In this document: one piece after another, positions 1 to 39,288 of the stretch
How the letters are laid out: the number at the start of each line of letters is the position of its first letter
How positions within the stretch are numbered: position 1 is the first letter of the stretch
Source: Actinomycetota bacterium
Lineage (GTDB): Bacteria; Actinomycetota; Acidimicrobiia; Acidimicrobiales; MedAcidi-G1
NCBI GenBank assembly: GCA_014381745.1
Contig: JACNLA010000024.1
Coordinates: 1 to 39,288 of the forward strand
Length of the DNA: 39,288 bases
Direction of reading: 5' to 3'
Program-made: the position numbers and the translations under genes
Notes under the pieces: generated by a model
What the model was told of the DNA's origin: nothing
What the model saw: the letters and a program-made list of their open reading frames with translations, nothing else
Database searches by the model: none

Positions 1-4
1 CGGC

Positions 5-10
5 TACCCT
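5..10 (+). promoter_or_regulatory. -10 element of a leaderless promoter
   Basis: TACCCT lies exactly 6 nt before the ATG at 17, so transcription would begin at or next to the start codon. The same TANNNT-6 nt-start arrangement recurs before several genes in this window. The -35 region lies outside the window. Confidence 0.5.
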
Positions 11-16
11 CGGTTC

Positions 17-622
17 ATGGTCGCAGATGATGGCCGCTCACAACCGGAACAATCTGGCGGAATCAGCCCGGACACGGTGAGCGAACCAACAACCGAGGCA
101 CTGGAACGTTTCGCTGCCGAAGCGGGTGCCGAAGAGGCCGTCCGCCGCCTCGGACACGAGGCCTGGCTACGCCAACGCTCTGAGGAGGCCAGCCACCTCC
201 AGGGACTGTTGACCGACCTGGCCGAAAGACGCGATTCCGTCGGCGTGTCGCTCTCGAGCGGAGATCACCGAAACGGCCACATTGAGGTGGTCGGCACCGA
301 CTTCATCGGATTGCGCCTCGGCGACGGCGGGTTGAGCCTGCTTGCACTTACGTCCATCGCCTACCTCCGCCTCGGAACCGACACGGACCTGGTCGGCGAC
401 CGTCCCACCCCCGCCGGCGACACCGACCTGCACGGTGTTCTGGAGCGCCTCCTCAGCGACCAACCTCATGTGACCATCGTGGTTGCAGGTTCCACAGCCG
501 CACAGACCGGAACCCTTGAGCGCCTCGGCAAGGACCTGGCAATGCTGCGGGCCGACGACGGGTCAATGCTTCACGTTCCGCTCTCGGCTCTTGTCGAGGT
601 AAGGCTCTCTCCGGGACGCTGA
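17..622 (+). CDS. Uncharacterised protein with two similar beta-rich segments
   Basis: I do not recognise this 201-residue protein. There is no signal peptide or membrane segment. Residues about 30-75 are charged and probably helical. Two segments look alike: one near residues 88-118 (GHIEVVGTDFIGLRLGDGG then an L-x-x-I-x-x-LRLG ending) and one near 167-198 (GTLERLGKDLAMLRADDGS then VPLSALVEVRL). Both share the pattern G-x-(2-4)-V/L-G-x-D-x-x-x-LR followed by a short turn and a strand, which resembles small Sm-like or PRC-barrel beta folds. The start at 17 is supported by a -10 element 6 nt upstream. It converges on the sufB cluster, so it is probably not part of that operon. Confidence 0.75.
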   Translation: MVADDGRSQPEQSGGISPDTVSEPTTEALERFAAEAGAEEAVRRLGHEAWLRQRSEEASHLQGLLTDLAERRDSVGVSLSSGDHRNGHIEVVGTDFIGLRLGDGGLSLLALTSIAYLRLGTDTDLVGDRPTPAGDTDLHGVLERLLSDQPHVTIVVAGSTAAQTGTLERLGKDLAMLRADDGSMLHVPLSALVEVRLSPGR

Positions 623-655
623 GCCACAGCGTGCCCGGGCCCGAAGGAAGCGGCG

Positions 656-1036
656 CTACCTGCGGCCTCGCTTGCCCTTCTTGCCCTTCTTTCCCCTGAT
701 GCCACGCTGGAGGCGCTTCTTGAGCTTTCCGGCAGACCCTCGATCAGAATCCAGGTCGGCCAGCACTCCGGGCGCGGCCTCGTTGATTATCTCCTCGGCA
801 GCATCCAGCAATGCGGCAATGCTGTCGTCGTCACCCAGACCCGGTGGTTCGTCCGGTGTCGTAGGTGTCACCAGCGAACCGTGGCTCCAGTTCACGTCAA
901 TTCGCCGCCTCTGAAAGGAAACACAGTCAGCAGGGCAACGCCAAGGGGCCTCTGGTGCAAGGTCAAGGTCGCACTTGCGCACGGTGTCGCCGTTGGGATA
1001 ACTACGGCTCTCGAAGTGCGTGCAGTTCTCGCGCAT
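656..1036 (-). CDS. Four-cysteine protein with basic tail, downstream of sufB
   Basis: This 126-residue protein is read from ATG 1036; an ATG at 1042 is also possible. The first 40 residues hold four cysteines at about positions 5, 22, 34 and 38, in the contexts RENCTHF, VRKCDLD and WRCPADC, which suggests a bound zinc or Fe-S cluster. A longer acidic linker follows, then a very basic tail rich in Lys, Gly and Arg (KKGKKGKRGRR). It starts about 35 bases after the sufB stop on the same strand, so co-transcription with sufB is likely. From memory, similar short Cys proteins sit beside suf genes in Acidimicrobiia. A role as an Fe-S assembly accessory is inference only. Confidence 0.7.
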   Translation of the reverse strand: MRENCTHFESRSYPNGDTVRKCDLDLAPEAPWRCPADCVSFQRRRIDVNWSHGSLVTPTTPDEPPGLGDDDSIAALLDAAEEIINEAAPGVLADLDSDRGSAGKLKKRLQRGIRGKKGKKGKRGRR

Positions 1037-1070
1037 CGGCATGGAAGGTATTCCTAGCCGATGCAGGCAA

Positions 1071-2474
1071 TCAGCCGACAGACCCCTCCATCTGCAGTTC
1101 AATCAGCCGGCTCCACTCGACCGCGTACTCCATGGGAAGCGTCTTGGTGATGGGTTCGATGAAGCCGTTCACGACCATGGACATGGACTGTTCGGCTGTG
1201 AGGCCCCTGCTCATCAGGTAGAAGAGTTGGTCATCGGCAACCTTGGAGACGGTTGCCTCATGGCCCACGACCGCGTCGGCGGCTCCAACCTCCATGTAGG
1301 GGTAGGTGTCGGAGATGCTCTCGTCGTCAAGGATCAGGGCGTCGCACTGCACGTGGCTCTTGCAGCCGTAGGCATCGTCCTCGATCCTCACGAGGCCGCG
1401 GTAGCTGGTGCGGCCACCGTCTTTTGAAATGGACTTGGAGACGATCTTGGAGGTGGTTTCGGGTGCGGCGTGGGTCATCTTGGCTCCGGCGTCCTGATGC
1501 TGGCCTTCTCCGGCATAGGCGACCGAGAGAACCTCACCGGAGGCCTTGGGTCCCACCAGCACTACCGCCGGGTACTTCATGGTGAGGCGTGATCCGATGT
1601 TCCCGTCGATCCACTCCATGTGGCCCTCGGCCTCGACCCGTGCCCTCTTGGTGACCAGGTTGTAGACGTTGTTGGACCAGTTCTGGATGGTGGTGTAGGT
1701 GACACGTGCCGAAGGCCGGACGACGATCTCAACGACTGCTGAGTGGAGCGAGTCTGTGGTGTAGACGGGTGCTGAACAGCCCTCTATGTAGTGAACCTCG
1801 GAGCCCTCGTCGGCGATGATGAGGGTCCGTTCGAACTGACCCATGTTCTCGGCGTTGATACGGAAGTAGGCCTGAAGCGGCATCTCGACCTTCACCCCTG
1901 GCGGAACGTAGATGAAAGAACCGCCACTCCAGACTGCCGAGTTGAGGGCCGAGAACTTGTTGTCGTTGGGTGGGATTATCCGACCGAACCAGGCCTTGAC
2001 GATCTCGGGATGTTCCCGCAGGGCGGTGTCCATGTCGCAGAAGATGACCCCCTGCTCTTCAAGATCCTCGCGGTTGCGGTGGTACACGACCTCTGACTCG
2101 TACTGAGCCGTTACCCCTGCGAGGTACTTACGCTCCGCCTCGGGGATTCCCAGCTTCTCGTACGTGTTCTTGATCGACTCGGGTACATCGTCCCAGTCGT
2201 CGGCCTGACCCTCGGTCGGCTTGATGTAGTAGTAGATGTTGTCAAAGTCGATTCCCGACATGTCACCACCCCACCATGGCATCGGGCGGTCACCGAAGCG
2301 CTTGTAGGACCTGAGGCGGAAATCGGTCATCCACTCGGGCTCGCCCTTCATCCAGGAGATTTCCCTGACTATCTCCTCGTTGAGCCCCCTCTTGGGCTTG
2401 AAGACGTAGTCCTCTTCGTCACTCCATCCCAGCTTGTACCGGCTCAGGTCAAGATCGATATCGGTTGGTGCCAT
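1071..2474 (-). CDS. sufB: Fe-S cluster assembly scaffold SufB
   Basis: SufB is the scaffold subunit of the SufBCD complex that builds Fe-S clusters in the cytoplasm. The 467-residue protein has the full family pattern: the N-terminal region with [47 protein letters not shown], the EGCSAP cysteine, [13 protein letters not shown], the HVQCDALIL cysteine and GHEATVSKV near the C-terminus. I chose ATG 2474 because the sequence from [10 protein letters not shown] matches the usual SufB start; upstream in-frame residues look non-coding. No intein is present, unlike in some mycobacterial homologues. SufC, SufD, SufS and SufU are absent on either side, so sufB appears separated from the rest of its pathway here, or the cluster is split. 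Confidence 0.97.
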
Positions 2475-2631
2475 GTCGGGGTGTGGACTCCTGGCTGCTG
2501 GATCCCTGATGAAACGGGATACGGACCTTCCGATCCGGGACCCGGAGGGAACCCACATCGGACATTTCTCCTACGTGGATAGTAACAATCATGTCGGGGT
2601 TTGCACAGGACCAGAGCCGGGATATTCGGCC

Positions 2632-3447
2632 TCAGTCAGCCTGCCCATGAAGACGCCTCTGGCGGACCAGCCAACCCAGCAGAACCGCAATCGCCCGGGG
2701 GTCATGACGGAGGTGGTGTCCCGCACCGCTGATCATGCGCAGATCGGCCGCACCGTGAGCCTCAGCGAGGGCCCTGGCGTCTAGCGGCGGCACGGCGTAG
2801 TCGTCGCTGCCGTGGACCAGGAGAAGATCCCTGGGTGCAAGGCCGCCGACCGACGCCTCAGGCGACAACGACCGCAGAGCACCGGCCCATTTGGCAAAGT
2901 CGGCTGGAAAGTCCGGGTCGGACAGGAGACCCGCGTCTCGGGCATGCAACAACAGCCGGCGAGGGTTGTCCGCCCAGTCAGACCAATCGGCCGGTGTCGC
3001 CAGTGCACCAACACCGTTGATCCCCTGTTCAACAGCTGCAGCACAGATCGCAAGGCCGGCACCAGTACCGAAACCGACCGCCCACACACCGCTCACCTGC
3101 ACGCCGACCTCCTCAGCGTTTCGCAGGTGCCGGACCGCAGCAAGGAGATCGTCTCGCCAGCCGTCAAGGCTGAAGTTGCCGTCCGAACCGGGCATTCCGC
3201 GAAGGTAGGGAACCAGCGCCACCCACCCCAGTTCCCTTGCAATCCTGTTGGCCAGTTCAGGAAACGTTGCCGGCGAGTTGGCTCCCCCACCGGGCCCACT
3301 GGGGAACCCGTGGCATATCAGAACCGCAGGTACTCCCCCGTTTGACACGGCATGAAGATCTTTGACAGCACCCTCGCCATCGGGTGTGACCAGGTGTCCA
3401 GCCAGGTGCAAGGCGCCCGACCCGAAGTGGTGGTCTTGTTGTTGCAC
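2632..3447 (-). CDS. Alpha/beta hydrolase-fold protein lacking the usual Ser nucleophile
   Basis: The 271-residue protein has the alpha/beta hydrolase layout. An oxyanion-type HGFPSGPGGG loop lies near residue 45, a nucleophile-elbow region near 130 reads AVGFGTGAGLAI, an acid strand reads LLLVHGSDDYAVP and a final histidine region reads GAGHHLRHDP. At the elbow the usual G-x-S-x-G serine is glycine (GFGTG, codon GGT), so classical serine esterase chemistry is not expected. It may be a non-enzymatic or altered member. The start is GTG 3447, 4 nt after the stop of the carbonic-anhydrase-like gene, which implies coupling; an in-frame ATG at 3501 would overlap that gene by about 50 bases. Confidence 0.82.
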   Translation of the reverse strand: MQQQDHHFGSGALHLAGHLVTPDGEGAVKDLHAVSNGGVPAVLICHGFPSGPGGGANSPATFPELANRIARELGWVALVPYLRGMPGSDGNFSLDGWRDDLLAAVRHLRNAEEVGVQVSGVWAVGFGTGAGLAICAAAVEQGINGVGALATPADWSDWADNPRRLLLHARDAGLLSDPDFPADFAKWAGALRSLSPEASVGGLAPRDLLLVHGSDDYAVPPLDARALAEAHGAADLRMISGAGHHLRHDPRAIAVLLGWLVRQRRLHGQAD

Positions 3448-3451
3448 GACC

Positions 3452-3970
3452 TCAGTCCATGAGACGGAGGGTCGCCCTGAACAGACGCGCCCTCTCGACA
3501 TAGATCTCAGCGTTCTCCATGTTCGCCCCCTCGACCATTACCCCCTCACGAACCGCGGCCGGCACCCCAAGGGCCATCGACAACGGCGGCACCACCTGAC
3601 CGTTACGGACAACCGCATTCGCACCAACGATCGACCCCCGTCCCACGACAGCCTCGTGCAGCACGACAGATCCGACACCGACCACGACCTGTTCCTCGAT
3701 GGTGCATCCCTCAAGGTGGCAGAGGTGACCCAGGGTGACATCGTCGCCAACAATTGTCGGTAGGTCGGCTGTGCAGTGCAGCACGGCATTGTCCTGCACA
3801 GACGATCTCGCCCCGATGACGATCCTGTTCTCATCTGCCCTGATGACGGCATGGGGCCAGACGCTCGACTCGGGGCCCAGAACAACAGCACCAATCAGGA
3901 CCGCCTGAGGGTGGACGTAGGCCGAGGGGTGGATCTCGGGTTCGATGTCACCAATGGCGTAGACCGGCAT
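3452..3970 (-). CDS. Gamma-carbonic-anhydrase-like hexapeptide-repeat protein
   Basis: This 172-residue left-handed beta-helix protein belongs to the gamma-carbonic anhydrase/PaaY-like family. Repeated hexapeptide turns run from about residue 15 to 135, with a short C-terminal helix. Trimeric family members bind Zn or Fe through three histidines. Here His65 (NAVLH) and His82 (LGH) are present. The third ligand position, five residues after His82, is Glu87, with a histidine two residues earlier at 85 (GHLCHLEGC). That pattern may mark a subgroup rather than loss of function. The gene overlaps the stop of the flavin reductase-like gene by one base (TGATG), so translation is probably coupled. 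Carbonic anhydrase activity is not certain. Confidence 0.9.
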   Translation of the reverse strand: MPVYAIGDIEPEIHPSAYVHPQAVLIGAVVLGPESSVWPHAVIRADENRIVIGARSSVQDNAVLHCTADLPTIVGDDVTLGHLCHLEGCTIEEQVVVGVGSVVLHEAVVGRGSIVGANAVVRNGQVVPPLSMALGVPAAVREGVMVEGANMENAEIYVERARLFRATLRLMD

Positions 3971-4491
3971 CAGGCTCCAGACCCAGATGAGGTATCGAAT
4001 GAGCCGTACGAGCCGCCCAGGAACACCATCGGCGAACCGTCGGTCCCATGGTCTTTGAGGTCAACCACGGCTCCCACCACGAACAGGTGGTCCCCAGCCT
4101 CCATCACGTCAAAGACAGAGCAGTCGATGCTTGCAACGCAGGCGGGAATGACCGGTGACCCCGAGTGGCCCGGAACCCATCCGGTTCCCTCCCATGGGTC
4201 TCCGTCACGGGTGAAGAAGGCGTTGGCAAGGTCCGCCTGGTCATCGGCCAGCACGTTCACGCAGAACGAACCGCTTGCCCTGATCCGCGGCCAGGTCCGG
4301 GCTTCGCTGCCGGTCAGGAACCCCACCAGCGGCGGGTCCATGGACACCGATACGAAGGAACCGATAACCACGGCCAGAGGCTCGTCGCCGTCCATGCCGG
4401 TTACGAGGGTCACTCCGGTCGGAAACCGCCCGAGCACCTCTCGGTAGCGGTCCGGGGTTATTCCACCCTGCTGGCTCTCCTGAGCATCCAT
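3970..4491 (-). CDS. Flavin reductase-like FMN-binding protein
   Basis: A 173-residue protein of the flavin reductase domain family (HpaC/NtaB type), which supplies reduced FMN or FAD to partner monooxygenases using NAD(P)H. The core is clear: RFPTGVTLVTG near residue 22, SFVSVSMDPPLVGF, FCVNVLADDQADLANAF and a DHLFVVGAVVDL strand. ATG 4491 is preferred over upstream starts because GGAAGG lies about 7 nt before it and the alignment to the family begins just after. No partner oxygenase adjoins it; the next genes are a gamma-carbonic-anhydrase-like protein and a hydrolase-like protein. Confidence 0.9.
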   Translation of the reverse strand: MDAQESQQGGITPDRYREVLGRFPTGVTLVTGMDGDEPLAVVIGSFVSVSMDPPLVGFLTGSEARTWPRIRASGSFCVNVLADDQADLANAFFTRDGDPWEGTGWVPGHSGSPVIPACVASIDCSVFDVMEAGDHLFVVGAVVDLKDHGTDGSPMVFLGGSYGSFDTSSGSGA

Positions 4492-4600
4492 CTCATCACC
4501 TTCCACGTGTCCCCCGGTCCGCTGCTCGGCGAAGGTACATGCGAGGGTAACCTGGCACCCCACTCGTTCAGGCTGTCGAGAGAGCGCTCAGAGAACTCCG

Positions 4601-5464
4601 CTATGCAGCGACCAGCTTCACGGTCTGGCCCTCTGCAGGTGCGCTGACCCGACCAATGTCCATGCCGTCGGCCGCATCGCTGGCCCATGCCAGCAGGCCG
4701 TCGACCGTCTCGTCACAATGCGAGGGGTCGTGGTGGAACAGGGCCAACTCGGATACCGAGGCCTGATGGGCCACCTCCAGCGCGTAGGCGACGGTGCTGT
4801 GGCCCCAGTCGCTCCGTTGAGCGAACTCCTCGGCGGTGAACTGGGCATCGTGGATCAACAGGTCGACCCCGTCGGCCAACTCGAGCACCGCCTCATCGAC
4901 GCAGTGGGGATCGTCGACAGGTTGCTGATGGTCGCTGATGTAGGCGACGCTTACGGAACCCCAGTCGATCCTGTAGCCGTTTGTCACCCCGACATGTGGC
5001 ACCTTCCGCGTGGTGACCACAGCCGGGCCAATCGACATCGTTCCATCGCAGACATCGTGAAACGCCACGTTTCCTGCAAGGTCGTCGATGCAGATCGGGA
5101 AGTAGGGCGGGTTCATGAACGAGGCGAAGGCGGCCTTCATCGACCGGTTCCCATCTGCGGGGCCGAACACGTCAAGGTGGGCTCCGGAGCGGTTGATGGG
5201 GCTGAAGAAGGGAAGCCCCTGAACATGGTCCCAGTGGAGGTGGCTTACGAGCGCCGTTCCACGAAATGGTGGGGTCGCTGGCTCACGATCGATCTCCATG
5301 CCGAAATATCGCAGGCCTGTACCCATGTCGAGGAGGATCGGATCTGCACCGTCAGCCTCCAACACGACACAAGAGGTGTTGCCGCCGTACCGTTTGTTGG
5401 CGTCGCACGGACAGGGCGTGGAGCCACGCACTCCGTAGAAACGGACGTCAAGCGAATCGGTCAT
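4601..5464 (-). CDS. Metallo-beta-lactamase-fold hydrolase
   Basis: A 287-residue cytoplasmic metallohydrolase of the MBL superfamily, closest in layout to the RNase Z/PhnP-like group. It begins with a VRGSTPCP strand and YGGNTSCVVLEADG. The metal motif HLHWDHVQG lies near residue 76, a later histidine is in VPHVGVTNGYRI, and SDH, HDAQF and DWGHSTV supply the remaining ligands. The substrate is unknown. ATG 5464 is chosen over the TTG at 5467 because a TANNNT -10 (5473-5478, minus strand) sits 8 nt upstream, which suggests a leaderless transcript. The gap of about 110 bases before the flavin reductase-like gene leaves co-transcription open. Confidence 0.92.
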   Translation of the reverse strand: MTDSLDVRFYGVRGSTPCPCDANKRYGGNTSCVVLEADGADPILLDMGTGLRYFGMEIDREPATPPFRGTALVSHLHWDHVQGLPFFSPINRSGAHLDVFGPADGNRSMKAAFASFMNPPYFPICIDDLAGNVAFHDVCDGTMSIGPAVVTTRKVPHVGVTNGYRIDWGSVSVAYISDHQQPVDDPHCVDEAVLELADGVDLLIHDAQFTAEEFAQRSDWGHSTVAYALEVAHQASVSELALFHHDPSHCDETVDGLLAWASDAADGMDIGRVSAPAEGQTVKLVAA

Positions 5465-5472
5465 CAACTGCG

Positions 5473-5478
5473 AGGGTA
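5473..5478 (-). promoter_or_regulatory. -10 element of the MBL-fold hydrolase gene
   Basis: On the minus strand the sequence reads TACCCT, then 8 nt, then ATG 5464. This matches the leaderless pattern seen elsewhere in the window. No clear -35 box is visible. Confidence 0.4.
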
Positions 5479-5507
5479 GGAGTGGGTGTCATTTCCGAAG
5501 CGGGAGT

Positions 5508-5539
5508 GTGGCGGATGTCTCAGGTGGCGGATGTCTCAG
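5508..5539 (+). repeat. Perfect 16-bp tandem duplication
   Basis: GTGGCGGATGTCTCAG occurs twice back to back (5508-5523 and 5524-5539), in front of the CPAC thioredoxin-like gene. Because 16 is not a multiple of three it shifts the frame, so a start within it is unlikely to be the authentic one. It may instead lie in the 5' region. Confidence 0.9.
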
Positions 5540-5600
5540 AGAACTCCTCTCTGCTTCGCCTGCTGACCCTGTCGCCGACACAACGCGCGATACTCGCGAC

Positions 5601-5942
5601 GTGAGCAGTCCTCCGGTATCTGACGGCCTGGTAGCCGTGGTGAAGCGGGAGTGCCCCGCCTGCCAACTGGTGGTTCCCGTCCTTGAACAGCTGGCCCTCG
5701 ACGCAGGCCTTACGGTCTTCACCCAGGACGACCCGACTTTCCCGGTCGACGCACCCTGGGTCGTCGACGACACCGACCTCGCCGTCAGTTGGGGACTCGA
5801 CCTCGAGGCAGTTCCCACGCTGCTCCGCTTCGAAGACGGTGAGGAGACAGCGAGGACCATGGGCTGGTCCCGCGATGCGTGGGAGGACCTGACCGGCCAG
5901 ACGGGCCTGGGGCCTGACCTGCCTCCCTTCAAACCGGGTTGA
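5601..5942 (+). CDS. Thioredoxin-like protein with CPAC motif
   Basis: A small thioredoxin-fold protein, 113 residues from GTG 5601. A strand (GLVAVVKRE) leads into C18-P-A-C21, followed by a helix (QLVVPVLEQLALDAG), a second strand (LTVFTQDD) and a VPTLLRFEDGEE segment carrying the cis-proline. This is a redox-active dithiol protein, probably cytoplasmic as there is no signal sequence. An in-frame GTG at 5508 would add 31 unconserved-looking residues through a tandem duplication, so I prefer 5601, although no Shine-Dalgarno is visible. It stands immediately before the UGSC partner gene in the same reading frame, separated only by TGA 5940-5942, and is probably its electron-transfer companion. 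Confidence 0.75.
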   Translation: MSSPPVSDGLVAVVKRECPACQLVVPVLEQLALDAGLTVFTQDDPTFPVDAPWVVDDTDLAVSWGLDLEAVPTLLRFEDGEETARTMGWSRDAWEDLTGQTGLGPDLPPFKPG

Positions 5943-5978
5943 GGTTCCCTCACGGCCGACCCCGGGCGGGTCGACGAG

Positions 5979-7052
5979 TTGAGGGCAAGGTACGGGGCCA
6001 CAGGGGCCGAAAGCCATCTCAAGTCACGCCACGTCCAGATCGCCTCCCTTGAAGACGAGGCCGAGGCCATGTTCGACAGGGGCTGGACCGATGGCCTACC
6101 GGTCGTGGCCCCCACCGAGGCCCGTGTCCGGCGAATGCTCGAAGGCACCACACGGAATCCAGCGGATCTCGTCACGGTGGTGCCGCCCGATCTGGTCGAG
6201 TGCACTGTCGAAAAGGTCGCAGTCAATGCAGTCATGGCTGGCTGTCGACCCGAATACCTCCCGGTTGTACTCGCCGCCCTCGAAGCCGTGTGCACCGATG
6301 AGTTCAACATGCACGGAGTTCTTGCAACGACCATGTCGGTCGGACCGGTGCTGGTCGTGAGCGGCCCCATAGCCGACGAGATCGGCATGAACCACGGGAT
6401 CAACGTTCTCGGACACGGCAACCGGGCCAACAGCACCATCGGCCGTGCCGTCCAACTTGTCATCCGCAACATTGGCGGAGGGGCTCCCGGGGGCATCGAC
6501 AGGGCCACCCTCGGCCACATGGGCAAGCAGGGCTTCTGCTTCGCCGAGGACCAGGCCGGCTCACCCTGGACCAGCCTCGCCGAGCAACATGGTTTCGGGG
6601 CGGGCCAGAACACGGTCACGGCATTTGCCGGTGACGGACCTCACCTGGTCATGGACCAGAAGAGCAGATCGGCAGAATCCCTCACCCGGTCGCTGGCCGA
6701 CTCGCTTCTCGGAACGATCTCGTCACGGGTCGTGATGGGCATGGACGCAATGCTCGTACTTTCTCCCGAGCACATGGCCAGGTACCGGGACGCCGGCTGG
6801 GACCGCGCCCGCTTCACCGAAGAACTCTCAAGCCACCTGACGGTCGACGCCGACACCATCATTGCCGGGGCCGGAGGAATCGACGAAGGCCTGCCATCAG
6901 ACTTTGCCGGCATGTCGCTCCCCAAATTCCGACCAGGCGGCCTACTCGTTGTCCACGCAGGTGGTCCGGCGGGCCTCTTCTCAGCCATCATCGGTGGATG
7001 GGTCAACGGCCAGACAGGAAGTGACCCCGTGACGAAGGAGATAACACAGTGA
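5979..7052 (+). CDS. Large uncharacterised partner of the UGSC selenoprotein
   Basis: A 357-residue protein with no function I can name. It opens with a motif I recall from proteins encoded next to UGSC-family genes (GWTDGLPVVAPTEARVRRML, about residues 35-54). A long alpha/beta region follows, with conserved-looking stretches GINVLGHGNRANSTIGRAV, GGGAPGGIDRATLGHMGKQG and an FRPGGLLVVHAGG strand. The only start upstream of residue 31 is TTG 5979, without a good ribosome site; ATG 6069 would remove the start of the conserved part. Its stop overlaps the GTG of the selenoprotein gene by 4 bases (GTGA), so the two are translationally coupled and probably act together. The frame is open back to the TGA that ends the thioredoxin-like gene. 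Confidence 0.8.
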   Translation: MRARYGATGAESHLKSRHVQIASLEDEAEAMFDRGWTDGLPVVAPTEARVRRMLEGTTRNPADLVTVVPPDLVECTVEKVAVNAVMAGCRPEYLPVVLAALEAVCTDEFNMHGVLATTMSVGPVLVVSGPIADEIGMNHGINVLGHGNRANSTIGRAVQLVIRNIGGGAPGGIDRATLGHMGKQGFCFAEDQAGSPWTSLAEQHGFGAGQNTVTAFAGDGPHLVMDQKSRSAESLTRSLADSLLGTISSRVVMGMDAMLVLSPEHMARYRDAGWDRARFTEELSSHLTVDADTIIAGAGGIDEGLPSDFAGMSLPKFRPGGLLVVHAGGPAGLFSAIIGGWVNGQTGSDPVTKEITQ

Positions 7053-7597
7053 CCATCATCAACCCGACCGGCGTTACCGTCCTCGACCCCACGGCCGAAG
7101 GAAGGCCGGCGGGGCGCGACCTGACCGCCCGGGTGGACTCCCTCACCGGCCTTACCGTCGGCCTGCTCGACATTTCCAAGCCCCGCGGCAACGTGTTCCT
7201 TGACCGACTCCAGGAGCACCTGATAAGGCTGGGCGCGGGCGTGGAGCGCTACACAAAGCCCACCTTCGCCAAGCCTGCCCCGGTCGATCTGCGCCACGAA
7301 ATCGCCACGACATGCGACGCCGTAATCGAGGCTCTGGCCGATTGAGGATCTTGTACGACGTGCAGTGTGCACGACATCGACGATCTTGAACGACGGGGAA
7401 TACCCGGTGTGTTCGTCGCCTCCGGACCTTTTCAGGATGCGGCAGAAGTCCAGGCGAACGCCCTCGGACTTCCGGTTCGGCGGGTGTTTGTCGACCACCC
7501 CATCCAGGACAGGACAGACGCGGAGATGTCGGCACTCGCCGATGCCGCCATCGACCTTCTCGTGGCGGCCCTGACCTCCACCCCATCCAACGCATAG
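7049..7597 (+). CDS. UGSC-family selenoprotein (in-frame TGA read as Sec)
   Basis: One 182-residue gene interrupted by TGA at 7343-7345 (codon 99), which I read as selenocysteine. The frame before TGA ends in EALAD; after it the same frame continues G-S-C-T-T-C-S-V-H-D-I-D-D-L-E-R-R-G to a TAG at 7595-7597. This is the D-U-G-S-C-(S/T)-x-C-S-x-H-D signature that names the UGSC family of (seleno)proteins. Residues on both sides match the family's N-terminal (TVGLLDISKPRGNVFLDRL) and C-terminal (GIPGVFVASGPF, RRVFVDHPIQD) parts. Sec99 and Cys102 would form a selenenyl-sulfide-capable U-x-x-C redox pair, with Cys105 nearby. A SECIS-like hairpin follows the TGA. Its GTG start overlaps the upstream partner gene. 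The reaction catalysed is not known to me. Confidence 0.9.
7346..7373 (+). promoter_or_regulatory. Bacterial SECIS element of the UGSC selenoprotein
   Basis: CGTGCA (7359-7364) pairs perfectly with TGCACG (7368-7373) around a GTG loop (7365-7367). The loop starts 19 nt after the TGA and its first base is G. Size, spacing and loop G agree with the known bacterial SECIS consensus: a short stem and small loop within the coding region just after the UGA, with a G near the loop start for SelB binding. Confidence 0.75.
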
Positions 7598-7635
7598 GTC
7601 GCCCGTCGGGGCCAGTGGTTCAGATGCCGGCGCGC

Positions 7636-7641
7636 TAGCGT
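7636..7641 (+). promoter_or_regulatory. -10 element before the Cys-less thioredoxin-like gene
   Basis: TAGCGT lies 8 nt before GTG 7650, consistent with a leaderless transcript that starts this gene separately from the UGSC gene upstream. Confidence 0.4.
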
Positions 7642-7649
7642 CATCGGCC

Positions 7650-8153
7650 GTGGCAGACACAGAGACGATCAATGGTCCAGGTGAGGTCAGGTTGGTGACT
7701 CTGGGTGGGACTTCGCGCCCACTTTCAGAACTGCTGACTACGTTCCACCTGGCCGCCGTGGTGCTCGATCCGTTCACGCACGAGAGTTCATGGCTCCTCG
7801 ATACGGCACGTCGCATCCTCACAGCGTTCAGCGAGGCCGATGTTCGTGTCGCTTTTGTCCTCAGCGGAACCGATGCTGAGGGTGCCGGCAGCTTCATGGG
7901 GCCGCTGGCCGATGAGATCCTGAGCCTTGCCGATCCCGACCGGAGTTTTGCCCGCTCCCTCGGCCTCACGACCCTTCCCGCATTCGTAGGCGTAAGACAG
8001 GACGGTTCCATGATCGCCAGCGCCGAGGGATGGAACCCTGAGGCATGGCGCACGGTGGCGAGCGACCTTGCGGAGTTGACGGCGTGGACCCGACCCGAGA
8101 TTCCAGCACCCGGCGACCCGGCTCCCTATCAGGGAACCCCCGCCTTCTCCTGA
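7650..8153 (+). CDS. Thioredoxin-fold protein without active-site cysteines
   Basis: A 167-residue protein with the thioredoxin/redoxin order of elements: a strand (HLAAVVLDPFTHESSWLLD), a helix, a strand (DVRVAFVLSG), then LADPDRSFARSLGLTTLPAFVGVRQDG with the typical cis-proline segment, and a C-terminal helix. There is no cysteine at all; the place of the CxxC motif is taken by FTHESSW. It is therefore unlikely to exchange disulfides and may act as a binding or scaffold subunit for the neighbouring redox proteins. It starts with GTG, supported by a -10 element 8 nt upstream. No membrane segment or signal peptide is seen. Confidence 0.75.
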   Translation: MADTETINGPGEVRLVTLGGTSRPLSELLTTFHLAAVVLDPFTHESSWLLDTARRILTAFSEADVRVAFVLSGTDAEGAGSFMGPLADEILSLADPDRSFARSLGLTTLPAFVGVRQDGSMIASAEGWNPEAWRTVASDLAELTAWTRPEIPAPGDPAPYQGTPAFS

Positions 8154-8205
8154 ACGACAACCCCTACAGGCCGTTACCTCTCCGGTCCGAGAGTCGGGTC
8201 GTAGA

Positions 8206-8211
8206 TAGAGT
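8206..8211 (+). promoter_or_regulatory. -10 element of the 2-hydroxyacid dehydrogenase gene
   Basis: TAGAGT ends exactly 6 nt before ATG 8218, the spacing expected for a transcript whose first base is the A of the start codon. Confidence 0.5.
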
Positions 8212-8217
8212 TCCACG

Positions 8218-9138
8218 ATGACCCGACCTGTTGCCGTGGCCCCCGACACCAGGCCCTTGATGTACGAGGCAATGTGTTCGGCCGTCAGGGCGGCTGGTGC
8301 CCGGCTCGTCGACCCGATTGATGCTGAGGGACTCGTGTGGGCCGATCCTGCACGACCAGAGCTGTACCCATCGGTCGTCGACGGTGCCGACAGCCTCACA
8401 TGGGTGCAGCTTCCCTACGCGGGAATCGAACCGTTCGCCCACCATCTGGACGACCGCCTCACATGGACCTGCGGTAAGGGTGTCTACGCTCCGGCCGTTG
8501 CAGAGACGGTGCTGGCCCTGACCTTGGCTGCGTACAAGAACCTCCACGGTTACGCCCGTGTCGATTCCTGGTCCGGCCCGGTGGGCCGCCAGTTGGCCGG
8601 TGCGCATGTGACCATCCTTGGTGGGGGCGGCATCGCCGGCGCCCTGCTACCCCTGCTTGCCCCGTTCAACTGCCGGACCACGGTCGTGCGACGAAGCGAT
8701 GCGACGCTCCCCGGAGCAGATCACACGATCACCGTCGACCTCCTCGATGACGTCCTTCCCGAGACCGACCTTCTGGTCCTGGCCCTCGCCCTTACCCCTG
8801 AAACCGTCGGGATCATCGACTCACGGCGTCTGGACCTCCTACCTACCGACGCATGGATCGTGAACGTGGCCCGCGGAGGCCACATCGTCACCGAGGACCT
8901 GGTTGGCGCCCTCACCCACCACAACATCGGGGGCGCCGCCCTCGACGTAACCGACCCGGAACCCCTGCCCGATGACCACCCCCTCTGGTACCTTCCAAAC
9001 TGTCTGATCACCCCGCACATCGGGAACACACCCGAGACTGGCCTTGTGCTGCTCACCCCGTTTGTGGAGGAGAACGTTCGCAGGTTCGTGGAACACCGGG
9101 ACCTGCTCGCCACGGTCGACGTGGCGCTCGGCTACTGA
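8218..9138 (+). CDS. D-isomer-specific 2-hydroxyacid dehydrogenase
   Basis: A 306-residue NAD(P)-dependent dehydrogenase of the D-2-hydroxyacid family, interconverting 2-oxo acids and D-2-hydroxy acids in the cytoplasm. The nucleotide-binding loop VTILGGGGIAGALL lies near residue 130. The family catalytic residues can be placed: Arg in NVARGGHIV, the acidic residue in DVTDPEPLPDDHPLW and His in LITPHIGNT. The catalytic N-terminal lobe is short and somewhat divergent. The substrate cannot be told from sequence. It has its own leaderless promoter, so its link to the selenoprotein cluster is positional only. Confidence 0.92.
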   Translation: MTRPVAVAPDTRPLMYEAMCSAVRAAGARLVDPIDAEGLVWADPARPELYPSVVDGADSLTWVQLPYAGIEPFAHHLDDRLTWTCGKGVYAPAVAETVLALTLAAYKNLHGYARVDSWSGPVGRQLAGAHVTILGGGGIAGALLPLLAPFNCRTTVVRRSDATLPGADHTITVDLLDDVLPETDLLVLALALTPETVGIIDSRRLDLLPTDAWIVNVARGGHIVTEDLVGALTHHNIGGAALDVTDPEPLPDDHPLWYLPNCLITPHIGNTPETGLVLLTPFVEENVRRFVEHRDLLATVDVALGY

Positions 9139-9168
9139 GACTCGGATGCTCAATATGACGGAGCCGCA

Positions 9169-9552
9169 GTGACGGGGGGTGTCGCAGGGCTGGCTGCGGT
9201 GTTGCTTGCGCTCGTGTTCATGATCGCTGCCGTCTCCAAGTTCCGCGACCCGGACGCCACGCGCCGAACACTCCGTGACTTCGGCCTGCCAAACCCGCGT
9301 CTGCTGGCCGTCGTGCTGCCCATCACCGAGGGTGCAACCGCCATGCTGTTGGTTGTCAGCCCCCGCACCGGAGGCCCCTGCGCGGTGGCCCTCCTGGCGG
9401 CATTCACAACGCTCATCGCAGGGCGCCTCATGGCCGGTCACCGTGATGCATGCGGCTGTTTTGGGGCATGGTCGAGGAACCCACTGTCCTGGAGGGACAT
9501 TGTCCGCAACCTGGTCCTGACCGGACTCGGGGTCGTGTCAACGCTGGGCTAA
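9169..9552 (+). CDS. MauE/DoxX-like redox-associated membrane protein
   Basis: A 127-residue membrane protein with about four hydrophobic segments: residues 5-20, 43-63, 67-84 and near 110-125. The motif D-A-C-G-C-F-G after the third segment is typical of MauE-type proteins, which pass electrons or help mature disulfide-bearing periplasmic enzymes, often with a thioredoxin-like partner. GTG 9169 is used as the start because in the other frames short reading frames end at TGA 9170-9172. Together with the CPAC thioredoxin-like protein and the selenoprotein upstream it suggests a route for electrons across the membrane; that connection is inference. Confidence 0.85.
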   Translation: MTGGVAGLAAVLLALVFMIAAVSKFRDPDATRRTLRDFGLPNPRLLAVVLPITEGATAMLLVVSPRTGGPCAVALLAAFTTLIAGRLMAGHRDACGCFGAWSRNPLSWRDIVRNLVLTGLGVVSTLG

Positions 9553-9646
9553 GACCAACTTCAACCGGTTTGCTACCGTCCCAGCTACGACAATGGAGCC
9601 CGGTTGGCCCCACCTTCCGACACGACCATTTCTAGGAGACCAGGCC

Positions 9647-10378
9647 ATGGACGCACTGACCGCCGCACGCCGTACAGCCACGCCGATCGGTGACCTGGGG
9701 GCAAAGTTCATGCTGGACGGCCACGCCTACAAGCGGGGAGCCGAGCTGGGTCTGCCCTCCGGAATGGGGACCTACATGCTCGGGCGTCTTGGCGTGCTGG
9801 GAGACGTCGACCTGGACACCGCCGTGGATGCTGCGTTCTTCTGGGCCCCTGAAACGATTGCGGCCAACTGGTCCGCTGAGGATTCCGCCATGACCCCGTC
9901 TGCCGCAGCTCCGCTGTACGGCCAGGTTTGTGTCGAGCGGGGCCGCGAGTACCTGTCGGGCTTCGAGGGTGCAGGGCGACTGGCCGACCTGCTGGAACAG
10001 ATGGTTGACTCGGCCGACGAAACCGACGCCGCCCTCTTCGCAGGCTGGCGGGACCTGGAACGCCCCTCAGACCCGGAGGGAAGGGCATACCTTCTTGCCC
10101 AGGTGGCGCGTGAGCTCCGCTTCTGCAGGCACATATGTGCCGTGCGTGCAGCCGACACCGAGCCGCTGGCCATGGTCCTGGCAAAGGGCGGCGAGGCCAA
10201 CGCCAACCTGTTCGGCTGGAGCGATCACTCGTGCGGCCCCGTGGATCCCGACGTCCACGCCGCAATAGAGGCCGCAACCGACCAGGCGTCTGCCGGCGAC
10301 CTGGAATGTCTCACCGATGATGAGCGGACCGAGTTGGTGGATCTGGCCGAAGCCGCCCTCGCCCACGCCACTGTCTGA
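9647..10378 (+). CDS. SCO6745-family protein
   Basis: A 243-residue protein matching the actinobacterial SCO6745 family as I recall it, whose function is unknown. The sequence begins MDALTAARRTATPIGDLGAKFMLD and is largely helical, with GLPSGMGTYMLGRLGVLGDV near residue 35 and the FFWAP segment typical of the family near 65. It ends with RHICAVRAADTEPL and GEANANLFGWSDH. ATG 9647 is chosen because TAGGAGACC lies just upstream and an ATG at 9593 would add an unrelated-looking stretch. There is no signal peptide. The acyl-CoA synthetase gene follows after 46 bases, so the two may be co-transcribed. Confidence 0.87.
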   Translation: MDALTAARRTATPIGDLGAKFMLDGHAYKRGAELGLPSGMGTYMLGRLGVLGDVDLDTAVDAAFFWAPETIAANWSAEDSAMTPSAAAPLYGQVCVERGREYLSGFEGAGRLADLLEQMVDSADETDAALFAGWRDLERPSDPEGRAYLLAQVARELRFCRHICAVRAADTEPLAMVLAKGGEANANLFGWSDHSCGPVDPDVHAAIEAATDQASAGDLECLTDDERTELVDLAEAALAHATV

Positions 10379-10424
10379 GACCCAACCACAGCCGACAAGA
10401 CCCACAAGAAAGAGAGCACCTCTT

Positions 10425-12047
10425 ATGGATGGCCTGATGATGGACACCCCCCTGTCGCTGATCCACCTCTTCGACCGCGCTACCAACCTGTTCGCCGACA
10501 AGCAGATCGTCACAGCAACCCCGACCGGCCGGGAGCGTCTCTCCTACGGCGACTGGGGTGAGCGCACCCGTCGACTCGGCGGGGTCCTAGACAACCTGGG
10601 CATCAGCGAGGACGGCCGCGTTGCCACGTTTGCGTGGAACACCTCACGCCACCTTGAGCTCTACTTCGCACCTCCCTGTACCGGCAGGGTCACCCACACA
10701 CTGAACCTGCGCCTCTTTCCAGACCAGTTGACCTATATCGCCAACCACGCCGAGGACGAGGTCATCTTCGTCGACCAGTCTGTTGCGGGGCTCATCTGGC
10801 CGCTCATGGACACGTTCGACACGGTGAGGCACGTGGTCCTCATGGATGACGGCGCACCGGCACCGGATCACGATGCCATCCGAGCCGAGGTGCACGACTA
10901 CGAGGAACTTCTGGGGGCGGCCTCACCGGTGCAGTGGACCCGTGTCGAGGAGAACCGGGCCGGGTCGATGATGTACACCTCTGGCACCACCGGCGACCCG
11001 AAAGGCGTCGTTTACTCACACCGTTCGATGGTGCTCCACACCTTTGGAGCCATGATGGCCGACACGCTCGGGGTAACCGAGAGCGACGTGATCCTTCCTG
11101 TCGTGCCCATGTTCCACGCCAATTCATGGGGCCTCGCCCACGCCGGTGTGGCAACGGGGGCAACTCTCGTAATGCCTGGTGCCAACCTGACTCCCGGCGC
11201 CCTGGCGGACCTGGTGGAAACTGAAAGGGTCAGCCTGGCCGCCGGAGTTCCGACCATCTGGATGGGCGTCCTCCCGGAACTGGAAGGTCGCGACCTTTCG
11301 GCACTGCGAGCCATTCCGTGTGGCGGTTCCGCTGTTCCCAGATCCCTCTCTGAGGGATACCGCAAGGTGACCGGTCTTCCCCTGCTTCAGGCGTGGGGCA
11401 TGACCGAAACCAGCCCACTCGCTGCCGTGTGCCAGATCAAGTCCACGCTCGGCCACCTCGACGACGACGCCAAGGCTGACCTTCGGACCACGGTCGGGCT
11501 TGTCACCCCGGGGGTGGACTTTCGCATCGCCGACCCCGACACGGGTGACGAGGTTCCACGGGACGGTGAATCAAGGGGCGAACTACAGGTGCGCGGGCCC
11601 TGGATTGCCCGCACCTACTACAACGACGACCGGTCAGCCGACTCCTTCACCGACGACGGCTGGCTCAGGACGGGCGACGTGGCGACCGCCGATTCGGAGG
11701 GCTACATCCGCCTGGTCGACCGCACCAAGGACCTCATCAAGTCAGGCGGAGAATGGATCAGCTCGGTGGAACTGGAGAACGAGATCATGGCCCACCCCGA
11801 CGTGGTCGAGGCTGCCGTAATCGGCGTGGCCTCCACCAAGTGGGGTGAACGGGCAATGGCATGCGTGGTCACGGCAGATGGAGCGACGCTCTCGGCCGAG
11901 GAGGTGGTGGCCTGGCTGGAAGGGCGGGTCGTGAAGTGGTGGATGCCCGACCGGATCGAGTTCATCGAAGAGGTACCAAAGACCTCTGTCGGCAAGTTCT
12001 CCAAGAAGACCCTTCGGGAACGCTTCGCCGACGTGCAGGTCGACTGA
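10425..12047 (+). CDS. Acyl-CoA synthetase (fatty-acid--CoA ligase, AMP-forming)
   Basis: A 540-residue adenylate-forming enzyme that activates a carboxylic acid to its CoA thioester with ATP. The motifs are intact: the P-loop-like YTSGTTGDPKGV near residue 185, HANSWGLAHAG, the aromatic-adenine motif LLQAWGMTETSP, GWLRTGDVAT, DRTKDLIKSGGEWIS and the C-terminal lysine region PKTSVGKFSKKTLRE. The overall pattern is that of the medium/long-chain AlkK-like ligases, a class that also contains DmdB, the methylmercaptopropionate-CoA ligase. ATG 10425 follows a purine-rich AAGAAAGAGAG sequence; upstream in-frame codons overlap the previous gene and look unrelated. Confidence 0.94.
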   Translation: MDGLMMDTPLSLIHLFDRATNLFADKQIVTATPTGRERLSYGDWGERTRRLGGVLDNLGISEDGRVATFAWNTSRHLELYFAPPCTGRVTHTLNLRLFPDQLTYIANHAEDEVIFVDQSVAGLIWPLMDTFDTVRHVVLMDDGAPAPDHDAIRAEVHDYEELLGAASPVQWTRVEENRAGSMMYTSGTTGDPKGVVYSHRSMVLHTFGAMMADTLGVTESDVILPVVPMFHANSWGLAHAGVATGATLVMPGANLTPGALADLVETERVSLAAGVPTIWMGVLPELEGRDLSALRAIPCGGSAVPRSLSEGYRKVTGLPLLQAWGMTETSPLAAVCQIKSTLGHLDDDAKADLRTTVGLVTPGVDFRIADPDTGDEVPRDGESRGELQVRGPWIARTYYNDDRSADSFTDDGWLRTGDVATADSEGYIRLVDRTKDLIKSGGEWISSVELENEIMAHPDVVEAAVIGVASTKWGERAMACVVTADGATLSAEEVVAWLEGRVVKWWMPDRIEFIEEVPKTSVGKFSKKTLRERFADVQVD

Positions 12048-12194
12048 GGCACCCTGTCCGGGGTCGGCCTGTGGCATCGAGGTGGTTGGAGTCGAGACCA
12101 CAACGTGCCATGATCTGCCCGTGCCGGACACCGGACACGGTGAACCGAGCAACGATCGTGAACCGCTAGACCAACTTAGACAAAGGGGACCCCT

Positions 12195-12938
12195 GTGGAG
12201 CTTTTTAACAACTGGATGGGCATTGCCGGAGGCGGACAGGCCCTCGGGCGCTTCGCCCACTATCTGGCAGGAATCACCTGGATAGGACTCCTGTATTTCT
12301 TCAACTTCATCCAGGGCTCAGCCTTCGGCGAGATGGGCGAGGCAGCAAGGGGTGAGGCCCTACGCAAGATCACCTGGCGGACCCTCTGGTGGTTCCGCTG
12401 GGCTGCAGCCCTCACCTGGGTCTCCGGAATCTGGATTCTGGCCCACCAGGAGGTGCTGTCCAGTTCCGAGTACTGGCGTTCGGCGGCCGGAATGGGGATT
12501 CTCTTCGGAGCCCTGCTAGGCACCACCATGGCTGCCAACGTCTGGATGGTCATATGGCCGGCACAGCAGGTCGTCATCGGGTCATCTGTGGCCGTGGCAG
12601 AAGGTGGCGCGGCAGACTCGGCGGCACCAGCAGCCGCAAAGCGGGCCGGCAGGGCCAGCCGGGTCAACACGCTCTTCTCGATTCCCCTGATCTTCACGAT
12701 GATGTGGCCAAGCCACTTCGGCGGCCCCAACTTCGGCACCCCCGAGGCCGGTTCCAGGATCATCATCTGGATCGTCTTTGCCGTCATCTGGATAGCCATG
12801 GAGCTATCGGCTCTCGGCAAGGTAGGTGGCTACGACGGCGTCCTGAACAGGATCGTCCTGGACAAGCACACGGACACCATCAAGTACGGCTTCGCCATCA
12901 CCGTGGTGCTCTACCTGCTCTTCGAGATCCTGGGCTGA
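12195..12938 (+). CDS. PuuD-like (urate hydroxylase N-terminal domain) membrane protein
   Basis: A 247-residue integral membrane protein with about six transmembrane helices (near 20-40, 60-85, 95-125, 160-178, 190-212 and 228-246). It matches the N-terminal membrane domain of PuuD-type urate hydroxylases, whose full-length members carry a C-terminal cytochrome c domain. Here no CxxCH motif exists and the gene ends right after the last helix, followed by a strong terminator, so the cytochrome part is genuinely missing. Histidines in FAHYLAG, LAHQEV and PSHFGG could bind heme. The start is GTG 12195 with AAAGGGG 6 nt upstream. No other purine-degradation gene is nearby, so urate as substrate is unproven. 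Confidence 0.82.
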   Translation: MELFNNWMGIAGGGQALGRFAHYLAGITWIGLLYFFNFIQGSAFGEMGEAARGEALRKITWRTLWWFRWAAALTWVSGIWILAHQEVLSSSEYWRSAAGMGILFGALLGTTMAANVWMVIWPAQQVVIGSSVAVAEGGAADSAAPAAAKRAGRASRVNTLFSIPLIFTMMWPSHFGGPNFGTPEAGSRIIIWIVFAVIWIAMELSALGKVGGYDGVLNRIVLDKHTDTIKYGFAITVVLYLLFEILG

Positions 12939-12979
12939 ACCAAGGCTCCAAGAACGGCCCGACCGGCCGGTTCTCCAAG

Positions 12980-13008
12980 CGACCCGCTCCTTTGGGGCGG
13001 GTCGTTTC
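12980..13008 (+). terminator. Rho-independent-type terminator
   Basis: CGACCCGCTCC (12980-12990) pairs with GGGGCGGGTCG (12994-13004), an 11-bp stem with one G-T wobble and a TTT loop, followed by TTTCG. It ends the PuuD-like transcript and could also act on the convergent cupredoxin gene. Confidence 0.75.
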
Positions 13009-13026
13009 GCGTCCTGACCGAGAAGC

Positions 13027-13410
13027 TCAGCTGACCAGCAACCGGGCTTCCATTCCACCCTCACGGTGCCCGGGGATGTCGCAGTACAGGATGTACCGAC
13101 CGGCACCGAGGTCGATGCTGCCCACGTCGGTGGAACCACCGCTCACCTCCAGGCGGAGGCGATCCTCGTGCCCCTCAACGACAAGCGAGTGGCCCTGCAT
13201 GCCATCGAGCACGTACTGAATGGTTATCTCACCGGGCCTCGCCTCGTACTGCTCGGCATCGAAGTCCAGCGTGTCAAGGGCGATTACACGCAACACCCCA
13301 TCCGCAGGTGGCGACAGGGGTGCCTCGGCACCACCACACGAAACCACCACCCCCGCAAGCAGGACAGCAGCCGCCAGACGGCGACACGGGAAGGCGAATA
13401 CGGCTCTCAT
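13027..13410 (-). CDS. Cupredoxin-domain lipoprotein
   Basis: A 127-residue secreted lipoprotein. It has a positively charged start (MRAVFAFPCRR), a hydrophobic run and a lipobox VVSC with the lipid-modified Cys near residue 25. The mature part is a cupredoxin beta-sandwich with the type-1 copper ligands in order: His in MQGHSLVVEG, Cys in YILYCDIPGH, His in the same motif and Met in REGGMEA. It probably carries electrons or copper at the outer face of the membrane. The gene diverges from the diacylglycerol-kinase-like gene with only 17 bases between start codons, so their promoters must overlap or lie inside the neighbouring coding regions. Confidence 0.9.
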   Translation of the reverse strand: MRAVFAFPCRRLAAAVLLAGVVVSCGGAEAPLSPPADGVLRVIALDTLDFDAEQYEARPGEITIQYVLDGMQGHSLVVEGHEDRLRLEVSGGSTDVGSIDLGAGRYILYCDIPGHREGGMEARLLVS

Positions 13411-13427
13411 ACGCGGTGAGGCTACCG

Positions 13428-14378
13428 ATGAGCGATGATGTATCAGTGACCGAATCCACCGAGAACGATGTCCACGAGGTGGCCCTGCTCGCTAACCCAG
13501 CAGCACACGCAGGTCGGGCCACGCGACATCTGGAGAGGGCACTGTCGCTTCTCAGGGAACGCGACATCGCTGTTGAGCTTCTGGTCGCAGATTCCGCCGA
13601 GGAGAGCACCAGGGCGGTTGAGAGGTCGTCTGCCGGGCGGGTTCTGGTCATGGGCGGTGACGGGACCGTCCACCTGGCGGCCTCCCTCCTGGCCGACACC
13701 AGACGAGTGCTCGGGATCCTTCCCAGTGGCACCGGCGACGATGCTGCGAGGGCGCTGGGCCTCTTGAACGGAAATCTTGAGGAAAACGTGGACATGGCCC
13801 TCTCAGAGCCTCTCGCGATCAACCTCATCAGCGGTGCCGAACGGCCCGTGGTAACAAGCCTGATAGCGGGCTTTCCCACCGCCGTGAACAGCCGGGCCAA
13901 CACCATGAGCTTCCCGCGGGGCACCTCCCGGTACACGATCGCAACGCTCCTCGAGATCCCACGCATGGTTCCCTCTAACTACCGCCTCACCCTCGACGGT
14001 GAGGCAACCGACCTGACCGCGGCAGTCATCGTGGTTGCCAACACGGCCTGGTTCGGTGGTGGCATGGAGATCTGCCCCGAGGCCGACCCGACCGACGGCC
14101 TCATGGACATCTGCGTCGTTGGCGACGTGAGCCGTATCGAGTTGCTTCAGTCGTTTCGTCTCGTCGACACCGGAGCACACGTACACCACCCCAAGGTGTC
14201 GATGTTCAGGGCAGCAGAGGTCTCGCTGGAGTTGCTGGACGCCGGCCCCACAGCAGATCTGCGAGCGGACGGTGAGCTCCTCGGGTGCCTCTCGGCCAGG
14301 GAGCCGGTCGTCGTGCGTGCCGACCGCACGAGCCTGCTCGTAGCAGGCGCTTCGACCAGACCACGCCGTGAGGGCTAA
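13428..14378 (+). CDS. Diacylglycerol kinase-like (YegS/BmrU) lipid kinase
   Basis: A 316-residue member of the DAGK catalytic-domain family, which phosphorylates lipids such as diacylglycerol or related alcohols. An N-terminal strand ends in LLANPAAHAG, the ATP-binding VMGGDGTVHLA lies near residue 75 and GILPSGTGDDAARAL near 100. A C-terminal beta-sandwich follows, containing NTAWFGGGMEICPEADPTDGLMDI and a final DLRADGE motif. ATG 13428 is used; GTG 13446 is an alternative. The Rdx selenoprotein gene follows after 9 bases but has its own -10 element inside this gene's stop region. Confidence 0.9.
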   Translation: MSDDVSVTESTENDVHEVALLANPAAHAGRATRHLERALSLLRERDIAVELLVADSAEESTRAVERSSAGRVLVMGGDGTVHLAASLLADTRRVLGILPSGTGDDAARALGLLNGNLEENVDMALSEPLAINLISGAERPVVTSLIAGFPTAVNSRANTMSFPRGTSRYTIATLLEIPRMVPSNYRLTLDGEATDLTAAVIVVANTAWFGGGMEICPEADPTDGLMDICVVGDVSRIELLQSFRLVDTGAHVHHPKVSMFRAAEVSLELLDAGPTADLRADGELLGCLSAREPVVVRADRTSLLVAGASTRPRREG

Positions 14379-14381
14379 CGT
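14376..14381 (+). promoter_or_regulatory. -10 element of the Rdx selenoprotein gene
   Basis: TAACGT overlaps the TAA stop of the lipid-kinase gene and ends exactly 6 nt before ATG 14388. No ribosome site is well placed, so a leaderless transcript is likely. Confidence 0.5.
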
Positions 14382-14387
14382 CTCCTC

Positions 14388-14657
14388 ATGGACCAACACA
14401 GCATCGAGATCACCTACTGCGTGCCCTGAGATTATTCACCCCGCGCCGTGAGCGCGGTCAGGGACCTGCTCTCCAACTACCAGCACGTCATCAGCGACCT
14501 GCGGCTGATTACGGGCAGCAAGGGGGTCTACGACGTGCGCGTAGACGGTGAGCTCGTGTACTCAAAGGATGAGACCGACCGCCATGCCGAGGACGGCGAG
14601 GTGCTTGAGATCTTCAGGAAGATCGTCGGCCCGGACGTACCCGTCTTTGGCACCTAG
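14388..14657 (+). CDS. Rdx/SelW-like selenoprotein with CxxU motif (in-frame TGA read as Sec)
   Basis: An 89-residue gene with TGA at 14427-14429 (codon 14), read as selenocysteine. The N-terminus is M-D-Q-H-S-I-E-I-T-Y-C-V-P-U-D-Y, so Cys11 and Sec14 form the C-x-x-U redox motif at the end of the first beta strand. This is the diagnostic position of the SelT/SelW/SelH (Rdx) thioredoxin-like family. The rest fits the fold: a helix (RAVSAVRDLLSNYQH), two strands (ISDLRLITGSKGVYDVRVDGELVYS) and a C-terminal helix (EDGEVLEIFRKIVGPDV). Ordinary calling would start at the GTG after the TGA and lose the active site. A SECIS-like hairpin lies 17 nt downstream of the TGA. Proteins of this kind are thought to act as thiol or glutathione-like oxidoreductases. 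Confidence 0.92.
14430..14457 (+). promoter_or_regulatory. Bacterial SECIS element of the Rdx selenoprotein
   Basis: CCGCGC (14441-14446) pairs perfectly with GCGCGG (14452-14457) around the loop CGTGA (14447-14451). The loop begins 17 nt after the TGA and its second base is G, within the bacterial SECIS rules. Stem length equals that of the hairpin in the UGSC gene. Confidence 0.75.
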
Positions 14658-14778
14658 GAACCTGCCGGCGGCGGGCCCACGCCCCTGATGGCAGGAGCGG
14701 CCAAACCACGGGCCTAGGCTCACGGCGGGGCCGGTTGTCCCCTTTCGAACACTGATTCAGACCCTCAGGAGAAACATC

Positions 14779-15195
14779 ATGAGCCTCGACGGAACCCAGA
14801 CACACCAGAACCTGAAGGACGCCTTCGCCGGCGAGTCCCAGGCCAACCGGCGCTACCTGTACTTCGCCAAGGTGGCCGACATCGAGGGCTACCCCGATGT
14901 CGCAGGCAATTTCCGCGACACCGCCGACGGTGAGACCGGCCACGCACACGGCCATCTCGACTACATCAAGGGTGTCGGCGACCCGGCCACCGGACTCCCC
15001 ATCGGAGACACCCAGGAGAACCTGGCAGCGGCAGTCGCCGGAGAGACCCACGAGTACACCGACATGTACCCGGGCATGGCCAAGACGGCCCGAGAAGAGG
15101 GCTTTGACGAGATCGCCGACTGGTTCGAGACCCTCGCCAAAGCCGAAAAGGCCCACGCCGGTCGATTCCAGTCGATGCTGGACTCGATCAGCTGA
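14779..15195 (+). CDS. Rubrerythrin (diiron domain only)
   Basis: A 138-residue ferritin-like protein that reduces hydrogen peroxide at a diiron centre in the cytoplasm. The ligand motifs are visible: Glu in [12 protein letters not shown], Glu and His in [11 protein letters not shown], Glu in [13 protein letters not shown] and E-K-A-H in [10 protein letters not shown]. The C-terminal rubredoxin domain of classical rubrerythrins is absent, as in many shorter members, so electrons must come from another protein. The start at 14779 has AGGAG 8 nt upstream. The next two genes, an Fe-S protein and a DUF3501 protein, form a cluster with rubrerythrin in other genomes and may supply electrons. Confidence 0.95.
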
Positions 15196-15256
15196 GCGAG
15201 CCTCCCGCCCTTCCGATCAGCGTCACCAAGAGGCTGTGCCCGTCCAAAGGTGACCT

Positions 15257-16618
15257 GTGACGGCCGCCGACCACGGATCCATTCCGTACTCCCCCACCCC
15301 GGGGCTCACATACGACCCGTCTGACGACATCTACTGGGATCCGGCCGCCCTGAAGGGTGAGATCGACCGTACGTTCGAGATCTGTCACGGCTGTCGGATG
15401 TGTTTCAAGTACTGCGACAGCTTCCCCTCGCTGTTCTCCTTCCTGGATGAACGCCACGACGGCGACGTGAGGATGATCACCGACGATGAGACCTCCCAGG
15501 TCATGGATGCCTGCTTCCAGTGCAAGCTCTGCGAGGTGCAGTGTCCCTACACCGTCCGCGACGGGCATGACTTCCAGTTGGACTTCCCGAAACTGGTCCA
15601 CAGATACAAGGCCCAGAGAACACGTACCGGCGGGGTTAGCCTTCGCGACCGGGTGCTGGGAGACCCGGACCGCACTGCTAGGGCCGCACGTGCATCACGT
15701 GGTCTGGCCAACCGCCTCAACTCCAGAAGCCGCTTGCACCGACGCTTCCTTGACCTGCTTCTCGGCATTCATCCCGACAAGGACCTCCCACGGTTCGCCC
15801 GGAGAACCTTCACCTCGTGGGCCGACAGTGAGGGCCTTGTCAGCAAGGACCCGGCCGAAGGCGAGGTGGTCATGTTCCCCACCTGCTACGTGGAACACAA
15901 CGAGCCCGAGGTGGGCCACGACACCGTCACCGTTCTTGCCAGAAACGGCGTGGACGTCACCTGTGAGAAGGGACTCCAGTGCTGCGGAATGCCGGCATGG
16001 GAGTCAGGCGACCTTGAGACACTCCGAGAGAAGGCCTCTGCCAACCTGGACAGGCTCATCCCCCACGTCGATGCCGGTAAGACCGTGGTGGCGATCAACC
16101 CGACCTGTTCGATGATGCTGCGCCGCGAGTATCCAGATCTGGTTGCCGAAGAGGACAGGGAACGGGCCCAGAAGTTGGCTTCGGCGGTCGTCGATCCGGG
16201 CGAGTTCCTCTGGTCCATCCGCGACGAGGACCGCTTCGATGACGGTTTCGCCAGCACCCCCGGAGACGTCAGCTACCACGCCCCGTGCCATCTAAGAGCC
16301 CAGGCTGTGGGTTTCAAGGGGCGTGACCTGCTACGCCGGATCCCGGGGGTCAGGCCCTCGACCACCATGGAGTGCTGTGGCCACGACGGCACCTACGCCA
16401 TGAAGACCGAGGGCTACGAGGTGTCGGTACGAATCGGCAGGAAGGCCTTCGACGGAATCGCCTCTGCCGATGCAGAGGTATGGGCAACCGACTGCCCCCT
16501 GGCGGCGATGCAGTTCGCCCAGCACGCTGACCGTCGGCCCATGCACCCGATGTCAATCCTGGCAAGGGCCTACGAACCCGACGGCTTCCCGACACCAGTC
16601 GAAACGGAAGAATCCTGA
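15257..16618 (+). CDS. HdrB/GlpC-like (Fe-S)-binding oxidoreductase
   Basis: A 453-residue Fe-S protein related to heterodisulfide reductase and glycerol-3-phosphate dehydrogenase subunit C. Two ferredoxin-type cysteine motifs lie near residues 45-60 ([11 protein letters not shown]) and 95-105 ([13 protein letters not shown]) and should hold two 4Fe-4S clusters. Two CCG-type segments follow: [11 protein letters not shown] near 240 and [11 protein letters not shown] near 375, which bind a further cluster in this family. It probably moves electrons to the rubrerythrin before it. It starts with GTG 15257 after AGGTGA, and its stop overlaps the next gene by one base (TGATG). Confidence 0.92.
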
Positions 16619-17214
16619 TGGTCTCAACACCCGAGTCCACGGAAGAAGGCTGCCTCCACCATGTCCGTCGCGGAGAAATCACCGACTACCAAACCTACGA
16701 AGACGAGCGAGAGGAGTTTCGGCGGGCAGCCATGGCCGTCAAGGCCCCACGCCGCATCCACCTGGGCGACCATCTGACCTTCCTCTTCGAGAACCACGAC
16801 ACAATGCGCTACCAGATCCAGGAGATCATGCGGGCCGAGAAGATCGTGCGTGAGGACGCCATTGCCGAGGAGTTGGAGACCTACAACGGTCTCCTGGGTG
16901 GGTCCGGCCAACTCGGCTGCGCCCTCCTCATCGAGATCGACGATGAAGCCGAACGGACACGGCTGCTTGAGGCATGGCTCGGCCTGCAGGAGCACCTGTA
17001 CGCGGTGACAGGAGACAACGAGCGCTCCTACGCCGAGTTTGACCCCTCCCAGGTCGGTACCGACCGGCTATCGGCCGTGCAATACCTGACCTTCAACCTC
17101 TCATCGCCTCCCGTTGCGCTGGGCTGCGACTTCCCGGACATGGTGATCGAATCCGATCTTGAAGAGGCTCAGCGAAGGGCTCTTGCCGAGGATCTGGCTG
17201 CCACCCTGGGCTAG
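16618..17214 (+). CDS. DUF3501 family protein
   Basis: A 198-residue soluble protein matching DUF3501, a family of unknown function encoded with rubrerythrin and HdrB-like proteins. Recognisable parts are GEITDYQTYEDEREEFRRA near residue 18, the basic PRRIHLGDHLTFLFENHDT, the helix IQEIMRAEKIVREDAIAEEL, an acidic LLIEIDDEAERTRLLEAW and VQYLTFNLS near the C-terminus. The one-base overlap with the upstream gene implies coupled translation and a shared function, perhaps as an adaptor for the peroxide-reducing system. No cofactor motif is visible. Confidence 0.92.
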   Translation: MVSTPESTEEGCLHHVRRGEITDYQTYEDEREEFRRAAMAVKAPRRIHLGDHLTFLFENHDTMRYQIQEIMRAEKIVREDAIAEELETYNGLLGGSGQLGCALLIEIDDEAERTRLLEAWLGLQEHLYAVTGDNERSYAEFDPSQVGTDRLSAVQYLTFNLSSPPVALGCDFPDMVIESDLEEAQRRALAEDLAATLG

Positions 17215-17221
17215 ATCGCCG

Positions 17222-18094
17222 CTAACCGGAGCAACCCAGGTCGGACAGGGTCGCAAGTTCGTCAAGCAACGGCAGCACCACGTCGGCGCCGTCGGGCGGC
17301 AGCCCGAACACAAGGCGATCCACTCCGAGCGCTCTGGCCTTCTCCACGAGAGCACCGTCGTGGGGAGCGCCATACACGCTCACCTCGACCTCAGACGGGT
17401 CACGGCCCGCCTTTTCACACTCCTCGTCTCTCGCTGCCAGCCACGCTGCCGGGTCGAACTCGCCCCGACCGGCAATCGGTATCCAGCCGTTCCCGTACCG
17501 CACCGCCCTCTTCAGCCCTCCCGGCAACACCCCACCCACGTGGATGGGCGGATGAGGGTTCTGGATCGGTTTGGGGTTTTGAAAGATCAGATCGAAGTCG
17601 ACCTGCTTGCCGTGGTACTCAGCCTGCTCAGAAGCCCAGATCGCCTTCATGGCCTCGACCCGCTCACGCATCAGACCAAACCGTTGCTCATGGTCGGTGC
17701 CGTGGTTGGCCATCTCCTCAAAGCCCCAGCCGGCGCCGATTCCGAAGAGGAACCTGCCACCCGACACGACGTCGATGCTCGTCACCTGCTTGGCGAGATG
17801 GATCGGGTCGCGCTGGACGACAAGTGCAATCCCCGTCGCAAGCTTCAGCCTTGTCGTCACCGCCGCCGCAGCGCTGAGGCACACGAACGGATCCATCGTG
17901 TCGTAATACATCTGCGGCAGAACAGGGCCGCCCGGCCACGGAGCAGTTCGGCCGACCGGAATGTGGCTGTGCTCGGCCAACCAGAGGGACTCGAAGCCGC
18001 GCTCCTCCAGGGCGACCGCCAACTCTGCCGGAGGGATCGTGTAGGCACACGGAAAGATGCTTACGCCAAGCTTCATGTCAGATGGCACGGTCAT
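17222..18094 (-). CDS. LLM-class F420-dependent oxidoreductase
   Basis: A 290-residue TIM-barrel oxidoreductase of the luciferase-like family, in the F420-using actinobacterial subgroup rather than the FMN monooxygenases (assignment by sequence style). Typical parts are GFESLWLAEHSHIPV near residue 35, LATGIALVVQRDPIHLAKQV near 85, SGGRFLFGIGAGW and PPIHVGG near 185. The substrate is unknown. ATG 18094 is only one base after AGGAG; GTG 18088, seven bases from the same site, may be the true start and would give 288 residues. It runs opposite to the TetR-oxygenase operon, leaving about 108 bases between starts for two promoters. Confidence 0.92.
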   Translation of the reverse strand: MTVPSDMKLGVSIFPCAYTIPPAELAVALEERGFESLWLAEHSHIPVGRTAPWPGGPVLPQMYYDTMDPFVCLSAAAAVTTRLKLATGIALVVQRDPIHLAKQVTSIDVVSGGRFLFGIGAGWGFEEMANHGTDHEQRFGLMRERVEAMKAIWASEQAEYHGKQVDFDLIFQNPKPIQNPHPPIHVGGVLPGGLKRAVRYGNGWIPIAGRGEFDPAAWLAARDEECEKAGRDPSEVEVSVYGAPHDGALVEKARALGVDRLVFGLPPDGADVVLPLLDELATLSDLGCSG

Positions 18095-18167
18095 TCTCCT
18101 AATCCCGGATCATCAGGTAGGCCGACTTTAGACCCTGCTTTCCCCAGATGACCCACCCTGTCCCGGC

Positions 18168-18195
18168 TTGACCACGGCATAACAGGCGTTATTAT
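18168..18195 (+). promoter_or_regulatory. Promoter and candidate operator of the TetR-oxygenase operon
   Basis: TTGACC (18168-18173), a 16-nt spacer and TATTAT (18190-18195) form a good sigma-70-type promoter. Exactly 6 nt separate the -10 from ATG 18202, so the mRNA is probably leaderless. An inverted repeat, ATAAC (18179-18183), four bases, then GTTAT (18188-18192), overlaps the -10 and is a plausible site for autorepression by the TetR protein. Confidence 0.65.
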
Positions 18196-18201
18196 CGTGT
18201 C

Positions 18202-18903
18202 ATGGTTGATGTGGGGACCGGGGCTCACCCGGCACAGCGCGGGCTCACGGCTGACCCGCCGGCCGAGGCCCCAACAGGCGAGGAACTCACCGAGATCCTG
18301 CTCCACGCCGCCGCCGAGGTGTTCGCAGAGCAGGGCTACGAACGGGCCGGGGTCGCCGAGATCGCCCGCCGGGCCGGTGTGACAACCGGAGCCATCTACA
18401 GCAGGTATACAGGCAAGGCCGAAATGCTGCTGGCCGCGGTCGACATGCATGTTCCTGACGAGATCCAACAACTGCTCCGCACCGACCACCCCGGCGAGTC
18501 GGCAACTGACGTGCTGGCCTCACTCGGAAGCCACCTTGTCGACGACCTCCCCAGCGGATACGGGCTGTTCCTCGAGGCCATCGTTGCAGGCCGCCGCGAC
18601 CCAGAGTTGGCCGCAGCCATCCGCAGGCGAGTCGAGGACGAGGACGCCAAGTTGGCCAAATTGGTCGACGAAGCCACAACCGACGGCCTCTTTGACCCCG
18701 ACCTGGACCGCTTCGCGACCGTCCGCCTAGCCCACGCCATCGGCTTTGGCATGACGCTCACCCGTGCGATGGGCCTCGACCTTCCCAAGTCAAATGAGTG
18801 GACAGCAGTGATCGACAGGGTCATAGGCGCACTGGCAACCCAGGACAACAACCCGACCAAACCAACATCCGACAGCCCCGGACCAACAGGAGAAACCAAG
18901 TGA
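18202..18903 (+). CDS. TetR/AcrR-family transcriptional regulator
   Basis: A 233-residue one-component repressor. After about 28 disordered residues the DNA-binding domain runs from LTEILLHAAAEVFAEQGYE through the helix-turn-helix (VAEIARRAGVTTGAIYSRY) to FYxK-like GKAEMLLAAV. The remainder is the variable ligand-binding helical domain with LFLEAIVAGRRDPELAAAIR, and the C-terminus is a low-complexity Thr/Pro/Asn tail. Its stop overlaps the oxygenase start by 4 bases (GTGA), so the regulator probably senses a compound handled by that enzyme and controls its own operon through the inverted repeat at the promoter. Confidence 0.95.
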   Translation: MVDVGTGAHPAQRGLTADPPAEAPTGEELTEILLHAAAEVFAEQGYERAGVAEIARRAGVTTGAIYSRYTGKAEMLLAAVDMHVPDEIQQLLRTDHPGESATDVLASLGSHLVDDLPSGYGLFLEAIVAGRRDPELAAAIRRRVEDEDAKLAKLVDEATTDGLFDPDLDRFATVRLAHAIGFGMTLTRAMGLDLPKSNEWTAVIDRVIGALATQDNNPTKPTSDSPGPTGETK

Positions 18904-20072
18904 CGACGACAGAGAACGCTCCAGCCACGAACGACCCCGGCAACTCCCTCAGCCGGGCCTTCGAGTTGGAGACCTACGCCAACGACCCCGACCGGATTGC
19001 CGAGTACTCGGTCTGGAACGAGGACGTGACAAGCGTGATCCACACCGTCGAGGACAACGCCGACGCCATCTTCACCTGGAACTACGACAAGGGTGAGCGT
19101 GCCGCTCTCGACAAGCTCTACGAGAAGGCCAAGACCTCACAGTGGAACGGCCAGACCGACCTTGACTGGTCCATCGACGTGGACCCGTACAAGACCCTCG
19201 CACCGGCCGATCCACTCGAGGTCCAGTACTTCGCCGAGAACCCGGAGTCACCGCTCTACAAGTTCAACGAGGACGAATGGGCCGAGGTGGGTGTCGAGTC
19301 GCTCAACTGGAGCCTGGCCCAGTTCATGCACGGCGAACAGGGCGCCCTGCTATGCACCGCCAAGATCGTCGAGACGGTCCCCTGGATAGACGCCAAGTAC
19401 TACGCCGCTACCCAGGTTGTCGACGAGGCCCGACACGTAGAGGTGTTCGCCCAGTATCTGGACACCAAGTTGGACGGCATCAAGTACCCGTGCAACACCC
19501 ACCTGGGCCTGCTGCTCGACGACATCCTCAACGACAGCCGCTGGGACATGACCTACCTCGGAATGCAGATCATGGTCGAGGGTCTGGCCCTGGCGGCATT
19601 CGGCTTCATGCACCAGACCATCGAAGAGCCCCTCCTAAAAAAGCTCCTCCGCTACGTAATGAGCGACGAGGCCCGACACGTTGCCTTCGGCGTGATCAGC
19701 CTCCAGGAGGTCTACCAGCAGTTGACCCAGGCAGAGCTGAGAGACCGCCAGGAGTTCGCGTTCGAGGCCGCCCTGCGAATGCGAGACCGCTTCATGCGAC
19801 AGGAGATGTGGGAGCGCTTCGGCGTCGATGTCAAGGACATGGTCAAGTTCCAACTTGGGATGCCTGACGAGCTTCGGATCTTCCAACGGCTGCTGTTCTC
19901 CAAGATCGTTCCCAACTGCAAGAAGCTGGGGCTGTTGGATGCTGGTGACGGCTGGCTCCGCGACCGCTTCACCGACATCGGTGTCATCGAGTTCGAGGAC
20001 TGGGTCGACACAGGCGAGGAGTACGCCGACCTGGACGAGGTGGCAAAGGACCGCGAGGCCGCTGCCAGTTAG
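18900..20072 (+). CDS. Ferritin-like diiron oxygenase with two DEARH motifs
   Basis: A 390-residue cytoplasmic protein of the ferritin-like/ribonucleotide-reductase-R2-like superfamily. The diiron ligands can be read as two E...D-E-A-R-H sets: one Glu in QFMHGEQGALL with TQVVDEARHVEVF near residue 180, and one Glu in MQIMVEGLALAAFGF with YVMSDEARHVAFGV near 260. Such proteins use oxygen for substrate oxidation (N-oxygenation, desaturation or hydroxylation); the substrate here is unknown. The start is GTG 18900 with AACAGGAGAAACCA upstream, overlapping the TetR stop. Ribonucleotide reductase itself is unlikely, since no R1 gene adjoins and the spacing of motifs differs. Confidence 0.88.
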   Translation: MTTTENAPATNDPGNSLSRAFELETYANDPDRIAEYSVWNEDVTSVIHTVEDNADAIFTWNYDKGERAALDKLYEKAKTSQWNGQTDLDWSIDVDPYKTLAPADPLEVQYFAENPESPLYKFNEDEWAEVGVESLNWSLAQFMHGEQGALLCTAKIVETVPWIDAKYYAATQVVDEARHVEVFAQYLDTKLDGIKYPCNTHLGLLLDDILNDSRWDMTYLGMQIMVEGLALAAFGFMHQTIEEPLLKKLLRYVMSDEARHVAFGVISLQEVYQQLTQAELRDRQEFAFEAALRMRDRFMRQEMWERFGVDVKDMVKFQLGMPDELRIFQRLLFSKIVPNCKKLGLLDAGDGWLRDRFTDIGVIEFEDWVDTGEEYADLDEVAKDREAAAS

Positions 20073-20362
20073 TCCCCGGCGGAAAGGTGGTGCCTGATCA
20101 CCTCGTCGATCACGAACCGCAGAAACTTCTCGGAAAAGACAGGATCGATTCCGGCTTCTCCGGCCATCGCCCGCATCCGCTCAACCTGCTCAGCCTCGCG
20201 CTCAGGGTCAGCCGGCGGCAGACCAGCATCGGCCTTGTACAGGCCGACCTGACGTGTAACCCTGAATCGCTCCGCAAGCAGGTGAATCAGCGCCGCATCT
20301 ATGTTGTCGATGCTTGCCCGGTACTCGGACAGCACCTGGTCCTCGCCTGAACTGCCTGCCAT
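20069..20362 (-). CDS. Chorismate mutase, AroQ type
   Basis: A 97-residue all-helical protein matching monofunctional AroQ-class chorismate mutases, which convert chorismate to prephenate on the way to Phe and Tyr. The landmark residues are in place: Arg in EYRASIDNIDAALIHLLAERF, Arg and Lys in RVTRQVGLYKADAG, and PADPEREAEQVERM, followed by the C-terminal helix FLRFVIDEVIRHH. ATG 20362 is chosen because GGAAAGG lies 4-5 nt upstream; the in-frame region before it shows no family similarity. Its stop codon overlaps the stop of the convergent oxygenase gene. Confidence 0.92.
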   Translation of the reverse strand: MAGSSGEDQVLSEYRASIDNIDAALIHLLAERFRVTRQVGLYKADAGLPPADPEREAEQVERMRAMAGEAGIDPVFSEKFLRFVIDEVIRHHLSAGD

Positions 20363-20500
20363 CACGCCTTTCCTATCCTGGGAACTCGTCTCCTGATGAT
20401 TCCAGCAGCGTAGGCGCACCAGGCCATCGTCCTGCACTGGTAACCGACCAACACGCGCCAACTAGTCTCCTCTGACCTCCCGGAACAAGAAGGGCACCCC

Positions 20501-22060
20501 ATGGAGATCCCGCTCACCGTCGCCGATCATCTGCGGCGCGCCGAACTCGTGTACGGCGACCGAATCGCAATCGTCGACGAGCCCGACCAGCCTGCCGCAC
20601 CGCTGACCAACCTCACCTACCGACGTACCGCCGAGTTGGCACGTTCGATGGCCGTCGGGCTGGACGACCTTGGCCTGGACCTTGGTTCCCGGGTTGCGAT
20701 GGTCTCCCACAACGCCGCACGCCTGCTCGTGTTCCTGTACGGAACGAGCGCCTTTGGACGGGTGGGTGTGCCGATCAACTTCAGGCTGAACCGCGAAGAG
20801 GTCCAATACATCGTCGACCACTCCGGCGCCGAGGTTCTCATCATGGATCCGGAGCTCGAAGCCGACCTTGGCGACATCAGGGTCAAGCACAGGCTCATGG
20901 CCGGCGACGAGTCCGATGCACTCTTCACCCGGGGCATTAACGATGGCGCCGAACCCCGTCCATGGACTCCCGACGAGGGTGCGACAGCCACCATCAACTA
21001 CACGAGCGGCACCACGGCCCGCCCCAAGGGTGTGGAAATGACCCACCGGAACCTCTGGCTGAACGCTGCCGTGTTCGGCTGGCATACCGGCGTAAGCGAC
21101 CGCGACGTCTACCTGCACACCCTCCCGATGTTCCACTGCAACGGCTGGGGAATGCCCTACGCGGTGACGGCCATGGGTGGCCAACACATAGTCCTGCGCA
21201 AGGTTGACGGTCCCGAGATACTGCGCCGAGTCGACCAGCACGGGGTGACGCTGCTGTGTGGGGCTCCGGCCGTGATCTCAGCCGTGCTGGATGCAGCTGC
21301 CGGCTGGGACGGACCGATTCCCGGATCAGGAACGATGCGGATCGTCGTGGCCGGAGCGCCGCCACCAACCAGAACCATCGAAAGAGTTGAGACCGAGCTG
21401 GGTTGGGAGTTCATCCAGATCTACGGCCTCACCGAAACCGCACCCCTCGTGACCATCAACCGGACCCGATCCGAGTGGGATCATCTGGATCCGGGCGAGC
21501 GGGCATCCCTTCTCTCACGTGCCGGAGCGCCGGCACTCGGCGTGAGCCTCGACACCGCACCCGACGGCGAGCTTCTGACCTGCACGAACCACGTGCTCAA
21601 GAGCTACTGGGACCAACCCGACGAAACCACCGCCGCTCTGGCAGACGGCTGGTTCCACACCGGAGACGGTGCCGTCATCGGCGACGACAACTACGTCACC
21701 ATCACGGACCGCAAGAAGGATGTGATCATCTCGGGCGGTGAGAACGTGTCATCCATCGAGGTCGAGGACTGCCTGTTCTCCCACCCTGCCGTGGCAGAGG
21801 TAGCGGTCATCGGGGTCCCTGACGAAAAGTGGGGTGAAACCATCAAGGCGCTGGTGGTTCTAGGAGAGCCAGAATCACCCGCCACCGATCTTCCAGACGA
21901 ACAGGACCTGATCGACCACTGTCGTGAGAAGTTGGCCCACTTCAAGTGCCCCACCTCGGTCGAGTTCCGCGACGTGCTGGCACGCACAGCCACAGGCAAG
22001 CTCCAGAAGTTCAAACTGCGCGCCCCATACTGGGAGGGCATGGAGAAGCAGATCAACTAG
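20501..22060 (+). CDS. Acyl-CoA synthetase (AMP-binding, FadD-like)
   Basis: A 519-residue adenylate-forming ligase producing acyl-CoA and AMP. Visible motifs are YTSGTTARPKGVEMTHRN near residue 165, PMFHCNGWGMPYAVTAMGG, FIQIYGLTETAPLVT near 305, GWFHTGDGAVI, DRKKDVIISGGENVSSIEVE and the catalytic lysine region RTATGKLQKFKLR near the C-terminus. The sequence differs from the other synthetase at 10425 and resembles the broad group that includes medium-chain and aromatic acid ligases. There is an AAGG purine site before ATG 20501, and a possible -10 TAGTCT about 35 bases upstream. Its stop overlaps that of the convergent phosphotriesterase-family gene. Confidence 0.94.
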   Translation: MEIPLTVADHLRRAELVYGDRIAIVDEPDQPAAPLTNLTYRRTAELARSMAVGLDDLGLDLGSRVAMVSHNAARLLVFLYGTSAFGRVGVPINFRLNREEVQYIVDHSGAEVLIMDPELEADLGDIRVKHRLMAGDESDALFTRGINDGAEPRPWTPDEGATATINYTSGTTARPKGVEMTHRNLWLNAAVFGWHTGVSDRDVYLHTLPMFHCNGWGMPYAVTAMGGQHIVLRKVDGPEILRRVDQHGVTLLCGAPAVISAVLDAAAGWDGPIPGSGTMRIVVAGAPPPTRTIERVETELGWEFIQIYGLTETAPLVTINRTRSEWDHLDPGERASLLSRAGAPALGVSLDTAPDGELLTCTNHVLKSYWDQPDETTAALADGWFHTGDGAVIGDDNYVTITDRKKDVIISGGENVSSIEVEDCLFSHPAVAEVAVIGVPDEKWGETIKALVVLGEPESPATDLPDEQDLIDHCREKLAHFKCPTSVEFRDVLARTATGKLQKFKLRAPYWEGMEKQIN

Positions 22061-23109
22061 AAGCCCACCTCAGGACTGCGCGGCAGGTCCGGGAGGGTCG
22101 CCCCTTCAAAGAACTTTCTGGGGTTATCAACGACCAGCGTGTCAATTTGCTCGTCGGTCACACCGTGGTCGTGGAGCATCGGCACGATCTCCCGGTCGAA
22201 ACGCGTGGGGTCAAACAGGTCGGCAAGGCGTCCAGCCAGTGCAGGTGGAAACGGCTCGCCCCTCCAGCACCAGACAGAGTCATGGCTCACGACAACCCGG
22301 TCCCCTGCCCCACGCTCGAGCAGGCGGACCAACGACGCCACCCTGTCGACATCAGGCATGAGGGTGCCGATGCCGAAACGGTCAAAGCCCAGATAGCTGC
22401 CCCGGCTGGCGATCCTGAGGTGATAGTCGGTGTCGTTCGTGCCACAGGAGTGACCAACAATCACCTTGTGTGCCGGTACCCCTCCGTCCGTGAGCACCTC
22501 CTGTTGCAGGTCCCCCATTGTTCCCCGGTCGGTGTGTGTGGTTATAGGGACTCCGGTGGAAACGGATGCGACAGCGGCCGCCTCGAACACGGTCCGTTCA
22601 TATTCGGACATGGCTCCCGGACCGGTCGCACACTTGATGACCCCGGGTCGGACGCCAGTGCTACCGACGCCGTCCGTCAACTCGGCGATGAACTGATCTG
22701 CCATCACGGCACCGACATCTTCGAACTGGGATCTGAAGTGCCAGTAGGCGGTACCGCCCTCCTCCTCCTTGTAGAGGCCGGTCGCACACACGATGTTGAA
22801 GCCCGTGGCCTCGGACACCTCTACCATGAGGTCCACGTCCCTTCCCAGGTCGGCTGGGCAGGGGTCGAGCAACGAGGAGTAGCCCAGATCCTGAAGTTGG
22901 CTGATCCTGTCCGTGCAGACAGCCACCATTTCGGCCCTGTCAGGTCCCGGACGACTGGAATGGGCCTCGAAACCCGCATATCCGATGGTGAGGTGCTCAT
23001 GCATGAGGGTCCGACCCAGGTCGGCGGCCGGTATGGGGCCAGTCACCGTCTGGACAGTCATGGCGCCTGAATCAACAATGTCAGCCACTGTTTCCGGCTC
23101 GACGTTCAT
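22057..23109 (-). CDS. Phosphotriesterase-family metal-dependent hydrolase
   Basis: A 350-residue amidohydrolase-superfamily enzyme of the phosphotriesterase/lactonase group. The binuclear metal site is complete: H-x-H in LMHEHL (37, 39), the bridging Lys in GVIKCATGPGAM, His in ITTHTDRG, His in VIVGHSCG and the final Asp in VVSHDSVW. Natural substrates of this family are often lactones or phosphate esters; which applies here is unknown. ATG 23109 follows GGAAGAATGATCGA. A second in-frame start at 23061 (MTVQTVTGPI) matches the common family start, so the first 16 residues are in doubt. Confidence 0.93.
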   Translation of the reverse strand: MNVEPETVADIVDSGAMTVQTVTGPIPAADLGRTLMHEHLTIGYAGFEAHSSRPGPDRAEMVAVCTDRISQLQDLGYSSLLDPCPADLGRDVDLMVEVSEATGFNIVCATGLYKEEEGGTAYWHFRSQFEDVGAVMADQFIAELTDGVGSTGVRPGVIKCATGPGAMSEYERTVFEAAAVASVSTGVPITTHTDRGTMGDLQQEVLTDGGVPAHKVIVGHSCGTNDTDYHLRIASRGSYLGFDRFGIGTLMPDVDRVASLVRLLERGAGDRVVVSHDSVWCWRGEPFPPALAGRLADLFDPTRFDREIVPMLHDHGVTDEQIDTLVVDNPRKFFEGATLPDLPRSPEVGF

Positions 23110-23154
23110 TCGATCATTCTTCCACAGGGTCCTTGCATGACCCCCCCCCACAGG

Positions 23155-23183
23155 TTGCCAGTGTGACGAGGGGCACCTAACGT
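23155..23183 (+). promoter_or_regulatory. Sigma-70-type promoter of the aapJQMP operon
   Basis: TTGCCA (23155-23160), exactly 17 nt, then TAACGT (23178-23183). Transcription should begin near 23190, giving a leader of about 105 nt before aapJ. A run of nine C (23141-23149) lies just upstream of the -35. Confidence 0.7.
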
Positions 23184-23191
23184 GGTTGTTC

Positions 23192-23211
23192 GCTACCCAA
23201 CGACGGGTAGC
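23192..23211 (+). promoter_or_regulatory. Stem-loop at the 5' end of the aapJ leader
   Basis: GCTACCC (23192-23198) pairs perfectly with GGGTAGC (23205-23211) around AACGAC. It lies at the very start of the predicted mRNA and may protect the 5' end. Confidence 0.55.
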
Positions 23212-23294
23212 CATCAGCGCAGCGTTGTCCTCTTCGGGCAATCTGCACGGGTGATCAGTCAGATTGAGTCGAAAGACGAATCGGAGGGGTTCAT

Positions 23295-24479
23295 ATGCAG
23301 AAGAGCAAGCTCGTAAGGCTGCTTGCACTGTTTCTGTCGATTGGTGTCATTGCCGCCGCGTGCGGTAGCGATGACAGCGACGACGCACCGGCCGCACCGG
23401 CCACCACGGCCGCAGCAGCCACCACGGCCGCACCGGCCGCTACAGCTGCACCTACGACTGCAGCAGCCACCACGGCCGCACCGGCCACCACGGCTGCAGA
23501 GGTCGAGGTTGTGCAGGGCGGAAGCCTGCTCGACGCCGTTCAGGCGCGTGGCACGCTCATGTGTGGTGTAAGCGGTAGCGCAGTGGCGTTCTCAGAGACC
23601 CAGGCCGATGGTTCGGTCACAGGTTTCGACGCCGACTACTGCCGTGCAGTGGCAGCAGCCGTGCTTGGTGACGCCAACGCCGTCATGTTCATGGCGCTGA
23701 CAGCGTCAGAGCGGTTCACAGCAGTTCAGACGGGCGACGTCGACGTGCTCATGCGCAACTCGACATGGACCCAGAGCCGTGACACCGATGTGGGCATGGA
23801 CTTCGGTCCCACCACCTACTACGACGGACAGCAGCTCATGGGCCGCGTCTCCGACGGGTTCTCCGGTACCTCTGGTATCGCCGACCTTGAAGGCGCAGTC
23901 GTCTGCACCAACGCTGGTACGACAACCGAGAAGAACATCGCAGAGGCGACCGAGCTGGCTGGCGTGAACATCACGCTCAACTCGTTCGAGACCGGCGACG
24001 AGGTCTGGCAGCAGTTCCTCGACGGCGCATGCGACATCTCCACCACCGACGGTTCCGCTCTGGTAGGCCGCAAGGTTAAGCAGCAGCCTGCCGACGAAGA
24101 GTGGGTTATCTTCCCGCCGACGCCCATCTCAAAGGAGCCCCTCGGCCCGGTTTACGGCCAGAACGACTCCGCATGGGCTGACGCCGTCAACTGGACCGTG
24201 TACGCCACGATCATCGCCGACGAGTACGGCGTAACCCAGGCGAACGTCGACGACTGGCTCAGCGAGCCGGGCGAGGTCGGCCGCCTCCTTGGTGGTGACG
24301 GTGAGTTGCAGACCACGATGGGCCTGAGCGCTGATGCGTTCTACAACGTCATCAAGCAGGTCGGCAACTACAGCGACATCTACAACTCCAACCTGAACCC
24401 GGTGGGCCTCGTCCGCGAGGGTTCAGCCAACGCCAACTGGAAGGAAGGCGGCCTCATCTACTCGCCGCCTGCACGCTAA
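23295..24479 (+). CDS. aapJ: Amino-acid ABC transporter substrate-binding lipoprotein AapJ
   Basis: A 394-residue lipoprotein that captures amino acids outside the cell and delivers them to the AapQM permease. Residues 1-23 are a signal peptide with lipobox AAAC. Residues about 26-68 are an Ala/Thr/Pro linker that holds the domain away from the membrane. The binding domain then follows AapJ closely: LLDAVQARGTLMCGVSGS, GFDADYCRAVAAAVLGDANA, SERFTAVQTGDVDVLMRN, DFGPTTYYDGQQLMGR and CDISTTDGSALVGR. GGAGGGG lies 5 nt before the ATG. Two strong stem-loops after the stop probably raise its mRNA level relative to the permease genes. Confidence 0.95.
   Translation: MQKSKLVRLLALFLSIGVIAAACGSDDSDDAPAAPATTAAAATTAAPAATAAPTTAAATTAAPATTAAEVEVVQGGSLLDAVQARGTLMCGVSGSAVAFSETQADGSVTGFDADYCRAVAAAVLGDANAVMFMALTASERFTAVQTGDVDVLMRNSTWTQSRDTDVGMDFGPTTYYDGQQLMGRVSDGFSGTSGIADLEGAVVCTNAGTTTEKNIAEATELAGVNITLNSFETGDEVWQQFLDGACDISTTDGSALVGRKVKQQPADEEWVIFPPTPISKEPLGPVYGQNDSAWADAVNWTVYATIIADEYGVTQANVDDWLSEPGEVGRLLGGDGELQTTMGLSADAFYNVIKQVGNYSDIYNSNLNPVGLVREGSANANWKEGGLIYSPPAR
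23412..23486 (+). repeat. In-frame 27-bp direct repeat in the aapJ linker
   Basis: The 27 bases at 23412-23438 recur exactly at 23460-23486, offset by 48 bases (16 codons). They encode Ala/Thr/Pro residues of the flexible linker, so copy-number change would alter linker length without breaking the frame. Confidence 0.85.
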
Positions 24480-24506
24480 GCGAGCAGTTGGAAAGTTAGA
24501 TAGGTA

Positions 24507-24541
24507 TTCAGGCAACAGCTACCCAGTAGCAGTTACCTGAA
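24507..24541 (+). terminator. Stem-loop 1 between aapJ and aapQ
   Basis: TTCAGGCAACAGCTAC (24507-24522) pairs with GTAGCAGTTACCTGAA (24526-24541) around CCA: 16 positions with two mismatches. There is no T-run, so it is more likely an mRNA-protecting or attenuating structure than a full terminator. Confidence 0.6.
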
Positions 24542-24552
24542 ATCCGCGTGAT

Positions 24553-24597
24553 GGTCCCGCTGTCCGGGGGTGCGTTGCACCTTCGGGTAGCGGGACC
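24553..24597 (+). terminator. Stem-loop 2 between aapJ and aapQ
   Basis: GGTCCCGCT (24553-24561) pairs perfectly with AGCGGGACC (24589-24597). Inside, across a symmetric GT/GT internal loop, CCGGGGGTGC (24564-24573) pairs with GCACCTTCGG (24577-24586) with two G-T wobbles and a GTT loop. It is a very stable hairpin suited to partial termination before the permease genes. Confidence 0.65.
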
Positions 24598-24629
24598 TTC
24601 CGCATAACGGGCAATACTTTCTGAGAGAC

Positions 24630-26168
24630 ATGACCGCACCAACCAACCAGGCCTCCAGCACCCACGCGGCGGTCTCGCAGCGCGTGCCTCTGTGGCGCGA
24701 TGCTGTGGTCGTCAAGTGGACCACCCAGGTAGTGACGCTCGTCCTGGTACTCGCTGGCCTCTGGTTCCTGGCGAGTCAGGCCGGCGACAACCTTGTCGCA
24801 CGGAACATCAACATCGGTTTCGACTTTCTGGAACGACCACCCGACATCCAACTCAGCGAGGGAATCGACACACACCCCGCAACCGGTGGACGTGCACTGT
24901 GGGTCGGCATGGTCAACACCCTGCGAATGGCGGCGGTCGGAATCATCTTCGCCACGGTGCTGGGGGTGGTGGTGGGTCTTGCCCGGTTGTCCAACAACTG
25001 GCTGGTCAGGCGTCTCGGCACAATCTGGGTTGAAACCCTTCGCAACATTCCGCTACTCGTCCAGATCATCTTCTACTCCTCGGTCCTCTCGACAATGCCC
25101 AGGGTCGGCCTAGACACAGGACCGATCAACGGCTGGCTGCACATCTCCAACAAGGGCCTCTCGATGCCGCGCGTGTTCATCGCCGACGGCTTCTACCAGT
25201 GGGCGATGGTGATGGCCGTCGGCGGCATTGCCGCCCACTTCGTGCGGCAACGGCGGGTGCGACTACACGACGAATCCGGTGCCAACACCTCACCCGTCAT
25301 CTGGGCTCTCGGAACCCTCATCGTGTTCGGCCTGATTGGCATATTCATCCATCCACTGTTCGGCTTCATCGGACCGATCATGGGGGCAGTTGCAGGCCTG
25401 CTGGACAGCCTCCCGCTCCTGCTGCCCCAGATTCTCCTCTCGGCTACCGCAGTGCTCCTGGCAGGGCGCTGGATCAGGAGCTTCCTGGCCGGACGCCGAA
25501 GCGCAGTCGGCCACCTCGCCCTCTCAGACGACGACTACTTCCGGATCATCTTCACTGCAATCGCAGCTCTCATGGCGGTCGCGGTGGCCATCTACTGGAC
25601 AGGGCTCTCCTCATGGATCCTGAACAGCGGATCAGACCTCTTCAGGGTGATCGAAGCCAAGTTCAACGTGGACGGTGCCGCCAGGCCGTTCGACGCCATG
25701 AGACCCGACATCGTCAAGCCGGGCAAGTTCGCCAACTACGGCACGAACGGCCTCACGATGACGATCGGCTTCGCCGCAGTTTTCTTCGGTGTGGTGTTCT
25801 ACACCTCGGCATTCATTGGTGAGATCGTCCGTGGTGGAATTCTGGCTGTACCAAAGGGCCAGACAGAAGCGGCGAGCGCAGTAGGCCTTAGCCGTGCCCA
25901 GTCCCTGCGTCACATCATCCTTCCCCAGGCCATCCGCATCATCCTCCCGCCGATGGGAAACCAGTACCTGAACCTCACCAAGAACACCTCGCTGGCCATC
26001 GCAGTCGGCTACAGCGACATAGTCCAGGTCGGCCAGACCGTATACAACCAGACAGGCAAGACCCTCCCGGTGGTCGCTGTCTGGATGCTCTTCTACCTGG
26101 CCACCTCGCTGACCATCTCGGTCGTCGTCAACTACTACAACGTACGGATGAAGTTGGTGGAGCGATGA
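24630..26168 (+). CDS. aapQ: Amino-acid ABC transporter permease AapQ
   Basis: A 512-residue membrane permease subunit, larger than the roughly 400 residues I expect for AapQ. An N-terminal helix (VVTLVLVLAGLWFLASQ, about 30-47) is followed by the first half of the His/Glu/Gln-type permease domain (LWVGMVNTLRMAAVGIIFATVLGVVVGLAR near 90-115 and the WVETLRNIPLLVQI motif). A long insertion of about 200 residues with several extra membrane segments comes next. The domain then resumes with GLTMTIGFAAVFFGVVFYTSAFIGEIVRGG and the EAA coupling motif QTEAASAVGLSRAQSLRHIILPQAIR. A TACTTT element 9 nt before ATG 24630 hints at an internal promoter. Confidence 0.94.
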   Translation: MTAPTNQASSTHAAVSQRVPLWRDAVVVKWTTQVVTLVLVLAGLWFLASQAGDNLVARNINIGFDFLERPPDIQLSEGIDTHPATGGRALWVGMVNTLRMAAVGIIFATVLGVVVGLARLSNNWLVRRLGTIWVETLRNIPLLVQIIFYSSVLSTMPRVGLDTGPINGWLHISNKGLSMPRVFIADGFYQWAMVMAVGGIAAHFVRQRRVRLHDESGANTSPVIWALGTLIVFGLIGIFIHPLFGFIGPIMGAVAGLLDSLPLLLPQILLSATAVLLAGRWIRSFLAGRRSAVGHLALSDDDYFRIIFTAIAALMAVAVAIYWTGLSSWILNSGSDLFRVIEAKFNVDGAARPFDAMRPDIVKPGKFANYGTNGLTMTIGFAAVFFGVVFYTSAFIGEIVRGGILAVPKGQTEAASAVGLSRAQSLRHIILPQAIRIILPPMGNQYLNLTKNTSLAIAVGYSDIVQVGQTVYNQTGKTLPVVAVWMLFYLATSLTISVVVNYYNVRMKLVER

Positions 26169-26196
26169 CCGGACCAGATCTCAGGGAGGTGACCCG

Positions 26197-28020
26197 ATGA
26201 GTGAGTTCGCCGGTGCCGGCGCTGAAATCGGCAGCTTCTACCCGATGTCACGCCCCGACACGACTCCCCCCGTGGAGGAACACCTGCCGCCCCGGGAGTG
26301 GCTGAAGAAGAACCTGTTCTCGAACGTGGCCAACTCAATTCTCACGGTACTTTCCAGCCTCCTGATCCTGGTCATGCTGCGCGGTCTGCTGGGGTTCATC
26401 TTCAACCCCCTGCGCCAGTGGAATGCGACCGCAGTGAACCTGCGCCTGTTGATGACCCACGCCTACCCGGCCGACCAGTACATACGTGTCTGGTTCAGCG
26501 TGGCAGCGTTCCTAATTCTCACGGGCTTGTCCCTCGCCGTCTGGCGAGCCGGCTCTCGGATTCCGGTGCCGGACGTTGGCAAGCGGGTAATCGCTCTCGG
26601 TGTCTTCGTCACCCTGGCCACGTTGCTGGCGCCGTTCAGCACAAGCGCACGGCTGTCCTGGCTTGCCGTTGCCGTCTTCCTATTGGTCTCAGGCGTGGCC
26701 GTCTCCAGAACCTCAAAGGACCGCTCGGTCAGTTCCCTGTCCCTCCTGGTAGGCGCATGTGGCCTGGCTGCCCTTTCCCTGTGGGTCATCCCCTATGGGC
26801 ATCACAGCTTCATCATCGACCGGACCCCCAAGATCCTGGCTGAGCCGGGCACAGTGGACCTGACCACCAAGCTGCCCTGGACCCTCATGTTGCTCATTGC
26901 CGTCGCCGCCTACGGAGCCGGCCTGTTCCTCCGGGACCGCGTACCGGCCAAGGTGGCCCGAACCTCCCTGGTCCTAGCGTGGATGGTCACACCGATTCTC
27001 CTGTTGTTCCTCGTGCTCCGCGACCCCGACTTCGACATGGGCCACGTTCTCTCGACAGACATACCCATCTTCCTGGTTTTCGCAGTCCTGGGTAGCGCCC
27101 TCCTGTTCTGGCTGACCAATCCGGAAACCGGTGAGGTGGGCCGGATGGTCGCCGTAACCGTCCTCTTCCTGGCATTCGGATCCTTCCTGACGCCCATGCG
27201 AATGATCATCCGGATCCTCATGCTGCTCCTGGCAATGTTTGCCCTCGCCGGACCGACCTTCAGCGGGGATCGTGAGACCCGGCACCGCTATGCGGCCGTC
27301 TGGACCGGTGTCGCCATCTTCGTGTCATGGCTTGTCACGGCGATCAACACCCCATCAACCGTGCCGGTCCCGGGACAGTTCTTTCTGGGCGGCTTTTCCA
27401 TGACGCTCATGGTGGCGTTCTTCACCCTGCTGGTGTCGTTCCCACTTGGTGTGATGCTGGCCCTTGCCCGCACCTCGAGCATGCCGATCTTCAGGTTGCT
27501 GGCCACCTGGTTCATCGAGTTCGTACGGGGTGTCCCCCTGATCACGATCCTCATATTCTTCAGCGTGATGGTTCCCCTGTTCCTGCCGGACGGCATGAGT
27601 CTTTCGGAGGTGGCTGCAGTTACCATCGGCTACGCGCTGTTTGCCTCCGCCTATCTGGCCGAGAACGTCCGCGGTGGAATCCAGTCGGTCACCCGTGGGC
27701 AACACGAGGCAGCCGAGGCTGTGGGGATGACCACCTCCCAAAAGACCGTGTTCATCGTCCTTCCACAGGCCCTCCGGGTGGCCATACCACCCCTCGTGGG
27801 CCAGGTGATCGGCACATTCAAGGAAACCTCGCTCCTGGTCATCATCGGCCTCTTCGATCTGCTCTTCGTGGCCAAGGCGATCATTCCCAACCAGACCGAG
27901 TTCATGGGAAGCACCCGGGAGAACCTCATGGTCATTTCGCTCATCTACTGGGTGATCTCCTATTCCATGTCCAAGGCCAGTCAACGACTCGAGCAGCGCG
28001 TGGGCCTGGGCGAACAGTGA
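26197..28020 (+). CDS. aapM: Amino-acid ABC transporter permease AapM with extended N-terminal membrane region
   Basis: The second permease subunit, 607 residues; AapM proteins are usually much shorter, around 380-430. The last 210 residues are the normal permease domain: [47 protein letters not shown] and the EAA motif [26 protein letters not shown]. The first 390 residues hold about ten additional hydrophobic segments (near 45-68, 100-120, 130-148, 152-168, 178-195, 225-242, 255-272, 288-306, 315-332 and 336-354) with no motif I recognise. Start ATG 26197 has GGGAGGTGA five bases upstream, and 28 bases separate it from aapQ. Confidence 0.93.
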
Positions 28021-28120
28021 GCACCACAATGTTTCAGACACCGACACCCGACCCATCCCACCTGATCCACCAGCCACCAGCTTCACGCTGCGGGCTTCCC
28101 CAACAAGAGGGCTAACCGAC

Positions 28121-28933
28121 ATGACCGATGTGACCGACGTGACCGAGACGGGCGCTGACTCCGGAGGTGTTGCACGCAGCGACCGCGACCTGAGCAATGC
28201 CGCTGACATGATCATCTGTGAGGACATCAGCAAGTGGTACGGCGACTTTCAGGCGCTCGAAGGCGTCTCTGCAACCATCAAGGAACAGGAGGTCGTTGTG
28301 GTCCTTGGACCATCGGGCTCCGGCAAGTCCACCTGGATCCGCTGCATCAACCGCCTGGAGGAGCACCAGGAGGGCCGGATCGTCGTCGACGGTGTCGAGC
28401 TGACAAACGACCTACGCAATATCGAAAAGGTCCGCTCCGAGGTCGGAATGGTATTCCAGCAGTTCAACCTGTTCCCCCACCTGAAGGTCCGCGACAACGT
28501 AAGCCTGGCGCCGATCTGGGTACGAAAGAAGCCCAAGGCCGAGGCCGAGGAGCAGGCCCAGGCCCTGTTGGAGCTGGTCGGGATCCCCGAGCAGGCAGAC
28601 AAGCACCCCGGGCAGCTGTCGGGTGGTCAGCAGCAGCGCGTGGCCATTGCCAGGGCTCTGGCCATGGAGCCCAAGATCATGCTGTTCGATGAGCCGACAT
28701 CGGCTCTCGACCCGGAGATGATCAAAGAGGTCCTTGACGTCATGAAGAATCTGGCGCTCTCAGGAATGACCATGATGGTCGTTACCCACGAGATGGGCTT
28801 CGCCAAGGAGGTGGCCGACCGGATCATCTTCATGGAGGAGGGCCAGATCGTCGAGGTCGGCACCCCCGAGCATTTCTTCACCAACCCGACCGAGGACCGC
28901 ACCAAGCTCTTCCTGTCACAGATCCTGGCCTAA
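28121..28933 (+). CDS. aapP: Amino-acid ABC transporter ATP-binding protein AapP
   Basis: The 270-residue ATPase that drives the AapQM permease. All nucleotide-binding motifs are intact: Walker [10 protein letters not shown] near residue 64, Q-loop [10 protein letters not shown] near 110, signature [15 protein letters not shown] near 165, Walker [14 protein letters not shown] near 188 and the H-switch VVTHEM near 222. The first 28 residues are an extra unstructured stretch rich in Thr and Asp before [12 protein letters not shown]; a later start at ATG 28208 would give the usual length but lacks a better ribosome site. It closes the aap operon, 100 bases after aapM. Confidence 0.95.
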
Positions 28934-28936
28934 TTT

Positions 28937-28957
28937 CTGCGGGGGTTCGCAGCCCGC
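28937..28957 (+). terminator. Possible short terminator after aapP
   Basis: Two alternative 5-bp stems can form just after the stop: CTGCG (28937-28941) with CGCAG (28948-28952), or GCGGG (28939-28943) with CCCGC (28953-28957). The structure is modest and has no downstream T-run, but it sits between convergent genes. Confidence 0.35.
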
Positions 28958-28963
28958 GGTGTC

Positions 28964-29842
28964 TCAGTCCTCGCGCAGGAGCTCTATCACTGCAGACGTA
29001 TCCCACCTGCCGTGGCCCTGCTCCTGGAGTTTCTGGTAGTTCTGGTCAGCCAACTCAGTGAACGGCAACGAAGCACCCAGCCTTGCGGCCTCGTCGAACA
29101 CGATGCCGAAGTCCTTGCGCATCCAGTCGATGGCGAACCCGTGGTCGAAGTGGCGCTCCAACATCGTGCGGGCACGGTTGTCCATCTGCCATGAACCTGA
29201 TGCCCCCTTGCTGATTGCGGCCAGAACCTGTTCCAGGTCGAGACCGGCTCTGCGGGCAAAGTCGAGTGCCTCAGCCAGACCCTGGATGAGGCCGCCGATG
29301 CAGATCTGGTTGACCATCTTTGTGAGCTGTCCATGGCCGACAGGCCCCACCAGGACAGTTGCCTTGGCGTAGGAGCCGATCACGGGCCGGATGCCTTCGA
29401 AGACCTCCGGGTCACCACCACACATGATGCTGAGCTGCCCGTTCTCGGCGCCCGCCTGGCCACCGGAGACCGGGGCATCCACGAAACCGGCACCCAGATC
29501 GCCAGCCGCAGCGGACACTTCCCGGGCCACCTCGGCGGAAGCGGTCGTGTGGTCAACGAGCGTCGCTGCTCCTCCAGCGCCGGCCATCCCGGCCAGAACA
29601 CCGGAATCGCCGAACACGACAGACCTGACGTCGTCATCATTGCCCACACACATCATCACGACATCTGCACCGGCGGCCGCCTCGGCTGGAGTCGCTGCCA
29701 TTGCACCACCGTGCTCTTGCACCCATGCCTCGGCTCTGGAAGCTGTTCGGTTGTACACGGTGGTCAGGTGACCTGCCGCCTGGAGATGACCCGCCATTGG
29801 AAACCCCATCACCCCCAGACCGACGAACGCACACCTGACCAT
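28964..29842 (-). CDS. NAD(P)-dependent beta-hydroxyacid dehydrogenase (3-hydroxyisobutyrate dehydrogenase family)
   Basis: A 292-residue oxidoreductase. The N-terminal dinucleotide-binding domain starts FVGLGVMGFPMAGHL, the substrate-binding motif DAPVSGGQAGAENGQLSIMCGG lies near residues 120-141 and the catalytic lysine region GQLTKMVNQICIGGLIQGLAEAL near 172. The C-terminal helical domain contains WMRKDFGIVFDEA. Family members oxidise 3-hydroxyisobutyrate or reduce tartronate semialdehyde and related short acids; the exact substrate cannot be decided. It is convergent with aapP and followed upstream by the SDR gene in the opposite direction. Confidence 0.94.
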   Translation of the reverse strand: MVRCAFVGLGVMGFPMAGHLQAAGHLTTVYNRTASRAEAWVQEHGGAMAATPAEAAAGADVVMMCVGNDDDVRSVVFGDSGVLAGMAGAGGAATLVDHTTASAEVAREVSAAAGDLGAGFVDAPVSGGQAGAENGQLSIMCGGDPEVFEGIRPVIGSYAKATVLVGPVGHGQLTKMVNQICIGGLIQGLAEALDFARRAGLDLEQVLAAISKGASGSWQMDNRARTMLERHFDHGFAIDWMRKDFGIVFDEAARLGASLPFTELADQNYQKLQEQGHGRWDTSAVIELLRED

Positions 29843-29962
29843 GTCTGGCTCCCCTCTTTCAGGATCGAAGTGCCGACCCTACTTCCCGAGCCTCATCTGT
29901 CTGCTGTCATCTCCGGTTGGCTCGGGCGACCAGCCAGGTGAGAGGCTGTGTGCGCATGCCCC

Positions 29963-29981
29963 GGCCGCCTAGAGAGCGGCC
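29963..29981. repeat. Inverted repeat upstream of the SDR gene
   Basis: GGCCGC (29963-29968) and GCGGCC (29976-29981) flank a 7-base spacer about 50 bases before ATG 30030. It may be an operator or part of a short RNA hairpin. The remaining bases between 29842 and 30030 show no gene and no clear -35/-10 pair. Confidence 0.4.
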
Positions 29982-30029
29982 TGTGGCACCAGGCTCTATC
30001 TCCCCCAACTATCAGGAGCAGGATCAACA

Positions 30030-30974
30030 ATGGGAAACCTCTGTGAAGGCCGTGTAGCAATAGTTACCGGCGCAGGCCGTGGCATCGGGCGTGAACACGC
30101 CCTGCTCCTGGCCGAGAACGGCGCCAGGGTCGTGGTTAACGACCTCGGTGGCGATGCCTCCGGCTCGGGTACCGACCTCTCCCCGGCCCAGGAGGTCGTG
30201 GCCGAGATCGAGGCCATGGGTGGCGAGGCCGTGGTCAACGGCGCCAACGTCGCCGACTTCGATGCCGCAGGCGCGATGGTGCAGCAGGCCATCGACACCT
30301 GGGGCCGCCTCGACATCCTCGTCAACAACGCAGGAATCCTCAGGGACCGGATGGTCTTTTCAATGTCTGAATCCGACTGGGACGCCGTAATCGATGTCCA
30401 CCTGAAGGGCACCTTTGCACCCTCTCACCACGCCGCCGTCCACTGGAGGGAGCAGGCAAAGTCCGGCGACTACGCCCCAGAGGAACTGTTCGGCCGCATC
30501 ATCAACACATCCTCGCCGTCGGGTATCTACGGAAACGTCGGCCAGTGCAACTACGGAGCAGCCAAGGCAGGTATCGCAGCCTTCACGATCATCAGCGCCA
30601 TGGAGCTCGTCCGGTACGGCGTCACCGTCAACTGTCTCGCGCCCGGTGCGTTCACACGGATGACATCCGGCCTGGCCGGATGGGAATCAATGGACGAGGA
30701 AACCAAGGAGGCCATGAGCCCCCGCTGGATCGCCGTCCCAACGGTGTGGCTCTGCAGTGAGGCCGCCCAGAACGTGACCGGCAGGGTGTTCGACGTGCAC
30801 GGCAGCCAGTTGGGCATCGCGGAGCAGTGGCACCTGGGACCGACCGCTGTCCAGCCCGATGACCCGGCCGACCTGACCGATGTGATGGCAGGCCTCATGG
30901 CCGACGCTCAGCTCAACTCCGACATGCGGGGAGCAGCAGCAGAGGGTCCTGGCCGGCCCGGGAAAAGCCTGTAG
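30030..30974 (+). CDS. SDR-family 3-hydroxyacyl-CoA dehydrogenase-like oxidoreductase
   Basis: A 314-residue short-chain dehydrogenase. The cofactor loop TGAGRGIGREHA lies near residue 14, VVNDLGGDASG marks the strand used by the multifunctional-enzyme-2-like (peroxisomal type) hydroxyacyl-CoA dehydrogenases, and NNAGILRDRM is near 98. The catalytic Ser-Tyr-Lys set is in NTSSPSGIYGNVGQCNYGAAKAG. These features favour NAD-dependent oxidation of a (3R)-hydroxyacyl-CoA or steroid-type substrate. The C-terminus adds a region after the Rossmann fold, VFDVHGSQLGIAEQWHLG, typical of that group. CAGGAGCAGG precedes ATG 30030. It lies 38 bases before an acyl-CoA dehydrogenase, likely in one operon. 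Confidence 0.92.
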   Translation: MGNLCEGRVAIVTGAGRGIGREHALLLAENGARVVVNDLGGDASGSGTDLSPAQEVVAEIEAMGGEAVVNGANVADFDAAGAMVQQAIDTWGRLDILVNNAGILRDRMVFSMSESDWDAVIDVHLKGTFAPSHHAAVHWREQAKSGDYAPEELFGRIINTSSPSGIYGNVGQCNYGAAKAGIAAFTIISAMELVRYGVTVNCLAPGAFTRMTSGLAGWESMDEETKEAMSPRWIAVPTVWLCSEAAQNVTGRVFDVHGSQLGIAEQWHLGPTAVQPDDPADLTDVMAGLMADAQLNSDMRGAAAEGPGRPGKSL

Positions 30975-31012
30975 AGGATCGCCTGTCCACCAGACTGCCC
31001 GCCAGCACCGCC

Positions 31013-32233
31013 ATGACCATCGACTTCAGCTTCTCTCCTGAACTGGAGGCTCTGCGTAGCAAGGTACGTGCCTTCGTAGACGAGGTGATCAGGCCGGCCG
31101 AGGTGGAGCTGGAGCATGCCGAAGGTCGCCAACGCCTCGACACCCTCATCTCTCTGAGAAAGCAGGCCCACAAGGCCGGCATCTGGCTGCCCCACATGCC
31201 TGAGGAATGGGGTGGCATGGGCCTTGGGCACGTCGAGTTGGCAATGGTGCAGGCCGAGGCCGCCTGCTCCTACTACGGACCCTGGGTCTTCAACTGCCAG
31301 GCCCCCGACGAGGGCAACATGCACACGCTCCTCCACTGGGCAACAGATGACCAAAAGGAGCGCTACCTCAAGCCCCTCTGCGATGGTCGAACCTGGTCCT
31401 GTTTCGCCATGACCGAACCGGAGGTGGCCGGATCAGACCCAACCCTCATCCGGACCGCCGGATACCAGGACGGCGAGGAGTGGGTGATCAACGGTCACAA
31501 GTGGTTCATCTCCAACGCCCACCGGGCAAGCTTCGCCATCCTCATCGCCCGCACCGAGGACGACCCGGACCTTCCTCAGGCAGCCAACACGGCGTTCCTC
31601 GTCGACCTACCCCATGAAGGCTGGAACGAGGTCCGCCAGATCGAGACCATGCACGGCTCCACCGGCCACTCCGAGATCCTCCTGGAGGACCTGCGGGTTC
31701 ACGAGTCACAGATGCTGGGCGGCCGCGGTCAGGGACACCTGCTGGGCCAGTACCGCCTTGGCCCTGCACGCCTGGCCCACTGCATGCGCTGGATCGCCCA
31801 GGCGGAGATGGCCCTGGACATGATGGTCGCCCGCTCCCTCGAGCGCTACAGCCACGGTTCGATCCTGGCCGAGAAGCAGGGAATCCAGTGGATGATCGCC
31901 GACTCGACGATGGAGCTCTACCAGTCCAAGTTGATGGTGCTCCACGCCGCCTACAAGATCGACCGGGGCGATGACTTCAAGTCCGAGGTCTCGATGGCAA
32001 AGCACTTTGTGGCAAACAGCCTGAACCGCATCATCGACCGCTCAATCCAGGTCCACGGTGCTCTCGGATACTCAACCGACACTCCCCTCGCTCACATGTA
32101 CCAGCACGCCCGCTGGGCACGCTTTGCCGACGGCGCAGACGAGATCCACCAGATGCGCATCGCCCAGCGAACCATCGCCGCCTACAAGGATCACGGGAGC
32201 ACTGCGGCCGCCACGGGAGACCTGCCCATCTGA
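31013..32233 (+). CDS. Acyl-CoA dehydrogenase, ACAD10/11-like
   Basis: A 406-residue FAD enzyme that introduces the alpha-beta double bond into an acyl-CoA. An N-terminal helical domain (DFSFSPELEALRSKVRAFVDE) is followed by the FAD-binding middle region (CFAMTEPEVAGSDPT, GHKWFISNAHRASFAIL) and the C-terminal helices with IIDRSIQVHGALGYSTDTPLAHMY. The end motif RFADGADEIHQMRIAQ carries Asp in the place of the usual Y-E-G Glu base, as is typical of ACAD10/11-type enzymes. The electron acceptor would be electron-transfer flavoprotein. No hydratase is adjacent. Confidence 0.94.
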   Translation: MTIDFSFSPELEALRSKVRAFVDEVIRPAEVELEHAEGRQRLDTLISLRKQAHKAGIWLPHMPEEWGGMGLGHVELAMVQAEAACSYYGPWVFNCQAPDEGNMHTLLHWATDDQKERYLKPLCDGRTWSCFAMTEPEVAGSDPTLIRTAGYQDGEEWVINGHKWFISNAHRASFAILIARTEDDPDLPQAANTAFLVDLPHEGWNEVRQIETMHGSTGHSEILLEDLRVHESQMLGGRGQGHLLGQYRLGPARLAHCMRWIAQAEMALDMMVARSLERYSHGSILAEKQGIQWMIADSTMELYQSKLMVLHAAYKIDRGDDFKSEVSMAKHFVANSLNRIIDRSIQVHGALGYSTDTPLAHMYQHARWARFADGADEIHQMRIAQRTIAAYKDHGSTAAATGDLPI

Positions 32234-32256
32234 CCCGCTGTTACGGGACGGCTTTT
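32234..32256 (+). terminator. Possible terminator after the acyl-CoA dehydrogenase gene
   Basis: CCCG (32234-32237) and CGGG (32244-32247) form a short stem with loop CTGTTA, and TTTTCTT begins at 32253. The stem is weak, but the T-rich tail lies between convergent genes. Confidence 0.35.
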
Positions 32257-32261
32257 CTTAC

Positions 32262-33161
32262 CTAGGCCTCAACCGGCGCATCTTCCCCGCAGGGATGACA
32301 CTCCAGCGCCAGGGTCACGTGGGCAACCCCCTGTCCAACCAGGAGTCGTTCCAGCTCCGCTCCGACCAGCTGCGCATCGTGGAGGCTGTCGGCCGCCACG
32401 ACCACGTGGGCGCTCAATGCGACCATCGTGGAATCAACCGCCCAGGTGTGGAGGTGGTGCACATCATCGACGCTCCCATGGGCGCTCATGACAGCGGACA
32501 ACTCGGCGGGGTCGACTCCACTCGGTGTCCCCTCCAACAGGATGTGGGTTGTACGCCTCACCAGGCCAACCCCGGTCCATAGCACGAGTCCTGCAATCAG
32601 GAACGACACAGCCGGGTCCACCCAGGTGGCATCCCAGAACACAACGGCCAGGCCGGCCACCAGCACTCCGAAGGATCCCGCTGCATCGCTCAACAGATGG
32701 AGTGCCGCGCCTGAGACATTGAGGCTCTTGTCGCCGCTGCGCTGGAGCATCCATGCGCTGCCTCCGTTAACCAGGAGACCAACGACGGCCACGGTGAACA
32801 CCCCCCAGCCTGACATTTCCGGTGGATCAGGCAGCCGTCGTGCCGCTTCGACGATGATCCAACCCGCCGCAGCCACCAGCAGCACCGCATTCAGGAGTGC
32901 CGCCATCACCTCCGCACGCCGCAGCCCGAAGCTGTATCTGTCGCTGGGTGCCCGGGCTGAGAGCGACACGGCAACCGAGGCGACGACAAGGGCGAACACG
33001 TCCGATCCCTGGTGGACGGTGTCAGCCAACAGCGCCAGCGAGCCGAACACCACGGCGCCGACAGCCTGAACGACCAGCAACACACCATTCGCCGCCAGCG
33101 CCCAGCGCAGCACCGTGCCGGCGCCACCGTGAGCGTTTGCATGCCCGTGCCCCTCAGCCAC
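32262..33161 (-). CDS. Cation diffusion facilitator (CDF) family metal efflux transporter
   Basis: A 299-residue membrane protein exporting divalent metals, most often zinc, in exchange for protons. It starts with a His-rich tail (EGHGHANAHGG). Six transmembrane helices follow at about 15-37, 42-68, 80-105, 115-137, 150-172 and 178-197. The transport site is formed by ADTVHQGSD in helix 2 and LHLLSDAAGS in helix 5 (H-x-x-x-D pattern). The cytoplasmic C-terminal domain includes VDDVHHLHTWAVD and VTLALECHPC. The start is GTG 33161. It is transcribed against the acyl-CoA dehydrogenase gene. Confidence 0.95.
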   Translation of the reverse strand: MAEGHGHANAHGGAGTVLRWALAANGVLLVVQAVGAVVFGSLALLADTVHQGSDVFALVVASVAVSLSARAPSDRYSFGLRRAEVMAALLNAVLLVAAAGWIIVEAARRLPDPPEMSGWGVFTVAVVGLLVNGGSAWMLQRSGDKSLNVSGAALHLLSDAAGSFGVLVAGLAVVFWDATWVDPAVSFLIAGLVLWTGVGLVRRTTHILLEGTPSGVDPAELSAVMSAHGSVDDVHHLHTWAVDSTMVALSAHVVVAADSLHDAQLVGAELERLLVGQGVAHVTLALECHPCGEDAPVEA

Positions 33162-33291
33162 GCCTCTTACCCCGATACGCCCCGGTTGCCCACTTACAGG
33201 TACTCATCGACCCAACTGTAGGGTCGAGACCTGAGGCAGGCACCTCCGCTGGCCCAGCTCTCCCCACCAACCCTCTCCTCAGGAGCAGTCA

Positions 33292-34506
33292 ATGAGCAGC
33301 ACACCCTCTTCCAGTAGTTCCAGCACTCCCCGCCAGGTCGTTGTCGCCGAGGCCGTTAGAACGCCCATCGGCCGACGCGGTGGCGGCCTCTCCACCTGCC
33401 ACTCGGTCGACGTGCTCGGCACGGTCCAAAAGGCCCTCTTTGACCGCTCAGGCGTCGACCCGCTCGAGGTGGGCCAGGTGGTGGGCGGCTGCGTCGGCCA
33501 GGTCGGCATGCAGTCCATGAACGTGACCCGCACGGCGTGGCTGACGGCCGGCCTGCCGATCGACGCTCCCGCAACCACGGTCGACACCCAGTGCGGGTCA
33601 TCCCAGCAGGCCACCAACCTCGCCTACGCGCTGGTTGCCTCAGGCACTGTCGATGTGGCAGTCGGCTGCGGTGTGGAGTTGATGAGCCGTGTCAAGTTCG
33701 GTGCCACCACCCCAAAGGACCCGGACTCGGGCCTACCCATCAACCACAACTACTTCGAGCACCACGAGTTCACCACCCAGTTCGAGGGCTCCGAGCGCAT
33801 CGCCGACCAGTGGGGAATCACCCGCGAAGACTGTGATTCCTTCGGCAAGATGTCCCAGGACCGGGCGGCAAGGGCATGGAACGAGGACCGGTTCGGCACA
33901 CAGATCGTCCCCGTCGAAGCCCCGGTCCTCAATGAGGACGGTTCCCCAACGGGTGAGACCACGCTGATCACCCGCGATGAGGGCCTGCGTGATACCAGCA
34001 TGGAGACGCTCGCCGGCCTCCGCCCCACCGGCCGGGAGAACGGTGTACACACGGCGGCCACCTCATCCCAGATCTCCGACGGCGCCGGGGCGCTCCTGCT
34101 CATGACAGCCGAAAAGGCCGAGTCGCTGGGTGTCACCCCGATCGCCCGGTTCGTGGACACCTGCCTCATCGGCTCCGACCCGGCCCTCATGCTTACCGGA
34201 CCGATCGGTGCCACAGCCAAGCTGTTGTCCGACAACTCGATGTCCATCGACGACATCGACGTTGTCGAGATCAACGAGGCCTTTGCCTCCGTTGTCCTTG
34301 CATGGGAAAAGGAGTTCGGACCCGACATGGAAAGGGTGAACCCCAACGGTGGTGCCATCGCCCTCGGCCACCCCCTTGGAGGCACCGGAGCAATCCTCAC
34401 CACCAAGGCCGTCCACGAACTCCAGCGCACCGGATCGGACCATGCACTCATCACCATGTGCTGCGGCGGCGGTATAGGAACCGGAACCCTGCTCGCAAGG
34501 GTGTAG
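33292..34506 (+). CDS. Acetyl-CoA acetyltransferase (thiolase)
   Basis: A 404-residue thiolase cleaving 3-ketoacyl-CoA to acetyl-CoA, or the reverse. After a Ser/Thr-rich start (1-13), VVVAEAVRTPIGRRGGGL opens the fold. The nucleophile Cys is in VDTQCGSSQQATNLA near residue 98. The motifs near the end are complete: NEAFASVVLAWEKEF, NPNGGAIALGHPLGGTGA with the His, and MCCGGGIGTGTLL with the second catalytic Cys. The pattern is that of steroid/branched-chain thiolases of the FadA5 sort rather than the short acetoacetyl-CoA enzymes, but that split is uncertain. AGGAG lies 6 nt before ATG 33292. Confidence 0.95.
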   Translation: MSSTPSSSSSSTPRQVVVAEAVRTPIGRRGGGLSTCHSVDVLGTVQKALFDRSGVDPLEVGQVVGGCVGQVGMQSMNVTRTAWLTAGLPIDAPATTVDTQCGSSQQATNLAYALVASGTVDVAVGCGVELMSRVKFGATTPKDPDSGLPINHNYFEHHEFTTQFEGSERIADQWGITREDCDSFGKMSQDRAARAWNEDRFGTQIVPVEAPVLNEDGSPTGETTLITRDEGLRDTSMETLAGLRPTGRENGVHTAATSSQISDGAGALLLMTAEKAESLGVTPIARFVDTCLIGSDPALMLTGPIGATAKLLSDNSMSIDDIDVVEINEAFASVVLAWEKEFGPDMERVNPNGGAIALGHPLGGTGAILTTKAVHELQRTGSDHALITMCCGGGIGTGTLLARV

Positions 34507-34532
34507 GCAAGGGGCACCCACCTCTTCGCTCC

Positions 34533-35831
34533 TCACGCTGCCGTTGGCGCCCTCGGTGGTGGCAGGCCCAGCCTGACCTGCCAACCGCCCTGATCATCTT
34601 GTTCCAGCACCCGGCCACCCTCATGCACGTCGTGATGGTGGCGACTACACAACAGGGCCAGGTTGACAAGATCGGTCGGGCCGTCGTCTCGCAACCATTC
34701 GTCCAGGTGATGTGCCTCACACCATGCGGGCGGGTGGTCGCAACCCGGCCACACACAACCCCCGTCACGAACCACCAGAGCCAGGCGCTGGGCCGGGGTG
34801 ACCCGGTAACGCCGGCGGCCCACGTCGAGCGGTTGCGAGGATCCACCCATGACCATGGGGATGATCGCCGCCTCACAGGCCAAACGGCGGGCGGTGGCCG
34901 GGGCCAACTCCCCGACACCCGGGATCTCGCAACGTGGAAGGCGCCCGTCTTCCATGGCATCGTCCAACTGGCCGGAGAGCCATCTGTGGTCCACGAGCAC
35001 CACCATTTCCGTTCGTGTCCGCCGCCAGTTTCTGACTGAAGGGGTCCCGTCGCCAGAGGCGCCATCTTCGCCTGTGGCGTCATTAGTCCCGACCCAGCCT
35101 GCAAGAGCAACCCCGCCACCACCCGCTGCCTGCCTGGCCATCTCCACAAACGAATCAGCCGCCCGCTGACCAGCGGTGTAATGCGCCTCGTGAACATCCC
35201 GGTACATCCCATCTTGAATGCGACCCAGTTGAGCGGAGACGAGGGCTCCGGTGTCGGGAGGGAGCAGAGCATCGAAGCGGACCATTCCGTCATCGTCGGT
35301 GAACACAGAGGCCCGGCGGCGATCATGCCGGCGCCGTGCACGCTCCGCTCCGTCAAGGTCGCCGGACTGCACCCGGACGAACTCGTCAACGCTGCGGCGA
35401 AACCCGTCGACACTCTGGCAACAGGCAGCCCTGATCAGGTCCGGATCAACCGCAGCTGCCTCACGGTGCTCGGCGGGCAGCCGCCTGGCCAGAACGTCGG
35501 CATGGCCTGCCGTGATCTGGCCCGCGGAAAGCGCCTCCTCTGCAGCAGGCACGGCCTTGAGCGCCTCAGCGACCTTCACGGTTGCACGCGCCTCGCGTGC
35601 CGACACGCCCAGCGTGGCGGACAGGTGGGCAACCGAAGCGGGCCGAAGGCCCATGCGCTCCGCCAGCACCTCGCCATGTCTGATGAGACGCGCCTCGTAC
35701 GCAGCTACAGCCGACCTGATGCGCTGACAGCCCGAGAGACGATCATCAACTCCATCGGGTGACAAACCGCCAAGCTCGTCGTGGGCCATCTCCCTGACCA
35801 ACTGCTCGACCACACCGTCAAACTTGAACAT
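34533..35831 (-). CDS. DUF222/HNH endonuclease domain protein (13E12-like)
   Basis: A 432-residue protein of the actinobacterial 13E12 repeat family. An N-terminal DUF222 region (about 1-300, with LIRHGEVLAERMGL and LSAGQITAGHADVLARRLP) is followed by a C-terminal HNH nuclease motif near 350-400: CVWPGCDHPPAWCEAHHLDE, then NLALLCSRHHHDVHEGG. The Cys pairs bind zinc and the His residues are catalytic. These genes are often numerous in actinobacterial genomes and linked to mobile DNA, but no mobile-element border is visible here. A -10 TACGGT exactly 6 nt before ATG supports the start and a leaderless transcript. Confidence 0.93.
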   Translation of the reverse strand: MFKFDGVVEQLVREMAHDELGGLSPDGVDDRLSGCQRIRSAVAAYEARLIRHGEVLAERMGLRPASVAHLSATLGVSAREARATVKVAEALKAVPAAEEALSAGQITAGHADVLARRLPAEHREAAAVDPDLIRAACCQSVDGFRRSVDEFVRVQSGDLDGAERARRRHDRRRASVFTDDDGMVRFDALLPPDTGALVSAQLGRIQDGMYRDVHEAHYTAGQRAADSFVEMARQAAGGGGVALAGWVGTNDATGEDGASGDGTPSVRNWRRTRTEMVVLVDHRWLSGQLDDAMEDGRLPRCEIPGVGELAPATARRLACEAAIIPMVMGGSSQPLDVGRRRYRVTPAQRLALVVRDGGCVWPGCDHPPAWCEAHHLDEWLRDDGPTDLVNLALLCSRHHHDVHEGGRVLEQDDQGGWQVRLGLPPPRAPTAA

Positions 35832-35837
35832 GGCTCA

Positions 35838-35843
35838 ACCGTA
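35838..35843 (-). promoter_or_regulatory. -10 element of the DUF222/HNH gene
   Basis: On the minus strand TACGGT is followed by 6 nt and then ATG 35831, again the leaderless arrangement. Confidence 0.5.
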
Positions 35844-35899
35844 GGGAAGGGGTGTGACAGTGGCTGATACTTACCCTGAAGGCCCAGAACTACCCTTGC

Positions 35900-37021
35900 C
35901 TACTCCCCGAAGTAGGACAGGTGGCTTGCCTCCAACTCATCACCCTCGGGCGTCACCGTCACGAACCCGGCCCCGGCCACATCGGAGGTGACCAGTGCCA
36001 GAGCCAGGTTCGACCCGTGCTTAGGTGACCACACCGCTGATCGGACGGTTCCCACCTGGTCGCCACCGCTGCCCTCACCGACTTCAAAAACCGGCCACGG
36101 GTGCTCGCTCGGCACGGCGAGCCGCTCACCCGACAGCAGTGCCGTCACAAGGCGCCGGGCAGGGCCACGCTCACGTTCGGCCAACAGGGCCGACTTCCCG
36201 ACGAAATCATCCTCCCGGTCAAGGGAGAGGAACCGGCCAAGGCCCACCTCAAGTGGCGTGGCGTCACCCCCACAGTCGGTCCCGTACGAAAACAGCCCCG
36301 ACTCGATGCGCTCATCAGACATCGGGCCACCTGGATGGATGCCGTAACGCTCACCGGCCGCCCATACGGCGTTCCAGAGGGCATTGCCACGCGAACCATC
36401 GGTGAGGAACAACTCGAACCCACCCTGACCGCTCCACCCCGACCGGCACAACACGAACGGAATCCCCTCGTGCTCCACCTCTACGAACCCAAAGAAGGGA
36501 ACGTCGCGCACCCACTCGCCCAACATTTCGGCCAACACATCCTCGGCCCGCGGACCCTGCACACCCAGCGGCGACACGTCGGGCTCAAAGACCCGACAGT
36601 CAAGACCACGCTCGGCACCGATAGCCCTGATCCACAGCTTGAGGTCGCTGTCTGCAATAGAGAACCAGAAGCGGTCCTCGGCCAACTTCAGGATCATCGG
36701 GTCATTTATCAGCGTCCCCTGGTGGTCGCAGATCGGTGCGTAGCGCACCCGCCCAACGGCACATCCGGCCATGTCCCGGGCCGACACATACTGAACCAGA
36801 TCGAAGGCGTCGGGCCCCACAACCTCAACCTGACGTTCGCACGCCACGTCCCACAGCGACACACGCTCCACAAGCGCCTTGTATTCAGCATCGGGATCCC
36901 CGAATGACTCGGGAAGAACCATCTTGTTGTAGACGCTCGCATGCGTCATCCCGTGTGCAGACATCGCCTCATAGAACGGCGATTTGCGGATCCTGGCCCC
37001 GAGGCCAATCGTGAAGCTCAC
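35900..37021 (-). CDS. DmdA-like tetrahydrofolate-dependent aminomethyltransferase-fold protein
   Basis: A 373-residue GcvT-fold protein more like the DMSP demethylase DmdA than glycine-cleavage T protein, as I recall both. DmdA-like stretches are [15 protein letters not shown] then SVYNKMVLP near residues 11-37, [19 protein letters not shown] near 56-74, [52 protein letters not shown] near 195 and [12 protein letters not shown]. DmdA moves a methyl group from dimethylsulfoniopropionate to tetrahydrofolate. Where I remember the characterised enzymes reading GWSKQGG, this one reads GWSGQGG, so the substrate may differ (for example dimethylglycine or another methylated compound). GTG 37021 overlaps the betA stop by 4 bases, tying the two in one operon. 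Confidence 0.8.
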
Positions 37022-38694
37022 CAGTCAACCTCGCTCTCGCCGTGCCGGTACTGCGCCGCCATCGACGCCTCCAGGGGTGTGTTGCCCAGGATCAGGTCGG
37101 CGGCTTTCTCGGCCAACATCATCACCGGAGCGTAGATGTTTCCGTTCGTGAGGGTCGGCATGACCGATGCATCGACCACCCGCAACCCCTCCGTACCGTG
37201 CACCCGCATCGACATCGGGTCCACCACCGCCATCTCGTCGGTCCCCATCCGGGCGGTGCACGAAGGGTGCAGGGCCGTCTCGGCATCGCGCCGCACCCAC
37301 TCCAGGATCGCCTCGTCTCCGTCGACCTCCGGACCAGGCGACAGCTCGCCGCCGTTGAACTCCTCGAAGGCGGGCTGTCCCATGATGTTGCGTGCCACCT
37401 CGATGGCCTCGGCCCACTCACGCCGGTCCTCCGGGGTGGACAGGTAGTTGAAAAGCATTTCCGGCTTCTGGAACGGATCATCTGACCTGATACGCACCCA
37501 GCCCCGGCTGTTGGAGAACATCGGGCCGATGTGGAACTGGTAGCCGTGACCGGCCGACGGCACCGATCCGTCGTACCGGATGGCTATCGGCAGGAAGTGG
37601 AACATGAGGTTCGGCCAACCCACGTCCTCGTTGCTGCGTAGGAAGCCACCCGCCTCGAAGTGGTTGGTCGCTCCAGGACCGCGTCGGAACAGCCACTGGA
37701 GGCCCACCCAGGGCCGACGCCACATGGCCAGATAGGGCGCCATCGAAACCGGTTTTGTGCACGCGTACTGCACATACACCTCCAGGTGGTCCTGGAGGTT
37801 CTCTCCCACACCCGGCATGTCCACGATTTGATCTACCCCGGCGTTGGCCAGCACGGCAGCAGGTCCGATGCCTGAGAGCTGGAGCAGTTGGGGCGTGTTG
37901 ATCGCCCCGCCGCACAAGATCACCTCGGTGGCTCCGACACGCCGAGTCCGTCGCCTAGCGGGCCCGTGTCGGTACTCGACCCCCACCGCCTTCGTACCGT
38001 CGAACAGGACCCTGGCGGCATGGGCACGGGTAACCACATCCAGGTTGGGTCGCTCCATCACGGGGTGCAGGTAGGCCCTGGCAGCCGAGAGGCGCCGGCC
38101 GTTGTAGATGTTTCGGTCAAAGGCGTTGAAGCCTTCCTGCCTGTAACCGTTCACGTCACCGGTAAGAGGGTGGCCGGCCTGTTGCACCGCCTCGAAGAAG
38201 GCACGGAACAGGGGGCTGGTCGCGGGGCCTCGTTCAAGGATCAGAGGGCCGTCACCACCACGCCAGTCGTCCTCCCCAGCCAGGCAGGTCTCCATGCGCC
38301 TGAAGTAGGGCAGGCAGTGGGCGTAGTCCCAGGTCTCACATCCGGGGGTGGCTGCCCAGCGGTCGTAGTCCATCGGGTTGCCACGCTGGAATATCATCCC
38401 GTTGATGCTCGAGGAGCCACCCAGTACCTTGCCGCGTGCGTGGTACACGCGACGGCCACCCATCTCGGGCTCAGGCTCGGACTCGTACTTCCAGTCGTAG
38501 AACCGGTTGCCTATGCCGAACGAGAGGGCGGCAGGCATGTGGATGAACACGTCCCACCAGTAGTCCGGGCGACCGGCCTCGAGCACCAGCACCCGGTTCG
38601 AGGGATCGGCGCTGAGGCGGTTGGCGAGGGCGCATCCAGCAGAGCCACCGCCGACGATCACGAAGTCGTAGCTGTCCCAAGCCTGCTCACCCAC
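37018..38694 (-). CDS. betA: Choline dehydrogenase-like GMC oxidoreductase
   Basis: A 558-residue FAD flavoprotein of the glucose-methanol-choline family, matching BetA, which oxidises choline to betaine aldehyde and on to glycine betaine. The FAD-binding loop [17 protein letters not shown] lies near residue 11. GMC signature 1 is around [20 protein letters not shown] near 86, and [10 protein letters not shown] is a BetA-type segment. The catalytic His is in [11 protein letters not shown] near 475, with [19 protein letters not shown] at the end. The start is GTG 38694 with GGGGGAGG 7 nt upstream. Other alcohols are possible, as GMC enzymes are hard to assign. Its product could feed methyl groups to the DmdA-like protein encoded just downstream. 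Confidence 0.85.
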
Positions 38695-38780
38695 CTGCCA
38701 ACCTCCCCCGAACAGCCGTCACGAACCCGCAAAGTCTGCCCGATCCGGGGCCCCGGTGTGCCACATCAACTGGAAGAGAG

Positions 38781-38825
38781 TGTGTACACAGATTCGTACA
38801 CATATGTCTCAAGACCATGTACTCT
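38781..38825 (+). promoter_or_regulatory. Operator and promoter of the toxin-antitoxin operon
   Basis: An inverted repeat TGTGTAC (38781-38787), eight bases, GTACACA (38796-38802) lies over the expected -35 region. TACTCT (38820-38825) is the -10, exactly 6 nt before ATG 38832. Antitoxins of the Phd/YefM type repress their own operon at such repeats. Confidence 0.6.
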
Positions 38826-38831
38826 GACGGC

Positions 38832-39119
38832 ATGGCCAGAACCGTTTCAGTCCGTCAGTTCAGGGCCGAACTTTCAAGCCTGCTAGACGGTGTCACACGC
38901 AGCGGCGAACATGTCGTCGTGACCAGGAACGGACGACCCGAAGCGACCCTCATCGGCATCGACGAGTACGAGGCCCTCGAGGAGACAGCAGAGATCCTGT
39001 CCGACCCCGAGACCATGGCTGCAATAGAAGAGGGCCTCGCCGACTTCGCCCGGGGAGACTTCATCACACTCGCCGAGTTCGAGGCCGAAATGGACACACG
39101 ACAACCCGACGGCCAGTGA
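38832..39119 (+). CDS. Type II antitoxin, Phd/YefM family
   Basis: A 95-residue antitoxin. The N-terminal DNA-binding half has the family pattern SVRQFRAELSSLLDGVTRSGEHVVVTRNGRPEATLIGIDEYEALE in segments over residues 6-51. The acidic C-terminal half (ETMAAIEEGLADFARGD onward) should wrap the toxin. ATG 38832 is preferred over ATG 38817 because a -10 element lies 6 nt before it. Its stop overlaps the toxin start by 4 bases (GTGA), the usual coupling in these pairs. Confidence 0.93.
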   Translation: MARTVSVRQFRAELSSLLDGVTRSGEHVVVTRNGRPEATLIGIDEYEALEETAEILSDPETMAAIEEGLADFARGDFITLAEFEAEMDTRQPDGQ

Positions 39120-39288
39120 CCCGCGTCGTGCTCGGACGCCGGGCACGCAAGGACACTGAGGCCCTGCCCTGGAGGCTGGCGGAGATGGTGAGGGAATCCA
39201 TCGGATTCCTTGAGCGGAATCCTGATGCCGGCAAACCTCTTCGGGGGCGCCTGAAGGGTCTCCGCTCGCTGCGGATCGGTTCGTACCG
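39116..39288 (+). CDS. Type II toxin, RelE/ParE family (cut by window end)
   Basis: The first 57 codons of a toxin gene, starting with GTG 39116 and running off the window. Visible parts are VTRVVLGRRARKDTEAL, the helix RLAEMVRESIGFLERNPDAG and the family strand pair around KPLRGRLKGLRSLRIGSYR. RelE-type toxins cut mRNA in the ribosome and ParE-type toxins poison gyrase; the fragment does not tell which. It is paired with the antitoxin directly upstream. Confidence 0.88.
   Translation, partial: MTRVVLGRRARKDTEALPWRLAEMVRESIGFLERNPDAGKPLRGRLKGLRSLRIGSY

Follow-up and report, generated by a model that had tools for sequence, protein, structure and literature searches.

Six consecutive plus-strand genes were confirmed at positions 5601-9552 of the window (the whole stretch of DNA analysed, 39,288 nucleotides), where an earlier note had placed them. 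The genes and the features within them are as follows.

5601..5942, plus strand: CPAC thioredoxin-like protein of 113 aa with a GTG start at 5601, the proposed dedicated reductant
5979..7052, plus strand: P357, an unannotated 357-aa protein and proposed partner subunit, with a TTG start according to the ORF list
7049..7597, plus strand: UGSC selenoprotein of 182 aa, in which the TGA encodes Sec (U99)
7343..7345, plus strand: in-frame TGA, the selenocysteine codon, conserved in relatives, with tRNA-Sec and SelB in the genome
7359..7373, plus strand: apical stem-loop of a putative bacterial SECIS (6 bp, GUG loop)
7650..8153, plus strand: Cys-less thioredoxin-like protein (Redoxin E 6.7e-5, below cut-off)
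8218..9138, plus strand: D-2-hydroxyacid dehydrogenase (PF02826 E 1.7e-41)
9169..9552, plus strand: MauE-family membrane protein with C-G-C (PF07291 E 1.2e-26)

P357 and UGSC are encoded here by two overlapping reading frames rather than a fusion, the GTGA overlap being present at 7049-7052. The product of 7049-7597 belongs to the UGSC family both by score (PF24696, 144 bits with a cut-off of 25, E 6.7e-42; NF041046, 149.7 bits with a cut-off of 125) and by its U/C-G-S-C motif with Sec decoding. According to the parts of the literature covered, knowledge of this family goes back to the GOS survey of 2008, which contained 255 of its Sec genes, and a later survey assigned it 8.2% of all selenoprotein genes; neither a function nor a partner is assigned to it there, and our literature search retrieved no published report of a partner or of a link to GrdB. 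The 'UGSC/Unknown_1 fusion' of the 2008 paper may correspond to the fused P357 form. Members occur in aquatic bacteria and salt-loving archaea; two low-scoring matches below the cut-off (L028 and L029) were left out as false.

Comparison with relatives demonstrates, at the level of sequence, that the TGA is decoded as selenocysteine. A TGA precedes G-S-C in 79 of the best 80 of 184 relatives, with the same protein continuing downstream, while the 80th ends at a contig end; in other UGSC homologues Cys replaces Sec, and both tRNA-Sec and SelB were found in the organism's own genome. In the hairpin downstream of the TGA, all 68 distinct sequences pair at five of the six positions and 67 of the 68 at the sixth, and position 18/30 changes from G-C to A-U in eight sequences and to G-U in three. 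The stem thus covaries, third codon positions are frozen, and a longer stem may surround the apical stem-loop. An Rfam search of 5400-9700 gave nothing credible. Given the conserved TGA and downstream protein, the Cys homologues, the frozen codon positions, the covarying stem and the decoding genes, there is only a negligible chance that translation really ends at the TGA and that UGSC is a pseudogene or a pair of genes, as might be read from the in-frame stop codon itself and from the moderate stability of the hairpin in the window sequence alone (-15.7 kcal/mol, z -1.63).

The pairing of UGSC with P357 is well supported. UGSC adjoins P357 in all 80 loci found by P357 (L031-L110, the top 80 among 184 relatives, almost all of these 80 from Acidimicrobiia). 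Among 396 genomes, all 27 with UGSC also carry P357, and 27 of the 30 with P357 carry UGSC; the Fisher significance of this co-occurrence is overstated, as related genomes are not independent. In the same set 40 of 43 UGSC places adjoin P357 (39 from two tables and one seen separately). P357 without UGSC nearby was found in L207, L208 and L209 and as a second copy in L171. P357 is likewise adjacent in 16 of 16 UGSC-bearing plasmids, as read by eye from the coordinates, and the conjugative plasmid pBEN carries the pair together with its own decoding genes; viral contigs were not found. Both gene orders occur, and fusions as well. The two proteins co-evolve, with a Mantel r of 0.944 for 61 loci. 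This also holds among multiple copies in a single genome: when partners were swapped between such copies, the observed r was never reached in 5000 shuffles.

The pair is also linked to thioredoxin genes. The CPAC protein has weak thioredoxin matches (TIGR01068, E 1.1e-4), and a homologue lies directly upstream of P357 in every one of the best 80 loci, so that thioredoxin, P357 and UGSC occur together in 80 of 80. Over 96 rows, the CxxC motif reads CPTC (54), CPAC (18), CETC (11), CATC (7) or CSAC (1), and is missing from five, which are partly cut. In Arthrobacter the gene order is trxB-trxA-P357-UGSC, and a TrxR-like gene is found near the pair in nine of 51 diverse wide loci, to be set against a background of 0.02 that is an assumption, roughly matching the one clear TrxR in the organism's 2.19 Mb genome. 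Recycling of UGSC-P357 by thioredoxin is fairly supported.

The recurring unit is therefore P357 and UGSC, in most cases immediately preceded by a CPxC thioredoxin; it is smaller than six genes, and this core arrangement exceeds chance. Across genomes UGSC proved decisively and repeatedly associated with P357 and thioredoxin-like genes, so that the part of the earlier note that joined these into a redox cluster holds. Its extension to one redox system built from all six genes does not, and we consider it very unlikely: the full run is present here and in close relatives, but only thioredoxin, P357 and UGSC are constant members. The last three genes are clade-specific, as indicated by the 80 best loci, by an HMM search of 110 loci, in which the Cys-less redoxin-like gene (38 matches), the dehydrogenase (32) and MauE (28) are almost entirely restricted to near relatives, and by the 51 wide loci, where the dehydrogenase is found near two and MauE is not a recurrent neighbour cluster. 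The Cys-less protein is probably a paralogue of the CPxC thioredoxin, to judge from its alignment with that family's profile (45 columns, E 5e-6, probability 86). The dehydrogenase scores 142 bits against PF02826 (cut-off 25.1) and reaches no NCBIfam equivalog cut-off, and the MauE protein scores 94 bits against PF07291 (cut-off 27).

What UGSC may do is suggested by its similarity to the Sec domain of GrdB and PrdB, of glycine and D-proline reductase. The UGSC profile matches that of GrdB with E 1.4e-4, compared with 0.13-0.96 for unrelated comparisons, and a PrdB-like profile with E 3.7e-5, the latter built from the 16 of 24 candidate loci that gave usable sequence (eight were dropped). The UGSC protein also matches TIGR01917 with E 1.9e-4. 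In an hhalign comparison with combined GrdB and PrdB (E 3e-7, probability 93.2, 62 columns), Sec falls on Sec. The similarity is limited to about 62-76 columns around Sec, and none of the comparisons is overwhelming by itself; with 16.1 bits against TIGR01918 (GrdB family), far under the cut-off of 65.45, UGSC is not filed as GrdB. Profile comparison puts UGSC on a third, distant branch of this Sec domain. It resembles GrdB (PF07355) in the region around Sec, where Sec-G-S-C-x-x-C compares with Sec-G-T/S-x-T-x-C, but it consists of the Sec domain only. As a stand-alone Sec domain it is like PrdB and the short PrdB-like U-P-x-C proteins, from which it differs in having G-S-C after Sec in place of P-x-C, and in its partner.

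Nucleophilic selenolate chemistry of UGSC is inferred from this homology: since its Sec occupies the place of the catalytic Sec in the alignment with GrdB and PrdB, UGSC probably carries the nucleophile. The earlier note had cast the selenoprotein as the redox subunit of P357, and P357 as the catalytic or substrate-binding part. UGSC indeed belongs with P357, but is probably more than a side-subunit, and P357 would hold and activate the substrate with the nucleophile probably residing on UGSC.

UGSC has been described before as a thioredoxin-like selenoprotein, and its U-x-x-C motif and the nearby thioredoxin genes would also suit a thiol-disulfide or peroxide oxidoreductase in stress defence. 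A thioredoxin fold was nevertheless dropped as the leading idea, because the UGSC model (pLDDT 88.6) has a strictly alternating strand/helix order with Sec at a helix start, and this predicted fold does not look thioredoxin-like. The matches listed by structure comparison include no thioredoxin, GrdB or PrdB, and the 50 Foldseek matches listed for UGSC contain no protein of thioredoxin fold, which does not in itself prove absence. Together with the alignment to GrdB/PrdB and the position of distant loci among uptake and CoA-acid genes, this makes a role in stress defence quite improbable.

P357 passes no Pfam or NCBIfam cut-off, including that of PF09338 (the GrdE/PrdA proprotein family), and searches of PDB sequences gave nothing significant. 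A relationship to GrdE or GrdB by sequence was rejected by profile comparison (E only 0.57 with an actinobacterial GrdE profile); a distant kinship in fold with GrdE/PrdA is still conceivable. For many relatives the alignment begins only near residue 12, and the conserved residues are D38, G39, C89, N151, R156, D174, K183 and E190. The near-invariant Lys183, with Arg156, Asn151, Asp174 and Glu190, provides the best active-site candidates; it is replaced by Glu in the three distinct genes that lack both Sec and Cys in their UGSC part. The P357 model (pLDDT 84.5, pTM 0.86) finds its top structural matches, all weak, in class I fumarases (TM 0.26; Z 4.0). This likeness is at the level of fold only and too weak to indicate homology, and a relationship by sequence was rejected (E 0.29).

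The fumarase match is one of the observations in favour of an alternative in which UGSC-P357 acts on hydroxy- or dicarboxylic acids as a lyase, isomerase or hydrolase, with Sec/Cys as a covalent catalyst acting without net reduction and the redox partners only keeping it reduced. A CitE-like lyase and a CoA transferase lie near the haloarchaeal loci, and three fused homologues have Met-Gly-Thr-Ser in place of the U/C motif, two of them with aconitase X and a DUF126 gene nearby, so that the scaffold can do something without a chalcogen. However, Sec or Cys is kept in 125 of 129 non-redundant loci (130 are listed, of which L158 has no P357 row; an earlier set of 152 copies holds duplicates), the fumarase match fails by sequence, and the presence of dedicated thioredoxin genes and of TrxR-like genes suggests that reducing power is consumed. 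On balance such a non-reductive enzyme seems unlikely.

We propose instead, with slightly better than even confidence, that P357 and UGSC form a two-subunit, thioredoxin-recycled selenolate reductase that cleaves its organic-acid substrate at an activated C-X bond. UGSC would supply the selenolate from Sec99, with Cys102 as its partner in U-x-x-C at a helix start of the alternating alpha/beta domain, and P357 would be a new subunit that binds and polarises the substrate, in the role of GrdE/PrdA and without detectable relationship to GrdE. The selenolate would displace a leaving group from a C-N, C-O, C-S or C-halogen bond beside a carboxylate; the organic group would be released as Sec and Cys102 form a selenenylsulfide, to be reduced by the CPxC thioredoxin or, elsewhere, by TrxA with a TrxR-like flavoprotein. 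Neighbour clusters of the wide loci comprise transporters, SDRs, CoA transferases and acyl-CoA enzymes, an organic-acid context in which no substrate is indicated, since the neighbouring pathways differ between loci. Gene links to hydroxyproline, malonate, citramalate-type and sulfo-acid metabolism were not adopted, each being confined to one to three loci.

The proposed enzyme shares with the GrdB system the two-gene logic of substrate subunit and selenoprotein, and thioredoxin dependence, which the part of PMC10298544 consulted describes as a requirement of glycine reductase. It differs in having P357 in place of GrdE, and no GrdA or GrdC was seen beside UGSC; GrdE and GrdA were not found in the organism's own genome by searches that both lacked a positive control. 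According to the sections consulted of PMC10838667, a GrdB-type pair is implicated in C-F bond cleavage: the fluoroacetate reductase operon farACEB of Cloacibacillus porcorum, assigned from expression and genome comparison, is proposed to cleave C-X beside a carboxylate. That pair is GrdB/GrdE-like, unlike P357-UGSC.

What is new here is that a known family has P357 as its constant partner and is related to GrdB/PrdB; in the survey literature covered, this family is one of the commonest selenoprotein families in sea and fresh water. Together with the thioredoxin supply they turn UGSC into a specific, testable enzyme, and the Cys forms in cultured organisms, such as Roseovarius sp. THAF8 and Arthrobacter sp. 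ERGS1:01, make first assays possible without selenium chemistry. Other carriers of the pair include Paracoccus versutus DSM 17099 and Haloterrigena turkmenica DSM 5511. To our knowledge, selenolate C-X cleavage is known only from anaerobic amino-acid fermenters. Tentatively, and with rather less than even confidence, we suggest that UGSC-P357 adds a third class to the selenolate reductases, next to glycine reductase and D-proline reductase. This class would be found in aerobic and anaerobic bacteria and, with Cys, in haloarchaea; in it a new scaffold bearing a conserved lysine would take the place of GrdE/PrdA, C-X bonds of organic acids would be cleaved with thioredoxin as reductant, and the genes could travel with their own decoding genes. 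If true, selenolate C-X cleavage would be widespread in aerobic settings.

The six consecutive plus-strand genes that an earlier note had proposed as one redox system are all present, with an acyl-CoA ligase gene downstream in the window:

5601-5942 (+), CPxC (here CPAC) thioredoxin-like protein
5979-7052 (+), P357, a protein of 357 residues
7049-7597 (+), UGSC selenoprotein, selenocysteine U99 from an in-frame TGA
7650-8153 (+), Cys-less protein
8218-9138 (+), D-2-hydroxyacid dehydrogenase
9169-9552 (+), MauE
10410-12047, AMP-binding acyl-CoA ligase

The P357 stop codon and the UGSC start codon overlap in the GTGA at 7049-7052. With the TGA at 7343-7345 read as selenocysteine, UGSC has 182 residues and exceeds both the Pfam and the NCBIfam cut-off of its family; P357 exceeds none in either database. 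What stands of the proposed system is its core, supported as a selenoenzyme of two subunits supplied by thioredoxin, while the Cys-less protein, the dehydrogenase and MauE are local neighbours outside this core.

A genome search with P357 found 184 relatives; the best 80 (loci L031-L110) were retained. UGSC adjoins P357 in all 80 (with 1.1 kb between them in L102, and truncated in L065), and upstream each locus has a CPxC thioredoxin homologue, i.e. the repeated association on which the proposal hinged. Among 396 genomes of the phylum, 27 contained UGSC above the family cut-off, and an alignment search found P357 in 30, including all 27. Within 1.5 kb of a same-strand P357 match lie 39 of the 43 UGSC places above cut-off, and direct scanning placed a 40th (G362:C251) beside P357; the remaining three are one near a contig end (G046:C612) and two partial matches (G102:C23, G156:C68). 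UGSC adjoins 40 of the 49 P357 rows; the other nine comprise two fragments, an additional copy in G102, one row in G362:C91, and five rows that stem from tandem-fused P357 genes of a single G183 contig. A 9.2-kb contig of the latter genome (L207, G183:C272) carries two genes of tandem-fused P357 domains and no UGSC.

In 72,556 plasmids, P357 was found in 24 records and UGSC in 16, all among the 24 and all with both matches within about 310 bases by match coordinates. These 16 include plasmids from haloarchaea, Paracoccus, Arthrobacter, Embleya, Roseovarius, Acidovorax and Variovorax. The other eight records include Vibrio and Sporomusa, each with a fused protein, and five of Neorhizobium, of which the one looked at (L120) has a diverged, fused UGSC part. 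Also among the eight is Haladaptatus, where P357 is present and UGSC is not in the stretch covered.

The pair is arranged as P357-UGSC, as UGSC-P357, or as follows:

P357/UGSC fusion: L026, L027, L114, L117, L120, L213
P357-UGSC-P357: L118, L211, L212

A 'UGSC/Unknown_1' fusion is reported in the available text of a 2008 survey (PMC2398784). The passages covered of freely available journal papers that name the UGSC protein give no function, partner gene or relation to GrdB. Distances among the P357 proteins correlate with those among the UGSC proteins (61 loci, r 0.944; the highest value in 2000 permutations was 0.281), and when UGSC partners were swapped solely between copies within one genome (seven genomes, 2-5 copies), none of 5000 shuffles reached this value. 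P357 and UGSC thus evolve as matched pairs, as expected if they share an active site or form a tight complex. Some fused UGSC-P357 proteins have MGTS in place of U/CGSC (L114 7323-9008, L117 7329-9053, L027/L169) and are a redox-free offshoot; aconitase X and DUF126 genes occur near those of Vibrio and Sporomusa.

Selenocysteine at the UGSC TGA is real. The window's own genome encodes tRNA-Sec (67.5 bits, anticodon tca) and SelB (260 bits, cut-off 242), and G-S-C directly follows the TGA in 79 of the 80 best relatives, the remaining one (L065) being cut by a contig end. Bases 17-31 from the TGA start (15 nt; 68 distinct sequences) fold into a 6-bp stem capped by a GUG loop; five of the pairs are standard in 68/68 and the sixth in 67/68. 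Positions 18/30 of the stem, both third codon positions, are G-C in 57, A-U in 8 and G-U in 3 sequences; third codon positions outside it, e.g. 6 and 9, vary freely. The A-U cases come from related genomes and may represent a single event, and taken alone the hairpin of the window beats shuffled sequences only moderately (z -1.63). On the conjugative plasmid pBEN of Paracoccus versutus DSM 17099 (L112 7447-17038, L215 14453-17589), UGSC with an in-frame TGA, P357, SelB (384 bits, cut-off 242), a TrxR-like gene and tRNA-Sec (L215 14453-14546) lie within ~7 kb. This cluster is a transferable selenocysteine cassette; SelA was not found among the few ORFs scanned there.

The predicted UGSC model (pLDDT 88.6) has strictly alternating strands and helices and places U99 after strand 91-97 and before helix 100-115. 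A Trx-like fold, supposed in the same survey in its available text (PMC2398784), does not fit this predicted order of elements. Among the Foldseek matches listed there were only generic alpha/beta folds (TM about 0.5 or less); the VIA structure list is headed by 8s7v_H of the MCR activation complex (Z 11.9, 128 residues, 2.8 A), with many generic alpha/beta folds below. In GrdB and short PrdB-like proteins, i.e. the selenoproteins of glycine and D-proline reductase and their relatives, the Sec has by sequence the same setting as in UGSC: a strand, Sec, G-T or P-x, Cys and a helix, followed by a 'G-I-P-T' strand and, late in the protein, 'P-x-G'. The UGSC profile matched GrdB with E 1.4e-4, PrdB-like proteins with E 3.7e-5 and both combined with E 3e-7 (probability 93.2); unrelated comparisons gave 0.13 to 0.96, and GrdB against PrdB a probability of 99.7. 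We take UGSC, from these profiles, as a distant member of the GrdB/PrdB Sec-domain superfamily and not a GrdB. The GrdB motif is given as UxxCxxC, and PrdB as a GrdB homologue, in the available part of PMC13188914. Because Cys102 is kept in the examined U and C forms and Cys105 is not, U99-Cys102 is the likely redox pair. Two further PrdB-like Sec proteins (U-P-x-C) occur in the own genome (L187, G000:C4:45398-45793; L188, G000:C2:30658-30981); a search of it that had no positive control found no GrdE/PrdA-type partner (PF09338).

P357 has no significant PDB sequence match. Its structural matches are weak, with class I fumarases on top (TM 0.26; Z 4.0), a kinship that has no sequence support (E 0.29); nor does the P357 sequence resemble GrdE (E 0.57). 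Across 129 non-redundant loci, the UGSC partner has Sec in 115, Cys in 10 and Met (MGTS) in 3, and is cut in 1; Lys183 of P357 is present in 112/115, 8/10, 0/3 and 1/1, respectively, with Glu in all three Met forms. This loss suggests that Lys183 works together with the UGSC chalcogen, a thin indication from three sequences of one fused lineage.

TrxR-like genes were found in 9 of 51 diverse loci with wider flanks, once 6 kb off; those scanned show strong TRX_reduct likeness, below its equivalog cut-off. RefSeq names trxB in the Arthrobacter, Roseovarius and Variovorax SRS16 loci; Arthrobacter has trxB-trxA-P357-UGSC as a single run. The UGSC of Arthrobacter sp. ERGS1:01 (L113 8997-9809) has a C-terminal NifU-like domain (PF01106, E 4.3e-6) and is adjoined by trxB, trxA and a phosphosulfolactate-synthase-like gene. 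The own genome has one clear TrxR, on another contig than the window's. By profile match (E 5e-6), the Cys-less protein at 7650-8153 appears to be a CPxC thioredoxin paralogue, possibly a structural subunit.

Neighbours at distant loci are uptake systems (TRAP, tripartite tricarboxylate, ABC) and LysR regulators, and clusters that we named from sequences and annotations: SDRs (13 loci), acyl-CoA dehydrogenases (9), CaiB-type CoA transferases (8), enoyl-CoA hydratases (7) and CoA ligases (6). DUF6282 (amidohydrolase-like) genes recur next to the pair, in three loci of haloarchaea and in one actinobacterial genome (L111, L147, L209, L211). The uptake, SDR and CoA-related neighbours, together with the acyl-CoA ligase that follows in the window, fit a role in the use of organic acids better than one in stress defence. 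In the available parts of the sources, glycine reductase is described as recycled by thioredoxin and as passing through a carbon-selenium bond (PMC10298544), and a GrdB/GrdE-type pair is implicated in C-F bond cleavage of fluoroacetate (PMC10838667). By analogy with glycine reductase and GrdB-type systems, from which we infer all chemical steps, the selenolate would attack a carbon carrying a leaving group, release would occur as the U99-C102 bond forms, and thioredoxin would reduce this bond. On a bold reading, UGSC-P357 would represent a third class of selenolate reductase.

Follow-up and report, generated by a model that had tools for sequence, protein, structure and literature searches.

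Comparative analysis of a 39,288-nucleotide stretch of actinobacterial DNA (the whole of which is called the window below) shows that positions 5601-7597 form a two-gene operon predicted to encode two selenoproteins, with selenocysteine at residue 114 of the first product (Sec114) and at residue 99 of the second (Sec99). Recoding of each UGA is predicted to rely on a separate SECIS-type hairpin and on the selA/selB/selC/selD machinery present in the same genome. On balance, the comparisons favor a reading in which the two proteins would be subunits of one thioredoxin-fed, selenium-dependent reductase.

The UGSC-family gene and its in-frame TGA

The downstream gene of the operon has the following features.

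7049-7597, + strand: selenoprotein gene of the UGSC family; begins with GTG and encodes 182 aa before the stop, predicted Sec at residue 99
7343-7345, + strand: in-frame TGA, predicted selenocysteine codon for U99 of D-U-G-S-C

The open segments 7049-7342 and 7346-7597 lie in the same frame and are joined at TGA 7343-7345, as the initial annotation had observed, and read-through gives a 182-aa product with U99 within ...IEALADUGSCTTCSVHDID.... Over its whole length, this product scored 149.7 bits with the NCBIfam model NF041046 (UGSC_fam; cut-off 125, E 5.7e-44), and it scored 144 with Pfam UGSC (PF24696; cut-off 25, E 6.7e-42), which places the proposed family assignment above both curated cut-offs. 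The U99-G-S-C102 active-site motif is invariant among 81 UGSC sequences.

All 150 TGAs in the window that are flanked both ways by 40 open codons were scanned by comparing the homologue columns. Pure stop/Cys columns were seen only at 7343 (stop in 80/80), so that the joined segments are not a chance arrangement, and at 5940 (stop in 13, Cys in 64). The remaining TGAs with many matches aligned to scattered residues, mostly Arg, Gly or Trp, as expected of shadow frames, and no other Sec-like TGA was found in the window within the reach of the scan, that is, genes in the fetched neighborhoods.

Viewed in a single genome, TGA 7343 might be taken for a sequencing error in place of a Cys codon, as the initial annotation had itself cautioned, or for a lesion in a pseudogene. 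This explanation is refuted. The codon is TGA in 81/81 aligned loci (80 neighborhood loci and the window) from different assemblies; the gene is present in 46/48 genomes of the taxonomic family, and each match carries one TGA, a recurrence that argues against sequencing error. Conservation is strong on either side of the TGA, and the Sec machinery of the genome is complete (see below). The gene at 7049-7597 is thus, as far as sequence comparison can establish, a true selenocysteine-containing member of a known family.

UGSC matches in a 396-genome sample of the phylum mostly carry one TGA, and a minority carry none. Natrinema, Roseovarius and Embleya have Cys forms (DCGSC), which bears out the earlier statement that family members hold either Sec or Cys at this position. 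The expected mis-annotation as a short protein also has a real example in a Sec form on an Acidovorax plasmid, for which the public record lists just a hypothetical protein of 97 aa.

A second in-frame TGA in the upstream gene

While right on the UGSC gene, the initial annotation overlooked a second TGA, at 5940-5942, in the gene upstream. The features of this gene are as follows.

5601-7052, + strand: predicted second selenoprotein gene (the fusion gene); about 483 aa, U114; thioredoxin domain, PG(U/C)GS linker and ~340-aa domain
5652-5663, + strand: CPAC redox motif of the thioredoxin domain (C18, C21), within a Trx fold; both Cys invariant in 75 sequences
5940-5942, + strand: in-frame TGA, predicted selenocysteine codon for U114 of P-G-U-G-S; column of TGA, TGC and TGT only
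6027-7040, + strand: ~340-aa domain, fusion residues ~143-480, with invariant C215 and C231; found beside UGSC whether or not a thioredoxin domain is present
7049-7052, + strand: 4-nt overlap GTGA of the fusion stop and the UGSC start, read directly from the sequence

The start at 5601 was deduced from homologues; translation may instead begin farther upstream, at GTG 5508. From the GTGA overlap we infer translational coupling of the two genes.

ORF callers split the fusion gene into 5508-5942, which ends in the TGA, and 5979-7052, which begins 12 codons on in the same frame. This outcome of standard ORF calling, together with a TTG start candidate at 5979, would suit two separate genes that follow a genuine stop at 5940 and share a frame by chance, a reading we consider very improbable. 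In 76 loci, the codon at 5940 is TGA (13), TGC (48) or TGT (15) and no other, so that the same gene runs unbroken with Cys at that codon in 63 loci. The frame is kept in 76/76 loci that have both parts, despite gap sizes of 40 to 73, and the conserved linker PG(U/C)GS(L/M)(S/T) spans the TGA site, with PG-x-GSL preserved across it. A hairpin after the TGA is specific to TGA forms and is gone in revertants to Cys (see below). The constant frame, the restricted codon column and the TGA scan together indicate that 5601-7052 is one gene, and we conclude that the upstream gene is a second predicted selenoprotein, split by its own in-frame UGA.

The N-terminal domain of the fusion protein has a Trx fold (Z 9.3 to 1syr_H, rmsd 2.6, 84 aligned), in which C18, C21 and V71-P72, corresponding to the CxxC motif and the cis-Pro loop, are invariant. 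Searching the fusion protein against NCBIfam at E up to 10 gave the thioredoxin model TIGR01068 as the sole match (E 0.0043, below cut-off), while sequence search of solved structures returned only thioredoxins and chance matches, and a fold search with the whole protein was filled by thioredoxins. The ~340-aa domain has no Pfam or NCBIfam family match. Its best Foldseek hits are weak matches to class I fumarase (prob up to 0.85, TM about 0.2), and no fold is therefore claimed.

SECIS-type hairpins and selenocysteine machinery

A hairpin follows each of the two TGAs.

5955-5975, + strand: SECIS-type hairpin of the fusion gene; 8-bp stem with 7/8 pairs here, 5-nt loop CGGGC from 20 nt after the UGA
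7357-7375, + strand: SECIS-type hairpin of the UGSC gene; 3-nt loop GUG from 19 nt after the UGA, with the central 6 bp paired in the window

The bSECIS model describes a 3-9 nt loop on a 4-16 bp stem, with G in the first two loop positions, 16-37 nt spacing and MFE <= -7.5 (PMC13188914). The UGSC hairpin, with a 6-8 bp stem and -9.7 kcal/mol over the first 40 nt, agrees with this model (PMC13188914), as does the fusion hairpin, with 7-8 bp and -20.3 kcal/mol over 48 nt in the window. In the alignment of the UGSC hairpin, 92% of cells are paired, and one stem pair shows a double change from G-C to A-U in 11/31 distinct sequences. For the fusion hairpin, 7-8 of the 8 pairs form in 43/43 TGA sequences; at the same site in Cys sequences, 8 pairs form in 0/63 and 7 pairs in 6/63. 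One pair of this stem covaries, being U-A in 12 and C-G in 11 of 31 distinct sequences. Comparison of hairpin energies with synonymous-codon shuffles gave weakly negative values (mean z -0.2 to -0.8), in part an effect of drawing the codon pool from the very sequences under test, and pairing counts at the fixed position were used as evidence in place of the energy shuffles.

The window's own genome (2.19 Mb, 44 contigs, 95.9% complete) was searched for tRNA-Sec and selB, whose absence the initial annotation had named as grounds for rejecting a selenoprotein. A tRNA-Sec with UCA anticodon was found, on the same contig as selA and selB, which adjoin each other. The genome also has selD, with one in-frame TGA (G000:C8:12185-13108); selenophosphate synthetase is itself a predicted selenoprotein in this organism. 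The machinery, the conserved TGA and the downstream SECIS-type hairpin thus agree in supporting the original reading of the UGSC gene as a true selenoprotein gene.

Distribution and history of the Sec and Cys forms

Within the window's taxonomic family, the fusion gene has exactly one TGA in 40 genomes and none in 4. The four TGA-less genes belong to one genus and carry TGT or TGC, and their hairpin has decayed to 3-4 of 8 pairs; in the same four genomes, the UGSC gene of the operon still has its TGA. Two sister genomes of this genus have kept both the TGA and all 8 hairpin pairs in the fusion gene. In a tree of 75 fusion proteins, which leaves out the Cys revertants, the Sec forms make up one clade (100/100) inside the Cys forms, and the phylum sample held no full-length fusion gene with TGA outside the taxonomic family. 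The simplest history of the linker residue would be one gain of Sec from Cys, followed by reversal in part of one genus.

Predicted fold of the UGSC protein and its probable distant relation to GrdB

An AF2 model of the UGSC protein (pLDDT 88.7) has an alternating beta/alpha, flavodoxin-like arrangement, in which Sec99 starts the third long helix. The top structural matches of the model (VIA) are flavodoxin-like, Rossmann-like and receiver-like domains, with Z up to 11.1, and sequence search found no solved relatives. A Trx-like fold was suggested for UGSC in 2008 (PMC2398784), from which the alternating flavodoxin-like order of the present model differs.

Models of glycine/sarcosine/betaine reductase B match the UGSC protein across U99 (TIGR01917, E 1.9e-4; NF040794, E 0.002; TIGR01918, E 0.0043). 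Alignment with hhalign to GrdB-family proteins of relatives places Sec on Sec, with E 8e-4 and a probability of 24.5% from shallow alignments. The scores lie far below the GrdB/PrdB family cut-offs (20.5 versus 602 bits for TIGR01917; 16.1 versus 65.45 bits for TIGR01918), and the UGSC protein is therefore not a family member, with a Sec region that is probably distantly homologous to that of GrdB. GrdB/PrdB (PF07355, TIGR01917/01918) resembles UGSC in this region, and its UxxCxxC motif is shared with the actinobacterial UGSC set; UGSC differs as a stand-alone 182-aa protein whose partner is not recognizably GrdE or PrdA. The ~340-aa partner has no sequence match to either at E up to 10. In distant UGSC proteins C105 of UxxCxxC is missing, so the GrdB-like motif is no constant of the family, while U99 and C102 are always present in the set analyzed here. 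The grd operons include thioredoxin functions, and in this respect resemble the operon of the UGSC and fusion genes.

The window's own genome has two more GrdB-like sequences, each interrupted by a single in-frame TGA (G000:C4:45398-45961 and G000:C2:30502-30855), and their homologues in relatives have UPLC at the Sec site. Both are probably selenoproteins as well, of the 'PrdB' kind that has been counted in metagenomes from the ocean.

Partnership and gene neighborhoods

In the phylum sample, the ~340-aa domain lies within 900 bp of 49/51 UGSC matches. The pair is also plasmid-borne in Acidovorax, Roseovarius, Natrinema and Embleya, and thus occurs in Pseudomonadota, haloarchaea and Streptomycetaceae. 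On the conjugative IncP plasmid p2-T1 of Acidovorax sp. T1, a TGA-form UGSC gene occupies 6001-6465 of the extracted locus (L137), and the partner domain follows at 6517.

In distant paralogues of the partner, the alignable sequence begins only near residue 143 and includes neither the thioredoxin domain nor the linker, and the linker Cys/Sec occurs together with the Trx domain. In Roseovarius, trxB (the thioredoxin reductase gene) adjoins the Trx-less pair. These Trx-less forms and the adjacent trxB suggest that the thioredoxin domain fused here, together with the Sec/Cys of the linker, may deliver the electrons that other modules draw from a separate source. Clusters of the distant Cys forms contain genes for CoA-transferase, HMG-CoA lyase, PEP-mutase-like and TRAP/TTT transport proteins, a composition that points weakly to catabolism of small organic acids.

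Several other genes lie near the operon. Directly downstream of the UGSC gene, 7650-8153 (+) encodes a redoxin-like protein (Pfam Redoxin E 6.7e-5, below cut-off) with no CxxC, and its homologues are 1-6 kb away in other genomes. A gene for an MBL-fold hydrolase (Lactamase_B_2, RNase Z-like) at 4601-5467 (-) diverges from the fusion gene; for an ORF that overlaps it on the opposite strand, a spacing of ~500 bp to the fusion gene is kept in roughly 30 loci, and the MBL-fold gene is therefore probably a conserved neighbor. Further downstream, 10317-12047 (+) encodes an acyl-CoA ligase with high scores for both 3-(methylthio)propionyl-CoA ligase and long-chain ligase models, which could touch DMSP metabolism.

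Proposed enzyme

We propose that the UGSC protein and the fusion protein together make up one selenium-dependent reductase, each as a subunit of it. The UGSC subunit would supply U99 as the catalytic selenolate, held in a GrdB-like Sec region, and the ~340-aa domain would be the partner subunit that completes the active site, probably by binding the substrate. Electrons would enter at C18/C21 of the fused thioredoxin domain and pass to the linker residue U/C114. After each turnover, a selenenylsulfide of U99 with C102 would be reduced, regenerating U99. UGSC modules that have no fused thioredoxin domain would need a separate thioredoxin system.

It is also conceivable, if rather unlikely, that both TGAs encode Sec in general thiol/selenol oxidoreductases serving peroxide or disulfide defense, and that the operon has no dedicated, substrate-specific enzyme. 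Most prokaryotic selenoproteins are indeed thiol oxidoreductases (PMC13188914), and the gene immediately downstream is redoxin-like. The predicted flavodoxin-like order of the UGSC model is, however, neither that of thioredoxin nor that of peroxiredoxin; the near-obligate 340-aa partner is bigger than a defense protein needs, and the genes around the distant Cys versions form catabolic clusters that include CoA-transferase, HMG-CoA lyase and TRAP/TTT genes. The dedicated two-subunit reductase thus remains our preferred reading. In its fullest form, which we put forward tentatively and hold to be somewhat doubtful as a whole, the operon would encode an undescribed thioredoxin-wired reductase with two Sec in two subunits, its selenolate subunit having a common origin with the GrdB subunit of glycine reductase but acting in aerobic aquatic actinobacteria; its linker residue would have changed from Cys to Sec once and back, beside a fixed catalytic Sec.

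Discussion

UGSC proteins were first reported as predicted selenoproteins in 2007 (PMC13188914, Table 1) and described as abundant in GOS in 2008 (PMC2398784), and they rank fourth among selenoprotein genes of aquatic microbes, at 8.2% (PMC9402790). Because of these descriptions, the UGSC gene in isolation is less new: it is a new member of a family already published (NF041046/PF24696), with which it shares a match over the whole length, the DUGSC motif, Sec with rarer Cys forms and abundance in aquatic metagenomes. It differs from the family as described in its operon with a second selenoprotein and in the relation to GrdB indicated here.

Zhang and Gladyshev (2008) noted a conserved domain, 'Unknown_1', that is linked or fused to UGSC and may be the ~340-aa domain. 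Compared with that fusion, the ~340-aa domain here is on a separate protein, is fused to thioredoxin and is accompanied by its own Sec/Cys site at PG(U/C)GS. This site appears neither in the 2008 text nor, as far as model numbers and motifs show, in the 2026 inventory. The fusion protein shares the Trx fold with thioredoxin-like selenoproteins (UxxC Trx; VPGUxxT, NF041383), and its PGU recalls VPGU, but its Trx motif is all-Cys (CPAC) and its Sec lies in the linker past the domain. As far as models and motifs show, it matches none of the 119 selenoprotein families of the 2026 inventory (PMC13188914). A search of open-licence PMC papers, which is no proof of absence, found neither a thioredoxin/PGUGS/340-aa selenoprotein nor the phrase 'UGSC family'. 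The second selenoprotein encoded by the fusion gene therefore appears not to have been described previously. Being invisible to standard gene calling and having no library model, it is absent from current selenoprotein counts.

What is new in the pair is thus a second selenoprotein, restricted to one lineage, together with a proposed architecture of two subunits that can be tested in an abundant family of orphan proteins. One gene of the operon has switched between Cys and Sec while its neighbor has kept Sec throughout, which offers a natural experiment on the retention and loss of selenium. UGSC is an abundant aquatic selenoprotein that has been a functional orphan since 2007/2008; with a partner that is nearly always present, an electron donor fused to that partner and a further Sec site, it would become a well-defined system of two subunits, amenable to cloning and assay.

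Follow-up and report, generated by a model that had tools for sequence, protein, structure and literature searches.

The window, as we call the whole 39,288-nucleotide stretch of DNA analysed here, carries at 14388-14657 on the forward strand what we take, with a probability of about 97%, to be a genuine bacterial selenoprotein gene of the SelW-like (Rdx) family, in which the UGA at 14427 would be decoded as selenocysteine (Sec). Homology of the product, the Sec decoding machinery of the source genome, conservation of the TGA among relatives and a covarying SECIS-like stem-loop behind it were all computed. Judged from its sequence, the read-through frame is not a product of chance, because it exceeds the Pfam and NCBIfam cut-offs by a wide margin and because the TGA recurs in 57 homologues from the order to which the source organism belongs.

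The read-through protein

The frame contains a single in-frame TGA (14427-14429, forward strand) and ends with a TAG stop codon (14655-14657). When the TGA is translated as Sec (U), a protein of 89 residues results, MDQHSIEITYCVPUDYSPRAVSAVRDLLSNYQHVISDLRLITGSKGVYDVRVDGELVYSKDETDRHAEDGEVLEIFRKIVGPDVPVFGT, the Cys of its CVPU (CxxU) motif being encoded by a TGC at 14418-14420 on the same strand. A preliminary description of this DNA had proposed that such a reading restores a complete Rdx protein, and the coordinates, the motif and the family matches given below all agree with it. Read without Sec, the first in-frame start past the TGA is, as that description also held, a GTG located after the active site; it lies at 14448, within the helix that follows, and opens only a short frame. 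By standard annotation, the SelW-like gene of this lineage would be missed or truncated.

The read-through protein matches the Pfam family Rdx (PF10262; 1.4e-16, 60.9 bits, cut-off 22.6) and the NCBIfam model TIGR02174 (CXXU_selWTH; 45.9 bits, cut-off 34.2). Among proteins of known structure, the closest to it in sequence is SAV_2001 of Streptomyces avermitilis (3dex; 1.8e-9), which has the same fold and motif position at ~30% identity, but which carries CxxC and no Sec where the window protein has CxxU. An AlphaFold2 model of moderate confidence (six sequences; mean pLDDT 76.9, pTM 0.68) predicts the order strand-helix-strand-strand-strand-helix, and not the helix-strand-strand-helix arrangement expected in the preliminary description, with CVPU placed after the first strand (residues 5-9) of a thioredoxin-like fold. 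The 21 PDB chains that match the model best belong to six bacterial SelW-related proteins (2fa8, 3dex, 2obk, 2oka, 2p0g and 2ojl), with E below 0.001 for the top match only. Sequence and predicted fold thus both support assignment to the SelT/SelW/SelH (Rdx) family, against which an alignment had been recommended.

This family is already well known. Since SELENOW-like proteins with CxxU are among the most abundant marine selenoprotein families (PMC1088965, PMC2398784), the window gene adds a member to a known family. Those described from the Sargasso Sea and the Global Ocean Sampling (SelW-like, Rdx, PF10262) likewise carry CxxU with one Sec and, akin to the window gene, a SECIS immediately past the UGA (PMC1088965, PMC2398784); we see no essential difference, the window gene being a member from one actinobacterial lineage. 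In the literature searched, no paper joins selenoprotein, selenocysteine and Acidimicrob-, a result that says little.

Conservation of the TGA codon

Genome records yielded six relatives with 64-93% identity, most of them from Acidimicrobiia-type assemblies, and each has the TGA at this site (6/6). Across the order, 57 copies of Rdx were found in 56 of 198 genomes, and each of the 57 has at least one in-frame TGA; neither a Cys form nor a TGA-free Rdx gene, the kind of relative that the preliminary description had set against its own proposal, appeared among these 57 homologues from 198 genomes. Sec and Cys (CxxC) forms of Rdx both occur in the wider phylum, and the pattern by which selenoproteins are recognized, a conserved in-frame UGA that is paired with Cys in other homologues, was found here. 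A tree of 107 rows places the window protein, with good support, in a group of six CxxU members and leaves the Cys forms outside the clade of the order; it was built from few columns, and many of its forks are unresolved. A selA match was present in 54 of the 56 genomes with Rdx versus 65 of the 142 without it (Fisher p = 1.2e-12, uncorrected for relatedness), and the two Rdx genomes that lack a match are fragmented assemblies (520 and 630 contigs).

The alignment of 74 sequences, gathered by their CxxU or UxxU motif, has TGA at this codon in all relatives. Its codons ahead of the TGA are kept as protein (I-x-I-T-Y-C-V-P) and vary most at third positions, the rate of difference being 0.258 at the first codon position, 0.175 at the second and 0.478 at the third. 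These observations weigh directly on the possibility that the TGA really ends translation and that what follows is an Rdx gene that has decayed or lost its N-terminal part and starts from the GTG at 14448. Such a reading would suit the standard code, which leaves just the short frame past the TGA, but it would not account for protein-like conservation upstream of a stop, for a TGA in 57 of 57 homologues or for the Sec machinery of the genome, and we consider it very improbable.

A SECIS-like stem-loop past the UGA

A bacterial SECIS-like stem-loop (CCGCGC-CGUGA-GCGCGG), absent from the preliminary description, lies at 14441-14457 on the forward strand and is supported by covariation, a synonymous-codon control and its fold. 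Its 6-bp stem closes a loop of 5 nt that starts 17 nt past the UGA and has a G at position 2, with a folding energy of -11.2 kcal/mol. All these values lie within the limits of the bSECIS model (an upper stem of 4-16 bp, a loop of 3-9 nt with G among its first two positions, a distance of 16-37 nt to the UGA and an MFE of at most -7.5 kcal/mol; PMC13188914). Taken alone, the window stem-loop is no more stable than its dinucleotide shuffles (z -0.10), so the case for a SECIS is a comparative one. Rfam, applied at gathering thresholds, returned no family in the window.

Across the relatives, 315 of 372 stem cells are paired, compared to 202.9 +/- 7.9 when codons were redrawn synonymously. In the covariation controls, 85.3% of cells were paired and five of the six pairs showed two-sided change; double-changed cells numbered 33 against 12.3 +/- 2.7 expected (none of 500 shuffles reached as many), and stem pairing fell to 19-60% when the partner was slid along. 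Examples of covariation are CGUGC/GCACG in homologue L023 and CUACGC/GCGUAG in L029, where the amino acids differ as well. The comparative set thereby supplies a covarying SECIS for this SelW-like subfamily.

In seven divergent homologues and several others, the outer base pairs of this particular stem do not form. The seven (L069, L071-L073, L076, L078 and L079, with the signature EFCVPU...WAP) have the UGA but lack the common stem, and probably use a different one; GCCGTCGGTCTG is invariant among them and may be part of that other SECIS.

Sec decoding genes in the source genome

The source genome (2.19 Mb, draft assembly of 44 contigs, 96% complete) encodes the full set by which bacterial selenoprotein synthesis is recognized, namely SelA, SelB, SelD and tRNA-Sec, which supports the earlier view that this organism very likely uses the Sec code. 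selA (C16:45680; 3.2e-118, SelA 394.5 bits) adjoins selB (C16:46851; 2.0e-77, SelB 260.1 bits), the same contig carries a gene called by ARAGORN as tRNA-SeC with anticodon TCA (C16:32864), and selD lies on another contig (C8:12185; 2.3e-110, SelD 368.2 bits), all three protein matches being over the cut-off. This actinobacterial lineage is accordingly equipped to decode selenocysteine. SelD (L010:1492-2430) is itself a selenoprotein, with a TGA in frame within the loop of its active site (HGAGUGCKLAP).

UGA has been reassigned in some bacteria, and it could be argued that here, too, it stands for a standard amino acid or is read through without selenium. This is about as improbable as a true stop: TGA terminates ordinary genes of the window, for example the gene at 5979-7052 and, at 15193-15195, the rubrerythrin gene, and tRNA-Sec, SelA, SelB and SelD are present together with a covarying stem-loop after the UGA. 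In light of the conserved TGA, the Sec machinery and the stem-loop, we rejected both a pseudogene and a reassigned UGA. Least credible is a sequencing error by which TGC or TGT was misread as TGA, a thought invited by the draft state of the assembly (44 contigs), and it was rejected since relatives already refute it, the TGA recurring at the same codon in independent assemblies, including single-contig genomes.

Decoding of the UGA as selenocysteine would proceed by recognition of the stem-loop just past it by SelB with Sec-tRNA(Sec), placing Sec at position 14; we infer that this insertion takes place in the cell. The product would be small and thioredoxin-like, with its first strand followed by a Cys-x-x-Sec active site, and would most likely act as a thiol/selenol oxidoreductase. 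In such a protein, a disulfide, peroxide or sulfenic acid would be the oxidised substrate that Sec attacks, and the selenenylsulfide would then be resolved by Cys 11. For bacterial SELENOW-like proteins in general, the substrate is unknown (PMC13188914, PMC1088965).

A variant with two in-frame UGA codons

In a related family of the same order (f36), the codon corresponding to the TGC of the window gene is itself a TGA in 16 of the 20 genomes that have the gene, two of the 16 being single-contig genomes. The resulting UVPU motif is encoded by TAT-TGA-GTT-CCT-TGA, with GTC-CCT in one case (loci L052/L082-L097; genomes G119, G150, G176, G200-G210, G213 and G214). In the tree, the 16 UVPU proteins cluster together (support 94/73) within the CxxU proteins, and the variant apparently had a single origin. 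With its two UGAs 9 nt apart, the loop would start ~26 nt from the first, inside the limit of 16-37 nt. The UVPU lineage has an interruption in the 6-bp stem, which refolds with a bulge, making the SECIS there less certain than that of the window. We consider it quite likely that these genes encode a SelW-like protein with two selenocysteines, for which one stem-loop would serve both UGAs and which may form a diselenide.

Comparable UxxU forms of SELENOW, from the same family, are reported from amphioxus and the green alga Ostreococcus lucimarinus (PMC7539508); these are eukaryotic, and the window's own protein is CxxU. A 2026 review of prokaryotic selenoproteins gives SELENOW-like only as CxxU, with one Sec (PMC13188914). 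Given the forms in amphioxus and Ostreococcus, the UVPU proteins of f36 would, if true, be a separate, bacterial occurrence. They raise two questions: how a single bacterial SECIS could act on a pair of UGAs spaced 9 nt apart, and what a diselenide would do in the SelW fold.

Neighbouring genes

On the same strand, the Rdx gene is directly preceded by a YegS/diacylglycerol-kinase-like gene (13308-14378), which stops 9 bases short of the Rdx start, and directly followed by a rubrerythrin gene (14779-15195), a possible redox neighbour. All same-family loci checked preserve the sequence of genes diacylglycerol-kinase-like, Rdx, rubrerythrin and FeS protein, which was not seen at the loci checked in other families of the order. 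Because the arrangement was seen in one family only, synteny cannot name a functional partner, and a link between Rdx and rubrerythrin is only a suggestion.

The second Sec gene that had been reported nearby is also real: a UGSC-family selenoprotein gene occupies 7049-7597 on the forward strand, with its TGA at 7343-7345. The gene at 5979-7052 overlaps it with its end, and a Redoxin-like gene (7650-8153) comes next.
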